From the NCBI RefSeq assembly GCF_029255285.1, contig NZ_JAPUVI010000025.1:1-64000 (forward strand): a stretch of 64,000 bases of DNA, read 5' to 3'. Below are positions 1-64,000 of this stretch, piece after piece (the first letter of the stretch is position 1; each line of letters opens with the position of its first letter). Made by a program: the position numbers and the translations under genes. Below the pieces are notes generated by a model. It made no database searches and was not told the DNA's origin. It saw only the letters and a program-made list of their open reading frames with translations. This DNA comes from Accumulibacter sp. Its GTDB lineage: Bacteria > Pseudomonadota > Gammaproteobacteria > Burkholderiales > Rhodocyclaceae.

Positions 1-1
1 C

Positions 2-1603
2 GACGCCGCGCGCGGCGTCTTCTCGGGAACGCCGCAGAACGGCGACGTCGGTTCGCTGGCCATCCGGGTACGCGCCACCGACCGTGCCGGCGCAACCGTG
101 GCGGCGGATTTCACGCTCGCGGTCGATAACGTCAACGATGCACCGCTGGCGTCCACACCGCTGGCCAGCCAGTCGGCGCGCAGCGGCAGCGCGTTCAGGT
201 ATCAGCTGCCAGCGGCGGCGTTTATCGATGTGGACGCTGGCGACCGCCTGCTTCTGTCGGCGTCGCTCGACGGTGGCGGAGCACTGCCGGGCTGGCTGCG
301 CTTCGACGCCCCGACGGCGACGTTCTCCGGCACGCCGAGCGGGGGTGCGGCGAACTACGACATCAGCGTCACCGCCAGCGACTTGGCCGGTGCGACGTCG
401 AGCCAGCGCTTTGCGCTCAGCGTCAGCGGTGGGAACGCCATCCCCGTGGCCAATCCCGATACGGCGGCGGTGATCGAAGACCGCCGGCCCTCGGCCTTCG
501 GCAACGTGCTCGCCAACGATCGTGATGACGATGGCCGTACGCCGCTGCGCGTGAGCGATGCGGGTACACGTCGCGGCACCTATGGAATGTTGATGTTGTT
601 GGACAACGGCGTCTATCGCTACCTGCTCGACAACCTCTCGTCACGGGTTCAGGCGCTCGGCGCCGGCGAGCGCGCGGTCGATCGTTTCAGTTACCGGTCG
701 AGCGACGGTCAGGACTTCTCCGTCGGCGAGCTGTCGGTGACGGTGAGCGGAACGAATGATGTGCCGTCGCTGCAAAACCCGCTGCCAGATCTCAGCCTGG
801 CGAGAAACAGCCGTGTCCGTTGGCAGATACCGGCGGACAGCTTTGCCGACCGGGATGCGAGCGACACGCTCGCTTTCTCGGCCAGCCAGGTCAATGGCAC
901 GGCATTGCCAAGCTGGCTGAGATTCGACGCCGCGACGCGAACCTTCAGTGGGTACGTGCCCGCAAATGCCCAAGGCGATCTCGCCATCGTCGTTACCGCC
1001 AGCGACGGTCACGGCGCCAATTCGAGCGTCGCGGACACCTTCAACATCCGCTTCACGAACGCGGCCGGCCACTCTCACGGGGGAGGCGGCAACGCTTGCG
1101 CCATGCCGCCACCGGGGCCGCGCCACCATCAAGGGGCGGGGAATTCCGACGACCACCCGGACAGCCGCGGCGGCCGCCAGGGCGACGATCGCCAGAGCGA
1201 CTGGGAAAGAGCCTGGGGCGTCGGAGCCTGGGCGGGTGACGATGGCGGCCAGCGGCGCGGGCTGGCCTACCTCGACCGCGACAGCCTCCGTTCGTTCGTC
1301 GATTCCTCGCGCGCCGGCGGCAACGACGATCGCCAGCCGAGCGGCAGCCGCGTGCAGGATGACTTCTTCGAGCGCTGGACGGCAATGGACAGGACGCTCA
1401 ACCGTTTGCTGCAGGAAAGCGATCGTGCCGGATCGTGGCCCGATGCCGGGCATGCCGGCGAGGCGCTTCGCTTCGCCGGGCTGGCGCAGAGTGGCGCCAA
1501 TCCGATGCGCGGCGGCGTCGATCCCGTCTCGCTCCCCGGTTCCGGCGAACCCTTCCTGAGAAGTTTCCGTGGGTTGCAGGAAGGTGTCGACCGGATCGTT
1601 TGA
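2..1603 (+). CDS. C-terminal part of a large repeat-containing surface adhesin, probable type I secretion substrate (5' partial)
   Basis: The frame is already open at the left edge, so this is the C-terminal part (about 533 residues) of a longer protein. It contains Ig-like/cadherin-like repeats of the He_PIG or CADG type: two copies carry the pattern LPxWLRFDAxTxTFSG followed by VTASDxxG. Between them lies one VCBS-like unit (from VANPDTAAVIEDR to SVTVSGTNDVP). After the last repeat comes a low-complexity His/Gly/Asp/Arg-rich stretch, then about 110 residues that I do not recognise. No glycine-aspartate RTX nonapeptides are visible. The type I exporter genes directly downstream suggest it is secreted and presented at the cell surface. 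Substrate pairing is inference from position. Acting as an adhesin or biofilm matrix protein is the usual role of such repeat proteins. Confidence 0.75.
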   Translation, partial: DAARGVFSGTPQNGDVGSLAIRVRATDRAGATVAADFTLAVDNVNDAPLASTPLASQSARSGSAFRYQLPAAAFIDVDAGDRLLLSASLDGGGALPGWLRFDAPTATFSGTPSGGAANYDISVTASDLAGATSSQRFALSVSGGNAIPVANPDTAAVIEDRRPSAFGNVLANDRDDDGRTPLRVSDAGTRRGTYGMLMLLDNGVYRYLLDNLSSRVQALGAGERAVDRFSYRSSDGQDFSVGELSVTVSGTNDVPSLQNPLPDLSLARNSRVRWQIPADSFADRDASDTLAFSASQVNGTALPSWLRFDAATRTFSGYVPANAQGDLAIVVTASDGHGANSSVADTFNIRFTNAAGHSHGGGGNACAMPPPGPRHHQGAGNSDDHPDSRGGRQGDDRQSDWERAWGVGAWAGDDGGQRRGLAYLDRDSLRSFVDSSRAGGNDDRQPSGSRVQDDFFERWTAMDRTLNRLLQESDRAGSWPDAGHAGEALRFAGLAQSGANPMRGGVDPVSLPGSGEPFLRSFRGLQEGVDRIV

Positions 1604-1914
1604 TCCGGCCGGGTCGCTGCCGGCGGCGCCCATTCCGGCTCTGGCCGGAATGGGCCGCGGCTGGCGCCTGCCTTGGCCGGCGCCGCCAGCACCCGCCGCA
1701 CAACCATGCTGACACCCCACGGAGAGAAAAGCCGCCGCCTTTGCCACTGGAATCCGCCAGTGACCGCTCGCCATTACTTGCCAGCTCTCATGCCCACCGA
1801 CCGTTTTTTTCTGGCGACGGTTCGCCCGCAGGGTGAATCCGCGACGCCTCCGCCGGCGCCGCCGGACGGCCCGCCCAAGCACGCCGCCGGGAGCCTCCAA
1901 GGGAGGTTTCCCGG
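1604..1914. other. 311-bp intergenic gap between adhesin and exporter genes
   Basis: Apart from the hairpin at 1629-1654 and the ribosome binding site just before 1915, I see nothing here. Short frames in it have no coding character or family resemblance. A promoter for the exporter genes may lie here, but no clear -35/-10 pair is visible. Confidence 0.5.
1629..1654 (+). terminator. Perfect 11-bp hairpin after the adhesin gene, possible terminator without a T-run
   Basis: An uninterrupted 11-bp inverted repeat (CCCATTCCGGC and GCCGGAATGGG) with a 4-base loop starts 26 bases after the adhesin stop codon. It is not followed by a T-run, so it may be a weak or Rho-assisted terminator or an mRNA-stabilising structure between the substrate gene and its exporter genes. 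Confidence 0.45.
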
Positions 1915-3300
1915 ATGAAGCTCTCCTTCAGACTGCCCGCACGCGCCGTGCCGGCCACTCCCGACTATCACCTCTTCTCGCCGCCACTCCTGCGCCTGCA
2001 AGAAACGCCACCCAACCCGCTCGGGCTCCGCGTGCTGCACGTGCTGGCCGGCATGCTCGGCTTTCTCCTCCTGTGGGCGCTGGTCGGCCGGCTCGACATC
2101 GTCGCCGTCGCCGAAGGCAAGCTCATCCCGCACAGCTACGTCAAGATCGTGCAGCCGGCCGATGCCGGTATCGTCAAGGAAATCCTCGTGCGCGAAGGCG
2201 AGACCGTAGCGCCCGGCCAGGTGCTGATGCGCATGGATACCTTGATTACCGAAGCCGACGCCAGAGCGATCGAGGCGGACTGGCAGCGCAAACGTCTGGC
2301 CTTGCGCCGTATCGACGCCGAACTGGGCGGCACGCCTTGGATGGGCGAAGTCGGCGACCCGCCGACGCTCGCCGCCGAGGCCGAAGCCCACTATCTTGCC
2401 AACCGCCACGCTTTCGAAGCGGCCCAGGCCGAAGAGCGCAGCCGCCTGCTCAAGGCGCGCGCCGAACTGGCTTCCGCCCAACAGGTGCAAGCCAAACTCG
2501 ACGAGGTGCTGCCGCACTATCGCGAGCAGGACAAGGCTTACGAAAAACTGGTGCAGGATGGCTTTGCTGGCGCGCTGATGGCCAGCGACAAGAAACGCGA
2601 GCGCATCGAGAAGGAACAGGAACTGAAGACCCAGGTACACCTCATCGCCTCGGCAAAAGCCAGCATCTCGCAGTCCGAGAACAAGCTTGCCCAGCTCGCA
2701 TCCGACTACCGGCGAAACCTGCACAACGAGCGCCACGAGGCGCAGGGCGCCTACGACAAGCTGACCCAGGAAATGGCCAAGCAGTCCCACCGCAGGAATC
2801 TGCTCGAACTGAGGGCGACGCAGGAAAGCGTCGTCAAGGATTTGGCCACGCACACCGCTGGCACGGTCGTTCAGCCCGGTACCGTGCTGCTGACGCTGGT
2901 GCCGACGGAAGAAAGGCTGCGCGCCGAGGTCTGGGTGAGTAACGAGGATATCGGCTTCGTTCGTCGGAACCTGCCGGTGAAACTCAAGTTTGCCGCCTAC
3001 CCGTTTCAGAAGTACGGCCTGGTCGCCGGCACGGTCGAGCATGTCAGCGCCGACGCGACGGACGGCAGCATCGGGGCGGGCAGTTCGCCTAACGACCGGG
3101 CGGCGGCCAATGGGCAGCCGCTGGCCTTCAAGGCGCTGGTGGCGCTGCAGGTGATGTGGCTGGAGATGGATGGGGAGAGGTTCCCGCTCAGTCCCGGCAT
3201 GCAGACGAGCGCCGAGATCATGCTCGGTACGCGCACGGTCGCGGAGTATCTGCTTTCGCCCGTGCGCAAGGCCTGGCATGAAGCGGCGCGGGAACGGTAG
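1915..3300 (+). CDS. HlyD-family type I secretion periplasmic adaptor (membrane fusion protein)
   Basis: This 461-residue protein bridges an inner-membrane ABC exporter to a TolC-like outer-membrane channel. It has a short cytoplasmic N-terminus, one membrane segment at about residues 39-60, then a lipoyl-like half (VQPADAGIVKEILVREGE). A long charged coiled-coil region follows (about 110-300), then the second half (VVKDLATHTAGTVVQPGT) and a beta-barrel domain. Length and order fit HlyD/LapC proteins. The start is supported by a GGGAGG ribosome binding site 8 bases upstream. The usual AP(x)DG turn in the second lipoyl half reads ATQES here, a small departure. No TolC gene is in view. It sits 120 bp before the ABC exporter gene and is presumably co-transcribed with it. 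Confidence 0.92.
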   Translation: MKLSFRLPARAVPATPDYHLFSPPLLRLQETPPNPLGLRVLHVLAGMLGFLLLWALVGRLDIVAVAEGKLIPHSYVKIVQPADAGIVKEILVREGETVAPGQVLMRMDTLITEADARAIEADWQRKRLALRRIDAELGGTPWMGEVGDPPTLAAEAEAHYLANRHAFEAAQAEERSRLLKARAELASAQQVQAKLDEVLPHYREQDKAYEKLVQDGFAGALMASDKKRERIEKEQELKTQVHLIASAKASISQSENKLAQLASDYRRNLHNERHEAQGAYDKLTQEMAKQSHRRNLLELRATQESVVKDLATHTAGTVVQPGTVLLTLVPTEERLRAEVWVSNEDIGFVRRNLPVKLKFAAYPFQKYGLVAGTVEHVSADATDGSIGAGSSPNDRAAANGQPLAFKALVALQVMWLEMDGERFPLSPGMQTSAEIMLGTRTVAEYLLSPVRKAWHEAARER

Positions 3301-3420
3301 GCGCGGCTCCTCGCCGGCGCCGACCGGATCGTTTTTTCTTGCCTTCATCCAGGCCACACGAGTCGTGGTCGTAAACGACAGGGCTTCGCGGACGAGCCGC
3401 AGTTTCCAGAAGCAGAGACC

Positions 3421-5631
3421 ATGCACCAACCCATCTCACTCCTCGAGGAAATCGGGTGCCAGGAAGTCCTCTGGCTGCTCGGCAGCCTCAGCGCGCTCCA
3501 TCGCTTGCCGTTCGACGCCGCGCTGATCGCGCAGGAATTCCCGCCGCCCTACACTCTGGCCACTCTTCACACCGCCGCCCGCGCACTCGGGTTTAGAACC
3601 GGGGATTTGGCCCTCGCCGGCGTCGACTGGCAGAAACTGCCACTGCCGGCGATCGCCTTCCTGCGCCGCGCGCCAGCGGCACCGCAACCCGCCAACCTTG
3701 CTCCGCCTTCGCTGGTGCCGGCTCCGTCGACGGACGAATCCTCCTCGCGGGAAGCCGGGTGCACCCCGATCCTCGTCCTCCGGGTGGACGGCGAACGGCT
3801 GCTCTACTGCCGCCCCGGCGAGCAGACGCCGGACATCGTCCCTCTTGCCACGGCTGCCGAATACCTTGCCTCTCGGATCATCGTCGTCGCCAGGGAGGCG
3901 GCGGCGGCCGGCGAAGGGGAAGAGATCGCCGGATTCCCGGCGGAGAATGAACGCTTCGGTTTTCGCTGGTTCATCCCCGAACTGCTCAAATACAAAGCCA
4001 TCTGGCGTGACGTGCTTACCGCGAGCCTGGCCATCCAGCTCGTCGGTCTGGCGACACCGCTGTTCACGCAAGTCATCATCGACAAGGTCATCGTGCACCA
4101 CAGCCAAAGCACGCTGGTCGTGCTCGGCATGGCGCTTGTCATGTTCATGCTGTTTAGCGCCGGCATGACCTGGTTGCGCCAATACCTCGTCCTGCATACC
4201 GGCAACCGCATCGACGCCGTGCTCGGCAGCCAGGTCTTCGCGCATCTTCTCCGGTTGCCGCTGCCGTACTTCGAACATCGCCCCACCGGGACGCTGGTTG
4301 CCCGCCTGCAGGGCGTCGAAACGATCCGCGAGTTCGTTTCCGGCGCGGCCGTGTCGCTGATTCTCGATTTGCCGTTCCTGCTCGTCTTCCTGGTCGTGAT
4401 GTTTGCCTACAGTTGGCAGCTCTCGCTGATTGCCGTTTCACTGCTCGGCGCCATCGCCGGCGTCAGCTTTCTCGTGGCGCCCCTGCTGCGCGACAAGCTC
4501 AACCGGCAGTTCCTGCTCGGCGCCCGCAATCAGGCGTTTCTGACCGAATACATTGCCGGCATGGCAACGGTGAAAGCGCTGCAAATGGAGCCGGACATCG
4601 ACCGCAAATATGGCGACTACCTCGCCCAGGTCCTGGCCGCCGGCTTCGCCACGAAACAGGTCGGCAATACCTACCACGTCGTCGCCAATGGACTGGAACA
4701 GGTGATGACGCTGGCCATCCTCATCACCGGGGCGCTGCTGGTGATGCAGAACGACGGTTCTGCGACGGAGCCCCGGACCGGCTTTACGGTCGGCATGCTC
4801 GTCGCCTTCCAGATGTTCGCCGGGCGGATGAGCCAGCCGTTGCTGAGAATCGTCGGCCTGTGGCAGGAATTCCAGCAAGCCAGCATCGCCGTCAAGCGCC
4901 TCGGCGACATCCTCGACATGCCGTTGGAGCCGCACACGCTGACACCGAACAACGAAAAAGCCGGCCAGGGGCGGCTGACCATCGTCGATCTGGCTTTCCG
5001 CTATTCCGATCATCATCCTTGGCTCTATCAGCAACTCACATTCGCTTTCCAGCCCGGCCGGCTTACCGTGGTCACCGGGCCTTCGGGCTGCGGCAAGAGC
5101 ACGCTGGCCAAGCTGATGCTCGGTTTCTACCAGCCGGTGGCCGGCCACATCGCTCTCGACGGCAAGGACATCCGGTATCTCGCCGCCAACGAGCTGCGCG
5201 CGACTTTCGGCGTCGTGCCGCAGGAGACGGTGCTTTTCGCCGGAACGCTCTACGACAATCTGGTGATGGCCCATCCGCATGCGAGCTTCGAGGACGTGAT
5301 CGCCGCCTGCAAGGCCGCCGAGATCCACGAAGTGATCGAGAAGCTGCCCAAGGCTTACCAGACCGAGATCGGAGAACGGGGCAGCGGCCTGTCGGGTGGG
5401 CAGCGACAGCGCATCGCCATCGCCCGGGCGCTGCTCAAGCGGCCGAGGATTCTGATTTTCGATGAGGCGGTTTCCAATCTCGATCAGCAAACGGCGGAAC
5501 ACCTGGCCAAGACGATCAATCGGCTCAAGGGCAAGGCGACGATGATCCTGATCACGCATTACATCCCGCGGGGCTTGCAGGTCGATGAGGTTTTCAGTTT
5601 GGGCAGCACGCCATCCCGCTCCCCCCCGTAG
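3421..5631 (+). CDS. Type I secretion ABC transporter (HlyB/LapB-type permease-ATPase)
   Basis: This 736-residue half-transporter powers one-step export through the HlyD/TolC channel. It has an N-terminal C39 peptidase-like domain (about 1-145), a six-helix membrane domain (about 190-480) and a C-terminal ATPase. Walker A is GPSGCGKST at 553-561, the signature LSGGQ at 657-661, Walker B ends in DE at 681-682 and the H-loop His is at 713. The C39 domain lacks the catalytic Cys context, so it should bind substrate rather than cleave it, as in HlyB. Its D-loop region reads DEAVSNLD rather than the commoner DEATSALD, with the catalytic Glu retained. The adhesin encoded upstream is the likely cargo (inference). 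Confidence 0.93.
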   Translation: MHQPISLLEEIGCQEVLWLLGSLSALHRLPFDAALIAQEFPPPYTLATLHTAARALGFRTGDLALAGVDWQKLPLPAIAFLRRAPAAPQPANLAPPSLVPAPSTDESSSREAGCTPILVLRVDGERLLYCRPGEQTPDIVPLATAAEYLASRIIVVAREAAAAGEGEEIAGFPAENERFGFRWFIPELLKYKAIWRDVLTASLAIQLVGLATPLFTQVIIDKVIVHHSQSTLVVLGMALVMFMLFSAGMTWLRQYLVLHTGNRIDAVLGSQVFAHLLRLPLPYFEHRPTGTLVARLQGVETIREFVSGAAVSLILDLPFLLVFLVVMFAYSWQLSLIAVSLLGAIAGVSFLVAPLLRDKLNRQFLLGARNQAFLTEYIAGMATVKALQMEPDIDRKYGDYLAQVLAAGFATKQVGNTYHVVANGLEQVMTLAILITGALLVMQNDGSATEPRTGFTVGMLVAFQMFAGRMSQPLLRIVGLWQEFQQASIAVKRLGDILDMPLEPHTLTPNNEKAGQGRLTIVDLAFRYSDHHPWLYQQLTFAFQPGRLTVVTGPSGCGKSTLAKLMLGFYQPVAGHIALDGKDIRYLAANELRATFGVVPQETVLFAGTLYDNLVMAHPHASFEDVIAACKAAEIHEVIEKLPKAYQTEIGERGSGLSGGQRQRIAIARALLKRPRILIFDEAVSNLDQQTAEHLAKTINRLKGKATMILITHYIPRGLQVDEVFSLGSTPSRSPP

Positions 5632-5729
5632 GAGATTTCGCTGCTCGCGCCAGTCATGCTTGGAGGGTGATTCTCGGCGGCGCGCAGAGTCGCCCATCTG
5701 GGAATGGGGTCGCCGCCCGTCGCGGCGGC

Positions 5730-5735
5730 TATAAT
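5730..5735 (+). promoter_or_regulatory. Perfect -10 hexamer for the MscS-type channel gene
   Basis: TATAAT lies 34 bases before the ATG at 5770. It has no good -35 at the usual distance. It predicts a transcript start near 5742, downstream of an alternative in-frame ATG at 5704, and so favours translation from 5770. Confidence 0.45.
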
Positions 5736-5769
5736 TCGCCGCTATCGTCGCTGCCGCCCGGATTTCCCC

Positions 5770-7401
5770 ATGACCTCCCTCTCGTTGCTCTGCTCGAAGC
5801 TGTCCGTCGTGCTGCTGACCTGTCTCCTGCTCGTCTCCGGCGCCAGTCCAGACGTACTGGCAGCGGACGAGAAGCACAGCCAGGAAGCGACCTTGCAATA
5901 CCATTTTCGACCGGTCTTCACTTTCCGGACCAACTTCGTCGGCGCGACTCCGGAGGCGCGCGTGCGCCGGGCGCTGAACCGCATCGAAGCACTGCCACCG
6001 GCGGCGATGGAGCAGCCGATCGCGCTGACGCCTTTCACCATCGACGGCCGGAACGGCATCAGCCTGCATATCGGTGAGGCAGTTCTGTTCAACGTGCTGG
6101 CCGGCGATCTCGACCCGGAAGAGGGCATGACGCTCGACGCGGCAGCGCGGCGAGCGGCGCAGCAATTGACCGCCGCTCTGCGGGCGGCAGCCGAGCAGAG
6201 CCGGCCGATGGTGCTCTTGAAAGGTCTCGGCCTGTCGCTGCTGGCCACGCTGATCGCGCTCGTCGTGCTCTGGCTGATCAGGCGGGCAACCGCCCTGCTG
6301 GTCGGGCGCCTGCAGAAGGTGATCGAAGCCGAGAACGCTTCGACCAGCTTGCGCTGGGCGAAGCACGGCTGGCTGCTGGTGCAACGGGTGGCGCAACTGC
6401 TGATGGGTTTCCTTTGGTTGAGCGTCGCCTATCTCTGGCTGACTTTCGTGCTGGCGCGCTTCCCGCTTACCGAGGCGCTTGGCGACCGCCTGTCGGATTT
6501 TCTGTTCGGCCTGCTGAACACTTTCGGCATGGGGTTACTGCATGCCATGCCCGCGCTCACCACGGCGCTCATCATCCTGTTCCTCACCAAGGCGTTCAAC
6601 GACGCCGTCGGCAACTTCTTCAAGGCGGCGAAGGAGGGTCGGGTGCAGGTGCCGGGCCTGCATCCGGAAACCGTCACCGCGACGCACCGCATCGTCTCGA
6701 TCCTGATCTGGGGGCTGGGCATCGCGATCGCCTACCCCTTCATTCCCATGTCCGACAGCGACGCTTTCAAGGGCTTGTCGGTAATGTTCGGCTTCATGCT
6801 GACGCTGGGCTCGGCGGGAATCGTCAATCAGCTCATGAGCGGCCTGGTGCTGGTGTACTCGCGCGCGCTGTCAGTCGGCGACTTCGTCGACCTGGGCGAA
6901 ACCGTCGGCGTGGTGAGCGAGGTCGGTGCGCTGTCGACCAAGATCATCAACATGCGTAACGAGGAGGTGACGATTCCCAACGCAGTCCTCGTCGGCAGCC
7001 CGATCAAGAACTACTCGCGCCTGGCGGGAGCACGCGGCACGCTGGTGTCGACCAAGGTGACCATCGGCTACGACACGCCGTGGCGGCAGGTGCACGCGAT
7101 GCTGATCGCGGCCGCCGAGCAGACCCCCGGTTTGCGTGCCGCGCCACGCCCGTTCGTCTTTCAGCGCAGCCTGGCCGACTGGTACGTCGAGTACGAATTG
7201 TTCGCACACATGGACAAGCCGCTCGATCGCGTCGCCGTGCTGTCGGCGCTGCACGCCAACATCCAGGATCAGTTCAACACCTACGGCGTGCAGATCATGT
7301 CGCCGCACTTCGTCGTCCAGCCAGCCGGCAACGTCGTCGTGCCGCCCGGCAGATGGCACGCGGCGCCGGCGGCGGCAGAAACGCCACACAGCGAAAGCTG
7401 A
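5770..7401 (+). CDS. MscS-family mechanosensitive ion channel protein
   Basis: The product (543 residues) has a cleavable-looking signal peptide (ends near VLAA), a periplasmic region to about residue 150, then several membrane helices. The MscS core follows: the pore-lining helix segment is about GSAGIVNQLMSGLVLVYSR, with the beta-domain motif VGDFVDLGETVGVVSEVG and then RNEEVTIPNA. MscS proteins open under membrane tension and release solutes on hypo-osmotic shock. An extended periplasmic domain is common in larger MscS relatives. I prefer the ATG at 5770 because it begins the signal peptide and lies downstream of a perfect -10. An in-frame ATG at 5704 would lack the peptide's start. The C-terminus is Ala/Pro-rich. 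Confidence 0.85.
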   Translation: MTSLSLLCSKLSVVLLTCLLLVSGASPDVLAADEKHSQEATLQYHFRPVFTFRTNFVGATPEARVRRALNRIEALPPAAMEQPIALTPFTIDGRNGISLHIGEAVLFNVLAGDLDPEEGMTLDAAARRAAQQLTAALRAAAEQSRPMVLLKGLGLSLLATLIALVVLWLIRRATALLVGRLQKVIEAENASTSLRWAKHGWLLVQRVAQLLMGFLWLSVAYLWLTFVLARFPLTEALGDRLSDFLFGLLNTFGMGLLHAMPALTTALIILFLTKAFNDAVGNFFKAAKEGRVQVPGLHPETVTATHRIVSILIWGLGIAIAYPFIPMSDSDAFKGLSVMFGFMLTLGSAGIVNQLMSGLVLVYSRALSVGDFVDLGETVGVVSEVGALSTKIINMRNEEVTIPNAVLVGSPIKNYSRLAGARGTLVSTKVTIGYDTPWRQVHAMLIAAAEQTPGLRAAPRPFVFQRSLADWYVEYELFAHMDKPLDRVAVLSALHANIQDQFNTYGVQIMSPHFVVQPAGNVVVPPGRWHAAPAAAETPHSES

Positions 7402-7475
7402 CCGTTCAATCAGCGCGACCAAGGTCGGCCCGGCCGCCGGAAACCCACCGTTTCGCGTTCTCCCAGGATTCTTCG

Positions 7476-9488
7476 ATGATCAGCTTCGCCACGACCGTTT
7501 TCCTATCCGCCTTCCTGCTTTTCCAGATCCAGCCGATGGTCGCCAAGATGATCCTCCCCTGGTTCGGCGGTTCGTCGTCGGTCTGGAGCATCTGCCTGGT
7601 CTTCTTTCAGGCCGAACTGCTGCTGGGTTATCTCTACGTCCATCTGCTGCACGAGTCGTTCTCGCCACGCCGTCAGAACCTTCTGCATGGCGTGCTGCTG
7701 CTGCTCAGTCTGGCGACGCTGCCGGTGATCGCCAACCCGGCGCTCGGCAGCGGATTCGACAACCCCACCTGGAGTGTCCTGGTCGTTCTCGCGGCGGCCG
7801 TCGGCCTGCCCTATCTGCTGCTGTCGACCACCGGTCCGCTGATGCAGGCCTGGTACGCGCGCTCGTTCAACAGCTTGATGCCCTATCGCCTGTATGCGCT
7901 GTCCAACCTGGCGTCGATGCTCGCGCTGTTGAGCTATCCGCTGCTCGTCGAGCCGTATTTTCCGGTGCGCGACCAAGCCTGGGGCTGGTCGATCGCCTAT
8001 GTTTTCTTCGTCGTCGCCTGCCTGGCAAGCGCCTGGCAGTCATGGCAGGGAGTCCCACGGGAAAGCGAGCGAAGCGCTGCCGCCAGCGAGGCAACGCCGC
8101 GCCCGGCCTGGAGCGAGTGCCTCCTGTGGATCGGCCTGGCGATGACAGCGTCGATCCTGCTGCTGGCCATCACCCGGCATCTGACGCAGGATGTGGCGCC
8201 GGTTCCCTTCCTGTGGGTGCTGCCGCTGAGCATCTACCTGTTGAGCTTCATTCTCTGCTTCGACGCGCCACGCTACTATTACCGGCCGGGATTCCTCGTC
8301 GCGCTGCCGATCGCCCTGCTCGCCCTCGATCGCGTGGTCGACGGCGGCGGCATGCCGGTGCCGGCACTCGTCGCCCTGCTCTCGCTGGCGCTGTTCGTCT
8401 TCTGCATGGTCTGTCACGGCGAACTGGTCAGGCGCCGGCCGCCGGTTCGCCACCTGACGCTGTTCTATCTGATGCTGTCGATCGGCGGTGCGCTCGGCGG
8501 TTCCTTTGTCGGGCTGGTCGCTCCGGCGCTGTTCAACGCCTATTTCGAACTGCCGATCGGCCTGTTCCTTTGTGCCGGGCTGGCGATCGTCGTTCTCTGG
8601 CGTGATCTCAAGCCTGGCTGGCGCTGGCTGCTGCTGCTCGCCCTGCTGGCCTACACCTATCGTCTCGGCGAGATCTCGGTCGACTACGTGGCCGAGTATC
8701 GACGCGTGCTGCGCAACTTCTACGGCCAGTTGCGGGTCGCCGACGTGAGCTACGACGACCTGGGGGTCAAGCGCGCGATCTACCACGGGCGGATCAATCA
8801 TGGCGAACAGTTCCTGGCGGCCGAGCATCGCCGGCGGCCGACGGCCTACTACTGCGAGAAGTCGGGCATCGGCCAGACGATTCGCCACCTGGCCGGCCAG
8901 GGACCGCTGAAGATCGGCATCCTCGGCCTGGGTACCGGCACTCTGGCGACTTATGGCCGAGCCGGCGACGAGATGCGCATTTACGAGATCAACGAACAGG
9001 TGGTCGACCTGGCGCGTAACGAGTTCAGCTATCTCGGCGACAGCGCGGCGCGGATCGTCCCCGTGCTCGGCGACGGCCGTCTGATGCTCGAGCGCGAGCC
9101 GGCGCAGAACTACGACTTGCTGGCCATCGACGCCTTTTCGGGCGATTCGATCCCGACTCATCTGCTGACCCTGGAGGCGATGCAGGTCTATCTGCGCCAA
9201 CTGAAGGACGACGGCGTGCTGGCGATCCACATCACCAACCGTTACCTCGATCTGCGCCCGGTGGTTGCCGGCGCTGCCGCGCAACTGGGCGGCAGCGCCC
9301 TTCTGCTCGACCTCGAGCCGGAAGACGGCGACCGCTTCTGCCGCCATTCGCTGTGGGCGCTGATTACCCGTCCGGAACGGGCGGCGACGCTGGCACAGGG
9401 TTTGAAGAACGCCGAAAAACTTGCTCCCCGCCCTGGTTTCAAGGTATGGACCGATGATTTCTCGAATCTGCTGAGTATCCTGAAGTGA
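7476..9488 (+). CDS. Membrane-embedded spermidine-synthase-like protein, copy 1
   Basis: The product (670 residues) has about ten hydrophobic helices in the N-terminal ~390 residues, starting FATTVFLSAFLLFQIQP, and a C-terminal spermidine-synthase-fold methyltransferase-like domain. That domain shows a nucleotide-binding motif GLGTGTLATYG, an acidic YEIN motif and DAFSGDSIPTHL. The fold transfers aminopropyl groups from decarboxylated SAM in true SpeE, but the reaction of these membrane fusions is not established. The ATG at 7476 has AGGA 8 bases upstream. A longer frame runs back into the channel gene and is rejected. It overlaps the next gene by four bases (GTGA), so the two are translationally coupled. 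The two products are close paralogues. Confidence 0.85.
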   Translation: MISFATTVFLSAFLLFQIQPMVAKMILPWFGGSSSVWSICLVFFQAELLLGYLYVHLLHESFSPRRQNLLHGVLLLLSLATLPVIANPALGSGFDNPTWSVLVVLAAAVGLPYLLLSTTGPLMQAWYARSFNSLMPYRLYALSNLASMLALLSYPLLVEPYFPVRDQAWGWSIAYVFFVVACLASAWQSWQGVPRESERSAAASEATPRPAWSECLLWIGLAMTASILLLAITRHLTQDVAPVPFLWVLPLSIYLLSFILCFDAPRYYYRPGFLVALPIALLALDRVVDGGGMPVPALVALLSLALFVFCMVCHGELVRRRPPVRHLTLFYLMLSIGGALGGSFVGLVAPALFNAYFELPIGLFLCAGLAIVVLWRDLKPGWRWLLLLALLAYTYRLGEISVDYVAEYRRVLRNFYGQLRVADVSYDDLGVKRAIYHGRINHGEQFLAAEHRRRPTAYYCEKSGIGQTIRHLAGQGPLKIGILGLGTGTLATYGRAGDEMRIYEINEQVVDLARNEFSYLGDSAARIVPVLGDGRLMLEREPAQNYDLLAIDAFSGDSIPTHLLTLEAMQVYLRQLKDDGVLAIHITNRYLDLRPVVAGAAAQLGGSALLLDLEPEDGDRFCRHSLWALITRPERAATLAQGLKNAEKLAPRPGFKVWTDDFSNLLSILK

Positions 9489-11518
9489 GCCTCGCGGTCG
9501 CCGGTTTTGCCTGCACGGTCTTCCTGTCGGCTTTCCTGCTTTTCCAGATCCAGCCGATCGTCGGCAAGATGATCCTGCCCTGGTTCGGCGGGTCGTCGTC
9601 GGTCTGGAGCGTCTGCCTCGTTTTTTTCCAGGCCGAGCTGCTCCTCGGTTACCTTTACGTTCATTTGCTGAACGAGTGGTTTTCACCGCGTCGCCAGAAT
9701 CTGGTACATGCCGGCCTGCTGTTGCTCAGCCTCGCCACGCTGCCGGTGGTCGCCCAGCCGGGCTGGCCGGGCAGCTCGATCGACAACCCGACGTGGAGTG
9801 TTCTCGCGGTGCTCGCGGTGGCCGTCGGCGCTCCGTATCTGCTGCTGTCGACCACCGGTCCGCTGATGCAGGCCTGGTACGCGCGCGCCTTTTCGAGCGC
9901 GATGCCTTACCGGCTTTACGCACTCTCGAATCTGGCTTCGATGCTCGCCCTGCTGAGCTATCCGGTGTTCGTCGAGCCCTATTTCGCGGTGCACGAGCAG
10001 GCCATCGGCTGGTCGGTGGCTTACGTGGTCTTCGTCGGTGTTTGCCTGGCCAGCGCCTGGCAGTCGTGGCGGCGGTCGGCGAACGAGTCAGAAGCGGCGA
10101 CGGTCAGCGCCGAAGCAACGCCGGCACCGGCGCCTGCCTGGAACGAGTGCCTGCTCTGGGTGGGCCTGGCGATGACCGCGTCGATCCTGCTGCTGGCGCT
10201 GACACGCCAATTGACGCAGGACATCGCCCCGGTCCCTTTTCTGTGGGTGCTGCCGCTCAGCATCTACCTGTTGAGCTTCATCCTTTGCTTCGACGCGCCG
10301 CGCTACTACTACCGGCCCGGATTTCTGGCCGCCCTGCCGATCGCCCTGCTGGCCGTCGATCGGGTGCTTACCGGCAGCAGCCTCCCGGTGCCTATCCTGA
10401 TCGGGCTGCTGTCGTTCGCGCTGTTCGTCTTCTGCATGATCTGTCACGGCGAGCTGGTGCGGCGCCGGCCGTCCGTCCGCCATCTAACGCTGTTCTATCT
10501 GATGCTGTCGATCGGAGGCGCGCTCGGCGGGGTCCTCGTCGGCCTCGTCGCCCCGGCAGCGTTCAACGCCTATTTCGAATTGCCGATCGGTCTGTTCCTG
10601 TGCGCTGTGCTGGTCATCGTTGTCCTCTGGCGCGATCTGCGGCCACGATGGCGCTGGCTGCTGCTCGCCCTTCTGCTGGCACACGGTTTGCGGCTGGGTG
10701 CGATCTCGGTCGACTACGTCAAGGACTACCGCCGCGTGTTACGCAACTTCTACGGCCAGTTGCGCGTCGTCGACGTAGTCGACGACGAACTGGGCGTCAA
10801 GCGCAAGATGGTGCATGGCGTGATCTACCATGGCGAACAGTTTCTCGCCGAAGCGCTGCGCCGGCAGCCTACGGCGTATTTCTGCGAAACCTCCGGCATT
10901 GGCCGCGCAATGCTTGGCCTGGCGGGCAACGAAGCACGGCGGATCGGCATTCTCGGGCTGGGTGTCGGGACCCTGGCCAGCTACGGCCGCGCGGGCGACG
11001 AGATGCGGATCTACGAAATCAACGATCAGGTTCTCGAGCTGGCGCGCAGCGAGTTCAGCTACCTCGCCGACAGCCGGGCGCGCATCGTTCCGGTGCTCGG
11101 TGACGCTCGCCTGGTACTCGAACGCGAGCCGCCCCAGAACTTCGATCTGCTGGTCATGGACGCTTTTTCCGGCGATTCGGTGCCGACCCATCTGCTGACC
11201 CGCGAGGCGATGCAGGTCTATTTCCGCCATTTGAAGCCTGACGGCCTGCTGGCCATCAATATCAGCAACCGCTACCTCGACCTGCGGCCGGTGGTCGCGG
11301 CCGCCGCCGAGGCACTCGGGCGGACGGCCTTGATCATCACCGCCCAGCCCGACCCCGGCGACCGCTTCTGCCTCTATTCGGTCTGGGTGCTGATCGTGGA
11401 CCGCGAGCGGCTGGCGAGTCTGCCCGCCGATCTGCAGCAAGCGGAAGTACTCGTGCCGCGCCCCGGTTTCGCGGCCTGGACCGACGCCTTCTCGAATCTC
11501 TTCGGAATTCTCCGCTGA
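9485..11518 (+). CDS. Membrane-embedded spermidine-synthase-like protein, copy 2
   Basis: The product (677 residues) is co-linear with its upstream neighbour over the whole length. Shared blocks include MILPWFGGSSSVW, LLLSTTGPLMQAWYAR and the catalytic-fold motif GLGVGTLASYG with DAFSGDSVPTHL. It starts with GTG overlapping the upstream stop codon. A tandem duplication followed by divergence is the simplest explanation. Differences cluster in the linker around residues 185-220 and in the soluble domain, for example GTGTLATYG versus GVGTLASYG. Both keep the acidic residues of the fold, so neither looks decayed. Substrate unknown. A decarboxylase of the Orn/Arg/Lys type is encoded about 42 kb away in this window, but a functional link is only a guess. 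Confidence 0.85.
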   Translation: MSLAVAGFACTVFLSAFLLFQIQPIVGKMILPWFGGSSSVWSVCLVFFQAELLLGYLYVHLLNEWFSPRRQNLVHAGLLLLSLATLPVVAQPGWPGSSIDNPTWSVLAVLAVAVGAPYLLLSTTGPLMQAWYARAFSSAMPYRLYALSNLASMLALLSYPVFVEPYFAVHEQAIGWSVAYVVFVGVCLASAWQSWRRSANESEAATVSAEATPAPAPAWNECLLWVGLAMTASILLLALTRQLTQDIAPVPFLWVLPLSIYLLSFILCFDAPRYYYRPGFLAALPIALLAVDRVLTGSSLPVPILIGLLSFALFVFCMICHGELVRRRPSVRHLTLFYLMLSIGGALGGVLVGLVAPAAFNAYFELPIGLFLCAVLVIVVLWRDLRPRWRWLLLALLLAHGLRLGAISVDYVKDYRRVLRNFYGQLRVVDVVDDELGVKRKMVHGVIYHGEQFLAEALRRQPTAYFCETSGIGRAMLGLAGNEARRIGILGLGVGTLASYGRAGDEMRIYEINDQVLELARSEFSYLADSRARIVPVLGDARLVLEREPPQNFDLLVMDAFSGDSVPTHLLTREAMQVYFRHLKPDGLLAINISNRYLDLRPVVAAAAEALGRTALIITAQPDPGDRFCLYSVWVLIVDRERLASLPADLQQAEVLVPRPGFAAWTDAFSNLFGILR

Positions 11519-11553
11519 GGTCGGCGGGTATCGGTCAGCGACCTGCCGCCGCA

Positions 11554-11583
11554 TTGACTGGGTTCGCCAGGGCAACCTATACT
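11554..11583 (+). promoter_or_regulatory. Strong sigma70-type promoter before the holin-lysozyme gene
   Basis: TTGACT at 11554-11559 and TATACT at 11578-11583 are separated by 18 bases, five of six matches in each box. Predicted transcript start is near 11590, giving a leader of about 44 nt with AGGAA before the ATG. The downstream gene therefore appears to have its own housekeeping promoter. Confidence 0.65.
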
Positions 11584-11633
11584 GAAACCGCCGATCTTCG
11601 CTGACCGACCATCACTTTCCGGAAGGAACGTCC

Positions 11634-12845
11634 ATGCTGCCGCTGATTCCTTTGGCTTTGTCCATCGTTCCCGAACTGATCAAGATGGTGGCCGGCGACA
11701 AGGCAGGTGTCGTCGCCAGCACGGTCGCGAACGTCGTACAGGAGGTTACGGGGACGCCCGACGCGCTGGAAGCGCAGCGCAAGCTGGCCGCTGACCCGGC
11801 GTTGGCGGTTCAGTTGCGCGTGCGTCTGGCCGAAATCGCGCTGGAAACGCAGAAGGCGATCGATTTGGCAGCCGAGCAGCAGCGTCAGGCCGAACTGTCG
11901 GCAATCCAAAAAGCGCTGGAAAACACCCAGGGCGCACGCAGCACCATGGTGGATTTGGTGCAATCGGGCAGCGCAATCGCCTGGGGCGCGCCTGTCGTTT
12001 CGGTGATCGTGACGGCGGGTTTCTTCCTCTTCCTGATCGTCCTGATCAATACCCGGCTGGAAGACAACCCGCTCGTCGCCAACGCCATCAACATCACCGT
12101 CGGCGCGCTGGCGGCGGCCTTCGCGACGGTGGTGAATTTCTGGCTGGGGTCGTCGCAGAGCTCGCGTGACAAGGATGCGACCAATCGCTCGCTGCAGGAA
12201 GTAGCGCTCAACCTCACGGCGTCCACGGCCGATCGCACCGAACGTGTGGTGCAGGCGATCGCCGCCGGGGGCGCCAGACCGGCTGCGCCGGCGGCGCCGA
12301 CGAGCGATGCAAAGTTCGACAAGTGCCTGGCCGTCGTTCTCGACCACGAGGGCGGCTTCAGCGACCACGCACGCGATCCGGGCGGTCCGACCAACCTGGG
12401 CATCACTCTGCGCACGCTCGCCGATTGGCAGGGCCTGAAGCTCGATGAACTGGCGGACGATGCCAAAGAAAAACTGATCGCCGACCTGAAGGCGCTGACC
12501 CGCCGCGAAGCGGCCGAAATCTACCGCGCCAACTATTGGTTGCCGATGCGTTGCGGCGATCTGCCAGCGGGAGTCGATCTGATGGTCTTCGATTTCGGCG
12601 TCAATGCCGGTCCGCGCCGCTCGGTGAAACTCCTGCAACGCGCCGCCGGGGTGACCGACGACGGTTCGGTCGGGCCCAAGACGCTGGCCGCCGTAATGGC
12701 TGCCGACCAACTGGCGATGATCGGCGAAATGTCGGAAAACCGGCTCGCCTACTACCGCTCGCTGGAAAATTTCGATGTCTTCGGTGCCGGCTGGACCAAC
12801 CGCACGCAGCAGGTCAGTGCCTTGGCGCGGGCGATGGTCAACTGA
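11634..12845 (+). CDS. Holin-like membrane region fused to a GH108 N-acetylmuramidase (lysozyme)
   Basis: The product (403 residues) joins two lysis functions. Residues 1-110 are an amphipathic helical region, followed by two membrane segments (about 118-138 and 149-174), resembling the three-helix holin family of gene-transfer agents. After an Ala/Pro linker (about 212-225) comes a GH108 lysozyme domain with the hallmark EGGFSDHARDPGGPTNLGIT. Its catalytic Glu is residue 239. A PG_binding_3-like segment follows (DDGSVGPKTLAAV). Such enzymes cut the peptidoglycan glycan strand. Normally holin and lysozyme are separate phage genes. Here one polypeptide carries both, with no other phage genes nearby, so it may be a domesticated lysis or gene-transfer release protein (inference). 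Confidence 0.8.
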   Translation: MLPLIPLALSIVPELIKMVAGDKAGVVASTVANVVQEVTGTPDALEAQRKLAADPALAVQLRVRLAEIALETQKAIDLAAEQQRQAELSAIQKALENTQGARSTMVDLVQSGSAIAWGAPVVSVIVTAGFFLFLIVLINTRLEDNPLVANAINITVGALAAAFATVVNFWLGSSQSSRDKDATNRSLQEVALNLTASTADRTERVVQAIAAGGARPAAPAAPTSDAKFDKCLAVVLDHEGGFSDHARDPGGPTNLGITLRTLADWQGLKLDELADDAKEKLIADLKALTRREAAEIYRANYWLPMRCGDLPAGVDLMVFDFGVNAGPRRSVKLLQRAAGVTDDGSVGPKTLAAVMAADQLAMIGEMSENRLAYYRSLENFDVFGAGWTNRTQQVSALARAMVN

Positions 12846-12862
12846 CCGGCGGAGACCGGCGG

Positions 12863-13369
12863 CTACTTCTTGTCCATTTCCCGAGCGGCCCGGATCATGT
12901 CGGCATCGAGGACGGCGGTATCCGTTCCGTAGCAACGGGTCATTTCGATTTCTTCGACGACCGGGATCTCCGCGCCACGTCCGCCGAACGGGGTCGTCGT
13001 GGCGCCGTACTGGTGCCCGCGCCAGCGGGCGATCATGATCTCCTGTTCGGTCAGCCCGGTCTTCATGCCGGGCGGAATCTCCGCGCCGAGTTCGACGAGA
13101 ACCTTGACCACTTCATGCCGACCACCGCGGATGGCCATCGACAAAGGCGACGTCGGCCGGGAATTGTCAGGCAAATTGACTTTGGCCCCGCGGCTCACCA
13201 GTTCCCGCACGATGTCCGGGAAGCCCATGAAGCAGGCGACGCCGAGCGGCAGACCCGGATCGCCCTGGCCGTCGTCCAGCTCAGCCTTGGCGCCGGCGTC
13301 CAGTACCGCGCGCACATCCTGAAGACGGCCGCTGCGTATTGCTTTGATCAGGTCAATGGCAGAACTCAC
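12863..13369 (-). CDS. Ankyrin-repeat protein
   Basis: A small protein (168 residues) with two or three ankyrin repeats: LIKAIRSGRLQDVRAVLDAGA, PLGVACFMGFPDIVRELVSRGA and PLSMAIRGGRHEVVKVLVELGA. Ankyrin repeats mediate protein-protein contacts and the partner is unknown. No signal peptide or enzyme domain is visible. I take the GTG at 13369, which has GGAGA six bases upstream. A TTG six bases earlier would leave no spacing to that site. It is convergent with the holin-lysozyme gene, 17 bp away. Its partner could be that neighbour or a ClpA substrate, but nothing in the sequence decides this. Confidence 0.75.
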   Translation of the reverse strand: MSSAIDLIKAIRSGRLQDVRAVLDAGAKAELDDGQGDPGLPLGVACFMGFPDIVRELVSRGAKVNLPDNSRPTSPLSMAIRGGRHEVVKVLVELGAEIPPGMKTGLTEQEIMIARWRGHQYGATTTPFGGRGAEIPVVEEIEMTRCYGTDTAVLDADMIRAAREMDKK

Positions 13370-13447
13370 GATCAATCTCCGAAATAGGCAGGTCCAAGGC
13401 AGCGAGCGTGATCGTTCAGGCTGGAGTAAGCGCTCCGCCCTCGCCCG

Positions 13448-13942
13448 TCAGCCGAGCGGTTGGCTGCTGACGACGATTCCGTCGTCGTCAACATAAATCC
13501 ACTCCCCGGGCCGGAAAGTGACGCCGCCGAAACTTACCGCCAGATCGCGGTCGCCAGCACCCTTCTTGATGCTCTTCAGCGGATGGGTGTCGAGCGCCCG
13601 TACGCCGATGTCAAGGCGGCCGATATCGGCCGAATCCCGGATGCAGCCGTAGACGACCATGCCTTCCCAGCCGTTCCCCTGCGCCAGAATCGCCAGCTGG
13701 TCGCCGACCAGTGCGCAGCGCAGCGAACCACCGCCATCGACCACCAGTACCCGGCCCCGGCCGTCGCCGGCGAGGGCTTCGCGGACCAGCGAGTTGTCCT
13801 CGAACAGCTTGAGCGTGACGATCTGCCCACAGAAGGCCATCCGCCCGCCGTAGGGCCGGAACATCGGCGCGACGACGCGCACGCTGCCATCGCGCAGGCC
13901 GTTTTCGTGCTGGTCGAGAAGGTCGGCGGTCTTGATGGTCAT
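13448..13942 (-). CDS. rraA: RraA-family protein (ribonuclease E activity regulator / HMG aldolase family)
   Basis: At 164 residues it matches the usual length of RraA. Recognisable segments are [20 protein letters not shown] near the N-terminus, [39 protein letters not shown] (the conserved DGG...R...GD loop) and [10 protein letters not shown]. coli RraA binds RNase E and slows mRNA decay. Other members with the GD...RD metal and substrate residues are 4-hydroxy-4-methyl-2-oxoglutarate or oxaloacetate-type aldolases. This protein keeps those residues, so it could have either activity. Sequence alone does not settle it. It starts at ATG and lies downstream of clpA on the same strand. Confidence 0.88.
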
Positions 13943-14021
13943 CGCACTACCCTGGTTTGCTCGGCGGCAAAAAAGTCAAAGGGAGAAAGCGTGTTGATGC
14001 GGCACGAAACGCGCGCTGCTT

Positions 14022-16280
14022 TCAGGTGACCGTCTCCGGCTCCTCCTCGAAGATCAGCTTGACCTTCTTGTCGGCGTCGAGATCGACCGTGACGTGACCG
14101 CCATTGGCCAGCCGGCCAAACAGAAGCTCGTCGGCCAACGAAGAGCGAATCGTGTCCTGGATCAGTCGGGCCATCGGCCGGGCACCGAGCAAGGGATCGA
14201 AACCGCGCGCCGCGAGGTGCTCTTTCAATGCGGCGGTGAACACGGCGTCCACCTTCTTCTCGTGCAGTTGCACTTCCAGTTGCATCAGGAACTTGTCCAC
14301 CACGCGCAGGATCACGTCGTGGTCGAGCGCCTTGAACGAGATCGTGGCATCCAGCCGGTTGCGGAACTCGGGAGTGAAGATTCGCTTGATCTCGACCATT
14401 TCATCGCCCGCCTGCCGCGACGGGGTGAAGCCCATCGTGGTCTTCTGAATCGCTTCCTGTCCGGCGTTGGTGGTCATGATGATGACGACGTTGCGGAAGT
14501 CCGCCTTGCGCCCGTTGTTGTCGGTCAGCGTGCCGTGATCCATGACCTGCAGCAGAATGTTGTAGACGTCCGGATGTGCCTTCTCGATTTCGTCGAGCAG
14601 CAGGACGCTGTACGGTTTCTTGGTGATCGCTTCGGTCAACAAACCGCCCTGGTCGAAACCGACATAGCCGGGCGGTGCGCCAATCAGTCTCGATACGGCA
14701 TGACGTTCCATGTACTCCGACATGTCGAAGCGGATCAGTTCATTGCCCAGGCAATACGCCAGCTGTTTGGCGACCTCGGTCTTGCCGACGCCGGTCGGAC
14801 CCGAAAACAGGAAACTCCCGATCGGCTTGGTCGGGTTGCCGAGGCCGGAGCGTGCCATCTTGATGGCTCTCGCCAAGGCATCGATCGCCGCTTCCTGGCC
14901 AAAGACCACGGCCTTCAGATCGCGGTCGAGGTTGCGCAGGCTGGCGCGATCGTCCGTCGATACGTGCGTCGAAGGGATGCGCGCGATCTTGGCGACGATC
15001 TCTTCAATGTCGATCTTGCCGATCAGCTTCTTCTGCCTGGACTTCGGCAGTATGCGTTGCGCGGCACCCGCTTCGTCGATGACGTCGATCGCTTTGTCCG
15101 GCAGGTGGCGGTCGGTGATGAAGCGTACCGAAAGATCGACCGCCGTGGTCAGCGCGGCCGCCGAGTACTTGATCCCGTGGTGCGACTCGAAACGCGACTT
15201 CAAGCCCTTGAGGATTTCCACCGCTTCCGCGCTCGACGGCTCGTTGACGTCGATTTTCTGGAAACGCCGCGACAACGCATGATCCTTCTCGAAGATGCCG
15301 CGGTACTCGTTGTAGGTCGTCGCACCGATGCACTTCAGCTGGCCGGTGGACAGCGCCGGCTTGAGCAGGTTGGAGGCGTCGAGCGTACCGCCCGACGCCG
15401 AGCCGGCGCCGATCAGGGTGTGGATCTCGTCGATGAACAGAATTGCCTGCGGGTTTTCGCTCAGTTGCTTGAGAACGCCCTTCAGGCGTTGCTCGAAGTC
15501 GCCCCGATATTTCGTTCCGGCCAGCAGCGAGCCCATGTCGAGGCAATAGACGTTGGCTTTGGCGAGAATCTCGGGAATGTCGCATTCGACGATTCGCCGC
15601 GCCAATCCTTCGGCGATCGCGGTCTTGCCGACGCCGGCTTCGCCGACCAGCAACGGGTTGTTCTTGCGCCTTCGGCAGAGCGTCTGGATGACACGCTCGA
15701 GTTCCCGGTCACGACCGATCAAAGGATCGATCTTGCCCTGTAAAGCCAAGCCATTGAGGTTGATGGTGTAGCTTTCGAGGGGGCCAGCAGCACCTTGCTG
15801 CTCGCTTTCCGGCTCCGCCTCCTGATCATTACGCGGCGCGCTCTGCGGCACCTTGCTGATGCCATGCGAAATGAAATTGACCACGTCCAAGCGGGTGACG
15901 CCCTGCTTCTGCAGATAGTAGACCGCGTGCGAATCCTTCTCGCCGAAGATCGCCACAAGGACGTTGGCACCGTTGACCTCCTTGCGGCCGGAGGATTGCA
16001 CATGCAGGATGGCACGCTGGATGACGCGCTGAAAACCCAGCGTGGGTTGCGTATCGATTTCATCCTCGCCGGACACGGTTGGCGTGTGCTCGCCGATGAA
16101 CCTCGCCAAATCCTTGCGCAGTTGCTCGACACTGGCGCCGCACGCGCGCAGCGCTTCGGCTGCGGAAGGGTTGTCGACCAAGGCGAGAAGCAGATGTTCG
16201 ACGGTGATGAACTCATGGCGTTTCTGCCGGGCCTCGACAAATGCCATGTGCAAGCTGACTTCCAGTTCCTGCGCAATCAT
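14022..16280 (-). CDS. clpA: ClpA, ATPase subunit of the ClpAP protease
   Basis: This 752-residue class 1 Clp/Hsp100 ATPase unfolds proteins and feeds them into ClpP. It has the N-terminal ClpN double repeat (binding site for ClpS), AAA module 1 with GEAGVGKTA and AAA module 2 with GPTGVGKTE followed by the FDMSEYMERHAVSRLIGAPPG region (shown in part). A C-terminal D2-small domain completes it. Length is typical of ClpA (about 750-760) and the ClpB middle coiled coil is absent. The linker near residue 150 is Glu/Gln-rich. Its ATG follows the clpS stop codon directly with no intervening base, so the two are co-transcribed and probably coupled. ClpP is not in this window. Confidence 0.97.
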   Translation of the reverse strand: MIAQELEVSLHMAFVEARQKRHEFITVEHLLLALVDNPSAAEALRACGASVEQLRKDLARFIGEHTPTVSGEDEIDTQPTLGFQRVIQRAILHVQSSGRKEVNGANVLVAIFGEKDSHAVYYLQKQGVTRLDVVNFISHGISKVPQSAPRNDQEAEPESEQQGAAGPLESYTINLNGLALQGKIDPLIGRDRELERVIQTLCRRRKNNPLLVGEAGVGKTAIAEGLARRIVECDIPEILAKANVYCLDMGSLLAGTKYRGDFEQRLKGVLKQLSENPQAILFIDEIHTLIGAGSASGGTLDASNLLKPALSTGQLKCIGATTYNEYRGIFEKDHALSRRFQKIDVNEPSSAEAVEILKGLKSRFESHHGIKYSAAALTTAVDLSVRFITDRHLPDKAIDVIDEAGAAQRILPKSRQKKLIGKIDIEEIVAKIARIPSTHVSTDDRASLRNLDRDLKAVVFGQEAAIDALARAIKMARSGLGNPTKPIGSFLFSGPTGVGKTEVAKQLAYCLGNELIRFDMSEYMERHAVSRLIGAPPGYVGFDQGGLLTEAITKKPYSVLLLDEIEKAHPDVYNILLQVMDHGTLTDNNGRKADFRNVVIIMTTNAGQEAIQKTTMGFTPSRQAGDEMVEIKRIFTPEFRNRLDATISFKALDHDVILRVVDKFLMQLEVQLHEKKVDAVFTAALKEHLAARGFDPLLGARPMARLIQDTIRSSLADELLFGRLANGGHVTVDLDADKKVKLIFEEEPETVT

Positions 16281-16589
16281 TCAGTTTTCCTCCATTACGC
16301 AAGCCAGCGGGTGCTGGTTGCTTCGAGCGAAGGTCGTGACCTGTTCGACTTTCGTCGCGGCGACGTCACGCGGGAAAACCCCACACACGCCTTTGCCCTC
16401 GTTGTGAACTTTGAGCATGATGCGCGTCGCGTGTTCTCGATCCATCCGAAAAAACCTCTGCAGAACAATGATCACGAAGTCCATCGGTGTGAAGTCGTCG
16501 TTCAGCAGCAGGACCTTGAACATGGGTGGCGGCTTGATCTGCGCGCGCCTTGTTTCGAGCAGTGTGCCATCCTGATGCTTTGTCGCCAT
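16281..16589 (-). CDS. clpS: ClpS, adaptor for ClpAP (N-end rule)
   Basis: The product (102 residues) shows the ClpS core: [19 protein letters not shown], where the NDD...TPMDFV pocket binds N-terminal bulky residues, and the later helix [20 protein letters not shown]. It delivers N-degron substrates to the N-domain of ClpA, encoded immediately downstream. Residues 1-22 are the flexible tail. There is no ribosome binding site before the ATG. Instead a -10 box ends six bases before it, so the mRNA could be leaderless (see the promoter at 16596-16623). Confidence 0.97.
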
Positions 16590-16595
16590 GGTTCA

Positions 16596-16623
16596 ATTCT
16601 AACCAGTCTTTCCGGATGCGCAA
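16596..16623 (-). promoter_or_regulatory. Putative promoter for clpSA, predicting a leaderless transcript
   Basis: On the minus strand TTGCGC (16623-16618) and TAGAAT (16601-16596) are 16 bases apart. Transcription starting about seven bases beyond the -10 would begin at or next to the clpS ATG at 16589. No Shine-Dalgarno sequence is present. Confidence 0.4.
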
Positions 16624-16755
16624 TACCGCTTGCCGCCAATTTTTTGCCTGACAGGCGGCCTGGCGAGCGACGGGAACTTAAAATGCTTGACTCGTCTGGC
16701 AGACTTAGCGTAAAAAGGCCGAATGTTTTTGGTCAAACCGTCGGACAGGCTGTTT

Positions 16756-16761
16756 TATAGT
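16756..16761 (+). promoter_or_regulatory. Candidate -10 box for the cold-shock gene
   Basis: TATAGT lies 86 bases before the csp start codon, giving a leader of about 80 nt. Long structured leaders are usual for cold-shock mRNAs. The -35 is poor. A separate TTGACT at 16687-16692 followed by TAAAAA at 16711 is an alternative. Confidence 0.35.
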
Positions 16762-16847
16762 CGCAGCTCTGTTTATCGGTGGATTGATTTGGAAGCATGC
16801 AAGTCGGGCGACGCCCGGGTTCAGTCTTTTTTCAAGGAAGTGGCAAT

Positions 16848-17051
16848 ATGGCAACTGGTACAGTGAAGTGGTTCAATGACGCCAAGGGTTTCGGCTTCAT
16901 TACTCCGGATGATGGTAGTGAAGATCTCTTCGCTCATTTCTCCGCGATCACCATGGGTGGATTCAAGACCCTCAAAGAGGGCGAAAAGGTTTCCTTCGAC
17001 GTGACGCAGGGCCCAAAGGGCAAGCAAGCATCGAACATCTCGCGCGCTTGA
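16848..17051 (+). CDS. CspA-family cold-shock protein
   Basis: A 67-residue single cold-shock domain with both RNA-binding motifs intact: [12 protein letters not shown] (RNP1) and DLFAHFSAI (RNP2-like). It binds single-stranded RNA/DNA and melts mRNA structure. The ATG at 16848 has AAGGAAG upstream. A longer frame from 16797 adds residues foreign to the family and is rejected. It is monocistronic, with a strong intrinsic terminator right after it. Which cold-shock paralogue this is, and whether cold induces it, cannot be told. Confidence 0.97.
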
Positions 17052-17074
17052 TTATTTTCGGGTGTGCCACAGGG

Positions 17075-17098
17075 ACCCGCCTCCGGCGGGTTTTTTTT
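17075..17098 (+). terminator. Rho-independent terminator of the cold-shock gene
   Basis: CCCGCC (17076-17081), loop TCC, GGCGGG (17085-17090), then eight T residues. This is the clearest intrinsic terminator in the window. It separates csp from the convergent flavin reductase gene. Confidence 0.95.
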
Positions 17099-17152
17099 CG
17101 CTCGCGCCCGCTCCGCGAACGACCCGCCCAGATCCGCGGATCACCTGCCGGA

Positions 17153-17656
17153 CTAGCCTTCCGCGTCGGGGCAGAGCGCCCGATAACGCCCGGCATGGAA
17201 AACCAGCGGCTCGGCAGCACTTTCCCGGGCGAAGCTGTGGACGCGGCCGACCAGAATAAGATGGTCGCCACCCGGGTAGTGCGCCTCGTTGCTACACACC
17301 AACCAAGCGGCGCAGCCGGCGATCAGCGGTGCGCCGCCGAGTCCCCGGTTGACTTCAACACCGTTGAAACGGTCACCGTCGGGGCTGGCGAAGGATTCCG
17401 AAATCCATTGCTGATCGGCGGCCAGCACGTTGACGGCGTAATAGCTGGCTTGCGCGAAAGCCGCGAGGCTAGGCGAAGTGCGCGATAGGCTCCAAAGAAT
17501 CAGGGGCGGCTCCAGCGAGACGGAGTTGAAGGAACTGATCGTCACGCCGATGGCTCTGCCGTCCGGCGCCAGTGCCGTAACGACCGTGACACCGGTCGGA
17601 AAACTGCCCAGGGCATCGCGGAAGTCGCGGCAGAGGGCATCCGGGTTAACCGGCAC
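17153..17656 (-). CDS. Flavin reductase domain protein
   Basis: The product (167 residues from the preferred start) belongs to the flavin reductase-like FMN-binding family: FRDALGSFPTGVTVVTA near the N-terminus, GVTISSFNSVSLEPPLILWSL (quoted in part), and the C-terminal HLILVGRVHSF strand. Members reduce FMN or FAD with NAD(P)H for a partner monooxygenase. No partner is adjacent. I prefer a GTG at 17656, which has GGAGA about 10 bases upstream. The frame stays open to a GTG at 17770, which would add 38 residues lacking family resemblance and a ribosome binding site. It converges on the csp terminator. Confidence 0.8.
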   Translation of the reverse strand: MPVNPDALCRDFRDALGSFPTGVTVVTALAPDGRAIGVTISSFNSVSLEPPLILWSLSRTSPSLAAFAQASYYAVNVLAADQQWISESFASPDGDRFNGVEVNRGLGGAPLIAGCAAWLVCSNEAHYPGGDHLILVGRVHSFARESAAEPLVFHAGRYRALCPDAEG

Positions 17657-18096
17657 GGCGTCCGCATCTCCGGTTGTACACGGCGGATCGGTCAACGCCG
17701 AGGCGGTTTCCGGGTACTCCGGACAAGCGACAGATAAGCGCATCAGGCGTTGCGAAAGCGTTGTTCGCACATGAGGGGGTCGGCTATCGACAGACGGGTT
17801 CTCGACGGGTGCGCTGCGGTCAGACTACGGTCGCGGGCCGCGACCGCCAGTTTCGGCAGCGATTACGGATGGCTTGCCGCCCTCGTCCGCACTTCGAGCG
17901 GCGCAACGGCCTGCACCAACTGTGCGATTATCGTCGCAGCGCGTTGCGGTGTCGAGACGATTCGTGCCGGTGCCCGTCGATGGACTGGTCAGTGGCAGAT
18001 ACCCGCGCGCACGGCAAGAGTAAGCGCCTACTCCCGCTTGCCGGTCACAGCCGCACGGACTCTCCGGCAAAGTGCCGTGGTCACCGAGTACGGCCG
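17657..18096. other. Intergenic region between flavin reductase and mutY
   Basis: These 440 bp separate two divergent genes. Frames open across it, but their translations are Arg/Ser-rich and family-less. The one recognisable structure is an inverted repeat, TTGCCGG (18038-18044) and CCGGCAA (18064-18070), 27 bp before the mutY start. It could form a hairpin or be an operator. No convincing promoter pair is visible. Confidence 0.4.
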
Positions 18097-19149
18097 GTGA
18101 GTTCCGCCGCGCGTTTCGTAACTCCAGGCTTCGCTGGCCGTGTCATCGCCTGGCAAGCTGCGCATGGCCGCCATGATCTGCCATGGCAGCAAACGCGCGA
18201 CGCCTATCGTATCTGGTTGTCCGAAGTCATGCTGCAACAAACGCAAGTGCAGACCGTAATCCCCTACTATGCGCGCTTTGTCGCCCGTTTTCCGACGCTC
18301 GAATCACTTGCCGCGGCACCGCTCGCCACTATCCTCGAGATGTGGTCGGGCCTGGGCTACTACGCGCGGGCCCGTAACCTGCATCGCTGCGCACAAACCC
18401 TCGTCGCCGAACGGCGCAGTTTCTCGGCCGATCCTCGGGAAAACGCCGGCCTGCCAGGAATCGGACGCTCGACCGCCGCCGCGATCAGCGTCTTTGCCTT
18501 TGCTCGCCGGGCCGCGATCCTCGACGGCAACGTCAAACGCGTGCTGGCGCGCTGCTTCGCAGTCGAAGACCCCGTTGCCACGGCTTCGGCGGAACGCGAT
18601 CTGTGGGCGCTGGCCGAAGTGCTGCTACCCGCTAGCGGTATCGAAGGCTACACGCAAGGGCTGATGGACTTGGGTGCTGCCGTTTGCCGGCGTGCCAAGC
18701 CGGCCTGCGAGGCCTGTCCGTTGCACGACATTTGCATGGCCCGGCGCGACGGCCGGCAAGCCGAACTGCCGAAGCGAGGGGCGCGTAAGACGCTGCCGGA
18801 ACGTACGAGAGACGTCTTGCTGTTGACCGACGGTCGGCGAGTATTGCTCGAACGGCAGCCAGCGATCGGTCTGTGGAGCGGCTTGTTGACCCTGCCCGAG
18901 TTGAGCGGCGAGTCGGTCGACACGCTTGCCTTGCGTCATGGTTGTCGTCTGCTGGGCAGCCGGAAGCTGGCGCCGGTGCGACACGGCTTTAGCCATTTCC
19001 GCCTGACGCTCAATGTGCTGCGCGCCGACGTCGACGTGATCGGCCCCGGCGTCGCGGAAGACGGTCGGCAATGGCTGCCTCTTGTCGATGTCGATCAGGC
19101 CGCTTTACCGGCACCGATCAAGAAACTGCTGCGCGCTCTGACCGCCTGA
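18097..19149 (+). CDS. mutY: MutY, A/G-specific adenine glycosylase
   Basis: Removes adenine mispaired with 8-oxoguanine in base-excision repair. The 350-residue product has catalytic Glu43 (SEVMLQQTQV), the helix-hairpin-helix LPGIGRSTAAAI at 119-130, catalytic Asp143 in LDGNVKRV, and the iron-sulfur ligands Cys197, Cys204, Cys207 and Cys213 in the C-x6-C-x2-C-x5-C spacing. The C-terminal NUDIX-like domain recognises 8-oxoG (HGFSHFRLTL). The GTG at 18097 places the first helix correctly and gives normal length. The frame is open further upstream but that part is not MutY-like. Confidence 0.95.
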   Translation: MSSAARFVTPGFAGRVIAWQAAHGRHDLPWQQTRDAYRIWLSEVMLQQTQVQTVIPYYARFVARFPTLESLAAAPLATILEMWSGLGYYARARNLHRCAQTLVAERRSFSADPRENAGLPGIGRSTAAAISVFAFARRAAILDGNVKRVLARCFAVEDPVATASAERDLWALAEVLLPASGIEGYTQGLMDLGAAVCRRAKPACEACPLHDICMARRDGRQAELPKRGARKTLPERTRDVLLLTDGRRVLLERQPAIGLWSGLLTLPELSGESVDTLALRHGCRLLGSRKLAPVRHGFSHFRLTLNVLRADVDVIGPGVAEDGRQWLPLVDVDQAALPAPIKKLLRALTA

Positions 19150-19176
19150 GCGGCCGCACTGTTCGCCAGATCCCGG

Positions 19177-22100
19177 TCATTGGCACGCGGACGAGGCAAG
19201 GAAGGCTTCGAAGGCCTCGATGGTCAGCGGACGGCTGAACAGGAATCCCTGGTAGCCGTGACAACCTTGACTGCCGAGAAACCGCCGTTGCTCTTCGTTC
19301 TCGACTCCCTCGGCAACCACTTTCAACCCCAGGCTGCGACCCATGGTGACAATCGTTTGTGCGATCACGGCGTCGCTCTGGTTATCGGGCAGCCGGCTGA
19401 CGAACGCACGGTCAATCTTGAGCTGGTCGACCGGCAGGCGCGTCAGGTAGGACAGCGAAGAGTAGCCGGTGCCGAAATCGTCCATCGCGAAGGTGACGCC
19501 GAGCAGCTTGATGGCGTTCATCTTGGCGATCGTGTCGGCGACGTTGTCGAGCACCAAGCTTTCCGTCAGTTCGAGCTTCAGGCGTCGCGGCTCGGCACCG
19601 CTAGTAGCCAGCACCTGCTTTAGCACTTCGACGAAATCCGCCTGCCGAAACTGGCGTGCACTGACATTGACCGCGATCTGCAGTTCACGCGTGTGCGCCA
19701 TGCCGGCCCAGGCCTTGAGTTGCGCACAGGCGGTCGTGAGCACCCAGTGGCCGATCGGAACGATCAGCCCGGTATCCTCGGCCAAGGGCACGAACTTGCC
19801 TGGCGAAACGAGACCATGGCGCGGATGCTGCCAGCGCAGAAGTGCTTCGACCGCGAAGACGCGTTGTTCGGCATCGACCTGCGGCTGATAATGCAGCACG
19901 AATTGCTTCTGTTGCAGCGCCAGGTGCAGGTCTTCTTCAAGTTGACGCCGGTCGCTGGCCGCCTGGTTCATGCTCGCCGTGAAGAATTGCACTGTATTGC
20001 GCCCGGCCGATTTAGCATGGTACATCGCCGCGTCGGCATTCTGCATCAGACTCTCCACGCTTTCGCCATCGGCCGGGAAAACGGCGATGCCGATGCTCGA
20101 TGTCGAATGCAAGGTGTGACCGTGGATCTGATAGGGCAGCGACAACGCTTTGAGGATCTTGCCGGCCACCCGTTCAGCAGCGACAGCGTCCGCACCCGTG
20201 AGGACGACGACGAACTCGTCGCCTCCCAGGCGGGCGACGACATCGCTTTCACGCACGGCGCCTCTCAGTCGTGACGACACTTCCAGCAACAGCGCATCGC
20301 CGACATGGTGACCGAGGGTGTCGTTGATGGTCTTGAAGCGATCGAGGTCGAGGAACATCACCACCACCGGCGAACTGCTGCCGTCGCGGCGCGCCGACGC
20401 CAGCGCCTGATCAAGCCGGCCCTGCAGGTTCGAACGGTTGGGCAGATCGGTAAGCGTATCGAAATGCGCAAGATGACTGATCCGTTCTTCGGCCGCCTTG
20501 CGTTCGGAGATATCCACGAAGCTGCCGATGTAGTACTCGATGTTCCCCGAGCCACCGCGAATCGTCGAGATCGAAAGCCATTTCGGATAAACGCTGCCGT
20601 CCTTGCGCCGATCCCAGATTTCTCCCTGCCAATGCCCCGTGGCGTTGATCGCCTGCCACATCGCGCGGTATTCCTCGACGCTCGTCCGCCCCGAGGAGAG
20701 CAGGCGCGGATCCCTGCCGCGCACCTCGTCCGCGGTATAGCCGGTCAGACGGCAGAAGGCGTGGTTGACCTCGAGGACGCGGTTTTGCCGATCGCTGACC
20801 ATGATTCCCTCCGCGCTGTGCTCGAAGACGGCCGCCAACAAGCGTAAACGCGTCTCGGTGACGCGACGCTCGCTGACGTCGCGGCACAGCGTGTGCAGAA
20901 TCACTTCGCCGCGCAGGGTGATCGGTGTTAACGTGACCTCGACCGGCACCGTGGATCCATCCGTACGCTGATGCGACCACTCGAAGCGGTGGTAGCCGAA
21001 GCGATGCGCGGCAGCAATCATCGCCGCGCCCTTCTCCCGCGAGGACTGGCCGTCGGGTTGATAGGGCGGCGAGATCGCCGCCGGGTCGTGGCCGAGCAAG
21101 TCCGCCTTGGCGACGTAACCCAGCAGTTCCAGTGCCGCCTTGTTGCAATCGACGATGCTGCCGTCCTTGAGCAGCAGCAGGGGATCCTTGGCGTCTTCGA
21201 AAAGACGGCGGAAAGCCTCCTCGCTTTCACGCAGCAGTTTGTCGGCCCGCAGGCGCTCCGTGACGTCTTCCTTGACGGCCAGATAATGCGTCACTTCGCC
21301 GTGGTCGCCGAAGATCGGCGCGATCGAAGCCTTTTCCCAGAACAGTTCGCCGTTCTTGCGCCGGTTGTGGAACAGCCCGGTCCACACCTTGCCCGCGAGC
21401 AGGGTCTGCCACAGGTTTCGATAGGTGTCAGGAGGCGCTTCGCCAGATTGCAGCAGGCGTGGGTTTTGGCCGATGGCCTCGAGCCGCGAATAACCGGTAA
21501 CACGGGTGAAACTCGGGTTGACGTACTCGATTTCCGCATCGCGGTTCGTGATGACGATGGCGACCGGACTCTGCTCGACGGCTTGCAACAGGTTGCGGGA
21601 TTCCTCCTCCGCCTCGCGTCGCTCGGAGATATCGGCAAAAACCCAGATGCTGCCTTCCTGCGGCCGACCGGGATCGATCGCCCGGCCCGTCAGAGCGCCC
21701 CAGAAGACGCTGCCGTCCTTGCGCTTGAACATCAGTTCGGCGCCGAAGTCGCGATTCTCGGCGACCACCGAATAGGCGCGCTGGCCGATCCTTTCGAAGG
21801 TCTCCTGGGAAGGGTAGAAGAGGCGCGAGGACTGGCCGATCAGTTCGCCAGGCGAATAGCCGAAAAGTTCCTCGAGACGCCGATTGCACGAGACGACGCG
21901 GCGGTGTTTGAGGTGTACGATGCCGACCAACGCGTTGCCAAGCAAGGTCTCCATTTCGGCCAGCAACTGGCGGTTGCGCTCTTCCATCCGTCGGCGCTCG
22001 CTGATGTCGGCCAGGACGTTGGCAATCAGCGGCGCTTCGCCTGGCGAGCTGTGTATGACGAACAAGGTATGGATGGTCGGCACGGTACGCCCGGAGAGCG

Positions 22101-23376
22101 CACGCAATTCGATCTCGCCGGTCCATTGGCCTGCCGGCACCACCTGAGGCAACACTTCACGCTGCAGCCTGTGCGCATCCTCCTGACTGTAGAACTGCTC
22201 GAACGAGTAATCACCGCAGTCGGCTTCCGGCGGCATGTCCAGCATCCGGCGCAGCGCGGGGTTGGCATAGAGAATGGTCCCGTCGAGTCGCGCCATACCG
22301 ATTCCCTGTCCGGCCGCCTCGACCAGGCGCTGAAAGATTTCCAGTCGTTCGCTGTTGGCGCGTAGCTGTCGGCCGCTGTCCACCAGATCGGCGACGACCT
22401 TCGCTTCGTCTCGTTCGCTGCGCCACAGTTGCCACAGCAGGCTGCTCAGCAGTGCGAGTAGCGTGAGGCCGCTGAAACCCACGACGAGCGCGTGGGTTCG
22501 CCAGCCGCTCAGGACGTCGTCTCGACTGGCGCCGGTGATGAAGTAAAACGGATAACGTTCGAGACGCCGAAAGCTATCGATGCGGCGGATGCCGTCCGGT
22601 GCCGTGTAATTCAGCGTCCCCGTCCGGTCGCCAGCGTCGAGTCGCTGGCGAATCGGGTGTGGAGAATCAAGCGGCTTGTTTACTGGCTTCGCCAGATGTG
22701 GCCAGCCGACAACCAATCGATGATCGTCGCTGCGGCGCAGGACCATCGATCCATTGCGGCCGAGATCGACCTCCCTCAAGAGTGCTTGATAGCGTTCGAG
22801 ATCGAGTACCGCGGTGACGGCGCCGAGAAAGGATCCGTCGCCGCCGCGCAGGGCCCGGCCGACGATCAGGCTCGGCCGGCCGGTGGCACGAGAAACCAGA
22901 ACCTCTGAAAAGACGAGGTCAGCGCGCGGATCCTGATGCAGGACGCGAAAGTAATCGCGGTCGACGACGTTGATCCGTGGCGTGTTGGCCGCGTCCGAGC
23001 TGTACAGCAGGTCACCCTTTTCGTCGAACACTCGCAAAGCGATAACTTCTTCGAAATTGAGCAGTCGCGAGTCCAGTTCGCTCGCCACTTCGCCGGCCAG
23101 GCGGTCGGCCGGCTGACGCACCGGCCAGCGAGCCGAAAGGTGACGGGCCAGTTCCTCCAGAACAGCGTCGGTTCGCCGCAGGGTCGCGTCGAGGCGGGTC
23201 GCGAAAATGGTCGAGTAGTTGCGCGTCCTCATCTCGGCTTCGGCAATCTGTTCCTGGTAGTTCAGCCATACCTGCCAGGCAAGCAGTTGCAATACCACCA
23301 GAACGAGCAAGCCAAGACCGATCAGCAACTTGCGACGTTGCCTATGGTTGCCGGAAAGGGAGTTGATGGCATTCAT
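19177..23376 (-). CDS. Membrane-bound multi-PAS GGDEF-EAL protein (cyclic-di-GMP turnover)
   Basis: The product is about 1,399 residues. A membrane helix near the N-terminus is followed by a periplasmic Cache-like sensor (to about residue 290), then a second helix (GFSGLTLLALLSSLLWQLW). At least five PAS/PAC modules follow, then GGDEF and EAL domains. GGDEF is intact at 1051-1055 (RLGGDEFVVVL) and EAL is intact at 1177-1179 (VEALLRW), with DDFGTGYSSLSYL further on. Both synthesis and breakdown of c-di-GMP are therefore possible. One activity is often regulatory in such hybrids. The ATG at 23376 follows GGAG closely. A longer frame to 23463 adds nothing family-like. It converges with mutY. Confidence 0.93.
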   Translation of the reverse strand: MNAINSLSGNHRQRRKLLIGLGLLVLVVLQLLAWQVWLNYQEQIAEAEMRTRNYSTIFATRLDATLRRTDAVLEELARHLSARWPVRQPADRLAGEVASELDSRLLNFEEVIALRVFDEKGDLLYSSDAANTPRINVVDRDYFRVLHQDPRADLVFSEVLVSRATGRPSLIVGRALRGGDGSFLGAVTAVLDLERYQALLREVDLGRNGSMVLRRSDDHRLVVGWPHLAKPVNKPLDSPHPIRQRLDAGDRTGTLNYTAPDGIRRIDSFRRLERYPFYFITGASRDDVLSGWRTHALVVGFSGLTLLALLSSLLWQLWRSERDEAKVVADLVDSGRQLRANSERLEIFQRLVEAAGQGIGMARLDGTILYANPALRRMLDMPPEADCGDYSFEQFYSQEDAHRLQREVLPQVVPAGQWTGEIELRALSGRTVPTIHTLFVIHSSPGEAPLIANVLADISERRRMEERNRQLLAEMETLLGNALVGIVHLKHRRVVSCNRRLEELFGYSPGELIGQSSRLFYPSQETFERIGQRAYSVVAENRDFGAELMFKRKDGSVFWGALTGRAIDPGRPQEGSIWVFADISERREAEEESRNLLQAVEQSPVAIVITNRDAEIEYVNPSFTRVTGYSRLEAIGQNPRLLQSGEAPPDTYRNLWQTLLAGKVWTGLFHNRRKNGELFWEKASIAPIFGDHGEVTHYLAVKEDVTERLRADKLLRESEEAFRRLFEDAKDPLLLLKDGSIVDCNKAALELLGYVAKADLLGHDPAAISPPYQPDGQSSREKGAAMIAAAHRFGYHRFEWSHQRTDGSTVPVEVTLTPITLRGEVILHTLCRDVSERRVTETRLRLLAAVFEHSAEGIMVSDRQNRVLEVNHAFCRLTGYTADEVRGRDPRLLSSGRTSVEEYRAMWQAINATGHWQGEIWDRRKDGSVYPKWLSISTIRGGSGNIEYYIGSFVDISERKAAEERISHLAHFDTLTDLPNRSNLQGRLDQALASARRDGSSSPVVVMFLDLDRFKTINDTLGHHVGDALLLEVSSRLRGAVRESDVVARLGGDEFVVVLTGADAVAAERVAGKILKALSLPYQIHGHTLHSTSSIGIAVFPADGESVESLMQNADAAMYHAKSAGRNTVQFFTASMNQAASDRRQLEEDLHLALQQKQFVLHYQPQVDAEQRVFAVEALLRWQHPRHGLVSPGKFVPLAEDTGLIVPIGHWVLTTACAQLKAWAGMAHTRELQIAVNVSARQFRQADFVEVLKQVLATSGAEPRRLKLELTESLVLDNVADTIAKMNAIKLLGVTFAMDDFGTGYSSLSYLTRLPVDQLKIDRAFVSRLPDNQSDAVIAQTIVTMGRSLGLKVVAEGVENEEQRRFLGSQGCHGYQGFLFSRPLTIEAFEAFLASSACQ

Positions 23377-23472
23377 CACTCCATACTGCAAGACTTCACC
23401 GGCGAAGGCAAGGTGGCGGTGTGCGCCAGCGCCGGCCGCAAGCGACGCTTTGCGGGTCCGCACAGTGCCAGT

Positions 23473-24678
23473 TCAGCCAGCCGGCGCTGTCTTTGTCCGA
23501 CCGATCGCCCAACGCCCAAAGCCAACCCCGGCGGCCAGCGTCACGAAAGCGGCCAGCCAGCCGGCGTGAGCACCGCGGCCAAAGGTGTCGAGCGCGACGC
23601 CGAACGCTACCGGCCCGACAAAGCCTCCGGCAAATCCGATGGTCGAGTACAGCGCGAGAGCGGTGCCACGTATCTCGCTGGGCGTTTCGGTGAGCACTCC
23701 CGCCGTCAGCGCCGCCGAGTCGAGATTCATGCTTGCCGCGTAGAGCAGGATCAGCGGGATCAGCAAATGGCGCGACAGGTCGCCCGACAAGCCGACGGCA
23801 AGCGCCAGCACGCACGACAAAGGCATCACGCCACGCAGCCAGCGGAGGCGTCCCCAGCGATGCGCTCCTTCGTTGCCAAGGAAGCTCGCCGGAACCGCTA
23901 GAAAGGTGGCGAGAGCGGCAATCAAGCCCGGCCTGCCCGTCCATGCGTGCGGCATGTCCGCATGAGCCCAGGTGAGGTAGGCAACCAGCCAGGCACGAAA
24001 GCCGAAGAGTTCCCAATTATGACCAAAATAGCCGCCGCAGTAGGCCAGGATACGGCGGTCGCGCAGGACGATCGGCCAGTGTCCGTCGCGGCTCGCCGTC
24101 CGTCGCGGCGGCTCGATCGGGCAAACGCCCTGCCACACCAGCAGCACCGACAAGGCCGCGCCTGCGGCGCCGAGGGCGAAGACGCAGGGCCATGGCAGAA
24201 TCGTCTGCGCCAGTTCGATCCAGAGATACGACAGGCCCGCACCGATTCCGAAAGTGGCGGTGTAGAACGCGGTGCCGCGCGACTGCGCGGCGGCTGGCAA
24301 ACGATCGGTCAATGCCTTGAGGCCCGGCATATAGGTGCCGGCGAGACCGAGACCGGCCAGCCACCACCAGGCCAGAGCGGCAGGCAAACCGTCGGCGAAA
24401 CCGGCAAAACCGGCCATGGCAAGACCGCTGAGCGTGGCGCAGGCGAGGTGGATGCGTCGCGCGTCGACGCGATCGGTCAAGCTGACCAGGATGGGGACGG
24501 CGACGATGTAGCCGAAGAAAAAAACCCCGCCGAGCCAGCCACCTTCGGTCGCCGACAGCGACCACTGCTGCGAAAGTCGTGGCAGCAGCGATGGCACCAG
24601 CGCAAAACCGGCCATCGAAACGGCTTCGGCGCCGCAGAAGACGGCGATCAACGCTCGTGGCGAGCGCGCCCGCTTCAT
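23473..24678 (-). CDS. MFS transporter
   Basis: The product (401 residues) has twelve predicted membrane helices. The loop after helix 2 reads SLTDRVDARRIHL, close to the MFS G-x-x-x-D-R-x-G-R-R motif. A second half starts near YCGGYFGHNWELFGFRAWLVAY. Substrate not recognisable. It is not a clear sugar, drug or nitrate porter by eye. It starts at an ATG overlapping the ubiX stop codon (ATGA), so it is translated with ubiX. A longer frame in the same register runs upstream through ubiX and is not real. Confidence 0.85.
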   Translation of the reverse strand: MKRARSPRALIAVFCGAEAVSMAGFALVPSLLPRLSQQWSLSATEGGWLGGVFFFGYIVAVPILVSLTDRVDARRIHLACATLSGLAMAGFAGFADGLPAALAWWWLAGLGLAGTYMPGLKALTDRLPAAAQSRGTAFYTATFGIGAGLSYLWIELAQTILPWPCVFALGAAGAALSVLLVWQGVCPIEPPRRTASRDGHWPIVLRDRRILAYCGGYFGHNWELFGFRAWLVAYLTWAHADMPHAWTGRPGLIAALATFLAVPASFLGNEGAHRWGRLRWLRGVMPLSCVLALAVGLSGDLSRHLLIPLILLYAASMNLDSAALTAGVLTETPSEIRGTALALYSTIGFAGGFVGPVAFGVALDTFGRGAHAGWLAAFVTLAAGVGFGRWAIGRTKTAPAG

Positions 24679-25304
24679 CCTGGCGAGCCGTCGTTCCGCG
24701 TGGCCGCTCCCCAGCGGGGCAGCAGCGAGTGAGCTACCTGCAATTGGTCCAGGATGCGTGCCACGACGAAATCCACAACTTCGTCGACGCTTTGCGGATG
24801 GTGGTAGAAACCCGGGTTGGGCGGCAGAATCACGGCTCCGGCACGCGCCAGGCGCAACATGTTCTCGAGGTGAATCGTCGACAACGGCGTTTCGCGCGGC
24901 ACCAGGATCAGCTTGCGGCCTTCTTTGAGGACCACATCGGCCGCGCGCTCGATCAGCTTGTCCGCCAAGCCCTGCGCGATGGCCGCCAGGGTTCCCATGG
25001 AACATGGGCAGACGACCATCGCATCCGGTGGGTTGGAGCCGCTGGCGACCGGCGCGAACCATTCGTCGCGACCGTATACGTCGAGCCGGCCGGCCAACGC
25101 CCGGTAGCGTTCCCGGAGACTGGCGCGCGCCTCGGCAGCACGCGCCGGTAGTTCGAAGCCCATTTCCTGCCGGGCGACGATCGGCGCCACCTGCGAGTAG
25201 AGAAGTTGAACGCGACAACCAGCCGCCAGCAGGCACTCCAGCAGGCGAACGCCGTAGGGCATCCCGGAAGCGCCGGTCAAGGCGAGGCAGATGGTTTCAG
25301 GCAT
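24675..25304 (-). CDS. ubiX: UbiX, flavin prenyltransferase
   Basis: Makes prenylated FMN from FMN and dimethylallyl phosphate, the cofactor UbiD needs to decarboxylate the ubiquinone precursor. The 209-residue product starts ICLALTGASGMPYGVRLLE (the flavin-binding G-A-S-G motif), keeps VVCPCSMGTLAAIAQGLADKLIERAADV and RETPLSTIHLENM. It then ends with NPGFYHHPQSVDEVVDFVVARILD. The ATG at 25304 lies inside the end of the upstream gene (8-bp overlap), and the stop overlaps the MFS gene. UbiD is not in this window. Confidence 0.95.
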   Translation of the reverse strand: MPETICLALTGASGMPYGVRLLECLLAAGCRVQLLYSQVAPIVARQEMGFELPARAAEARASLRERYRALAGRLDVYGRDEWFAPVASGSNPPDAMVVCPCSMGTLAAIAQGLADKLIERAADVVLKEGRKLILVPRETPLSTIHLENMLRLARAGAVILPPNPGFYHHPQSVDEVVDFVVARILDQLQVAHSLLPRWGAATRNDGSPG

Positions 25305-25857
25305 TTTCCAGATCCGGTGGCGCGGCGGCGGCGTCGCTCGACCACTCTTCAAGCAATCGAGCGGCCAGCAGGCCGTTGATGATGCCGAAAGCGAGCGCGG
25401 CGGCGGCAAACAAAGGCAGCAACAGAAACAGTCCGTCGTGCGGAATCAACCACAGCCTGGCCAGCCAAAGCTGTCCACCGATATGGGCAAAAGCCGCCAG
25501 AACGCTCCAGCTCAGTGGTCCAAACCAGCGCTTGGGCAAGTGTTGGGCAGCGGCCAGGACGAGCAGACTGAACAGCGCACCGGTCAGGCTCATGAAAAAA
25601 CCGGGCGACAGGAAATGGCCCAACAGGAGGCTGCCAGCAAAGACGCGCAGGCCGCTGACCCAGGCCGCGGCGCCCCAGCCGTAGCGTGCCAGAACGAGCA
25701 GGGTGACGATGTTGGCCAGGCCGGGCTTGACACCCGGCAGCGGCAGAGGGATCGCCATATCGACCAGCGACAGGCCGATCGCCGCGGCCGCCAGCCGCGC
25801 GATGCGCTGGTCCTCCGGCGTCGCTGTCAGGCGGACCGCCAAGCGGCTAGCGGCCAT
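25297..25857 (-). CDS. Gx transporter family protein (heptaprenyl diphosphate synthase component I-like)
   Basis: A 186-residue membrane protein with about five helices and the segment LPLPGVKPGLANIVTLLVLARYG typical of this family, which was once annotated as component I of heptaprenyl diphosphate synthase but looks like an energy-coupling transporter subunit. Location upstream of and overlapping ubiX suggests a possible link to prenyl or quinone metabolism, but that is inference. The NusG-domain partner that often accompanies it is not present here. Confidence 0.75.
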   Translation of the reverse strand: MAASRLAVRLTATPEDQRIARLAAAAIGLSLVDMAIPLPLPGVKPGLANIVTLLVLARYGWGAAAWVSGLRVFAGSLLLGHFLSPGFFMSLTGALFSLLVLAAAQHLPKRWFGPLSWSVLAAFAHIGGQLWLARLWLIPHDGLFLLLPLFAAAALAFGIINGLLAARLLEEWSSDAAAAPPDLENA

Positions 25858-25923
25858 CCGGCGTCACCAGCGTCTGGCATGGGGCGCCGGATGGCCGCTG
25901 GCGATCGGGTCGAGCCGCAACGC

Positions 25924-26451
25924 TCATGGTTCCGAAATCGCTCGGCCGCGCGAAATGAAGGCCATCGAGTAACCGGCCTGGAATCTCGAGTGCAGCGCCT
26001 CGATGGTAGGCGGCGATACCGGCGTGGCGGCGTCCCACTTGATCGCATAGTTAGCACCCGACCCACCGGCGTTCTCGCGCAGTTCGACAAACAGCTCAAA
26101 GGTGCCGAAGGGCGGAACGATTTTCGGTACCGGCACGGAGTTGCGGATCAGTGCACCATCGGTGTTGTAATAGGGCGCGGCAACGATGCGGATCGAGTTG
26201 CTCGGGTCGGTGTTGCGCACGCTGACCAGGACCGACATCAGCGTGCTCTCGGGAGCGCCCGAGGAGCCCAGGTTGCCGTGCCGAATCGCCGAGTAGATGG
26301 GTACATAGACCGTCTGGCCACGGGTCGGCGGTTCGATACCCTCGGCAAGTGCCGTGGGCAGCGCGCCAAGCAAGGCCAACGTGGCGGCCAGTCGGCCGCT
26401 GAAAGCGGAGAAGTCCGAGTGGAATCGGAACGGTATGCAGAGGGTGTGCAT
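25924..26451 (-). CDS. Secreted DUF3124-like protein
   Basis: The product (175 residues) has an N-terminal signal sequence (cleavage likely near ALAEG) and then the segment GQTVYVPIYSAIRHGNLG, which resembles the DUF3124 family. A single beta-rich domain follows (LVSVRNTDPSNSIRIVAAPYYN). Function unknown. The ATG at 26451 has AGGAG upstream. A longer frame to 26517 is rejected because it would bury the signal peptide. It sits between the Gx transporter and the fumarylacetoacetase-type gene on the same strand. Confidence 0.7.
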   Translation of the reverse strand: MHTLCIPFRFHSDFSAFSGRLAATLALLGALPTALAEGIEPPTRGQTVYVPIYSAIRHGNLGSSGAPESTLMSVLVSVRNTDPSNSIRIVAAPYYNTDGALIRNSVPVPKIVPPFGTFELFVELRENAGGSGANYAIKWDAATPVSPPTIEALHSRFQAGYSMAFISRGRAISEP

Positions 26452-26559
26452 GGTCTGCTCCTTTCGTGGGAATGGTTGAACTCGGCGATTATCGCTCAGT
26501 ACACCGGCGGCGGACATCGGCCGCCGGCTTGCCGGGTGCCGGCCGGAAGCTTTCGCAGA

Positions 26560-27243
26560 TCAGACGAGCCTGACCGTCAGTTCGCCGACGCCAGCGACGC
26601 CCGCGACGAGCAGGTCGCCACGCAACACGGTCGACACGCCGGCCGGCGTACCGGTGAAGATGAGGTCTCCCGGCGCGAGAGCGACATAGGTGGACAGATT
26701 GGCGATCACTTCGCCGACCTTCCAGGCCATCTGTTCGAGATCGCCGGTCTGCCGCGCTTGGCCATTGACCGTCAGCCAGATCGCGCCGCGTGCCGGATGG
26801 CCGACGGCCGCAACCGGATGGATGGTGCCGATCGGCGCGCTCTGGTCGAAACCTTTGGCCATGTCCCAGGGATGTCCCTTATCCTTCGCGACCTGCTGCA
26901 GGTCACGTCGCGTCAAATCCACTCCGACGGCGTAACCATAGACGCAGTCGAGGGCGCGTGCCGCCGGAATGCCGGCGCCACCGGCGGCAAGCGCGACGAC
27001 CAGCTCGACCTCGTGCTGAAGTTTTCCAGTCAGCGTCGGATAAGCGACATCGCCACCGCCCGGCACCAGCGCGTCGGCCGGTTTGCTGAAGAAGAAGGGC
27101 GGCTCGCGCGTGTCGGCGCCCATCTCGGCGGCATGGTCCGCGTAATTGCGACCGACGCAGTAGACGCGACGTACCGGAAAAAGGTCGTTGCCCTCGGCAA
27201 CCTGAACAGCGATGCGGGCGGGCGGTGGAATAACGTAGCTCAT
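26560..27243 (-). CDS. Fumarylacetoacetate hydrolase family protein
   Basis: The product (227 residues) is of the short FAH type (YcgM / fumarylpyruvate-hydrolase-like). Visible motifs are VYCVGRNYADHAAEMG near the start, KLQHEVELVVAL and YGYAVGVDLTRRDLQ carrying the metal-binding acidic residues, KGFDQSAPIG, and the C-terminal LIFTGTPAGV. Such enzymes cleave C-C bonds of diketo acids such as fumarylpyruvate or decarboxylate oxaloacetate. The exact substrate is not decided by sequence. AGGAG precedes the ATG. The Nif3-like gene lies 19 bp upstream, so they are probably co-transcribed. Confidence 0.9.
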   Translation of the reverse strand: MSYVIPPPARIAVQVAEGNDLFPVRRVYCVGRNYADHAAEMGADTREPPFFFSKPADALVPGGGDVAYPTLTGKLQHEVELVVALAAGGAGIPAARALDCVYGYAVGVDLTRRDLQQVAKDKGHPWDMAKGFDQSAPIGTIHPVAAVGHPARGAIWLTVNGQARQTGDLEQMAWKVGEVIANLSTYVALAPGDLIFTGTPAGVSTVLRGDLLVAGVAGVGELTVRLV

Positions 27244-27262
27244 GGTGACTCCTCGTGGTGGT

Positions 27263-28009
27263 TCAGATCGGGTTGTCGATGTCGACGAACCGGCACTCCA
27301 GACCGCAGCGCTCGGCCAGATGCGCGGTCAGCGCCTGCACACCGTAGCGTTCGCTGGCATGGTGTCCGGCGGCGATGAAGGCGACGCCGGATTCGCGCGC
27401 GAGGTGAACGGTCTGCTCGGAGATCTCGCCGCTCAGGTAGAGGTCCACGCCGAGCCCGATGGCCTGTTCGAACAGGCTCTGCGCCGCGCCCGAACACCAG
27501 GCGACGCGGCTCACCGGGCGGCCGCCATCGCCGATCAGCAAGGGTACGCGTCCCAGTTCATTCGCCACCTGCTGCGCGACACTGGACAGCGTGGCCGGGG
27601 TTGTCAGCCGCCCCAGCCAGCCAATGTCCTGTTCGCCAAAACGTGTCTCCGCCAGCCAACCGAACTTCTTGGCCAGTTGCGCGTTGTTGCCGAGTTCGGG
27701 ATGCGCATCGAGCGGCAGGTGGTAGGCGATGAGATTGATGTCGTGTTTGAGCAGTGTCTGCAGACGAGCTTTGCGGATGCCGGTGACGCGACCGTCTTCG
27801 CCACGCCAGAACCAGCCATGATGGACCAGGATGGCGTCGGCGCCCGACTCGACGGCGGCTTCGAGCAGTGCCTGGCTGGCCGTGACACCAGCGACCAGGC
27901 GCCCGACTTCAGGCCGTCCTTCCACTTGCAGGCCGTTTGGGCAATAATCCCGAAAACGCCCTGCCTCCAGCAGATTGTCCAGGTAGCGTGTCAATTCCTC
28001 GCGTTTCAT
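27263..28009 (-). CDS. Nif3-like dinuclear metal centre hexameric protein
   Basis: The product (248 residues) belongs to the NIF3/GTP cyclohydrolase I type 2-like family. The motifs are [21 protein letters not shown] near the N-terminus, [11 protein letters not shown] (metal-binding His pair), [17 protein letters not shown], and the C-terminal [17 protein letters not shown] (metal-binding HH and E). The family forms toroidal hexamers with a two-metal site. Its biochemical role is unclear. The start codon faces the start of the divergent protease gene only 21 bp away. Confidence 0.92.
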
Positions 28010-28030
28010 TCACTGGCTCCGGTTTTGCCC

Positions 28031-29230
28031 ATGCGTAGGCTCTGGCTGATTTTTGCACAAACGGTCACGATAGGTCTGGCCCTGCTTTTCGTGGTCAGCA
28101 CGCTGAAGCCGGAATGGCTGGGCAAGCGGCCGCTCAGCGGCGCCAGCGTCGTGGCCTTGCAGGAATCGGCAAGCCCCGCCGCGCCGGCGCTCGTCGCGAC
28201 ATCGTTTCGTGAGGCCGCCAAAAAAGCTCTGCCGTCGGTCGTGCACATCTTTACCTCGCAGAAAATCAAGACGCGCCGGCATCCGCTGCTCGACGACCCG
28301 GTTTTTCGCCACTTTTTTGGCGACGGCGCCGACGGCGACGGCCCACGCACTTCCGGCCTCGGCTCGGGAGTCATCGTCAGCCCCAGCGGCTATATTCTCA
28401 CGAACTTCCACGTTGTCGAAGCCGCGGACCAGATCGAGATCGCCCTCAGCGACGGTCGCAACCTTAACGCCCGCCTGGTCGGTAGCGATCCCGAGTCCGA
28501 TCTTGCCGTGCTGCAGATCAGCGAGCAGAACGGCAAGGAACTCGTCCTGCCGGCGATCACCCTGGGCCGCATGGAGGGCGTCGTCGTCGGCGACGTGGCG
28601 CTGGCCATTGGCAACCCCTTCGGTGTCGGGCAGACGGTGACGATGGGTATCATTTCAGCACTCGGTCGTTCGCATCTGGGAATCAATGCCTTCGAGAACT
28701 TCATTCAGACCGACGCGGCGATCAACCCGGGCAATTCGGGCGGCGCGTTGGTCGACAGCCAAGGCAACCTGATCGGCATCAATACCGCGATCTACTCGCG
28801 CTCGGGTGGCTCGCTCGGGATCGGTTTTGCAATTCCGATCTCGATCGCCAGGAACGTCATGGAGCAGATCATCCAGACCGGCAGCGTGACGCGCGGCTGG
28901 ATCGGTGTCGAGGCGCAGGAGATCTCGGTGGATCTGGCCGAGTCCTTCGGCCTGCCGGACACGGCCGGGGCGCTGATCGCCGGCGTCTTGCGCGGCAGTC
29001 CGGCCGATGCCGGCGGGATCAAGCCGGGCGATATCCTGCTCGCCGTCGACGGTCGGCCGGTCAAGGATCCGCAAGGCATGCTCGATCTGATCGCCGGCCA
29101 GAAGCCGGGCGATACGGTAAGTTTCAAATTGCGCCGTCAGAACAACATTCTCGAGACGACGGTGAGGATCGGCAAGCGCGCGCCGCAGCGACGCGAGCGC
29201 GAGCGCGAGCGCGAGCGCGAGCGCGAATAG
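28031..29230 (+). CDS. DegS/DegQ-like HtrA serine protease (membrane-anchored)
   Basis: The product (399 residues) has an N-terminal membrane anchor (LIFAQTVTIGLALLFVVS), a trypsin-like domain and one PDZ domain (from about SVTRGWIGVEAQEI). The catalytic triad is His127 (NFHVVE), Asp157 (SDLAVL) and Ser236 (GNSGGAL). One PDZ and an uncleaved anchor match DegS, which senses envelope stress. In betaproteobacteria a gene of this type commonly lies next to tatABC, as it nearly does here. The last residues are six Arg-Glu dipeptides encoded by a hexamer repeat. The upstream in-frame extension is not real. The ribosome binding site is weak. Confidence 0.93.
   Translation: MRRLWLIFAQTVTIGLALLFVVSTLKPEWLGKRPLSGASVVALQESASPAAPALVATSFREAAKKALPSVVHIFTSQKIKTRRHPLLDDPVFRHFFGDGADGDGPRTSGLGSGVIVSPSGYILTNFHVVEAADQIEIALSDGRNLNARLVGSDPESDLAVLQISEQNGKELVLPAITLGRMEGVVVGDVALAIGNPFGVGQTVTMGIISALGRSHLGINAFENFIQTDAAINPGNSGGALVDSQGNLIGINTAIYSRSGGSLGIGFAIPISIARNVMEQIIQTGSVTRGWIGVEAQEISVDLAESFGLPDTAGALIAGVLRGSPADAGGIKPGDILLAVDGRPVKDPQGMLDLIAGQKPGDTVSFKLRRQNNILETTVRIGKRAPQRRERERERERERE
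29192..29226 (+). repeat. Tandem hexamer CGCGAG, 5.8 copies, at the 3' end of the protease gene
   Basis: Five full copies and one partial copy of CGCGAG run directly into the TAG stop codon and encode alternating Arg-Glu. The unit length is a multiple of three, so copy-number slippage would change only the tail length, not the frame. Confidence 0.9.
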
Positions 29231-29240
29231 GGCCAGGCCC

Positions 29241-30071
29241 ATGTGTCAACTGCTCGGCATGAACTGCAATGTGCCGACCGACATTTGCTTTTCCTTCGCC
29301 GGTTTTCAAGCACGCGGCGGTGTCACCGACGTGCATGCCGACGGCTGGGGAATCGCCTTTTTCGAGGGTCGCGGCACACGGGTCTTCCTCGACCCGCAGC
29401 CGTCCAGCGTTTCCCCTGTCGCCGAACTGGTACGCAACTATCCGATTCATTCGATGAACGTCGTGGCGCACATCCGCAAGGCGACGCAGGGGGTTGTGGC
29501 GCTCGAGAACACCCATCCCTTCATGCGCGAACTTTGGGGTCGCTACTGGATCTTCGCGCACAATGGCAATTTACCCGACTTCTCACCCGAACTTGACGGC
29601 AGCTTCACCCCAGTCGGACAGACCGACAGCGAACGTGCGTTCTGCTGGCTGCTGCAGACGCTGCGGCAGCGCTTCGGTAGCCGACCGCCTACCCAGCCCA
29701 GGCTGTTCGAACTGCTACATCAACTGACGGTCGAGGTCGGCCAGCGCGGTGCGTTCAACTACTTGCTGTCGAATGGCGATTGCCTGTTTGCCCACTGCTC
29801 GACCCAGCTCACCTATATCGTACGCCAGGCGCCGTTTGCCGTTGCCCATTTGCGCGATCAGGATCTGAGTATCGATTTCAGTGCCGTGACGACGGTCGCC
29901 GATCGTGTCGCCGTAATCGCCACCGTGCCGCTGACCGACAACGAGACGTGGACCGTGATGGACAGCGGCAGCCTGTGGCTTTTCGAGGAGGGAGCGCCGG
30001 TCAGACACCAGACAACCGTTGCCGGACCTCAGCAACCCTCTCCGGCAGACTGTGCGTCGACTCTGGCCTAA
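29241..30071 (+). CDS. YafJ-type class II glutamine amidotransferase
   Basis: The product (276 residues) begins MCQLLGMNC, exposing Cys2 as the N-terminal nucleophile that releases ammonia from glutamine. Family landmarks follow: GGVTDVHADGWGIAFFEG, VVAHIRKAT, ENTHPFMRELWGRYWIFAHNG and GQTDSERAFCWLL. This is a stand-alone GATase class 2 domain with no synthase domain attached. The acceptor reaction is unknown. It starts 10 bp after the protease gene and is likely co-transcribed with it. It converges with tatC (18 bp between stop codons). Confidence 0.9.
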   Translation: MCQLLGMNCNVPTDICFSFAGFQARGGVTDVHADGWGIAFFEGRGTRVFLDPQPSSVSPVAELVRNYPIHSMNVVAHIRKATQGVVALENTHPFMRELWGRYWIFAHNGNLPDFSPELDGSFTPVGQTDSERAFCWLLQTLRQRFGSRPPTQPRLFELLHQLTVEVGQRGAFNYLLSNGDCLFAHCSTQLTYIVRQAPFAVAHLRDQDLSIDFSAVTTVADRVAVIATVPLTDNETWTVMDSGSLWLFEEGAPVRHQTTVAGPQQPSPADCASTLA

Positions 30072-30089
30072 GACACGCTGGCGGAGAAC

Positions 30090-30956
30090 TCAGGCATCCG
30101 GCTTGCGGTCGTCGTCCCGCGGTTTGCCGAGATCGGCGATCGCCTTTCCCATTTCCTCGGCCGACATCGGCCTCCAGTCGCTCGCCGGGGTGTCCGTGCC
30201 CGGCACGGCGGCGGACTCGGTCGGCCCGGCGACAGCGCCCGGCCGCCGGTGGACGAAACGGGCAAGAAACATCCCTAGTTCGAATAGCAGGCACAGCGGA
30301 ATGGCCATCATCAGTTGGGAAATCACGTCGGGTGGCGTGAAGATGGCGGCAACGACGAATGCGCCGACGATCACGTAGGGCCGCCATTCCTTGAGCTTGG
30401 CGAGGTCGACGATACCGACCTGAACGAGAACGACGACCAGTACCGGCACTTCGAAGGTCACCCCGAAAGCGATGAAGGTCGTCATCACGAAGGAAAGATA
30501 CTTCTCGATGTCCGTCATCCACGCAACGCCCGCCGGCGCCACGTTGGCCATGAAGCCGAAGACGGTCGGGAAGACCAGGAAGTACGCGAAGGACATACCG
30601 ACGAAGAAGAGCAAAACGCTCGCCCCAACGAGCGGCAGCGCCAGCCGCTTTTCGTGCGCATAAAGGCCCGGCGCGACAAACGCCCAGACCTGGTAAAGAA
30701 CGTACGGCAGGGCGATCAGGAAAGCGACCATCAAAGCCACTTTCATCGGTACCAGGAAGACGCCGACGACATCCGTAGCGATCATTTGCCCACCTTGCGG
30801 CAGCGTTGCCAGCAGGGGTTGCGCGAGCAGCGCATAGAGCTCCTTGGCCCACGGGAAAAGGCAGACGAAGACGATGCCGATGGCCACCAGCGACCGGATC
30901 AAGCGATCGCGCAGTTCGACGAGGTGCGAGAGAAAAGAGTCTTCGGGCAGCGTCAT
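30090..30956 (-). CDS. tatC: TatC, twin-arginine translocase subunit
   Basis: A 288-residue integral membrane protein that recognises twin-arginine signal peptides. It begins with SFLSHLVELRDRLIRS (the conserved HLxELRxR segment) and has six membrane helices, with the periplasmic and cytoplasmic loops in place (EKYLSFVMTTFIAFGVTFEVP). A C-terminal extension of about 60 residues is rich in Pro, Ala and charged residues. The ATG at 30956 lies 7 bases beyond the tatB stop codon. The longer frame is tatB in another register. tatA-tatB-tatC form one unit with the his genes upstream. Confidence 0.96.
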   Translation of the reverse strand: MTLPEDSFLSHLVELRDRLIRSLVAIGIVFVCLFPWAKELYALLAQPLLATLPQGGQMIATDVVGVFLVPMKVALMVAFLIALPYVLYQVWAFVAPGLYAHEKRLALPLVGASVLLFFVGMSFAYFLVFPTVFGFMANVAPAGVAWMTDIEKYLSFVMTTFIAFGVTFEVPVLVVVLVQVGIVDLAKLKEWRPYVIVGAFVVAAIFTPPDVISQLMMAIPLCLLFELGMFLARFVHRRPGAVAGPTESAAVPGTDTPASDWRPMSAEEMGKAIADLGKPRDDDRKPDA

Positions 30957-30963
30957 CGAGCAC

Positions 30964-31380
30964 TCAGGCCGGCCGGGTCGGAGGCTCGGCTGGCGAGGCC
31001 GCCGGCGCCACCAAGGTGGGTCGGGCCGGGTCGCCTGCCGTGGCCGATGGGGAAGTCGCCGAAACGATGACGGCGTCCGAGGCAACTGGTGGTGTCAACG
31101 CTTCGCCGGCTGCCTGCGCGGTCTGACGCACCGCCTCGATCTCGCTCGTCAGGCTCTGTTCGACGCGGCGCGCAGAATCCTGGATCTCGGCCTGCAACTT
31201 CTTCAACTCGTCGAGCTGGATCTCGCGGTTGATGTCCGACTTCACGTCGCTGACGTAGCGCTGCAGGCGGCCGAGCAGGTGTCCGGCCGTGCGGGCCACT
31301 TTGGGCAATCGCTCGGGACCGATGACCACCAGCGCCACGATGGCAATGACGATCATCTCGGAAAAGCCGATATCGAACAT
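30964..31380 (-). CDS. tatB: TatB, twin-arginine translocase subunit
   Basis: The product (138 residues) has the TatB hallmark MFDIGFSEMIVIAIVALVVIGPERLP, shown here only in part: an N-terminal membrane helix with Glu8, then VVIGPERLP, followed by an amphipathic helix. The C-terminal part is Ala/Pro/Thr-rich and flexible. With TatC it makes the signal-peptide receptor. Its gap to tatA is 121 bp, larger than the other gaps in the operon, but I see no terminator there. Confidence 0.95.
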   Translation of the reverse strand: MFDIGFSEMIVIAIVALVVIGPERLPKVARTAGHLLGRLQRYVSDVKSDINREIQLDELKKLQAEIQDSARRVEQSLTSEIEAVRQTAQAAGEALTPPVASDAVIVSATSPSATAGDPARPTLVAPAASPAEPPTRPA

Positions 31381-31501
31381 GGACGACCGCTTGATGAAGT
31401 AAGGGGGATGAACTGGAGGGAGCGCGATCGGCAATCGATGGGCGGCATAGCGAAACCGACCGGAAACCAATCGCCGAACCCATGTCCGACGCGCGCCTGG
31501 C

Positions 31502-31747
31502 CTAGCTCTTGGTCTTTTCCCTGATCTCGCCCTCGATGGTGTGGCCAGCGTTGACCTGTGGCGTGGGGGCCGCAGCGGGCGCTCCCTCGGCCGGCTTGTC
31601 CTCGGCCGTCGCATCGCGCATGCCGTCCTTGAAGCCCTTGACGGCACCACCCAGATCCGACCCCAGATTGCGCAGCTTCTTGGTACCGAAAATCAACAGG
31701 ATGATGATCAGAACGATCAACCAATGCCAGATACTCAAAGAGCCCAT
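31502..31747 (-). CDS. tatA: TatA, twin-arginine translocase pore subunit
   Basis: The product (81 residues) starts with [26 protein letters not shown]: a single membrane helix, the FGTKKLR hinge and an amphipathic helix, as in TatA/E. The tail is Ala/Pro/Glu-rich. TatA oligomerises to form the passage for folded proteins. The Rieske protein encoded at 40015 is an expected substrate. The start is an ATG, and hint lies 82 bp upstream on the same strand. Confidence 0.95.
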
Positions 31748-31829
31748 ATCAGGCCTCCATTAAGGTGAAAGTCGGGGCGCGCGTGGCGCCGGCTAAGGCC
31801 GGGCACCGCCCGTGGCTGGCGGCGCGGCG

Positions 31830-32180
31830 TCAGATTCGTTTGAGCATCGGCCCTACCGGCTCCGATCCGCCGACGATGTGGGCGTGCAGGTGCGGTACCT
31901 CCTGATGGCCAATGCGGCCAGTGTTGATGATCACCCGGAAGCCATCCGGGCTGCCTTGTTCGCTTGCCAGCCGATTGGCGATGGCAAGCATGCGGCCGAG
32001 AACAGGGATGTCGGCCTCGCTGACCGTTGCCAGGGAAGTGATGTGATGCTTGGGAATTACCAGCAGGTGTACCGGCCGTGCCGGGTTGATGTCGTGAAAA
32101 ACCAGGACTTCGTCGTCCTCGTAGACCTTGCGCGACGGAATCTGTCCGCGCGCGATCTTGCAGAAAAGGCAGTCGTCCAT
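31830..32180 (-). CDS. HIT-family (HinT-like) nucleotide-binding hydrolase
   Basis: The product (116 residues) has the zinc-site start DDCLFCKIARGQIP, the core FHDINPARPVHLLVIPKHH, the segment GFRVIINTGRIGHQEVPHLHAHIVGG and the histidine triad HLHAH. HinT proteins hydrolyse AMP-lysine-type phosphoramidates. Position between hisE and tatA is the usual betaproteobacterial order. Two bases separate it from hisE, so it is translated from the his-tat mRNA. Confidence 0.94.
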   Translation of the reverse strand: MDDCLFCKIARGQIPSRKVYEDDEVLVFHDINPARPVHLLVIPKHHITSLATVSEADIPVLGRMLAIANRLASEQGSPDGFRVIINTGRIGHQEVPHLHAHIVGGSEPVGPMLKRI

Positions 32181-32182
32181 CC

Positions 32183-32539
32183 TCAGTTCTTCCGTGATGT
32201 CTTCTCGTCGCGCGCTGTCTTGTCCTCGCGTGACTTCTTCTCGTCGATGCCGGAGATGCCTTCTCGCCGCCGCATTTCCTGCAACACATCCTCGATCGAC
32301 AGGCCGTAGAAAGCGAGCAGGACCATAGTGTGGTAAAGGACATCGGCCGATTCCCAGACGACATGCAGGCGGTTGCCCTCCTTGCCGGCCATGATCAGTT
32401 CCGCTGTCTCCTCGCCGATCTTTTTCAGGATCGCGTCCGGTCCCTTGGCCATCAGCTGTGCCGTGTAGGAAGTTTCCGGGTCAGCCTTGCGCCTGGAAAG
32501 CAGAGTTTCCGAGATCCGGTGCAGCATGTCCATGTTCAT
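32183..32539 (-). CDS. hisE: HisE, phosphoribosyl-ATP pyrophosphatase
   Basis: Second step of histidine synthesis: hydrolyses PR-ATP to PR-AMP. The 118-residue product has an all-alpha MazG-like fold with the metal-binding segment [17 protein letters not shown] and [13 protein letters not shown]. The core ends near residue 97. The last 20 residues are charged and semi-repetitive (DEKKSRED and DEKTSRKN), an addition absent from ordinary HisE. It is encoded separately from HisI, with the two genes overlapping by four bases (ATGA). Confidence 0.95.
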
Positions 32540-32940
32540 TTGCCGTAGATATCCTTGGGTTCTTTGAGCACCGGGTCGGCGGCAACCCAGAAGTCCCCAT
32601 CCAGTTGATAAAAGAAGCAGCTTTCGCGGCCGGTGTGGCAGGCGATACCACCTGCCTGATCGACCAACAGCAGCAGGACATCACCGTCACAGTCGGTACG
32701 GATCGCCCTTACCCGCTGCACATGGCCGGATTCCTCGCCCTTGCGCCACAGCCGACGGCGCGAACGCGACCAGTATACTGCGGTCCCGCTGTCAACCGTC
32801 GCTCGAATCGCTTGCCGGTTCATGAAGGCAAACATCAGCACCCGGCCGCTGGCGGCGTCCTGTGCGATGGCGGGAATCATGCCGTTCTCGTCCCACCGGA
32901 GAGCGTCTATCCACCGCTCCGTAGAATCGAGATCGCTCAC
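32536..32940 (-). CDS. hisI: HisI, phosphoribosyl-AMP cyclohydrolase
   Basis: Third step of histidine synthesis: opens the adenine ring of PR-AMP. The 134-residue product has [27 protein letters not shown] (in part), the metal-binding [13 protein letters not shown] and the zinc-site [14 protein letters not shown] with its Cys residues. The GTG at 32940 overlaps the hisF stop codon (GTGA) and gives normal length. An earlier ATG at 32961 would lie inside hisF. Confidence 0.94.
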
Positions 32941-33698
32941 AGGCGGACCTCGATACCACATCCACGCATGTATTCCTTGGCTTCGCGTACGGTATGTTCG
33001 GAAAAATGGAAGATGCTCGCCGCCAGAACCGCGTCGGCGTGGCCTTCCGAGACGCCCTCGGCCAGATGCCGCAGATTGCCGACGCCGCCGCTGGCAATCA
33101 CCGGAATACCAACCGCGTCGGCCACCGCACGCGTCAACGGCAGATCGAAGCCGTTACGGGTGCCGTCGCGATCCATGCTGGTGAGCAGAATCTCGCCGGC
33201 GCCGAGTTGCTGCACGCGGCGCGCCCAGTCGATCGCGTCGAGGCCGGTCGGGCGGCGCCCGCCGTGCGTAAACACCTGCCAGCGATCGGCCGCCACCTGC
33301 TTCGCATCGATCGCCACGACGATGCACTGGTTGCCGACCTTGGCCGACGCTTCGGCCACGAGATCCGGGTTCTCGACCGCCGCCGTGTTCATGCTCACCT
33401 TGTCGGCTCCGGCGTTGAGCAGGCGCCGCACGTCGGTGACCGAACGCACGCCGCCGCCCACCGTCAGCGGAATAAAGACCTGTGCGGCACAGGCCTCGAC
33501 GATGTGCAGGATGATGTCCCGTTGATCCGATGACGCCGTGATGTCGAGGAAAGTCACTTCGTCGGCGCCTTGCTCGTCGTAGCGGCGAGCAATTTCTACG
33601 GGGTCACCGGCATCGCGCAAGTCGATGAAATTGGTGCCCTTGACGACGCGACCCGCAGTCACGTCCAGGCAGGGGATGATCCGCTTCGCCAGACCCAA
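32937..33698 (-). CDS. hisF: HisF, cyclase subunit of imidazole glycerol phosphate synthase
   Basis: Closes the imidazole ring with ammonia supplied by HisH. It is a (beta/alpha)8 barrel. It begins near [19 protein letters not shown] with the catalytic Asp in CLDV, has the second half with [13 protein letters not shown] and phosphate-binding [14 protein letters not shown] and [11 protein letters not shown]. From the TTG at 33698 the product is 253 residues, the usual length. A TTG two codons earlier is an alternative. The frame continues far upstream without HisF sequence. No ATG is available near the start, so a TTG start is likely. Confidence 0.93.
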
Positions 33699-33735
33699 GG
33701 TCAATGACCGCCCGGTTCGCGCCGTTTGGCTCGGG

Positions 33736-34479
33736 TCATCGATTCGTTGCCCGGTCGGCTTCCGCCTGCGCCAGGGCAAAATCGAGCGAGCCATCGTAGA
33801 TCGCCCGGCCAGCGATGGCAGCGCTGATGCCTTCTTCTTCGACCGCACAGAGTTGCCGGATATCGTCCAGGCTCGACAGGCCGCCACTGGCGATGACCGG
33901 AATCAACAGCGCCTGCGCCAGCTTCACCGTGGCCTCGACGTTGATTCCCGACAGCATGCCGTCGCGTCCGATGTCGGTATAGACGATGGCTTCGACACCG
34001 TAGTCTTCGTATTTGCGCGCCAGATCGACGACGTCGTGGCCAGTCATTTTCGACCAGCCGTCGACCGCCACCTTGCCATCCCGGGCGTCGAGACCGACGA
34101 TGATGTGGCCGGGAAAGGCACCGCAGGCGTCATGCAGAAAGCCGGGGTTCTTGACCGCAGCGGTGCCGATGATGACATAACTGACGCCGTCGTCGAGGCA
34201 GCGTTCGATGGTGTCGAGGTCGCGAATGCCGCCCCCCAGTTGCACCGGGATGTCGTCCCCGACGGCTTCGACGATCTCCTTGATGGCTTTCTCGTTTTTC
34301 GGTTTGCCGGCAAAAGCCCCGTCGAGGTCTACGATATGCAGGCGACGCGCTCCCTGTGCCAACCAGTGGCGAGCCTGATCTCCGGGCGAGGTCGAGAAGA
34401 CGGTCACCTGATCCATCAGGCCTTGTTTGAGGCGGACACACTGCCCCTGTTTGAGGTCAATCGCGGGAATGATCAGCAT
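33736..34479 (-). CDS. hisA: HisA, ProFAR isomerase
   Basis: Isomerises ProFAR to PRFAR. The 247-residue (beta/alpha)8 barrel starts [20 protein letters not shown] with the catalytic Asp8, has [19 protein letters not shown] and the second-half catalytic Asp in [25 protein letters not shown] is the phosphate loop. Gaps are 37 bp to hisF and 49 bp to hisH, so it belongs to the same operon. Confidence 0.96.
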
Positions 34480-34528
34480 GTTGAAAGCAGACGTGAAAAG
34501 TTGAAACTAGCCAAGCGCTGGCCGTCGA

Positions 34529-35188
34529 TCAGGGCTTCCAGGCAACAAAGTTTCCGAGCAGGGTGAGCCCCGTTACGGCGCTCTTTTCCGGGTGGCACTG
34601 AATGGCGAAGATATTATCCCGTGCCACCGCACTGGTAAAGGGCAGACCATAGTCGGTAGTGCCGACGACACAGGCCGAGTCGACCGGGTCCACAAAATAG
34701 CTATGCACGAAATAGAAACGGGCGTCGTCGGCAATACCCTTCCACAAAGGGTGGGCGCGCTTGTGCCGAACCTCGTTCCAGCCCATGTGAGGCACCTTGA
34801 GCCGCTTACCCGCCGCGTCGAACATGCGCTCTGCCGGAAAGCGCCGGACCGTACCGCGGAGCAGGCCGAGGCCGGCCACATCGCCTTCCTCGCTGTGTTC
34901 GAAAAGCATTTGCTGGCCGATACAGATACCGAGAAACGGCTTGGTCGTCGCGGCCTCGAGCACAGCGGAGCGCAATCCTCGCAACTCGATCTCACGCATG
35001 CAGTCGGGCATCGCTCCTTGGCCGGGGAAGACCACGCGTTCCGCACCGACGACCACCTCCGGGTCGGCCGATACCAGTACCTGCCGGTCGGCGGCAACGC
35101 GTACCAGCGCCTGCCAGACCGAACGCAGATTGCCCATGCCGTAATCGACGACGACGACGGCCCCCGGCGCGGCCGCGGCGGGGGCCAT
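34529..35188 (-). CDS. hisH: HisH, glutaminase subunit of imidazole glycerol phosphate synthase
   Basis: Class I glutamine amidotransferase that feeds ammonia to HisF. The 219-residue product starts with VVVVDYGMGNLRSVWQAL and has the nucleophile elbow FLGICIGQQMLFEHSEEGD (Cys), the oxyanion-side VFPGQGAMPDCM and the catalytic His/Glu near IQCHPEKS. The ATG overlaps the hisB stop codon (TGATG), so it is translationally coupled. Confidence 0.96.
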   Translation of the reverse strand: MAPAAAAPGAVVVVDYGMGNLRSVWQALVRVAADRQVLVSADPEVVVGAERVVFPGQGAMPDCMREIELRGLRSAVLEAATTKPFLGICIGQQMLFEHSEEGDVAGLGLLRGTVRRFPAERMFDAAGKRLKVPHMGWNEVRHKRAHPLWKGIADDARFYFVHSYFVDPVDSACVVGTTDYGLPFTSAVARDNIFAIQCHPEKSAVTGLTLLGNFVAWKP

Positions 35189-35775
35189 CAGAGCGCGCCC
35201 TTGGTCGAGGGAATACTGCCGGCGGTGCGGGGATCCGCCTCGACTGCCATGCGCAGCGCGCGACCGAAGGCCTTGAAAATCGTTTCCGCCTGGTGATGCG
35301 CATTCATGCCGCGCAGATTGTCGATGTGCAACGTCAGCCGCGCATGGTTGGCAAAGCCCTGGAAAAACTCGTGTACCAGATCGACATCGAAGGCGCCGAT
35401 CGTCGCTCGTCTGAAATCGACGTGGAACTCGAGACCCGGACGACCCGACAGATCGACGACGACGCGTGACAGCGCCTCGTCGAGAGGAACGTAGGCGTAC
35501 CCGTAGCGCCGCAGACCCTGTTTATCGCCCAGGGCCTGCGCGAGCGCCTGGCCGACGGTGATGCCGATATCTTCGACCGTATGGTGCGCGTCGATGTGCA
35601 GATCGCCAGCGGCTTCGATGTCGAGGTCGAGCAGTCCGTGGCGCGACACCTGATCCAGCATGTGATCGAGGAAGGGTACACCGGTGGCCAGACGGCTGCA
35701 ACCGCTACCGTCGAGGTCGAGACGAACGGTGATCCGGGTTTCTAGCGTGTTTCTGGAAACTACTGCTTGCCGCAT
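35188..35775 (-). CDS. hisB: HisB, imidazoleglycerol-phosphate dehydratase
   Basis: The monofunctional dehydratase (195 residues) carries the metal-binding HHTVEDIGI and the later [18 protein letters not shown] motifs, with [13 protein letters not shown] in the N-terminal half. No HisN-type phosphatase domain is attached, so histidinol-phosphate phosphatase is encoded elsewhere. The ATG at 35775 begins [16 protein letters not shown], the usual start. The frame opens upstream into the control region shared with hisC. It is the first gene of the minus-strand his-tat run. Confidence 0.96.
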
Positions 35776-35920
35776 CGAGTGTCCATCGCTGGGTGAGATG
35801 TCGAGTCCGGAAAAGACGTCAGCCGGCGTCGGTGAGTGGCGAAGATCGTCGATGCGCGGACCAGGAAAGGCGCATGATACCATTTCGTGCTTTCCATGGA
35901 GCCGAAGCGAGCCGCCTTTC

Positions 35921-36997
35921 ATGAGCCAGTACTGGAGTTCCCTCGTTCACCGACTGAAGCCCTACGTTCCCGGCGAGCAGCCCAAACTGGTGAATCTCGT
36001 CAAGCTGAATACCAACGAAAACCCTTACCCACCTTCACCGCGCGTCGCCGCGGCGATCGCCGATGAACTGGCGAATGGCGGCCAGGCCTTGCGGCTTTAC
36101 CCGGACCCCAATGCCGAGCGCCTGAAGGAAGCAATTGCCGCCCGCCACGCCGGGTTCGGCATCGGCGCCCGACAGGTCTTCGTCGGCAACGGTTCCGACG
36201 AGGTGCTGGCGCATGTGTTCGCTGCGCTGCTCAAACACGATCTGCCGGTTCTCTTTCCGGACATCACCTACAGCTTCTACCCGGTGTATTGTCGTTTGTA
36301 CGATGTGGCCTGGGAAAGCGTGCCGCTGGACGACCGTTTCGCGATCCGGATCGAAGATTATGCACGCCCAAACGGCGGCATAATCTTCGCGAATCCCAAT
36401 GCACCGACCGGCTGCCTACTGCCGCTGGCTTCGATCGAGCGCCTGCTCGTCACCCAAAGCCGGTCGGTCGTCGTGGTCGACGAAGCCTACGTCGATTTCG
36501 GTGGCGAGTCGGCGATTGCCCTGGTCAATCGCCACCCCAATCTGCTGGTCGTGCAGACGTTCTCCAAGTCGCGTTCGCTGGCCGGCCTGCGGATTGGTTT
36601 CGCGGTCGCCCAGCGCGACCTGATCGAGGCGCTCGAGCGCGTCAAGGACAGCTTCAACTCATACCCGCTGGATCGACTCGCGATCGCCGGAGCGGTCGCC
36701 GCGCTGACCGACGAAGAGCACTTCGAAACGACGCGCCAGGCGGTCATCAGGAGCCGTGAAGCGCTGCGCAGCGCACTGCTGGCGCTTGATTTCGATGTCT
36801 TGCCGTCGGCCGCCAACTTTGTTTTTGCCCGTCACTCGCGGCATGACGCCGGCCAACTGGCGGCCGCCTTGCGTGAACACGGCGTTATCGTTCGCCATTT
36901 CCCGCTGCCGCGCATCGATCAGTATCTGCGCATCACGATTGGCAACGAGGTTCAATGCGCCGCTTTGCTTGACGCGCTGCGCGCGATCATGCACTGA
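35921..36997 (+). CDS. hisC: HisC, histidinol-phosphate aminotransferase
   Basis: PLP-dependent class I/II aminotransferase of histidine synthesis (358 residues). Motifs: [14 protein letters not shown] at the N-terminus, [32 protein letters not shown] and the PLP-lysine segment [18 protein letters not shown]. The ATG at 35921 lies 145 bp from the divergent hisB start. hisC is thus transcribed away from the rest of the his operon. It is followed by the SRP RNA gene. Confidence 0.96.
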
Positions 36998-37050
36998 GCA
37001 CAAAGCCGCCGTGCGCCAACGCGCGGGCCGATGATGTGGTAGGATTCTAC

Positions 37051-37150
37051 GTGGCGGGTCTCCCCGCATCGCAGGACGGTGAACCTGGTCAGGTCCGGAA
37101 GGAAGCAGCCACAGCCGTCTCACGTGAGTGCCGGGGGTAAGGCTCGCCAC
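37051..37150 (+). ncRNA. ffs: Small signal recognition particle RNA (4.5S-type)
   Basis: The sequence contains the conserved SRP core GGTGAACCTGGTCAGG with GTCCGGAAGGAAGCAGCC, the M-domain-binding tetraloop and symmetric loop region. The ends GTGGCG and CGCCAC pair to close a stem of about 100 nt. The RNA binds Ffh and targets ribosomes to the membrane. A TAGGAT at 37040-37045 could be its -10 box. It lies between hisC and dnaX, as in many betaproteobacteria and gammaproteobacteria. Confidence 0.95.
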
Positions 37151-37262
37151 CCTTTCCGCCACCTAGCCAAGGCCGCCAATCGACTGCGCTGCGGTTGGCC
37201 CCGACGCCGATGGCACGCGTTCGGCGGCCGAAATCTCCGGCTGGGCGGCCGCTGCCATCTGC

Positions 37263-37268
37263 TAGAAT
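37263..37268 (+). promoter_or_regulatory. Candidate -10 box directly before dnaX
   Basis: TAGAAT ends seven bases before the dnaX ATG at 37276 and no Shine-Dalgarno sequence is visible. If used, the mRNA would start at the start codon. The -35 region is weak. Confidence 0.3.
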
Positions 37269-37275
37269 CTGGCAC

Positions 37276-38952
37276 ATGAGTTACCAAGTCCTGGCCCGCA
37301 AATGGCGCCCGCGAACGTTTGCCAGCCTGGTCGGACAAGAACACGTCGTGCGGGCGCTGACGCACGCGCTGACAGTGCAGCGCCTGCATCATGCCTATCT
37401 GTTTACCGGTACCCGCGGGGTCGGCAAGACGACGCTGGCGCGCATTCTCGCCAAGGCACTCAATTGCGAAGCGGGGGTCACCGCGACGCCCTGCGGCCGC
37501 TGTTCGGCGTGCCTGGAAATCGACTCCGGGCGTTTCGTCGACCTGCTCGAGGTCGATGCGGCGACCAACACCCGGGTCGATGAAATGCGGCAGTTGCTGG
37601 AGAACGCCGTTTATGCCCCGACGCGCGGCCGTTTCAAGGTCTACGTGATAGACGAAGTGCACATGCTGTCGACCTCGGCTTTCAACGCCATGTTGAAGAC
37701 CCTCGAAGAGCCCCCGGAGCACGTCAAATTCATCCTGGCGACCACCGATCCGCAAAAGATTCCGGTTACCGTACTGTCACGCTGTTTGCAGTTCAACCTC
37801 AAACAGATGACGCAACCGCTGATTGCCGACCACCTCAAGCACATCCTCGAAGTCGAGGCGATCAGCGCCGAACCCGGAGCACTGCACTTGCTGGCCCGTT
37901 CGGCAGCAGGCAGCATGCGCGATGCGCTGTCACTTCTCGACCAGGCGATCGCCCATGGCTCGGGCAAGGTCGAGGAAGCGCAGGTGCGCGAAATGCTGGG
38001 CTCGGTAGACCTTGACCAGATTTTCTCGATACTCGACGCCTTGCTGGCCGGCGACCCCGTCGCACTGTTGCGGGTGAGCGACGAAATGGCCGAGCGCAGT
38101 CTGTCCTTCGACGCCGCGCTACAGGAAATGGCCAGCCTGTTCACCCGCCTGCAGATCGCCCAGCTCGCACCACAGGCGATTGCCGACGAGATGCCGGAGC
38201 GCCAGCGGATTCTCGATTTGGCGGCCGAACTCGATCCCGAGTTCGTTCAACTGGCCTACCAGATAGCCGTTCACGGCCGACAGGAACTGCCTCTCGCACC
38301 TGACGAAGAGGCCGGTTTCATCATGACGCTACTGCGTTTGTACGCCTTTCGGCCGGTCCTCGACGAGGCGTCTGGCGGCCAACCGCCATCTGTCGCACCA
38401 ACGGTCGGACCGGGCGCGGCAACGCACGCACGACAGGCAGCGCCTTTATCGTCAACCGCGCCGTCCGGTCGTCACACGGAAGGCGCTTCTGTCGTAGCGC
38501 CGCTGGCCGAAGCGAGGTTAGACACGGCGGCCGCGGCGGCGGCCGCCGCGGCGGCGCCGGTCGCTGCCGAACGACCGGCCGACGACTGGCACCTCATTCT
38601 GGCGCAGATCAAGGTCAGCGGCATGGCGCGCGAACTCGGTCAGCACTGCGAGTTGCGCGATCTGGACGGCTCGCGCATGGTCTTGCGCTTGGCGCCCAGG
38701 CATCGCCATCTCTTGATCAAAGCGGCGCAGGACAAGCTGCAACAGGCGCTGGCCGAACATTTCGGCCAACCACTGCGGCTGGCGATCGAAATCGACCAGG
38801 TGTCGGGCGATACGCCGGCCGCGACCGCGCAACGCGAGCGCCGCGAGCGAATGGATCGTGCGATCGCATCGGTCGAGCAGGATGGCTTCGTACGCGAGGT
38901 CATCGAAATGTTCGACGCCACCCTGATCGAATCGTCGATCAAACCCGTTTAG
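37276..38952 (+). CDS. dnaX: DnaX, DNA polymerase III gamma/tau subunit
   Basis: Clamp-loader ATPase (558 residues). It has [23 protein letters not shown] at the N-terminus (in part), Walker [10 protein letters not shown], the zinc-finger Cys set around CGRCSAC, Walker [10 protein letters not shown] and the LSRC sensor. Domain III ends near residue 370. A Pro/Ala-rich linker with a long alanine run follows, then a C-terminal tau-like region ([12 protein letters not shown]). I see no A-rich slippery heptamer that would generate gamma as in E. coli. The ATG at 37276 lacks a ribosome binding site. It is followed by ybaB and recR, the standard order. Confidence 0.95.
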
Positions 38953-38987
38953 CAACTTTTCTGGTAGTCCACCGCGAGGCAAGCAAG

Positions 38988-39311
38988 ATGATGAAAGGCG
39001 GAATCGCCGGCCTGATGAAACAGGCCCAGCAGATGCAGGAAAACATGAAGAAGGCGCAGGAGCAGTTGGCGCAACTCGAAGTCGAAGGACAGTCGGGAGC
39101 CGGCATGGTCAAGGTGTTGATGACCTGCGGCCACGACGTGCGCCGGGTGACGATCGATCCGTCGGTGATGGACGACCGGGAAATGCTCGAAGACCTCGTG
39201 GCCGCCGCACTTAACGACGCCATGCGGCGCGTCGAGCAGGCTTCGCAGGAACGCATGGCCGGTTTCTCTGCCGGTCTCAACCTGCCGCCCGGATTCAAGA
39301 TGCCGTTCTGA
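38988..39311 (+). CDS. YbaB/EbfC-family nucleoid-associated protein
   Basis: The product (107 residues) has the family pattern [27 protein letters not shown] (in part) and [22 protein letters not shown]. It forms a dimer that binds DNA, and is encoded between dnaX and recR in most bacteria. It overlaps recR by one base (TGATG), so the two are coupled. Precise role in DNA repair or replication is unsettled. Confidence 0.95.
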
Positions 39312-39913
39312 TGACCACGCCGTCGAGCCTCGAGTCGCTAATCGAGGCTTTACGCTGTCTGCCCGGCGTTGGGCCGAAGTCGGCACAGCGCATGGCCTAC
39401 CATTTGCTGCAGCACGAGCGGGCGGGCGCGCGGCGCCTGGCCGACGCCTTGCAACTGGCGCTCGCCGCGCTACGGCATTGCCAGCGTTGCAACACCTTCA
39501 CCGAAGCCGACATCTGCGCCCGCTGCCTGTCGCCGAAACGCGACGCCAGCTTGCTCTGTATCGTCGAGACTCCGGTCGACATGAACATGATGGAGCAGAC
39601 GCACGCCTATTCGGGACTGTACTACGTGCTGATGGGCCGCGTTTCGCCGCTCGACGGTATCGGCCCGGCCGACTTGCACCTCGACCGCTTGCTTGCCCGT
39701 TGTGATGATGGTCAGGTGCGCGAAGTGATCATCGCCACCAACTACACCAACGAAGGCGAGGCCACGGCGCATTTCCTGTCGGAAATGCTCAAGAGCCGCG
39801 CTGTCGGCGTATCGCGTATCGCGCGCGGCGTGCCAGTGGGCGGCGAACTCGAGTACGTCGATTCGGGAACCCTGGCGCAGGCCTTGCGCGAACGTCGACC
39901 GCTTGCCGGCTAA
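39311..39913 (+). CDS. recR: RecR, recombination mediator
   Basis: The product (200 residues) helps RecO load RecA onto SSB-coated gaps. It has the helix-hairpin-helix [17 protein letters not shown], the four-Cys zinc finger ([16 protein letters not shown]), the Toprim motif [11 protein letters not shown] and the Walker-B-like segment with [16 protein letters not shown]. Length is typical. It ends about 20 bp before the petABC promoter. Confidence 0.97.
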
Positions 39914-39934
39914 GCGTTTGGCACGCTTCGCGAA

Positions 39935-39963
39935 TTCAATCAGGCGCCGGATTGGCGTATAAT
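39935..39963 (+). promoter_or_regulatory. Promoter of the petABC (cytochrome bc1) operon
   Basis: A perfect TATAAT at 39958-39963 with TTCAAT 17 bases upstream at 39935-39940. The predicted transcript start near 39970 gives a leader of about 45 nt before the petA ATG at 40015. Confidence 0.6.
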
Positions 39964-40014
39964 CCTTCGGTTAAATTCGTACCAACCTTTCATTACGTCC
40001 TGGGAAACAGCGCT

Positions 40015-40611
40015 ATGAGCAATGAGTGCAAAGTGGACGGCGGCAGGCGGCGGCTGGTCGTCGCAACCGCTGCGATCGGTGGGGTGGGGGCGCTGGCGGC
40101 GGTGGTGCCTTTCATCTCCAGCATGTTGCCGTCCGAACGGGCCAAAGCGGCCGGCGCGCCGGTCGAAGTCGACCTCGGCAACCTCGAGCCCGGCCAGATG
40201 ATGACCGTCGAATGGCGCGGCAAGCCGGTGTGGATCATCAACCGCAGCCCGTCGATGCTCGAGAGTCTGTCCAAACTCGATGAGGCGGTGGCGGATCCGA
40301 AGTCCGAGAAGCCGATGCAGCCGGCTTATTGCAAGAACGAGGCGCGCTCGATCAAACCGGAGATCATGGTCGTCGTGGGAATCTGCACCCATCTGGGTTG
40401 TTCGCCCTCGGCCAAGTTCAAGAAGGGTAGCGAAGAAGGGATGGAAGGCGCCTGGCTGGGCGGCTTCCTTTGCCCGTGTCACGGCTCCACCTTCGACTTC
40501 GCCGGCCGCGTCTTCAAGAACAAGCCGGCGCCCGACAACCTCGAGGTGCCGCCGCACATGTACCTGTCGGACAAGCGCATTCTCATCGGCGAAGACAAGA
40601 AGGGGGCTTAA
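40015..40611 (+). CDS. petA: Rieske iron-sulfur subunit of cytochrome bc1 (ubiquinol-cytochrome c reductase)
   Basis: The product (198 residues) carries a [2Fe-2S] cluster and passes electrons from ubiquinol to cytochrome c1. An N-terminal anchor follows a twin-arginine motif (GGRRRLVVA, residues 9-17), so export should use Tat. The cluster site is intact: CTHLGC at 124-129 and CPCHGS at 153-158, giving ligands Cys124, His126, Cys153 and His156. The ATG at 40015 begins SNECKVDGG. An upstream in-frame ATG at 39952 would lie before the transcript start. Confidence 0.97.
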   Translation: MSNECKVDGGRRRLVVATAAIGGVGALAAVVPFISSMLPSERAKAAGAPVEVDLGNLEPGQMMTVEWRGKPVWIINRSPSMLESLSKLDEAVADPKSEKPMQPAYCKNEARSIKPEIMVVVGICTHLGCSPSAKFKKGSEEGMEGAWLGGFLCPCHGSTFDFAGRVFKNKPAPDNLEVPPHMYLSDKRILIGEDKKGA

Positions 40612-40614
40612 GCC

Positions 40615-41934
40615 ATGGCGTCGCATACGGATTACGAAAAGTACAAATCTGACGGTTCGCTGCAAGGCAATCTGCTCGAGTGGCTTGACGCCCGCTTTCC
40701 TGCGACCTCGATGTGGCGTGGGCACCTGTCCGAGTACTATGCGCCGAAGAACTTCAACTTCTGGTACTTCTTCGGCTCGCTGGCGATGCTGGTCCTGGTC
40801 ATCCAGATTGTGACCGGCATCTTCCTCGTCATGCACTACAAGCCGGACGCCTCGCTCAACGCGAACGGCATTCCCGTCGCTTTTGCCAGCGTCGAGTACA
40901 TCATGCGCGATGTGAACTGGGGCTGGCTGATCCGCTACATGCACTCGACCGGTGCCTCAGCCTTCTTTGTCGTCGTTTATCTGCACATGTTCCGCGGCAT
41001 GCTCTACGGTTCCTACCGGCAACCGCGCGAGCTGATCTGGATCTTCGGCACGCTGATTTTCCTGTGCCTGATGGCCGAGGCATTCATGGGCTATCTCCTG
41101 CCCTGGGGGCAGATGTCCTTCTGGGGCGCGCAGGTGATCGTCAATCTGTTCTCGGCCATCCCGCTGATCGGCGAGCCGCTGTCGATCTGGATCCGCGGCG
41201 ACTTCGTCGTCGGCGATGCGACACTCAACCGTTTCTTCTCGTTCCACGTCATCGCCGTGCCACTCGTACTGCTCGGTCTGGTCGCCGCGCACATCCTGGC
41301 CTTGCACGAAGTCGGATCGAACAATCCGGACGGCGTTGAGATCAAGAAACGCAAGGACGTGCACGGCAACCCGCTGGACGGCATTCCCTTCCACCCCTAC
41401 TACACGGTAAAGGACATCGTCGGCGTGGTCGTGTTCCTGATGGTCTTCTCGATCATCGTCTTCTTCGCCCCCGAGGGCGGCGGCTACTTTCTCGAGTACA
41501 ACAACTTTTTGCCCGCGGATCCGCTGAAGACGCCGCTGCACATCGCGCCGGTCTGGTACTTCACGCCCTACTACTCGCTGCTGCGCGCCATGGTCTGGCC
41601 GCTGTTCGGAATCGACGCCAAGTTTTGGGGCGTCGTCGCGATGGGTGCCGGCGTGGTCATTCTTGCCTTCCTGCCGTGGCTGGACCGTAGCCCGGTGAAG
41701 TCAATCCGTTACCGTGGCCCGATTTTCAAGACGCTACTGACGATTTTCGTCATCGCTTTCGTCCTGCTTGGTTTCCTCGGCACGCAGCCGCCGTCGTACG
41801 CTTTCTTCGGCGTCATTCCGAGCGCCCCGGTGGCGCAGGTTCTCAGTGCTTACTACTTCCTCTATTTTCTGACCATGCCCTGGTGGTCGAGGATCGACAA
41901 GTACCAGCCGGAACCCGACCGCGTGACGATGTAA
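40615..41934 (+). CDS. petB: Cytochrome b subunit of cytochrome bc1
   Basis: The product (439 residues) has eight membrane helices and two b haems, and holds the Qo and Qi sites. Seen are WGWLIRYMHSTGASAFF, the haem-ligand His pairs in the second and fourth helices (for example HLHMFRG-like HMFRGMLYG and FHVIAVP...HILALHE) and the Qo-site PEGGG-type segment (FFAPEGGGYF, variant of PEWY). The bacterial b/IV fusion length is correct. It starts three bases after the petA stop codon with no separate promoter. Confidence 0.96.
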   Translation: MASHTDYEKYKSDGSLQGNLLEWLDARFPATSMWRGHLSEYYAPKNFNFWYFFGSLAMLVLVIQIVTGIFLVMHYKPDASLNANGIPVAFASVEYIMRDVNWGWLIRYMHSTGASAFFVVVYLHMFRGMLYGSYRQPRELIWIFGTLIFLCLMAEAFMGYLLPWGQMSFWGAQVIVNLFSAIPLIGEPLSIWIRGDFVVGDATLNRFFSFHVIAVPLVLLGLVAAHILALHEVGSNNPDGVEIKKRKDVHGNPLDGIPFHPYYTVKDIVGVVVFLMVFSIIVFFAPEGGGYFLEYNNFLPADPLKTPLHIAPVWYFTPYYSLLRAMVWPLFGIDAKFWGVVAMGAGVVILAFLPWLDRSPVKSIRYRGPIFKTLLTIFVIAFVLLGFLGTQPPSYAFFGVIPSAPVAQVLSAYYFLYFLTMPWWSRIDKYQPEPDRVTM

Positions 41935-41947
41935 AGGACTGCCAAAA

Positions 41948-42658
41948 ATGAAAAAACTGCTTACCGCACTGCTCTTTGCCCCGGCTGTTACGCTGGCCGC
42001 CGGCGCGGCTGTCCACCTTGACAAGGCGCCCGACGTGCAAGGCGACAAAGCGGCTCTGCAAAGCGGCGCGAGAACTTTTGTCAACTACTGCCTGAACTGC
42101 CATGGTGCCAGCTTCCTGCGCTACAACCGCCTGATGGAACTCGGCCTGAGCGAACAGCAGGTCAAGGACAATCTGATGTTCACCGCCGTCAAGACGGGCG
42201 AGCCGATGCGCGTCGCGGCACGTCCGGAAGAACAGAAGGTGTGGTTTGGCGCGGCGCCGCCTGACCTGACTCTGGTGGCGCGTGCTCGCGCCTCGTCCGA
42301 CGGTAGCGGTGCCGACTGGCTCTATACCTACCTGCGCTCGTTCTATGTCGACGAAAAGCGGCCCACGGGCTGGAACAACACGCTGTTCCCGAATGTCGGC
42401 ATGCCGCATGTCCTCTGGGAGTCGCAGGGGACGCAAGTGATGAACAAGGATCACCGCCTCGAGTTGCAGGCGCCGGGTAAACTGTCGCCGGCCGAGTACG
42501 ACAAACAGGTCGCCGATCTGGTCGGCTTCCTGGTCTGGATGGCGGAACCGGATGCCGGTTTCCGCAAACAGCTCGGTTTCGGCGTTCTCGGCTTCCTTGT
42601 CGTCCTCTTCGGTGTTGCCTACCCGCTCAAGAAGGCCTACTGGAAAGACGTCAAGTAA
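41948..42658 (+). CDS. petC: Cytochrome c1 subunit of cytochrome bc1
   Basis: The product (236 residues) has a signal peptide (KKLLTALLFAPAVTLAAGA) and a covalent haem site CLNCH at 48-52, so it needs cytochrome c maturation. A later GMPHVLWE supplies the axial Met region. A C-terminal membrane anchor (LGFLVVLFGVAYPL) tethers it. It accepts electrons from the Rieske centre and passes them to soluble cytochrome c. Thirteen bases separate it from petB. A hairpin follows the stop codon. Confidence 0.96.
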   Translation: MKKLLTALLFAPAVTLAAGAAVHLDKAPDVQGDKAALQSGARTFVNYCLNCHGASFLRYNRLMELGLSEQQVKDNLMFTAVKTGEPMRVAARPEEQKVWFGAAPPDLTLVARARASSDGSGADWLYTYLRSFYVDEKRPTGWNNTLFPNVGMPHVLWESQGTQVMNKDHRLELQAPGKLSPAEYDKQVADLVGFLVWMAEPDAGFRKQLGFGVLGFLVVLFGVAYPLKKAYWKDVK

Positions 42659-42689
42659 GCTGCGTTACAAGCGCCGGTCATCGGGCCGC

Positions 42690-42748
42690 GGCATCGCCGG
42701 CAAGGGCGCGACAGGCGCCCGTGCCCGTTGCGATGCCGATTCGTTTTT
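42690..42748 (+). terminator. Nested hairpin with T-run after petC, possible terminator or attenuator
   Basis: Outer arms GGCATCGC (42690-42697) and GCGATGCC (42730-42737) enclose an inner hairpin GGGCGC (42704-42709), loop GACAG, GCGCCC (42715-42720). Five T residues follow at 42744-42748. It sits between petC and sspA and would separate bc1 from sspAB transcription, fully or partly. Confidence 0.5.
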
Positions 42749-42761
42749 GAGGGTATTGATC

Positions 42762-43358
42762 ATGATGAATCTCTATTCGGGAACCACCTGCCCGTTCAGC
42801 CACCGTTGCCGCATCGTACTCTACGAAAAAGGCATGGATTTTCAGGTGATCGACGTCGACCTGTTCGCCAAACCGGAAGATATCGCGATCATCAACCCCT
42901 ACGGTCGTGTCCCGGTCCTCGTCGAACGCGATCTGATCCTCTACGAACCGAACATCATCAACGAATACATTGACGAGCGCTTTCCACATCCGCAGTTGAT
43001 GCCGGCCGATCCAATCATGCGCGCGCGTGCCAGGCAACTCCTGATCACCATGGAGCGCGAGGTTTTTGCCTACATCGAGCCGCTGGAAAGGAACAGCAAG
43101 GCGGCCGACAAGTCTCGCCAGCAGATTCGCGACCGTCTCACCGAAATGGCGCCGGTATTCGTCAAGCAGAAGCACATGCTTGGCGAGGATTTCTCGATGC
43201 TCGACGTGGCCATCGCGCCGCTGCTCTGGCGGCTCGACCATTACGGTATCGAACTGTCTAGGTTGGCCGCGCCGTTGATGAAGTACGGTGAACGGATTTT
43301 CAGCCGGCAGGGCTTTATCGACGCGCTGACCCCGTCCGAGAAGGCCATGCGCAAGTAA
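42762..43358 (+). CDS. sspA: SspA, stringent starvation protein A (GST-fold)
   Basis: The product (198 residues) has a glutathione-S-transferase fold: MNLYSGTTCPFSHRCRIVLYEKG, INPYGRVPVLVERDLILYEPNIINEYIDERFPHP (in part), and a helical C-terminal domain. SspA binds RNA polymerase and helps cells in stationary phase. The pocket CPFSHRCR keeps a Cys rather than the Ser/Tyr of active GST. Start at ATG 42762 (a second ATG follows at 42765) with GAGGG upstream. It lies next to petABC and sspB, the standard betaproteobacterial arrangement. Confidence 0.95.
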   Translation: MMNLYSGTTCPFSHRCRIVLYEKGMDFQVIDVDLFAKPEDIAIINPYGRVPVLVERDLILYEPNIINEYIDERFPHPQLMPADPIMRARARQLLITMEREVFAYIEPLERNSKAADKSRQQIRDRLTEMAPVFVKQKHMLGEDFSMLDVAIAPLLWRLDHYGIELSRLAAPLMKYGERIFSRQGFIDALTPSEKAMRK

Positions 43359-43439
43359 GCAGGGCCTCTCGGGGCGGCCAAGACCTGCCGCCCTGTCGCT
43401 GGAAGCCGGGCCACCGTGCCCTCCTCCTGAGGAAATTAT

Positions 43440-43853
43440 GTGGATTTGCCGTCGACCAAGCCTTATCTGATACGCGCCATTCACCAATGGTGCAGTGACA
43501 ACGGTTTCACCCCACATCTGGCCGTGGTGGTCGATGCCAAAACGCGCGTGCCCAAAGAGCACGTCCGTGATGGTCGAATTATCCTCAACGTCGGTTACGA
43601 AGCGACAGGCCATTTGACGATCGGCAACGACGTGATCACTTTTCAGGCGCGCTTCGGTGGTGTGGCACGCGACATATCCATCCCGATCGGCAGCGTCGCC
43701 GCGATCTACGCCCGCGAGAACGGTGCGGGAATGGCTTTCGAAGCGGGTGACGATTCCGCCGTCACGCCGGAGGAGGCGGATCCCGAAGCCGATCACGACG
43801 ACGGGCCGGAGCCGCCGCCAGCGGGCCGACCGAAACTGCAGCGCATCAAGTGA
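43440..43853 (+). CDS. sspB: SspB, ClpXP protease specificity adaptor
   Basis: The product (137 residues) delivers ssrA-tagged proteins to ClpXP. Core: STKPYLIRAIHQWCSDNGFTPH, LNVGYEATGHLTIGNDVITFQARFGG (in part), SIPIGSVAAIYARENGAGM. The C-terminal tail is acidic and ends PKLQRIK, the ClpX-binding peptide. It starts at GTG 43440, preceded by GAGGAAAT. A frame-shifted ATG at 43438 is not used. ClpS, the ClpA adaptor, is also encoded in this window. Confidence 0.94.
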   Translation: MDLPSTKPYLIRAIHQWCSDNGFTPHLAVVVDAKTRVPKEHVRDGRIILNVGYEATGHLTIGNDVITFQARFGGVARDISIPIGSVAAIYARENGAGMAFEAGDDSAVTPEEADPEADHDDGPEPPPAGRPKLQRIK

Positions 43854-43931
43854 CGACGCTGTGTACTGCCGGCTGGAGCGATCGACCGTTTAGGCCTGGC
43901 GAAGCGATGGAAGCGACGAGGTGTTCAAGAA

Positions 43932-45269
43932 ATGGAAGGGAAGGCTGGGGTCGTTGATCGACGGGAGTGCGATGTCCTGGTGATCGGCGGCGGGCCTGCC
44001 GGTTCGACAGTCGCGCCTTTGCTGGCCGAGAAAGCCTACCGCGTTGTGCTGCTCGAGAAAGCGCGCCATCCGCGCTTTCATATCGGCGAGTCGCTGTTGC
44101 CGGCCAATCTGCCGCTTTTCGAACGGCTCGGCATCGCCGCCGACGTCAAGGCGATCGGCATGGAGAAACGGGGCGCCGAGTTTGTTTCGCCACAACACCC
44201 CCAGCCGCAGACTTTCCACTTCGCGGAGGCCTGGGACAAGTCGATGCCCTACGCCTATCAGGTGAAACGTGCGGAGTTCGACAGCCTCCTGATCCGCAAT
44301 GCCGAGCGCCGGGGCGTCGAGGTCCATGAGGGATGCAAGGCAAGCACCATCGACTTCCGGCCCGACGGCAGCGTCGCGGTCGGCGCGCGCTACGAGGACG
44401 GCCGTGCGGTCGAATGGGTGGCCCGCTTCGTCGTCGATGCCTCCGGCCGTGACACCTTTCTCGCCAATCGCTTCCAGATCAAGAAACGCAATCCGAAACA
44501 CAACAGTTCGGCGGTCTATGGCCATTTCGCCGGTGCCCGACGAAACGAAGGACAGGCCGAAGGCCACATCACGATCTTCTGGTTCGAGCACGGCTGGTTC
44601 TGGTTTATCCCGCTGCTCGACGACGTAACCAGCATCGGCATGGTGACCTGGCCCTACTTCATGAAAACCCGAGGCCAGCGCAGTGTCGAACGCTTCCTGA
44701 TGGACGGCATCGCCAGTTGCCCGACGCTTGCCGCGCGGCTCGAAGGCGCCAAATTGATCAACCGGGTCGAGGCAACCGGAAACTTCTCGTATGTCGCGCA
44801 ACGCAACCACGGAGCGAACTATCTTCTGCTCGGCGACGCCTATGCCTTCATCGACCCGGTTTTTTCCTCCGGCGTGTTGCTGGCCATGAACAGCGGGCTA
44901 CTCGGCGCGGAAACCATCGACCGTTGCCTGCGCACACCGGCGGCAGCAGCCAGCGCACTGAAACGCTTCGACGAACTGATGAAGCACGGCCCCAAGCAGT
45001 TCTCTTGGTTTATCTACCGGGTGACCAATCCGATCATGCGCGACTTTTTCATGGGTCCGAAAAACGTCTTTCGCGTCAAGGAAGCGCTGCTTTCGGTGCT
45101 CGCCGGCGACATTTTCGGCACGACGCCGATCTGGCGTTCGATCCGCATCTTCAAACTGATCTACTACCTGGCCAATGCCGTCCAGCCTCGGCGTGCCTTT
45201 CGGGGCTGGCAACGCCGGCGCTTCAACATTCGCCAGGTCGAAGATGCGGCGTTGAAGTCCGCGCCGTGA
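43932..45269 (+). CDS. Halogenase-like FAD-dependent oxidoreductase
   Basis: The product (445 residues) has an N-terminal Rossmann dinucleotide motif DVLVIGGGPAGSTVAPLLAE and the halogenase-family start HPRFHIGESLLPANL. It also has the flavin motif DASGRDTFLANRF, GHFAGARR and the second FAD motif LLGDAYAFIDPVFSSGV. The tryptophan-halogenase fold is clear. The chloride-site signature W-x-W-x-I-P reads GWFWFIPLLDD, so halogenation is possible but not proven. Many relatives are pigment-pathway dehydrogenases. It heads an operon and overlaps the chorismatase gene (GTGA). Confidence 0.88.
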   Translation: MEGKAGVVDRRECDVLVIGGGPAGSTVAPLLAEKAYRVVLLEKARHPRFHIGESLLPANLPLFERLGIAADVKAIGMEKRGAEFVSPQHPQPQTFHFAEAWDKSMPYAYQVKRAEFDSLLIRNAERRGVEVHEGCKASTIDFRPDGSVAVGARYEDGRAVEWVARFVVDASGRDTFLANRFQIKKRNPKHNSSAVYGHFAGARRNEGQAEGHITIFWFEHGWFWFIPLLDDVTSIGMVTWPYFMKTRGQRSVERFLMDGIASCPTLAARLEGAKLINRVEATGNFSYVAQRNHGANYLLLGDAYAFIDPVFSSGVLLAMNSGLLGAETIDRCLRTPAAAASALKRFDELMKHGPKQFSWFIYRVTNPIMRDFFMGPKNVFRVKEALLSVLAGDIFGTTPIWRSIRIFKLIYYLANAVQPRRAFRGWQRRRFNIRQVEDAALKSAP

Positions 45270-46297
45270 GACTCCGTTTCCATTCGGACGTCTGTCGGCT
45301 GCGAGCCGTGGCGGGTATCGATCCGGCGGATGAAACGGTCCTCGGGGGCAGCCTGATCGGCTGTCCAACGATTGCCGAACCGCGGCCCCGCTGGCCGCGA
45401 CAGACACTCAATGCGCCACTGCTGGGCCATGACGCGGATTTCGTCGAAGAACACTGGCTTACCGATGGCGAATGTCTGTCCGGCGAGTTCGAGGGTATCT
45501 TCTACCGACGCAGCAGCGACGTTCTGTACGGCGTCATCGAAATCGACGAACGTACCTTTCCGGATTCCGCCGCCGGGACTGCGCTGCAGAGAGCAACCGC
45601 GGAAGCCTACGGCCGCATCTTTCGGCTGCTCGCCACACAGGGCCTGCCGCAGCTCTGGCGTGTCTGGAACTATCTGGCCGATATCAATCGCGAGACCGGG
45701 GGGCTGGAACGTTATCGGCAGTTCAACGTCGGGCGTTACGATGCTTTTCTGAGCTTCGCGCCGGGCGCCGCCGACGATGTTCCGGCTGCCTGTGCAATCG
45801 GCCTGCAACATGGCCCCTTAAGCATCGCCTTCATTGCCGGACGGACGCCGGCGAGACCCATCGAGAATCCACGACAAGTCAGTGCTTACCGCTATCCGGT
45901 CGAGTACGGGCCGCGCAGCCCGACTTTTTCGCGCGCCGTACTGGTTACCCTGCCGGAGCAGGAGAGTCTGTTCATTTCCGGAACGGCGAGCATCGTCGGC
46001 TACCGGACCGTTCACGCTGGAGATGTGGAAGCGCAATGCCGGGAAGCACTGGCCAACGTCGAGGCGCTGCTCGACGAGTCCGGGCACCTCTGCCGTTCGA
46101 CCGCCTTTACTCTGTCGGAACTGTCGTATCGGGTCTACGTCCGCCGGGCCGTCGATTACCCGGCCGTAAGAAGCATTTTGATGGAGCGCTTGGGCGAGAC
46201 TGCCGAGGCGGTTTTCATCGAAGCGGACATTTGCCGGCCTGACCTGCTGGTCGAAATCGAGGCGATGGCCTCGCATCCTCTGGAGGATTGTCGATGA
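45266..46297 (+). CDS. Chorismatase of the FkbO/Hyg5/XanB2 family (hydroxybenzoate synthase)
   Basis: The product (343 residues) has the chorismatase core: GVIEIDE, LWRVWNYLADINRETGGLERYRQFNVGRYDAF (in part), LQHGPLSIAFIAGRTPARPIENPRQVSAYRYP (in part) and YGPRSPTFSRA. Family members turn chorismate into 3-hydroxybenzoate or 4-hydroxybenzoate plus pyruvate (XanB2), or into dihydroxycyclohexadienoate (FkbO). XanB2 feeds xanthomonadin-type aryl polyenes. The GTG at 45266 overlaps the halogenase-like gene's stop codon. The long frame upstream lies inside that gene. The next gene overlaps by four bases too. Confidence 0.87.
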   Translation: MRLRFHSDVCRLRAVAGIDPADETVLGGSLIGCPTIAEPRPRWPRQTLNAPLLGHDADFVEEHWLTDGECLSGEFEGIFYRRSSDVLYGVIEIDERTFPDSAAGTALQRATAEAYGRIFRLLATQGLPQLWRVWNYLADINRETGGLERYRQFNVGRYDAFLSFAPGAADDVPAACAIGLQHGPLSIAFIAGRTPARPIENPRQVSAYRYPVEYGPRSPTFSRAVLVTLPEQESLFISGTASIVGYRTVHAGDVEAQCREALANVEALLDESGHLCRSTAFTLSELSYRVYVRRAVDYPAVRSILMERLGETAEAVFIEADICRPDLLVEIEAMASHPLEDCR

Positions 46298-47145
46298 CTG
46301 TAGCGCATTGGCGCCGCATCGGCGGCCTGACGGCAAGCGTGGCGATCGCCTGTGCCTCGCCGGCCGCCATGGCGGCCGAGGAAAAACCGCTGTGGGAACT
46401 GGGAGCCGGGGTGGCCGCGCTGAGTTTCCCGTACTATCGCGGCTCCGATCAAAGCAACAACTTCGTCATGCCTGTGCCGTACTTCGCTTATCACGGGGAT
46501 TTCTTCAAGGCGGACCGGCACGGCATTCGCGGCAGCTTTTTCGATTCCGACCGTATCGACTTCAGCGTCAGCCTGGCGCTGTCGCCACCTGGCAGCAGCG
46601 ACGACATCCGGGCGCGCTCCGGCATGCCCAACCTCGACGCGAGTTTCGAAATCGGCCCGCAGTTGGACCTCACCTTCTGGCGCTCCGAAAACCGTTCCCG
46701 CTTTCTCAAGCTGCTCTTGCCATTGCGTGCCGCCTTCACGGTCGAGAGTTCGCCCAGGGATATCGGCTGGGTTTTTCACCCGAAACTGAATATGGATATC
46801 ACCGACCTGCCGGGGCTGCCAGGCTGGCAGCTCGGCCTGTTGGCCGGCGTGGTTTTCGGCGACCAGCGACAGAATGCCTACTACTACACGGTGGCGCCAC
46901 AGTACGCGACGGCGGCACGTCCCGCCTATCAGGCCGGTGGCGGCTATGCCGGAACCCAGTATTTGGTGGCTATTTCGAAACGCTTTCCGAATTTCTGGCT
47001 CGGCGGTTTCGCGCGCTACGACAATCTCGGTGGCGCCACGTTCGACGATAGCCCTCTGCTCAGGCAAAAGGACTATTTTGCCGCCGGGCTGTCGGTGAGC
47101 TGGATTCTCGGGGAATCGTCCACCCGCGTGCGGGTCGATGACTGA
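46294..47145 (+). CDS. MipA/OmpV-family outer-membrane protein
   Basis: The product (283 residues) has a signal peptide ending near AMAAEEK, then a beta-barrel-like sequence with alternating hydrophobic residues. It starts WELGAGVAALSFPYYRGSDQS, a form typical of MipA/OmpV, and ends in a strand (FAAGLSVSWILG). The family forms outer-membrane barrels, some interacting with MltA. In this operon it may display or move the pathway's product to the outer membrane (inference). The ATG has AGGA upstream and overlaps the chorismatase stop codon. Confidence 0.85.
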   Translation: MTVAHWRRIGGLTASVAIACASPAAMAAEEKPLWELGAGVAALSFPYYRGSDQSNNFVMPVPYFAYHGDFFKADRHGIRGSFFDSDRIDFSVSLALSPPGSSDDIRARSGMPNLDASFEIGPQLDLTFWRSENRSRFLKLLLPLRAAFTVESSPRDIGWVFHPKLNMDITDLPGLPGWQLGLLAGVVFGDQRQNAYYYTVAPQYATAARPAYQAGGGYAGTQYLVAISKRFPNFWLGGFARYDNLGGATFDDSPLLRQKDYFAAGLSVSWILGESSTRVRVDD

Positions 47146-47935
47146 CTCGCCGGTCGGCAAGCTCCTATGGACAGCCTACGAACGTTTCGCCATGACGCTC
47201 GGGCTGGGCGCGCTGGCGTTGTGCTGTCTGGCCTGGTGGCCGTTTGCGCTGCTGCTCAATCCCTTGTTGCCACGGCGCCTTGGCCGGCCACTCGGGCGTT
47301 ACGTGGCGCGTCTTGGTTTCCGCGGCTACCTCGGCTTCCTCAGCCTATTGTGTGCCTGCCGTTTCGACCTCGCCGAACTCGATCGGCTGCGCCATGATGA
47401 GCCCTTGGTGCTGGCCGCCAACCATCCTTCGCTGCTCGACGCGCTGCTCGTTCTCTCGCGCGTCCCCGATACGGCCTGCGTGATGAAGGCGGACCTGATG
47501 GACAATCTGTTGTTCGGCGCCGCCGCGCGTCTGGCGGGCTTCATCCGTAACGACACAGCGCTGGCCATGATCCTCGACGCCGGCGATGAACTCGCGCGCG
47601 GTGCCCACCTGCTGATTTTTCCCGAGGGCACCCGGACACCCGTTTTCCCGATCGCGCCCTGCCTGCCGACCGCAGGCCTGATCGCCCGCCGCAGCCAGGT
47701 GGCGGTACAGACCCTGCTGATCGAGTTCTCGACCCCCTATCTCGGCAAGCAATGGCCCTTGTTCAGGCGGCCGGTCCTGCCCTTGCACTGCCGCGTTCGC
47801 CTGGGGCGCCGCTTTCCTCCACCAGACGACGTGATCGCCTTCAGCACCGAACTCGAAAGCTACTTTCGCGCCCAACTCGGCCAGCCCTTACCTGTTTCCG
47901 GCCTGGGCCTGCCGCACGCCCACCGCGTGCACTGA
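47138..47935 (+). CDS. Lysophospholipid acyltransferase-family protein (PlsC-like)
   Basis: The product (265 residues) has an N-terminal hydrophobic region (about 20-80), the acyltransferase motif NHPSLLD (N-H-x4-D) and the phosphate-binding FPEGTR. It transfers an acyl chain to an unknown acceptor. In aryl polyene clusters, acyltransferases of this kind anchor the pigment to a lipid. It overlaps MipA by eight bases and precedes the glycosyltransferase by 20 bp. Confidence 0.87.
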   Translation: MTDSPVGKLLWTAYERFAMTLGLGALALCCLAWWPFALLLNPLLPRRLGRPLGRYVARLGFRGYLGFLSLLCACRFDLAELDRLRHDEPLVLAANHPSLLDALLVLSRVPDTACVMKADLMDNLLFGAAARLAGFIRNDTALAMILDAGDELARGAHLLIFPEGTRTPVFPIAPCLPTAGLIARRSQVAVQTLLIEFSTPYLGKQWPLFRRPVLPLHCRVRLGRRFPPPDDVIAFSTELESYFRAQLGQPLPVSGLGLPHAHRVH

Positions 47936-47955
47936 CGATCCGCCAAGTCCGCGCC

Positions 47956-48726
47956 ATGCCGCCTGCTTCGTCCACCCACCTGGTCATCATCCCGAGCTAC
48001 AACCCGGGTGCCCAGGTCGTCGACACGGTTCGCGCCGCATTGGCTTGCTGGGCGCCGGTATGGGTGGTCGTCGACGGCAGTACGGACGACAGCGTCGCCA
48101 GCTTGCGGGATCTCGCCCAGACCAATGACGGATTGCGCGTCATCGAGTTGCCCGAAAACCGTGGCAAAGGCGCCGCGGTGCTCGAGGGAATCAGTCAGGC
48201 ACGGGCGCTTGGCTTCACGCATGCGCTGACGATGGATTCCGATGGCCAGCATCCGGCCGACCTGATCCCCGCCTTCATGGCCGAATCGCTGGCGCGCCCC
48301 GATGCCATGATCCTCGGCAAGCCGGTTTTCGCGGCCGACGCCCCGGCGCTGCGCGTCAACGGCCGCAGGATTTCGAACGGCTGGGCGAATCTCGAAACGC
48401 TGTGGATGGGGATCGGCGATTCGCTGTACGGTTTTCGTGTCTACCCGATCGAACCGCTGCAGCGCGTCATGCGCGCCAACCGCTGGATGCGGCGCTTCGA
48501 TTTCGATCCCGAAGCGGTGGTTCGCCTGTGCTGGGCGGGCGTACCGCCGCTCAACCGCGCCGCGCCGGTGCGCTACCTGCGGCCCGAAGAGGGTGGCGTC
48601 TCGCATTTCCGCTACCTGCGCGACAACACTCTGTTGACCTGGATGCACGCTCGGCTGTTTATCGGTTTCCTGCTTCGCTTACCCGTTCTGCTCACCAAGC
48701 GGCTGGCCGCCCGCTCTCCCGTCTAG
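47956..48726 (+). CDS. Family 2 glycosyltransferase
   Basis: The product (256 residues) has the GT-A fold: HLVIIPSYNPGAQVVDTV, VVDGSTDDSVASL, NRGKGAAVLEGI, and the DxD-type TMDSDGQHPADLIP. A later amphipathic or membrane-associated tail lies at LFIGFLLRLPVLLTKRL. It is a dolichol-phosphate-mannose-synthase-like GT2. It would transfer a sugar to a lipid or aryl acceptor. The ATG at 47956 fits the family. The frame upstream is in the acyltransferase gene. It belongs to the same operon. Confidence 0.88.
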   Translation: MPPASSTHLVIIPSYNPGAQVVDTVRAALACWAPVWVVVDGSTDDSVASLRDLAQTNDGLRVIELPENRGKGAAVLEGISQARALGFTHALTMDSDGQHPADLIPAFMAESLARPDAMILGKPVFAADAPALRVNGRRISNGWANLETLWMGIGDSLYGFRVYPIEPLQRVMRANRWMRRFDFDPEAVVRLCWAGVPPLNRAAPVRYLRPEEGGVSHFRYLRDNTLLTWMHARLFIGFLLRLPVLLTKRLAARSPV

Positions 48727-48743
48727 TCCCTGTGCCAGCCGCG

Positions 48744-49949
48744 ATGACGATGAACACGACCGAGATCTTCCTGATCGCCATGGCGATCATCTTCTCGCTG
48801 CCTTGGCTGATCTGGCGAGCCGGCCGCACCGACTACTACGCGCCGCTGGTGGTCGTCCAGATCCTTACCGGGATTGCCCTTGGACCCGGCGTTCTCGGGC
48901 GTTTCTACCCCGATTACTACGCGTTCGTGTTCACCCCCGCGGTGGTTCAGTCGCTCAACGGCATCGCCTGGTGGGCGGTCATGCTGTTCGTCATGATTGC
49001 CGGCATTGAACTGGATCTCCGACAGGCCTGGGTGCATCGTCGCGAAAGCAGCATCACCGCCGGGCTGGCACTCGGCACGCCGCTTCTTTTCGGCTGCCTG
49101 GCTGCCAGTCTGCTGTTGTTTCACGACGGGTGGATCGGGCGACGCGCGCTGACCTGGCAATTCGTTCTCGGCGTCGGCATGGCCTGTTCGGTAACTGCGC
49201 TGCCGATCCTGATTCTGCTCATGGAGAAGCTGGCCATCCTGCGTCAGCCGATCGGCCAGCGCATCCTGCGCTACGCCAGCCTCGACGACATCGCAATCTG
49301 GGGTGTCCTGGCGCTGATCCTGATGGACTGGGGCCGGGTTGGCAAACAACTCGCTTTCCTGCTGGTTTTCGCCTTGCTCGGCTACGCTTTCCGGGCCTTG
49401 ATGCGGCGCCTGACGGATCGCGACCGCTGGCATGTGGCGCTGATCTGGCTGGCCGTCTGTTCGTTCGGCGCCGACTGGGCGGGCCTGCACTTCATGGTCG
49501 GCGCCTTCCTGGCCGGAGCGATCATCGACACCGAGTGGTTCGATCAACGGCGCATGGATTTGCTACGTCATCATGTTCTGCTGGTCGCGATGCCGGTTTT
49601 TTTTCTCAGCACGGGCTTGCGGACGACCTGGACGCTCGGCGGCGAAGCCGTCTTCACCGCCGCCGGCCTGCTGCTCATCGCGGCGGTCGGCGGCAAGTTG
49701 CTCGGCACGCGGATTGCCGGTCAACTGCTCGGCTGGCCTCCCGGCGAGGCCAGCCTGATCGGCTGGCTACTGCAGACCAAGGCGCTGATCATGATCATCT
49801 TTGCCAACATTCTGCTCGACAAGGATCTCATCAGCAGCGAAACCTTCACCGCGCTGCTGTTGATGGCCGTGGTCAGCACCATGCTCACCGTGCCGGTCGT
49901 CGCCCCCAAGCTTAAACGTTGGCAGGAACTCGTCGGCCGCCACCGGTAA
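48744..49949 (+). CDS. CPA2-type cation/proton antiporter (KefB/NapA-like)
   Basis: The product (401 residues) has about twelve helices and the antiporter-type segment LNGIAWWAVMLFVMIAGIELDLR, with the pattern VTALPILILLMEKL. A charged pair is likely buried in the core (LDDIAIWG). It starts 17 bp after the glycosyltransferase gene, so is probably part of the operon. It lacks the KTN ion-gating domain of KefB/C. Its job in the operon is unknown. Confidence 0.83.
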   Translation: MTMNTTEIFLIAMAIIFSLPWLIWRAGRTDYYAPLVVVQILTGIALGPGVLGRFYPDYYAFVFTPAVVQSLNGIAWWAVMLFVMIAGIELDLRQAWVHRRESSITAGLALGTPLLFGCLAASLLLFHDGWIGRRALTWQFVLGVGMACSVTALPILILLMEKLAILRQPIGQRILRYASLDDIAIWGVLALILMDWGRVGKQLAFLLVFALLGYAFRALMRRLTDRDRWHVALIWLAVCSFGADWAGLHFMVGAFLAGAIIDTEWFDQRRMDLLRHHVLLVAMPVFFLSTGLRTTWTLGGEAVFTAAGLLLIAAVGGKLLGTRIAGQLLGWPPGEASLIGWLLQTKALIMIIFANILLDKDLISSETFTALLLMAVVSTMLTVPVVAPKLKRWQELVGRHR

Positions 49950-50028
49950 TCGCACCGCGTCGGCGTCCACTCGGTTACGACCTGAGGCATGTCAGCCTTG
50001 GGCCGGCGGTGGCTCCGCCCTGTACGGT

Positions 50029-51342
50029 TCAGCCGTCGACGCGATACTCTGCCGAGCGGGCGTGCGCTGACAGTCCTTCGCCACGCGCCAGCGTCGCCGC
50101 GATCCGACCAAGAGTCTTGGCCCCCGCCTGCGAGACGCGGATCAGGCTGGTCCGCTTCTGGAAATCGTAGACCCCGAGCGGTGAAGAAAAACGGGCGCTG
50201 CCGGAAGTCGGCAGGACGTGGTTCGGCCCCGCACAATAGTCACCGAGCGACTCCGAAGTATGGCGTCCGATGAAGATCGCGCCAGCATGGCGGATTTTCG
50301 TCACCCAGTCTTCGGCATCGACCAGCGAGAGTTCCAGGTGTTCGGGAGCGATGCGGTTGGCGATACGGCAGGCCTCGTCGAGATCGCGGACTTCAATAAG
50401 CGCACCGCGGTTTTCCAGCGCAGTACGGATGACTTGCCGGCGTGGCATCGTTGGCAGGAGACTGTCGAGGCAAGCGGCGACGCGCTCGATATAGGCGGCG
50501 TCGGGGCAGATCAGAATGGACTGGGCGAGTTCGTCGTGCTCGGCCTGCGAGAACAGATCCATTGCCACCCACTCGGGGTCCGTTTGTCCGTCGCAGATCA
50601 CCAGGATCTCGGACGGTCCGGCGACCATGTCGATGCCCACGACACCGAAGACACGGCGCTTCGCGGCGGCGACGTAGGCGTTGCCGGGACCGACGATCTT
50701 GTCTACCTGCGGAATCGTCTGCGTGCCATAAGCCAGGGCGGCGATCGCCTGCGCGCCCCCGACGGTGAACACGCGGTCGACGCCGGCCAAGGCCGCCGCG
50801 GCAAGAACCAATGGGTTGTGCTCGCCGGCCGGCGTCGGCACGACCATGATCAATTCCCCGACTCCGGCGACACCTGCCGGAATGGCGTTCATCAGCACGG
50901 ACGAAGGATAGGAAGCCTTGCCGCCGGGGACGTAGAGTCCGACGCGGTCGAGCGCCGTCACTTGCTGGCCGAGCATCGTTCCGCAGCCGTCGTCACCGTC
51001 GTCCTGATAGTGCCAGCTTTGCAGCGTCTGTCGCTCGTGATAGCGTCGCACCCGGCTGGCCGCCGCTTCGAGCGCCCGGCGCTGATCCGTGGGCAAAGCC
51101 GTCAGCGCCGCGTGCAGCGCCGGTGGCGCAATTTCCAAGTCGGCCATCGAACTGGGAGAGAGACCGTCGAAGCGGCGTGTGTACTCGATCAGCGCGGCGT
51201 CGCCGCGTGCCTTGACGTCGGCCAGAATGGCGGCAACCGTGCGCTCCACCGCCTCGTCCTGCGTCGCCTCGAAAGCCAGCAGCGAGTCGAGCCGCGGCTC
51301 GAAATCGGCGTCGGTTGTGGAAAGTCGCGAGATCCGGATCAT
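50029..51342 (-). CDS. hisD: HisD, histidinol dehydrogenase
   Basis: Last step of histidine synthesis: oxidises L-histidinol to L-histidine in two NAD+-dependent steps. The 437-residue product contains [57 protein letters not shown], the metal-binding [13 protein letters not shown] and the C-terminal [17 protein letters not shown]. The ATG overlaps the hisG stop codon (ATGA). A longer frame runs through hisG and is not real. Confidence 0.97.
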
Positions 51343-51983
51343 TGGTGCACCAGTTCGGCAATGGCGTCGAGGATCGGCGCCAGTAGTTTGCGTTTCAGCT
51401 TGAGGGCGGCCTGATTGACAATCAGGCGCGACGAAATGTCCATGACGTGCTCGACGGCGACCAGATGGTTCGCCTTCAGGGTGCTGCCAGTGGATACCAG
51501 ATCGACGATGGCGTCGGCGAGACCGGCCAGCGGCGCCAGTTCCATCGACCCGTAGAGCTTGATCAGGTCGACATGCACTCCCTTGGCGGCGAAGTGCTCG
51601 CGGGCGATATTGACATACTTGCTGGCCACTTTCAGGCGGGCTCCCTGGCGCACCGCGCTGGCGTAGTCGAAACCGTCGGGCACCGCGACCATCATCCGGC
51701 ATTTGGCGATCTTCAGATCGATCGGCTGATACAGACCGGCGCTGCCGTGCTCAAGCAGAATGTCCTTGCCCGCGACACCGAGATCGGCGGCGCCGTACTG
51801 CACATAGGTCGGCGCGTCGGTGGCACGGACAATGACCAGGCGCACGTCGGCCCGCGTGGTCGGGATGATCAGCCGACGCGAGGCCTCGGGATCCTCGAGC
51901 GGTTCGATTCCGGCCGCCGCCAGCAGCGGCATGGTTTCCGAAAAAATGCGGCCCTTCGAGAGCGCGATGGTGATGCCGTTCAC
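51339..51983 (-). CDS. hisG: HisG, ATP phosphoribosyltransferase (short form)
   Basis: Commits PRPP and ATP to histidine synthesis. The 214-residue short-form enzyme has [19 protein letters not shown], the PRPP-loop [35 protein letters not shown] and [10 protein letters not shown]. Short-form HisG needs a HisZ regulator, which I do not see here. It starts with GTG preceded by AGGAA. A candidate -10 (TAGAAT at 52018-52013 on the minus strand) lies upstream. Confidence 0.96.
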
Positions 51984-52292
51984 GAGATTCTTTCCTGGCT
52001 GGCGAAAGAAGCATTCTACCGCAACGCCGGCGACCGGGCCTCGGGCGCGTGCCCGGCACCGGCCAGTCGTCGTTTTCGGCTTGCCTCCTGCGTCATCGAG
52101 AAACTAGAGTTTGGGCATAAATGGCGTATCATTCGCGCGCAACAGCGTAAAGGGGGGCGAAGACTCGCAGAACAGCAAGAAGTATGCTGGGCGAACGGCC
52201 GGCTTGGCCTCGCGTCCAGGCGATTGCGCTGAGCGGTAGGGCAGGACTTCCTTGCCTCCTGTAACCGCCGAAGACACCGGAGGAGCAAAAAT
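51984..52292 (+). promoter_or_regulatory. Shared upstream region of hisG and the CNNM gene, with a long leader for the latter
   Basis: These 309 bp separate divergent starts. On the plus strand a TATCAT at 52127-52132 could be a -10, giving a leader of about 155 nt. Near its end CCTCC (52255-52259) could pair with GGAGG (52279-52283), which includes the ribosome binding site of the gene at 52293. A G-rich start (AAAGGGGGGCGAAG, near 52148) vaguely recalls metal-sensing riboswitches, but I cannot confirm one. Confidence 0.35.
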
Positions 52293-53720
52293 ATGGAACA
52301 AGTAACGCTTTATCTCAATCTCGTCCTGATTCTGGTCTTCGTGGCCGGGAACGCTTTTTTCGTCGGTTCGGAGATCGCCATATCGTCGGCCAGGCGAAGC
52401 CGGATCAGGCAGTTGGCGGAGGAGGGAGACAGGCGCGCGGCGAGAGTCGAGATGCTGCACAACGAACCGGAGCGCTTCTACTCGGTCACCCAGGTCGGCA
52501 TCACACTGGTCTCCCTCGGTCTCGGTGCGGTCGGCATGGAAACGATCAGCACGCTGACCGATCCGACCTTCGTCACGATCTTTGGGCTGTTCGGCGACAG
52601 CGCCGCCTTGACCAAGGCGGCGCACACCATGTCCTATGTCTTCGCCTTCATCGTGATTTCCTTCTTGCACGTGGTGGCCGGCGAACTGGCACCGAAGGTC
52701 CTTGCGTTCCACAAGGCCGAGCAGCTGAGCATGGCCGTCGGCTGGATCATCAACGTCATGTACCTCACTTTCAGGCCGCTGATCTACATCATGAAACTCT
52801 CGTCGAATGGCCTGTTGTGGCTCTTTGGGCAACGCAACCTGCAAGGCCATGGCGAGAGCCACTTCACGATGTCGGTCGAGGAAATCCGCATGATCCTCTC
52901 GGCGAGCGAGAAGGACGGGACGCTGGATCCGGAAGAGACGCAGATGATCCGCGGGGTTTTCAAGCTCGACGAGCACACGGTGCGCGAAGCGATGGTCCCG
53001 CGTACCCGGATCCGCGCCCTGACGCAGGAAGACACGCTGGCCGATGCCTTGCGGGTTTTCCGCGACGTGCCACACGCCCGCTTTCCGGTTTGCAACAAGA
53101 GCCTGGACCGGATCACCGGCGTCGTAGCGATCAAGGAGTTGCTGACCGTGATGGCCGAGAGCAGCGGTCAGACGCTGGAAGAAGTCAGCCGGCGGCCGGT
53201 CAGCGAGTTTGCGCAGGCGCCGTTCATCGTTCCGAACAGCAAGTCGCTGAGCGACCTGCTGAAGGAGTTCAAGCATACGCGGCAACAGATGGCGATCGTC
53301 ATCGACGAGTACGGCGGCACCGAAGGAATCATTACGCTCGAAGACATTCTCGAGGAAATCGTCGGCGAATACGAAGACGAGTTCACGCGCCAGGCGCGGC
53401 GAGTCAGAAAACTGGTCGGCAGCCAGTACGAGATCGACGCGTCGATGCGAGTCTCCGACCTGGAGGCGTTGATCGACTTCCCGTTCCCGACCGACGACGA
53501 CTACGTCACGCTGGCCGGACTGTTCTACAAGAAGCTCGGCAGCGTTCCGAAGGTCGGCGACACCGTCAAGCTGGAAGGCGGCCAACTGACGGTGCTCGAA
53601 ATGGACAACCACCGCATCACGTTATTGAAGTTCGAAGACACCGCCGTCGGCGAGGATGGCGTCATCCGTTTGGTCGAAAACTCTTCGGCGGCCGAGGCCG
53701 AAGTCGAAAAGGCGCCTTGA
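52293..53720 (+). CDS. CNNM/CorC-type hemolysin-family membrane protein
   Basis: The product (475 residues) has a DUF21/CNNM membrane domain (about 1-190; FFVGSEIAISSARRSRIRQL), a CBS-domain pair (about 215-335; MVPRTRIRALTQEDTLADAL) and a CorC_HlyC domain at the C-terminus. CNNM/CorC proteins bind Mg2+ and nucleotides and are linked to divalent-cation efflux. Hemolysin is a historical label. The ribosome binding site GGAGGAG lies eight bases before the ATG and may be masked by a leader stem. It converges with the decarboxylase gene (13 bp). Confidence 0.9.
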   Translation: MEQVTLYLNLVLILVFVAGNAFFVGSEIAISSARRSRIRQLAEEGDRRAARVEMLHNEPERFYSVTQVGITLVSLGLGAVGMETISTLTDPTFVTIFGLFGDSAALTKAAHTMSYVFAFIVISFLHVVAGELAPKVLAFHKAEQLSMAVGWIINVMYLTFRPLIYIMKLSSNGLLWLFGQRNLQGHGESHFTMSVEEIRMILSASEKDGTLDPEETQMIRGVFKLDEHTVREAMVPRTRIRALTQEDTLADALRVFRDVPHARFPVCNKSLDRITGVVAIKELLTVMAESSGQTLEEVSRRPVSEFAQAPFIVPNSKSLSDLLKEFKHTRQQMAIVIDEYGGTEGIITLEDILEEIVGEYEDEFTRQARRVRKLVGSQYEIDASMRVSDLEALIDFPFPTDDDYVTLAGLFYKKLGSVPKVGDTVKLEGGQLTVLEMDNHRITLLKFEDTAVGEDGVIRLVENSSAAEAEVEKAP

Positions 53721-53733
53721 GGTCGCCGCGGTT

Positions 53734-55971
53734 TCAGCGAACGCAGTCCACCGAATAGACCGGCTTGCCGTCGACGATGTCTTTCACCAGGCCATGCACG
53801 TCGGTTTCGAAGCCCGGAAACCTCTCGTTGAAATCGCGCGCCACCTTCAGGTAGCGGATGATCGTCGCGTTGAAGCGCTCGCCTGGAATGAGCAGCGGGA
53901 TCCCTGGCGGATAAGGTGTCAGCAGGGTACTGGTAATCCGTCCCTCGAGCGCGTCGATCGGTACGCGGTCGATCTCGCGATGCGCCATCTGCGCGAACGC
54001 GTCGGTCGGTTTCATCGCCGGCTCCATGTCGGACAAGTACATGCGGGTCGTCAGGTGGGCGACGTCATTGGCCGCGTAAACGCCGTGAATCTGCTGGCAC
54101 AAATCCTTCAGCCCGAGGCCCTCGTAACGCGGGTTCTTGGCCAGGAATTCGGGCATCACCTTCCACAGCGGCAGGTTCTGGTCGTAGCCATCCTTGAACT
54201 GCTGCAGTTCGGTAACCATGGTGTTCCAGCGGCCCTTGGTGATGCCGATGGTAAACATGATGAAAAACGAATAAAGACCGCATTTCTCGACGATGATCCC
54301 GTGTTCGGCGAGGTACTTGGTGACCACCGCGGCCGGAATTCCCCAATCGGAGAACTCGCCGTCGACGTCCAACCCGGGCGTGATGATCGTCGCCTTGATC
54401 GGGTCGAGCATGTTGAAGCCTTCAGCGAGCATGCCGAAGCCGTGCCAGCGCTCGCCCGGTTTGAGAATCCACGCCGCGCGATCCTCGATTCCCTCACCTG
54501 ACAGATCGTCCGGTCCCCAGACCTTGAACCACCAGTCGCTGCCCCACTCCTTGTCGACCTTGTGCATCGTGCGGCGGAAATTGAGCGCTTCGGCGATCGA
54601 TTCCTCGACCAGCGCCGTGCCACCCGGCGCTTCCATCATCGCCGCCGCGACATCGCAAGAGGCGATGATCGCGTACTGCGGTGAGGTCGAGGTATGCATC
54701 AGGTAAGCCTCGTTGAAGACATGGCGATCGAGCTTCCGTCCTTGCGAATCCTGCACCAGAATCTGCGATGCCTGGGAGAGTCCGGCCAGCAGTTTGTGCG
54801 TCGATTGCGTCGAGAAGATCATCGTGTCCCGACAGCGCGGACGATCGGCGCCGATGGCATGGTAATCGCCATAAAAGTCATGGAAGGCCGCGTGCGGCAA
54901 CCAGGCTTCGTCGAAGTGCAGGGTGTCGATCGCCCCGTCGAGCATCTCCTTGATTTCCTCGACGTTGTACAAAATCCCGTCGTAAGTGCTTTGGGTGATC
55001 GTCAGAACGCGCGGCTTGGCCTTCACGGCGCGCGCGAAGGGATGCGACTCGATCTTCTGGCGAATGTTCTCCCAGCGGAACTCCTCCTTCGGAATCGGCC
55101 CGATGATCCCGTAGTGGTTGCGGGTCGGCATCAAGAACACGGGGATGGCGCCGGTCATGATGATCGAGTGGAGAACCGATTTGTGGCAGTTGCGATCGAC
55201 GACTACCACGTCTCCCGGTGCCACGGTCGAGTGCCAGACGATCTTGTTCGAGGTGGACGTGCCGTTGGTGACGAAAAAAAGGTGGTCGGCATTGAAGATG
55301 CGCGCCGCGTTACGCTCTGACGCGGCGACGGGACCGGTGTGGTCCAGCAACTGGCCGAGTTCCTCGACCGCATTACAGACATCGGCGCGCAGCATGTTCT
55401 CGCCGAAGAACTGGTGGAACATGCGACCGACCGGGCTCTTCAGGAAAGCCACGCCGCCCGAGTGGCCGGGGCAATGCCAGGAATACGAACCGTCTTCGGC
55501 GTAGTGCGTCAGGGCGCGGAAAAAGGGCGGCGACAGGCTTTCCAGATAGGCTTTGGCTTCGCGGATCACATAGCGGCCGATGAACTCGGCGGTGTCCTCG
55601 AACATGTGGATGAACCCGTGCAACTCGCGCAGCACGTCGTTCGGAATGTGGCGCGAGGTTCTCGTCTCGCCGTAAAGGAAGATCGGAATGTCTTCGTTGC
55701 GACAGCGGATTTCCTTGACGAAAGCGCGCAGGCCGGCAATCGTCTGCTCGGACCGGCCGTGCCGGAAGTCTTCGTCATCGATCGACAGGATGAAAGTCGA
55801 AGCGCGGCTTTGTTGCTGGGCAAACGACGTCAGGTCGCCGTAGCTGGTGACGCCGAAGACATCGAAACCTTTCTTTTCGATGGCTTTGGCCAGCGCGCGG
55901 ATACCCAGTCCGCCGCTGTTTTCCGAACGATAGTCCTTGTCGATGATGATTACCGGGAAGTCGAAATGCAT
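53734..55971 (-). CDS. Orn/Lys/Arg decarboxylase, group III PLP enzyme
   Basis: The product (745 residues) matches the inducible and biosynthetic arginine/ornithine/lysine decarboxylase family. An N-terminal receiver-like wing domain is followed by the PLP domain with STQSTHKLLAGLSQ, where the PLP Lys is residue 393. DEAWLPHAAFHDFYG binds the cofactor ring. A C-terminal domain follows (TPYPPGIPLLIPGE). Products would be agmatine, putrescine or cadaverine. Substrate choice is not clear from sequence. The ATG at 55971 begins HFDFPVIIIDKDYRSEN. A longer frame to 56022 lacks similarity. Confidence 0.93.
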   Translation of the reverse strand: MHFDFPVIIIDKDYRSENSGGLGIRALAKAIEKKGFDVFGVTSYGDLTSFAQQQSRASTFILSIDDEDFRHGRSEQTIAGLRAFVKEIRCRNEDIPIFLYGETRTSRHIPNDVLRELHGFIHMFEDTAEFIGRYVIREAKAYLESLSPPFFRALTHYAEDGSYSWHCPGHSGGVAFLKSPVGRMFHQFFGENMLRADVCNAVEELGQLLDHTGPVAASERNAARIFNADHLFFVTNGTSTSNKIVWHSTVAPGDVVVVDRNCHKSVLHSIIMTGAIPVFLMPTRNHYGIIGPIPKEEFRWENIRQKIESHPFARAVKAKPRVLTITQSTYDGILYNVEEIKEMLDGAIDTLHFDEAWLPHAAFHDFYGDYHAIGADRPRCRDTMIFSTQSTHKLLAGLSQASQILVQDSQGRKLDRHVFNEAYLMHTSTSPQYAIIASCDVAAAMMEAPGGTALVEESIAEALNFRRTMHKVDKEWGSDWWFKVWGPDDLSGEGIEDRAAWILKPGERWHGFGMLAEGFNMLDPIKATIITPGLDVDGEFSDWGIPAAVVTKYLAEHGIIVEKCGLYSFFIMFTIGITKGRWNTMVTELQQFKDGYDQNLPLWKVMPEFLAKNPRYEGLGLKDLCQQIHGVYAANDVAHLTTRMYLSDMEPAMKPTDAFAQMAHREIDRVPIDALEGRITSTLLTPYPPGIPLLIPGERFNATIIRYLKVARDFNERFPGFETDVHGLVKDIVDGKPVYSVDCVR

Positions 55972-56095
55972 GAGGAATCCAGTATCAGGTGAAGAGTGAG
56001 AGGTCACACACGATGGCGGCAAGGAGCACCGGCTTGAGTCCCGGTGGCGAATGCCCGGCCGGCCGGCAACGGCGGCTCCCGTCGTCGCTCATGGA

Positions 56096-56662
56096 TCACA
56101 TCTTCGGCAGAGTGACGCCCTGCTGGCCCTGGTACTTGCCGCCACGGTCCTTGTACGAGATTTCGCACTCCTCGTCCGATTCGAAGAACAGGACCTGGGC
56201 GATACCTTCGTTGGCGTAGATTTTTGCCGGCAGCGGTGTAGTGTTCGAAAACTCGAGAGTGACATGACCTTCCCACTCGGGCTCGAAAGGCGTGACATTG
56301 ACTATGATTCCGCAACGCGCATAGGTACTCTTGCCGAGACAGACAGTCAGTACGCTGCGCGGAATACGGAAGTACTCGACGGTGCGCGCCAAGGCAAACG
56401 AGTTGGGCGGAATGATGCAAAAATCGTTATTCACCTCGACGAAGGAGTTGGGATCGAAGTTCTTCGGATCGACGATCGTCGAGTTGAGGTTGGTGAACAA
56501 CTTGAATTCATTCGAGCAGCGGATGTCGTAGCCATAGCTCGAAGTGCCGTAGGAGACGATCCGTCGACCGTCGATCTCGCGCACCTGCTGCGCTTCGAAA
56601 GGATCGATCATGCCGTGCTGTTCCGCCATGCGTCGAATCCACTTATCTGATTTGATAGACAT
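56096..56662 (-). CDS. dcd: Dcd, dCTP deaminase
   Basis: The product (188 residues) turns dCTP into dUTP for thymidylate synthesis. It shows [18 protein letters not shown] at the start, [23 protein letters not shown]-like [19 protein letters not shown], then [34 protein letters not shown] (in part) with the catalytic Glu, and the C-terminal EGIAQVLFF and GGKYQGQQG, which closes over the nucleotide. Length is normal. Gene lies 124 bp upstream of the decarboxylase on the same strand. Confidence 0.96.
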
Positions 56663-57392
56663 TTCTAGTCACTCGAGCCAAGATCGACAGGAAAAATGCC
56701 CATTCTACGGTGTCCGGGCAAGGGAAGAAACTGCTCTCGTAGCAGGTCGCCGGCGGTCTTCGCCAGACACTGCCGTCCGAGTAGTCAAGAATCGCTATCG
56801 CTGTCGGCTGCGCGACCAGCGGCAGGCGAGCGTCAAACAATAAGAAGGCTACTCCGGTTCTTGAGGTCATGCGCTTGAAAGTCGCGTTCGCGCCGTCGAA
56901 GCACTTCAGTCCCTGGTTCGTCGCCACCCACAGCGCGCCATCGGTATCCTCGACGAGACGTTGGACCGAAGTGGCAGACAGACTTTCCCCGGCCGCGCTT
57001 CGACCAATCGCGCACGCATGACCCGTCCGGCATCATCAAGCATCGTAAGCCTCTCGTTGACCGCCGGTATCGTTGCGTGAGCGATCGATGACAAACCTTC
57101 AGGCAAAGCACGGGAAGGTTGGCAAAGAGGATCCAGTCCGCCCGACTGCCCACCGCAATCGCCTGTGGCGCGACGTCGTCGACTGCGTCGCCCATCCTGG
57201 CCCTGCGTGGTCATCGCTTGGTGGGCGGTCTTTGCCGGGTCGTTCCAGCCGCCGGCGATGCGCTGTCAATACTCGACGGCTTCGAAGCGCTGCCGTCAGT
57301 GCTGTTGGTGCCGCCGCCTGGTCCTCTCCAGGCAGGGGAATCCCGCGCTGCCGGGCCAGGCAGCGTGGGCTCGCCCGCCAGATCGGCGCCGC
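56663..57392. other. 730-bp gap between dcd and the GlcD-like gene
   Basis: Holds the propeller relic described at 56840-57214. The rest (56663-56839 and 57215-57392) shows no gene I can support. The short frames across it are overlapping and shadow-like. I see no terminator or RNA. Confidence 0.5.
56840..57214 (-). pseudogene. Decayed two-component-regulator beta-propeller fragment
   Basis: On the minus strand one frame reads ESLSATSVQRLVEDTDGALW then VATNQGLKCFDGANATF, the recurring blade pattern (L-x-x-D-x-D-G-x-L-W-V-A-T-x-x-G-L) of Reg_prop sensor proteins. Upstream the same frame has a stop codon, and a neighbouring frame continues with propeller-like bits. No start, kinase domain or complete blades are present. 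It is best read as a relic of a large sensor gene. Boundaries are approximate. Confidence 0.45.
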
Positions 57393-58802
57393 TCAGAGGA
57401 CCTTGCCCGGATTCATCAGACCCTTCGGGTCGAGCGTCCGCTTGATGGCGCGCATCATTTCGATTTCCAGCGGGCTCTTGTAGCGCAACAACTCGTCGCG
57501 CTTCAACTGGCCGATCCCATGTTCGGCGCTGATGCTGCCGCCCAGTTCGTGCGCCAACTGGTGTACGAGATGATTGACTTTCGCCTGGCTGGCCAGAAAG
57601 TCGGCATTTGCTCCGGCGCCCGCTTTCGACTGGTTGTAGTGCAGGTTGCCGTCGCCGATGTGACCGAAGGCGACGATGCGGATATCCGGAAACGCAGCGG
57701 CCAGCAAGCGGTCGGCGCGGTCGACGAACTCGGCGAGGCGCGAGATCGGCAGCGAAATGTCGTGTTTGATACTCGGCCCCTCGATCCGCTGGGCTTCGCC
57801 GATGCTCTCGCGCCAGGTCCACAGGCGCCGCGCCTGCTCCTCGCTGTGCGCCAGGATCGCGTCATCGATCGTGCCACACGCCAGCGCTTCGGCGAGCGAC
57901 GCTGTCAGCGCTTCGCGCAGCGCGCTGTCGTCACCGCCCCCGGAAAGTTCGATCAACAAGTGCCAGGGGCTGGCCGAAACGGCAGGCGGCGTTCCTAGAA
58001 TGTGCTTGCCAACCAGTTCCAGAGCGGTGACCGAGACCAGTTCGCAAGCCGTCAGCGCCGGGCCGAAACGGGCCTGCAACTCGCCGAGCAGGCGAACAGC
58101 CGCCGTCGGCGAAGCGACTGCCAGCCAGGCCGTGGCTTTTGCCCGCGGCAACGGAAAGAGCTTGACGACGGCGGCGGTGATGACGCCTAGCGTCCCCTCG
58201 GCACCGATAAACAAATGCTTCAGGTCGTAGCCGGTATTGTCCTTGCGCAGACCGCGCAAGCCATCCCAGATGTCGCCGCTTGGCAACACGACTTCCAGGC
58301 CGAGAGTCAATTCGCGGGCGTTGCCGTAGCGCAGGACCTGCACGCCGCCGGCGTTGGTCGACAGATTGCCGCCGATCTGGCAACTTCCCTCGGCGGCGAG
58401 CGACAGCGGGAAGAGGCGCCCGGCACGCGCGGCCGCCACCTGCAGCGTCGCCAGAACGCAACCGGCGTCGACGGTCATCGTGTTGTTGGCCGGGTCGATT
58501 GCCCGCACGCGGTTCATCCGCGACAGGTTCAGAACCACCGAGCGGCCATTGCCGTCCGGCGTTGCCGCACCGCAAAGGCTGGTGTTGCCGCCCTGCGGCA
58601 CTATCGATGTCCCGGCGTTCGCGCAGGCGCGGACGACCGCCGCCACCGCCGCCGTGCTGGCTGGACGGACAACACAGCGGGCGGCGCCGTGATAGCGACC
58701 ACGCCAGTCGGTCAGATAGGTAACGGTATCGTCGGGCGACGTCAGAACCTGGTCGACGCCGACGATCTCGGCCAACCGCTTGATCAAATTCGAATCTTTC
58801 AC
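57393..58802 (-). CDS. GlcD-like FAD-linked oxidoreductase
   Basis: The product (469 residues) has a PCMH-type FAD-binding domain (VRPASTAAVAAVVRACANAGTSIVPQGGNTSL, in part; SRMNRVRAIDPANNTMTV) and a C-terminal FAD-oxidase domain with HIGDGNLHYN and SISAEHGIGQLKRDEL, the vanillyl-alcohol-oxidase family. Relatives oxidise D-lactate, glycolate or 2-hydroxyglutarate. No GlcE/GlcF partners adjoin it, and the quoted catalytic His and Glu are present. It starts at ATG 58802. Confidence 0.9.
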   Translation of the reverse strand: MKDSNLIKRLAEIVGVDQVLTSPDDTVTYLTDWRGRYHGAARCVVRPASTAAVAAVVRACANAGTSIVPQGGNTSLCGAATPDGNGRSVVLNLSRMNRVRAIDPANNTMTVDAGCVLATLQVAAARAGRLFPLSLAAEGSCQIGGNLSTNAGGVQVLRYGNARELTLGLEVVLPSGDIWDGLRGLRKDNTGYDLKHLFIGAEGTLGVITAAVVKLFPLPRAKATAWLAVASPTAAVRLLGELQARFGPALTACELVSVTALELVGKHILGTPPAVSASPWHLLIELSGGGDDSALREALTASLAEALACGTIDDAILAHSEEQARRLWTWRESIGEAQRIEGPSIKHDISLPISRLAEFVDRADRLLAAAFPDIRIVAFGHIGDGNLHYNQSKAGAGANADFLASQAKVNHLVHQLAHELGGSISAEHGIGQLKRDELLRYKSPLEIEMMRAIKRTLDPKGLMNPGKVL

Positions 58803-59241
58803 GAATCACCTCGAGGCCAGAACGTGATGAGCAATGCCGCAAGTAGCCCGCCCGCAGAAGCCGCCGGCAAGCGCGGCTGGTCGACAGTAGGGTGAAACGA
58901 ACCGCTCGCGGTCGCAGCAGCGATTGTAGACGCTAGACGCCGAGCGTCGATTGTAGGCGTCGCCAGTCCGCGCTGGGCGACACTTTCCAGCGCGAATAGT
59001 GCAAGCCGTTGAAGGGTCTTTGACAATGCGGCATTTGGTGCGAAGATTCAGGCCATCGTGACTTCTTCCCTGCCGCCGTGTTCTCCATCGTGAAGCTGCC
59101 GCCGCCCGACCCACATGACGGCGGGGATCCATTGCCGCATGGGTCACCGAACCTGGCCGTTCATCACCTGCCGACTGCCGGCCGCGGATGCAGCAACCAG
59201 CGCTGCCGTCCAGTCGACGCTCCCCGCTCCGAAGGGCGACG
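58803..59241. other. 439-bp divergent intergenic region between GlcD-like gene and glk
   Basis: Holds the repeat at 58921-58959 and a TTGACA at 59020-59025 that could be the -35 of a glk promoter (weak -10 near 59043). The leader would be about 190 nt. I see no further gene. Confidence 0.4.
58921..58959. repeat. Direct repeats flanking a hairpin upstream of the GlcD-like gene
   Basis: CGATTGTAGACG (58921-58932) and CGATTGTAGGCG (58948-58959) are direct repeats 27 bp apart. Between them GACGCT (58929-58934) and AGCGTC (58943-58948) form a perfect inverted repeat. Position, 119 bp before the minus-strand start at 58802, suits an operator. Confidence 0.45.
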
Positions 59242-60207
59242 ATGAATCGTGGTGCGCGGCTGGTAGCCGATATCGGGGGTACGCATGCACGTTTCGCGCT
59301 GCTCGACGAGCACGGTTCGCCGGAACGTGTGCGGCTTCTCGCCGTGGCCGATCATGCCGGCCCCGAGGAGGCGATTGCGGCCTACCTGGGCGAGTTCGGC
59401 AACCCGGCCCTCCATGCCGCCGCCATCGCCCTGGCGGCACCGGTGCATGGCGAGGTAATTCGCCTGACCAATGCGCCATGGCGTTTCGCACGCGCCGAGA
59501 TCCAGCGCCGCCTCGGCCTGGAGTGCCTGCTGTTGCTCAATGACTTCACGGCTCTGGCCCTCTCGCTACCGCATCTGACAGCTTCCGACCTGCACCAGGT
59601 GGGCGGTGGCGTCGCCGTGCCACTGGCACCGAAAGCCGTCCTTGGACCCGGCACCGGCCTCGGTGTCTCCGGGGTGCTGTTCGATCGCGGGCACTGGCTG
59701 GCGCTGACCGGCGAAGGTGGGCACTGCTCGCTAGCGCCGGGCAACCGGCGCGAGTCGGAGATTCTGGCCCTGGCCTGGCGCGAGTTCGAACATGTTTCGG
59801 CCGAGCGTCTGCTGTCCGGCAGCGGCCTGCCCTTGCTGCATCGCCTGGTCGGTGAAGTCGATGGTTGGCACGCCGCGCCGCTGTCTACGGCTGAGATCGT
59901 GGCGCGTGCCGTAGCCGGCGAAGATCTCCACTGCCGGGCAGTCGTCGACACCTTCTGCGCCATGCTCGGTTCGCTGGCAGGAAATCTTGCTCTGACGCTC
60001 GGCGCCCGAGGCGGCGTCTACATCGGTGGTGGTATCATTCCACGACTCGGCGGAGTGTTTGATCGGTCGGCTTTTCGCACCCGCTTCGAGGCCAAGGGGC
60101 GCTTTGCGGCGTACCTGACCACCATCCCGACCTATTTGATGCTCTGCCCGACGCCGGCCCTGCTTGGCGCTGCCCATGCCCTGGCCAACAGCGAAGGCGG
60201 CCTTTGA
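59242..60207 (+). CDS. glk: Glucokinase
   Basis: ATP-dependent glucokinase of the Glk type (321 residues). The ATP-phosphate motif VADIGGTHARFALLD is at the N-terminus, the substrate loop follows (LLLNDFTALALSLP) and the second phosphate region is GPGTGLGVSGVLF. The GEGGHCSLAP motif is also kept. An ATG at 59242 gives the usual start. The frame to 59188 adds unrelated residues. It lies 17 bp before glgP. Its location suggests phosphorylation of glucose released during glycogen turnover. Confidence 0.94.
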   Translation: MNRGARLVADIGGTHARFALLDEHGSPERVRLLAVADHAGPEEAIAAYLGEFGNPALHAAAIALAAPVHGEVIRLTNAPWRFARAEIQRRLGLECLLLLNDFTALALSLPHLTASDLHQVGGGVAVPLAPKAVLGPGTGLGVSGVLFDRGHWLALTGEGGHCSLAPGNRRESEILALAWREFEHVSAERLLSGSGLPLLHRLVGEVDGWHAAPLSTAEIVARAVAGEDLHCRAVVDTFCAMLGSLAGNLALTLGARGGVYIGGGIIPRLGGVFDRSAFRTRFEAKGRFAAYLTTIPTYLMLCPTPALLGAAHALANSEGGL

Positions 60208-60224
60208 ACCTGACTGGAGTACCT

Positions 60225-62678
60225 ATGCCCGATTCCGCCCAACCGCAGCCCGAAAGCCAGGCGCTGCGCTCCCAGATCGAACGCAACCTGCTGTGCACCG
60301 TGGCTGCCGAGCCATCGAGAGCAAGCACAGCGGACTTCTACCAAGCGCTGTCTCTGGTGGCACGCGAGCAACTGGCCAAGCGTTGGGTCGATACGCAGAA
60401 CGCCGACCGCGCGGAGAAGGCGCGACGAGTCTACTACCTGTCGATGGAATTCCTGATCGGCCGGGCAATGAACAACGCCTTGTCGGCACTACAGTTGAGG
60501 CAGCCGGCTGCGGCCGTGTTCAGCGCGCCGGGCCTGTCACTCGACGAGGTGATGGAATGCGAACCCGACGCCGCACTCGGCAACGGTGGCCTGGGCCGAC
60601 TGGCGGCCTGCTTCCTCGATTCGATGGCGACCCTCGGGCTTCCCTCCTGGGGCTATGGCGTGCGCTACGAATACGGCATGTTCGCGCAGTCGATCCTCAA
60701 CGGGCAGCAGGTCGAAAAACCGGAAGCCTGGCTGCAGGATCGCTCGCCGTGGGAATTTCCACGGGCCAACAAGCACTATACCGTGCGCTTCGGCGGGACC
60801 GCCGAACATCACGAAGAATGGGCCGAATGGCACGCCGCCGACTCGGTCGAGGCCAAGGCTTTCGACTACGTGATTCCCGGACACGGAACCGAGCGGGTCA
60901 GCACCTTGCGGCTGTGGAAAGCGGCGGCGCCGTCGGAAATCGACCTTGGCGCTTTCAACACCGGCGACTACCAACGCGCTGCCGAGTTCAAGAATCATTT
61001 CGAGAACATTTCCTGGGTTCTCTATCCGAATGACAGTACGCCAGCCGGGCGCGAGCTTCGTCTGCGCCAGGAGTACTTTTTCGTCAGCGCGTCGATGCAG
61101 GACATTCTGGTACGCCACCTGGCGGAGAACGGCAGCTTCGACAATCTCGCCGACAAGGTTGCGATCCACCTCAACGACACCCATCCGGCGATCGGCGTCG
61201 CGGAGTTGATGCGCCTGCTGATCGACGAACACGACATGAGCTGGAACGATGCCTGGCATCAATGCCGACGGATTTTCTCCTACACCAACCACACGCTGAT
61301 GCCGGAAGCCCTGGAGACCTGGAAGGTGAGCTTGATCCAGCGCGTCCTGCCGCGCCACCTGTTGATCATCTATCGCATCAACCAGGAGTTTCTCGACGAG
61401 GTACTGCGCCTCTATCCCGGAGACATGGACCTGATACGTCGTGTGTCGCTGATCGACGACGGCGGCGGCCACGAGCGCGACAAGCGGGTGCGCATGGCGC
61501 ACCTGTGCATCGTCGGCAGCCACCGGGTGAATGGCGTTTCGCAACTGCATTCCGACCTGATGGTACAGACGATTTTCGCCGACTTCGCGCGCCTGTACCC
61601 CGAACGCTTCCATAACAAGACCAACGGCGTCACGCCGCGGCGCTGGCTGGCGCAGGCCAACCCCGCGCTGTCGGCCCTGCTCGACGAACGCCTAGCCGGG
61701 CAGGACTGGCGCCTGCAGCTCGATTGTCTGCAGAACCTGCGGGCGAGCGCCGACGATCCCGCTTTCCGCGACGCTTTCGCGGCGGCCAAGCGACACAACA
61801 AGGTGCGCCTGGCCAACTACGTGGCGCGCGAACTGGGTATCGTCCTCGACCCCGAGAGCCTGTTCGACGTGCAGGTCAAACGGATCCATGAATACAAGCG
61901 GCAATTGCTCAACGTGCTGCACGTCATTACGCGTTACAACGCCTTGCTCGACGGGTCGGCGAGCGATCTGGCACCGCGCAGCGTGATTTTCGCCGGCAAG
62001 GCGGCGTCGTCGTACCACATGGCCAAGCAGGTCATCCGACTGATCCACGACGTCGCGGCGGTGGTGAACAACGATCCACGAACACGCGAACTGCTGCAAG
62101 TCGTCTTCATTCCCAACTACGGCGTCTCGGTCGCCGAGCTGATCATGCCGGCGGCCAACCTCTCGGAGCAGATCTCGACCGCCGGTACGGAAGCGTCCGG
62201 AACCGGCAACATGAAGCTGTCGCTCAACGGCGCGTTGACCATAGGCACCGAGGACGGCGCCAACATAGAGATTCGCGACAACGTCGGGGCCGACAACATC
62301 TTCATCTTCGGCAACAACACCGCGCAGGTCAACGCCATACGACAGGCTGGTCACCGGCCGATGGACATCTACCGTGACGATCCGGCGCTCAAGGAAGCAC
62401 TCGACCGCATCGACAGCGGTTTCTTTTCGCCCGGCGAAAGGCCGCGCTACCACGACATCTTCAACAGCCTGCTGCACTACGGCGACCACTATCTGCTGCT
62501 CGCCGACTACGCCGACTACGTAGCCACCCAGAAGCGCGTCGACGCCCTCTATCTGAACGCCGACGAGTGGCAACGCAAAGCCATTCTCAACGTCGCCGGA
62601 ATGGGTCCCTTTTCGGCCGACCGAACGATCAGTGACTACGCCAACGACACCTGGAACATCCGAACACTCATTAAGTAA
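60225..62678 (+). CDS. glgP: Glycogen/maltodextrin phosphorylase
   Basis: Phosphorolyses alpha-1,4-glucan to glucose-1-phosphate. The 817-residue product has [40 protein letters not shown] (in part), the phosphate-side [16 protein letters not shown] and the PLP-lysine site [14 protein letters not shown] (Lys664). ATG 60225 has GGAG upstream. A TTG 21 bases earlier overlaps the glk stop codon but lacks a better site. The PLP Lys and the substrate-site residues I can see are present. Confidence 0.97.
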
Positions 62679-62689
62679 GGACGTCTCAA

Positions 62690-64000
62690 ATGCTTGACAC
62701 CGCAGAAATCATCGCCCTTTGCCGGGCAGAACACGGCGACCCCTACGCCGTCCTTGGAATGCACGTCGATGCCGACGGTTTTCTGTGGGTTCGCAGCCTG
62801 CAACCCGGAGCGCGCTCGGTCGGCGTGGTCGACGCCAAGACCGGGCGACAGCTTGCCACGCTCGAAAAGCGCGAGGTCGAGGGAGTGGAAGGCTACTTCG
62901 AAGGGCTGATTCCGCGCCGCCGCATCGGCTTTCCCTACCGCCTGCGCATTGAATGGGACAGTGGCGTGCAGGAAGTCGACGATCCATACCGCTTTGCCAC
63001 GGTACTGGGCGACATCGACGTCTGGTTGCTGGCCGAAGGCTCGCACCTGAGGCCCTTCGAGCGCCTCGGCGCACATCTGTGCGAAATCGACGGAGTAGCT
63101 GGTACAACCTTCGCCGTGTGGGCTCCCGACGCGCAACGCGTCAGCGTGGTCGGCGACTTCAATTCCTGGGATGGCCGGCGCCACCCGATGCGCTTGCGCC
63201 GCGAATGCGGCGTCTGGGAGATTTTCCTGCCTGGAGTGAGTGCCGGCGCGCACTACAAGTACGAAATCCGTTCGCACGGCGGCTACCTGCTGCCGCTCAA
63301 GTCCGATCCCTACGGCTTTCAGGCTGAACTGCGGCCGTCCACCGCTTCTATCGTCTGCCAGCTACCGCCGCCGGTCGATCCGGTATCGATCCCGGCCGGT
63401 GATTTGCTCGGCGCGCCGATGTCCATCTACGAGGTCCACCTGGCGTCGTGGCGACGGGCCGACGATGGCGGCTTCCCCGATTGGCAGCGGATCAGCGAGA
63501 CCCTGATCCCCTACGCCGTCGACCTGGGCTTCACGCATCTCGAGTTATTGCCGATTTCCGAGCACCCCTTCGATGGTTCGTGGGGTTATCAGCCGCTGGG
63601 GCTCTACTCGCCCACGGCCCGTCATGGTAGCCCGACCGGTTTTCGCGATTTTGTCGGCGCCTGTCACGCTGCCGGACTGCGCGTCATCATCGACTGGGTG
63701 CCGGCGCACTTCCCTACCGACGAGCACGGTCTCGGTCGCTTCGACGGCACGGCGTTGTACGAGCATGCCGATCCGCGCGAGGGAATGCATCAGGACTGGG
63801 GGACACTGATTTACAACTTCGGTCGCCGCGAGGTGAGCAACTATCTGATCGGCAATGCGCTGTTCTGGATCGAGCGCTACGGCGTCGACGGTCTGCGTGT
63901 CGACGCCGTCGCCTCGATGCTCTACCGCGACTACAGCCGGGAGGAAGGACAATGGCTGCCGAACGTGCATGGCGGCCGCGAGAATCTTGAGGCGGTCGCC
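62690..64000 (+). CDS. glgB: Glycogen branching enzyme, N-terminal part (3' partial)
   Basis: Cuts alpha-1,4 chains and rejoins them as alpha-1,6 branches. The frame is open from the ATG at 62690 to the right edge: 437 codons, so the C-terminal part of a protein of about 730 residues is missing. An N-terminal beta-sandwich of the GH13_9 N1 type ([11 protein letters not shown]) and a CBM48 module ([23 protein letters not shown], in part) are followed by a GH13 barrel. The barrel shows [14 protein letters not shown] and the nucleophile Asp405 in [20 protein letters not shown] follows glgP by 11 bases, so the two are in an operon. Confidence 0.95.

Follow-up and report, generated by a model that had tools for sequence, protein, structure and literature searches.

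A chorismatase operon of Accumulibacter as the probable starter and anchoring half of a split aryl-polyene locus

The operon in the window

The window, a stretch of 64,000 nucleotides, belongs to contig C25 of an Accumulibacter genome (G000); C48, C88 and C23 are other contigs of the same genome. Between positions 43932 and 49949 it contains an operon of six genes, all on the plus strand, which overlap or nearly touch and are free of internal stops:

43932..45269, plus strand: arcA-like flavoprotein resembling FADH2-dependent halogenases (ATG start, 445 aa)
45266..46297, plus strand: arcB/xanB2-like chorismatase, putative 3-hydroxybenzoate starter synthase (GTG start, 343 aa; GTGA overlap with the preceding stop)
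46294..47145, plus strand: arcC-like outer-membrane protein of the MipA/OmpV type (ATG start, ATGA overlap; PF06629, 8.8e-40)
47138..47935, plus strand: arcD-like acyltransferase of the PlsC type (ATG start, 8-base overlap; Acyltransferase PF01553, 2.2e-11)
47956..48726, plus strand: arcE-like family 2 glycosyltransferase, GT2 (ATG start, 20-base gap; Glycos_transf_2 PF00535, 1.8e-18)
48744..49949, plus strand: arcG-like Na+/H+ antiporter of the CPA2 type (ATG start, 17-base gap; Na_H_Exchanger PF00999, 1.1e-28)

The initial annotation had described six compact genes of these families. All six are present and intact, and profile matches bear out the family of each. The antiporter also matches TIGR00932 (8.1e-20), under the cut-off of that model. 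Copies of it with 80-86% identity occur at the equivalent place in four other genomes (G009, G012, G026 and G088), and the GT2 has copies with 84-86% identity in three genomes of the same genus. A promoter scan returned no promoter-like site; a terminator scan returned 8 terminator-like sites versus 5.8 (sd 2.3) in shuffles.

The flavoprotein is of the Trp_halogenase (PF04820, 7.3e-34) or CmlS type, and it scores 204 bits against a curated cut-off of 900 for the CmlS model NF033113. Its top matches among solved structures are the halogenases 8zop, 3e1t and 7fco. A W..W.IP motif (222-227) and Lys79 are common to all 21 sequences compared, the window's included, each with at least 200 matched residues. 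We take this motif and an active-site Lys to be the marks of a flavin-dependent halogenase; as judged from its sequence, the window flavoprotein carries both.

The chorismatase is the single match of its kind in the whole genome. It is FkbO/Hyg5-like according to PF21168 (7.3e-36; score 123.3, which passes the cut-off of 27) and to the Hyg5-type structure 5ag3 (E 1.9e-50). It also matches TIGR04444 (FkbO/Hyg5 chorismatase) at 4.5e-71, but with 239.7 bits it stays below the curated cut-off of 325. The equivalents of the catalytic Glu334 and of Cys327 and Gly240 of Hyg5 are kept. The CH-II (Hyg5) signature is Gly, Gly, Cys (164, 231 and 318 in Nat-Hyg5), from which the window enzyme departs with Ala, Gly, Cys; over 40 sequences the first position is Ala in 31, Gly in 6 and Thr in 3. 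The ratio of 3-HBA to 4-HBA cannot be predicted because of the TIGR04444 score under the cut-off and the Ala in place of the CH-II Gly.

A second locus with the polyene genes

The genome has eight PF00109 ketosynthase matches and seven PF00550 carrier-protein matches. None of them is on contig C25, and two of each are on C48. The statement of the initial annotation that ketosynthase and carrier protein are absent therefore holds for the window and fails for the genome; of its two alternatives, the one that places the PKS/FAS-type genes elsewhere was correct, and the whole-genome search for aryl-polyene ketosynthase/ACP genes that it had proposed located them on C48. The locus (G000:C48:2.9-15.7 kb) encodes two ACPs, two ketosynthases, a chain-length-factor-like PF13723 (Ketoacyl-synt_2) protein, a FabG-type SDR ketoreductase, a FabA-like dehydratase and an AMP-ligase, together with an LPLAT acyltransferase, a LolA-like protein (LolA_3), an MMPL exporter, a polysaccharide deacetylase and a methyltransferase.

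The two loci complement each other. The ketosynthase, chain-length factor, ACP, reductase, dehydratase and AMP-ligase expected of an arc/xanthomonadin-type locus are all on C48, and the expected glycosyltransferase, acyltransferase, LolA-like protein and exporter are provided by the window and C48 together. The C48 locus lacks a chorismatase and a GT2 of the window's type, both of which the window carries; the GT2 has no match on C48 and only short ones, with 35-41% identity, elsewhere in the genome.

The chorismatase and the C48 AMP-ligase also occur together. Among 150 genomes the former was found in 28, the latter in 29 and both in 26 (Fisher 1.4e-23, for genomes that are not independent). 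The ligase occurs without a chorismatase match in G004, G100 and G111, and the chorismatase, as a weak match in G128, without the ligase in G090 and G128. The chorismatase is present in each of the 16 genomes that have the C48 ketosynthase with an identity of at least 54%; 12 of the 28 chorismatase genomes lack such a ketosynthase.

The initial annotation had also suggested comparing the gene order in related genomes. Several relatives have the two halves side by side, in convergent orientation and with the order kept where a gene is present (e.g. L073, L074, L076, L077, L089/L090 and L095/L096); in G038, G040, G134 and G122 the genes are arranged differently. Chorismatase and ligase are within 23 kb of each other in 14 of the 26 genomes carrying both. 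Where the split type occurs in a genome of one contig, the distance between them is 721 kb in G009 (same genus) and 115 kb in G068. The break between arcG and arcH is found in the window's genome and in a one-contig genome of the same genus. With the locus broken at this point, the genes for a single pathway would be divided between two sites.

Blastn gave no support for a conserved chromosomal site: the flanks of the window's operon had no match above 120 bases to the flanks of the operon in G002 (upstream flank only), G009, G012, G026 or G088. Matches to sspB and hisD are present in 26 and 28, respectively, of the 28 genomes of the genus, the window's own included. In G020 the two genes are adjacent (about 170 bases) and the operon is not between them; in the other genomes with both they are on separate contigs or far apart. 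The junction in G020 could be an empty operon site, for which a single case is not enough.

Proposed pathway and alternative readings

The gene content and order, the complementarity of the two loci and their co-occurrence are observations. We are confident in reading the operon as the arcABCDE-G half of an aryl-polyene locus of the xanthomonadin/arcuflavin type, i.e. the half for starter synthesis and for tailoring and anchoring, with a predicted product chemistry. Pathways of this known kind produce a yellow aryl-polyene pigment of the membrane. The link to xanthomonadin/aryl-polyene clusters proposed in the initial annotation is borne out. By analogy with its homologues XanB2 and ArcB, the chorismatase would convert chorismate to 3-hydroxybenzoate, which the C48 AMP-ligase would load onto an acyl carrier protein. 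From their family roles, the C48 ketosynthases with the chain-length factor, the FabG-type reductase and hotdog dehydratases would then build the polyene. The halogenase-like flavoprotein and the methyltransferase may modify the ring, and the PlsC and LPLAT acyltransferases, the GT2 and the polysaccharide deacetylase presumably build or attach a glycolipid anchor. The MMPL exporter, the LolA-like protein and perhaps MipA would serve transport to the outer membrane; the antiporter may have a supporting role of some kind.

The compactness of the operon and a contig that is devoid of ketosynthase and ACP genes had suggested that the six genes alone make a small acylated, glycosylated hydroxybenzoate lipid, free of polyene. 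This we consider hardly credible. An APE assembly line is encoded in the same genome, several relatives have both halves contiguous, and all 18 genomes seen with chorismatase, acyltransferase and GT2 among the 150 searched carry the C48-type AMP-ligase. Such a lipid pathway is rejected because the genome contains the polyene genes and these accompany the operon; the initial annotation itself had named an APE cluster past a break in synteny as evidence against a ketosynthase-free route, and such a cluster is present here. It is also very unlikely that the chorismatase chiefly supplies 4-hydroxybenzoate to ubiquinone and that its neighbours are unrelated, even though XanB2 is reported to feed both pathways in Xanthomonas (PMC3949708). 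UbiC, which has a match in 114 of the 150 genomes, is encoded in the window's genome (G000:C88:2545-3021; PF04345, E 2.7e-24); the chorismatase is therefore not needed for ubiquinone here, and a role in ubiquinone only is rejected for this genome. Moreover, the chorismatase tracks the AMP-ligase of the polyene pathway, as described above. In the six of the 28 chorismatase genomes without a UbiC match (G038, G090, G112, G113, G122 and G128) a ubiquinone role is possible.

The matching content and order of the arc loci would also be consistent with true arcuflavin, in which the polyene is esterified to a dialkylresorcinol. DarB belongs to the KAS III-type (PF08541) family. The only protein of this family in the genome is encoded on C23, where a FabF-like gene lies about 2 kb away, so no DarB candidate was seen; in this the genome would differ from that of BH72, and true arcuflavin is an improbable product. 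More speculatively, and with a probability that we put well below even, the arc pathway may consist of separable gene modules in this bacterial order. In the window's genus the arcA-G starter/anchoring module would have become detached from the polyene module in an event separate from the one behind the different split in BH72 and G052. Some genomes would carry, immediately upstream, an additional B12-binding radical SAM enzyme, and the window's organism would make an aryl-polyene glycolipid that is halogenated, free of DAR and distinct from arcuflavin.

The example shows that apparently ketosynthase-less operons with a chorismatase need to be read alongside the whole genome, as the pathway can be split. 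It also offers a gene set for the putative anchoring roles of GT2, PlsC, MipA and antiporter, which are predicted here from family names.

Comparison with known systems

In E. coli CFT073, the part of the APE-Ec description considered here (PMC8253772) shares two ACPs, a ketosynthase, a ketoreductase, dehydratases, a ligase, a LolA-like protein, an RND/MMPL exporter, acyltransferases and a glycosyltransferase with the present loci; apeJ is one gene annotated as glycosyltransferase/acyltransferase. Chorismatase, halogenase-like flavoprotein, MipA and antiporter are missing from its gene table, and the starter is given as 4-HBA. The xanthomonadin cluster of Xanthomonas (XanB2) uses a chorismatase-derived 3-HBA starter and type II FAS-like assembly (PMC3949708), as is proposed for the present loci.

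The closest parallel is Azoarcus sp. BH72, which has two unlinked arc loci; a mutant in each lost the pigment arcuflavin, arcK and arcT mutants were colourless, and ArcB produced 3-HBA (PMC3949708). Its arcA (halogenase), arcB (chorismatase/XanB2), arcC (MltA-interacting protein), arcD (acyltransferase), arcE (glycosyl transferase) and arcG (Na/H antiporter) agree in family and order with the window, as judged from the family names listed in Table 1 of that paper, and arcH-K, arcM, arcN, arcP-T and arcV have counterparts by family on C48. BH72 arcF (N-acetyl-gamma-glutamyl-phosphate reductase), between the GT2 and the antiporter, is absent from the window operon. Both genomes have their arc genes split over two unlinked loci, but the break is between arcG and arcH here and after arcL in BH72 (Table 1, PMC3949708). 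The system is thus of a known kind, and the present data add further genomes with arc-type genes, among them one whose break point is unlike that of BH72.

Six-gene operon and probable polyene assembly genes

The operon at 43932-49949 contains six genes, all of them intact, and neighboring genes either overlap stop-start or are at most 20 bases apart. Pfam and NCBIfam matches agree with the coordinates and family names of the initial annotation. The chorismatase is the sole match in the whole genome (G000). The remaining genome matches of the GT2 are short, have 35-41% identity and are located on contigs C24 and C89; none was found on C48, the contig with the assembly genes.

The initial annotation had noted that ketosynthase and carrier protein genes are missing, and proposed that they lie elsewhere or that the operon makes a new, polyene-free hydroxybenzoate lipid. 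A search of the genome (4.19 Mb, 113 contigs) with PF00109 and PF00550 resulted in eight ketosynthase and seven carrier protein matches. None of the eight and none of the seven is on C25, the contig whose positions 1-64000 make up the window; this confirms their absence there. Two ketosynthases, 9 kb apart, and two carrier proteins are on C48, as the first proposal anticipated. Fifteen C48 proteins were scanned for families.

Genes of the window operon and of C48 (C48 genes all in one direction)
43932-49949, + strand: halogenase-like flavoprotein, FkbO/Hyg5-like chorismatase, MipA, PlsC-type acyltransferase, GT2, CPA2 antiporter
C48 genes 1-3: ACP, KS, ACP
C48 gene 4: 223-aa protein without Pfam match, presumably COG4648-like
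C48 genes 5-6: AMP-binding ligase; FabA/ApeI-like dehydratase (PF07977 above cut-off, PF22818 below)
C48 genes 7-9: Lip_A_acyltrans LPLAT; LolA_3; MMPL
C48 genes 10-12: polysaccharide deacetylase; methyltransferase; second KS
C48 gene 13: Ketoacyl-synt_2 (CLF-like)
C48 gene 14: 150-aa protein without Pfam match, in the position of the ArcI dehydratase
C48 gene 15: FabG-type SDR

Probably one pathway over two loci

The window operon and the C48 locus very probably form one pathway. In the relatives L073, L074, L076 and L077, and in G088 and G086, the window-type and C48-type genes are adjacent and convergent, with the same order where a gene is present; in G038, G040, G134 and G122 they are arranged differently. 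The chorismatase occurs in 28 of 150 genomes, the window's own included (weak in G123 and G128; partial, at a contig end, in G056), and the C48 AMP-ligase in 29, again with its own. Both occur together in 26 genomes (Fisher 1.4e-23, genomes treated as unrelated). They are no more than 23 kb apart in 14 of the 26 and on different contigs in nine; in the other three they share a contig, with distances of 115 kb, 721 kb and 4.07 Mb, the last of which falls to 381 kb should its 4.45 Mb contig be circular. The C48 ketosynthase is found at an identity of at least 54% in 16 genomes, all with the chorismatase; among the 28 chorismatase genomes, 12 lack a ketosynthase of this kind at that level. The further ketosynthase matches, among those listed, reach at most 50% identity and are taken to be FabF and other paralogues. 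With polyene genes on C48 and a ligase shared with the chorismatase in 26 genomes, the proposal of a polyene-free lipid is unsupported.

The genome has one KAS III-type protein, encoded on C23 with a FabF-like gene some 2 kb away. We assume that DarB belongs to this family; if so, this is weak evidence against a resorcinol ester as the product.

A cluster in the same genus (G004:C127, L130) has most C48-type genes (ligase 73%), and the genes for ACP1, the COG4648-like protein, KS1 and the methyltransferase were unmatched within 20 kb. No chorismatase was found in that genome; the cluster is perhaps decaying or differently fed.

A B12-binding radical SAM protein (L089:3795-5441; HpnJ/BchE-like), with all 25 of its NCBIfam matches below the cut-offs, has homologues upstream of the operon in G002, G009, G012, G026 and G079. 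In several relatives its gene directly precedes the arcA- or arcB-type gene, with one small gene between them in G088. It occurs in 11 of 150 genomes, ten of which have the chorismatase (Fisher 1e-7). No match was obtained in G000 at a threshold of 1e-120, and the arc gene table in the excerpt of PMC3949708 does not contain it. Within 43440-51414 of the window, the operon sits between sspB and hisD. In G020 (C100:39191-41148) these two genes are convergent and about 170 bases apart, and neither chorismatase nor AMP-ligase was matched; this junction is possibly an empty site or the result of operon loss.

Chorismatase, flavoprotein and ubiquinone

Chorismatase residues are counted here from 45257, which gives values 3 higher than a count from the GTG start at 45266. 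Glu333, Cys326 and Gly242 occupy the positions of Hyg5 Glu334, Cys327 and Gly240, and the remaining CH-II signature position is Ala180. The catalytic Glu and three CH-II signature residues are named in Nat-Hyg5 numbering in an excerpt of PMC7170507. Among 40 sequences including the window's, 31 have Ala at the position of Ala180, three copies from the same genus have Thr, and six copies from Bacteroidetes/Bacteroidales have Gly. Alignment cannot accurately predict the product of a chorismatase (PMC3949708, excerpt). The chorismatase (45266-46297) has just 63% identity to the copies in G009, G012 and G026, whereas operon neighbors there reach 76-86%; the same contrast is seen with G002 (57% versus 75-77%). 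The W..W.IP motif and Lys79 of the flavoprotein, a putative halogenase, are kept in all 21 sequences that have 200 or more matched residues.

UbiC was found in 114 of 150 genomes. Since G000 has UbiC (C88:2545-3021), the chorismatase is dispensable for ubiquinone there. Six of the 28 chorismatase genomes gave no UbiC match, so a second role of the enzyme is possible in them. In G090 (C98:4499-5371, L117) only a weak dehydratase match (31-38%) lies beside the chorismatase in a 15-kb stretch, and UbiC and the C48-type AMP-ligase were both unmatched in the genome; this chorismatase may serve ubiquinone instead.

Comparison with the Azoarcus BH72 arc loci

In BH72 the first locus encodes a halogenase (arcA), chorismatase/XanB2 (arcB), MltA-interacting protein (arcC), acyltransferase (arcD), glycosyl transferase (arcE), N-acetyl-gamma-glutamyl-phosphate reductase (arcF), Na/H antiporter (arcG), reductase (arcH) and dehydratase (arcI), and closes with arcJ (N-terminal beta-ketoacyl synthase domain), the ketosynthase arcK, and arcL (PMC3949708, excerpt). 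An unlinked second locus contains arcM (methyltransferase), arcN (deacetylase), arcP (exporter), arcQ (lolA), arcR (acyltransferase), arcS (dehydratase), arcT (AMP-ligase) and arcV (ACP). According to the same excerpt, the product of ArcB is 3-HBA, and arcK and arcT insertion mutants are colorless. Comparison with E. coli was based on an excerpt of PMC8253772.

The window genes correspond one for one to arcA-E and arcG, by family and order rather than by alignment. The break point differs: it lies between arcG and arcH in G000 and G009, a genome of the same genus with both halves 721 kb apart on a single contig, and after arcL in BH72. G052 resembles BH72, with chorismatase, GT2, FabG, CLF and KS2 together and the ligase far off. 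The window operon belongs to another, split copy of a known type of pathway, whose chemistry is predicted from homologues.
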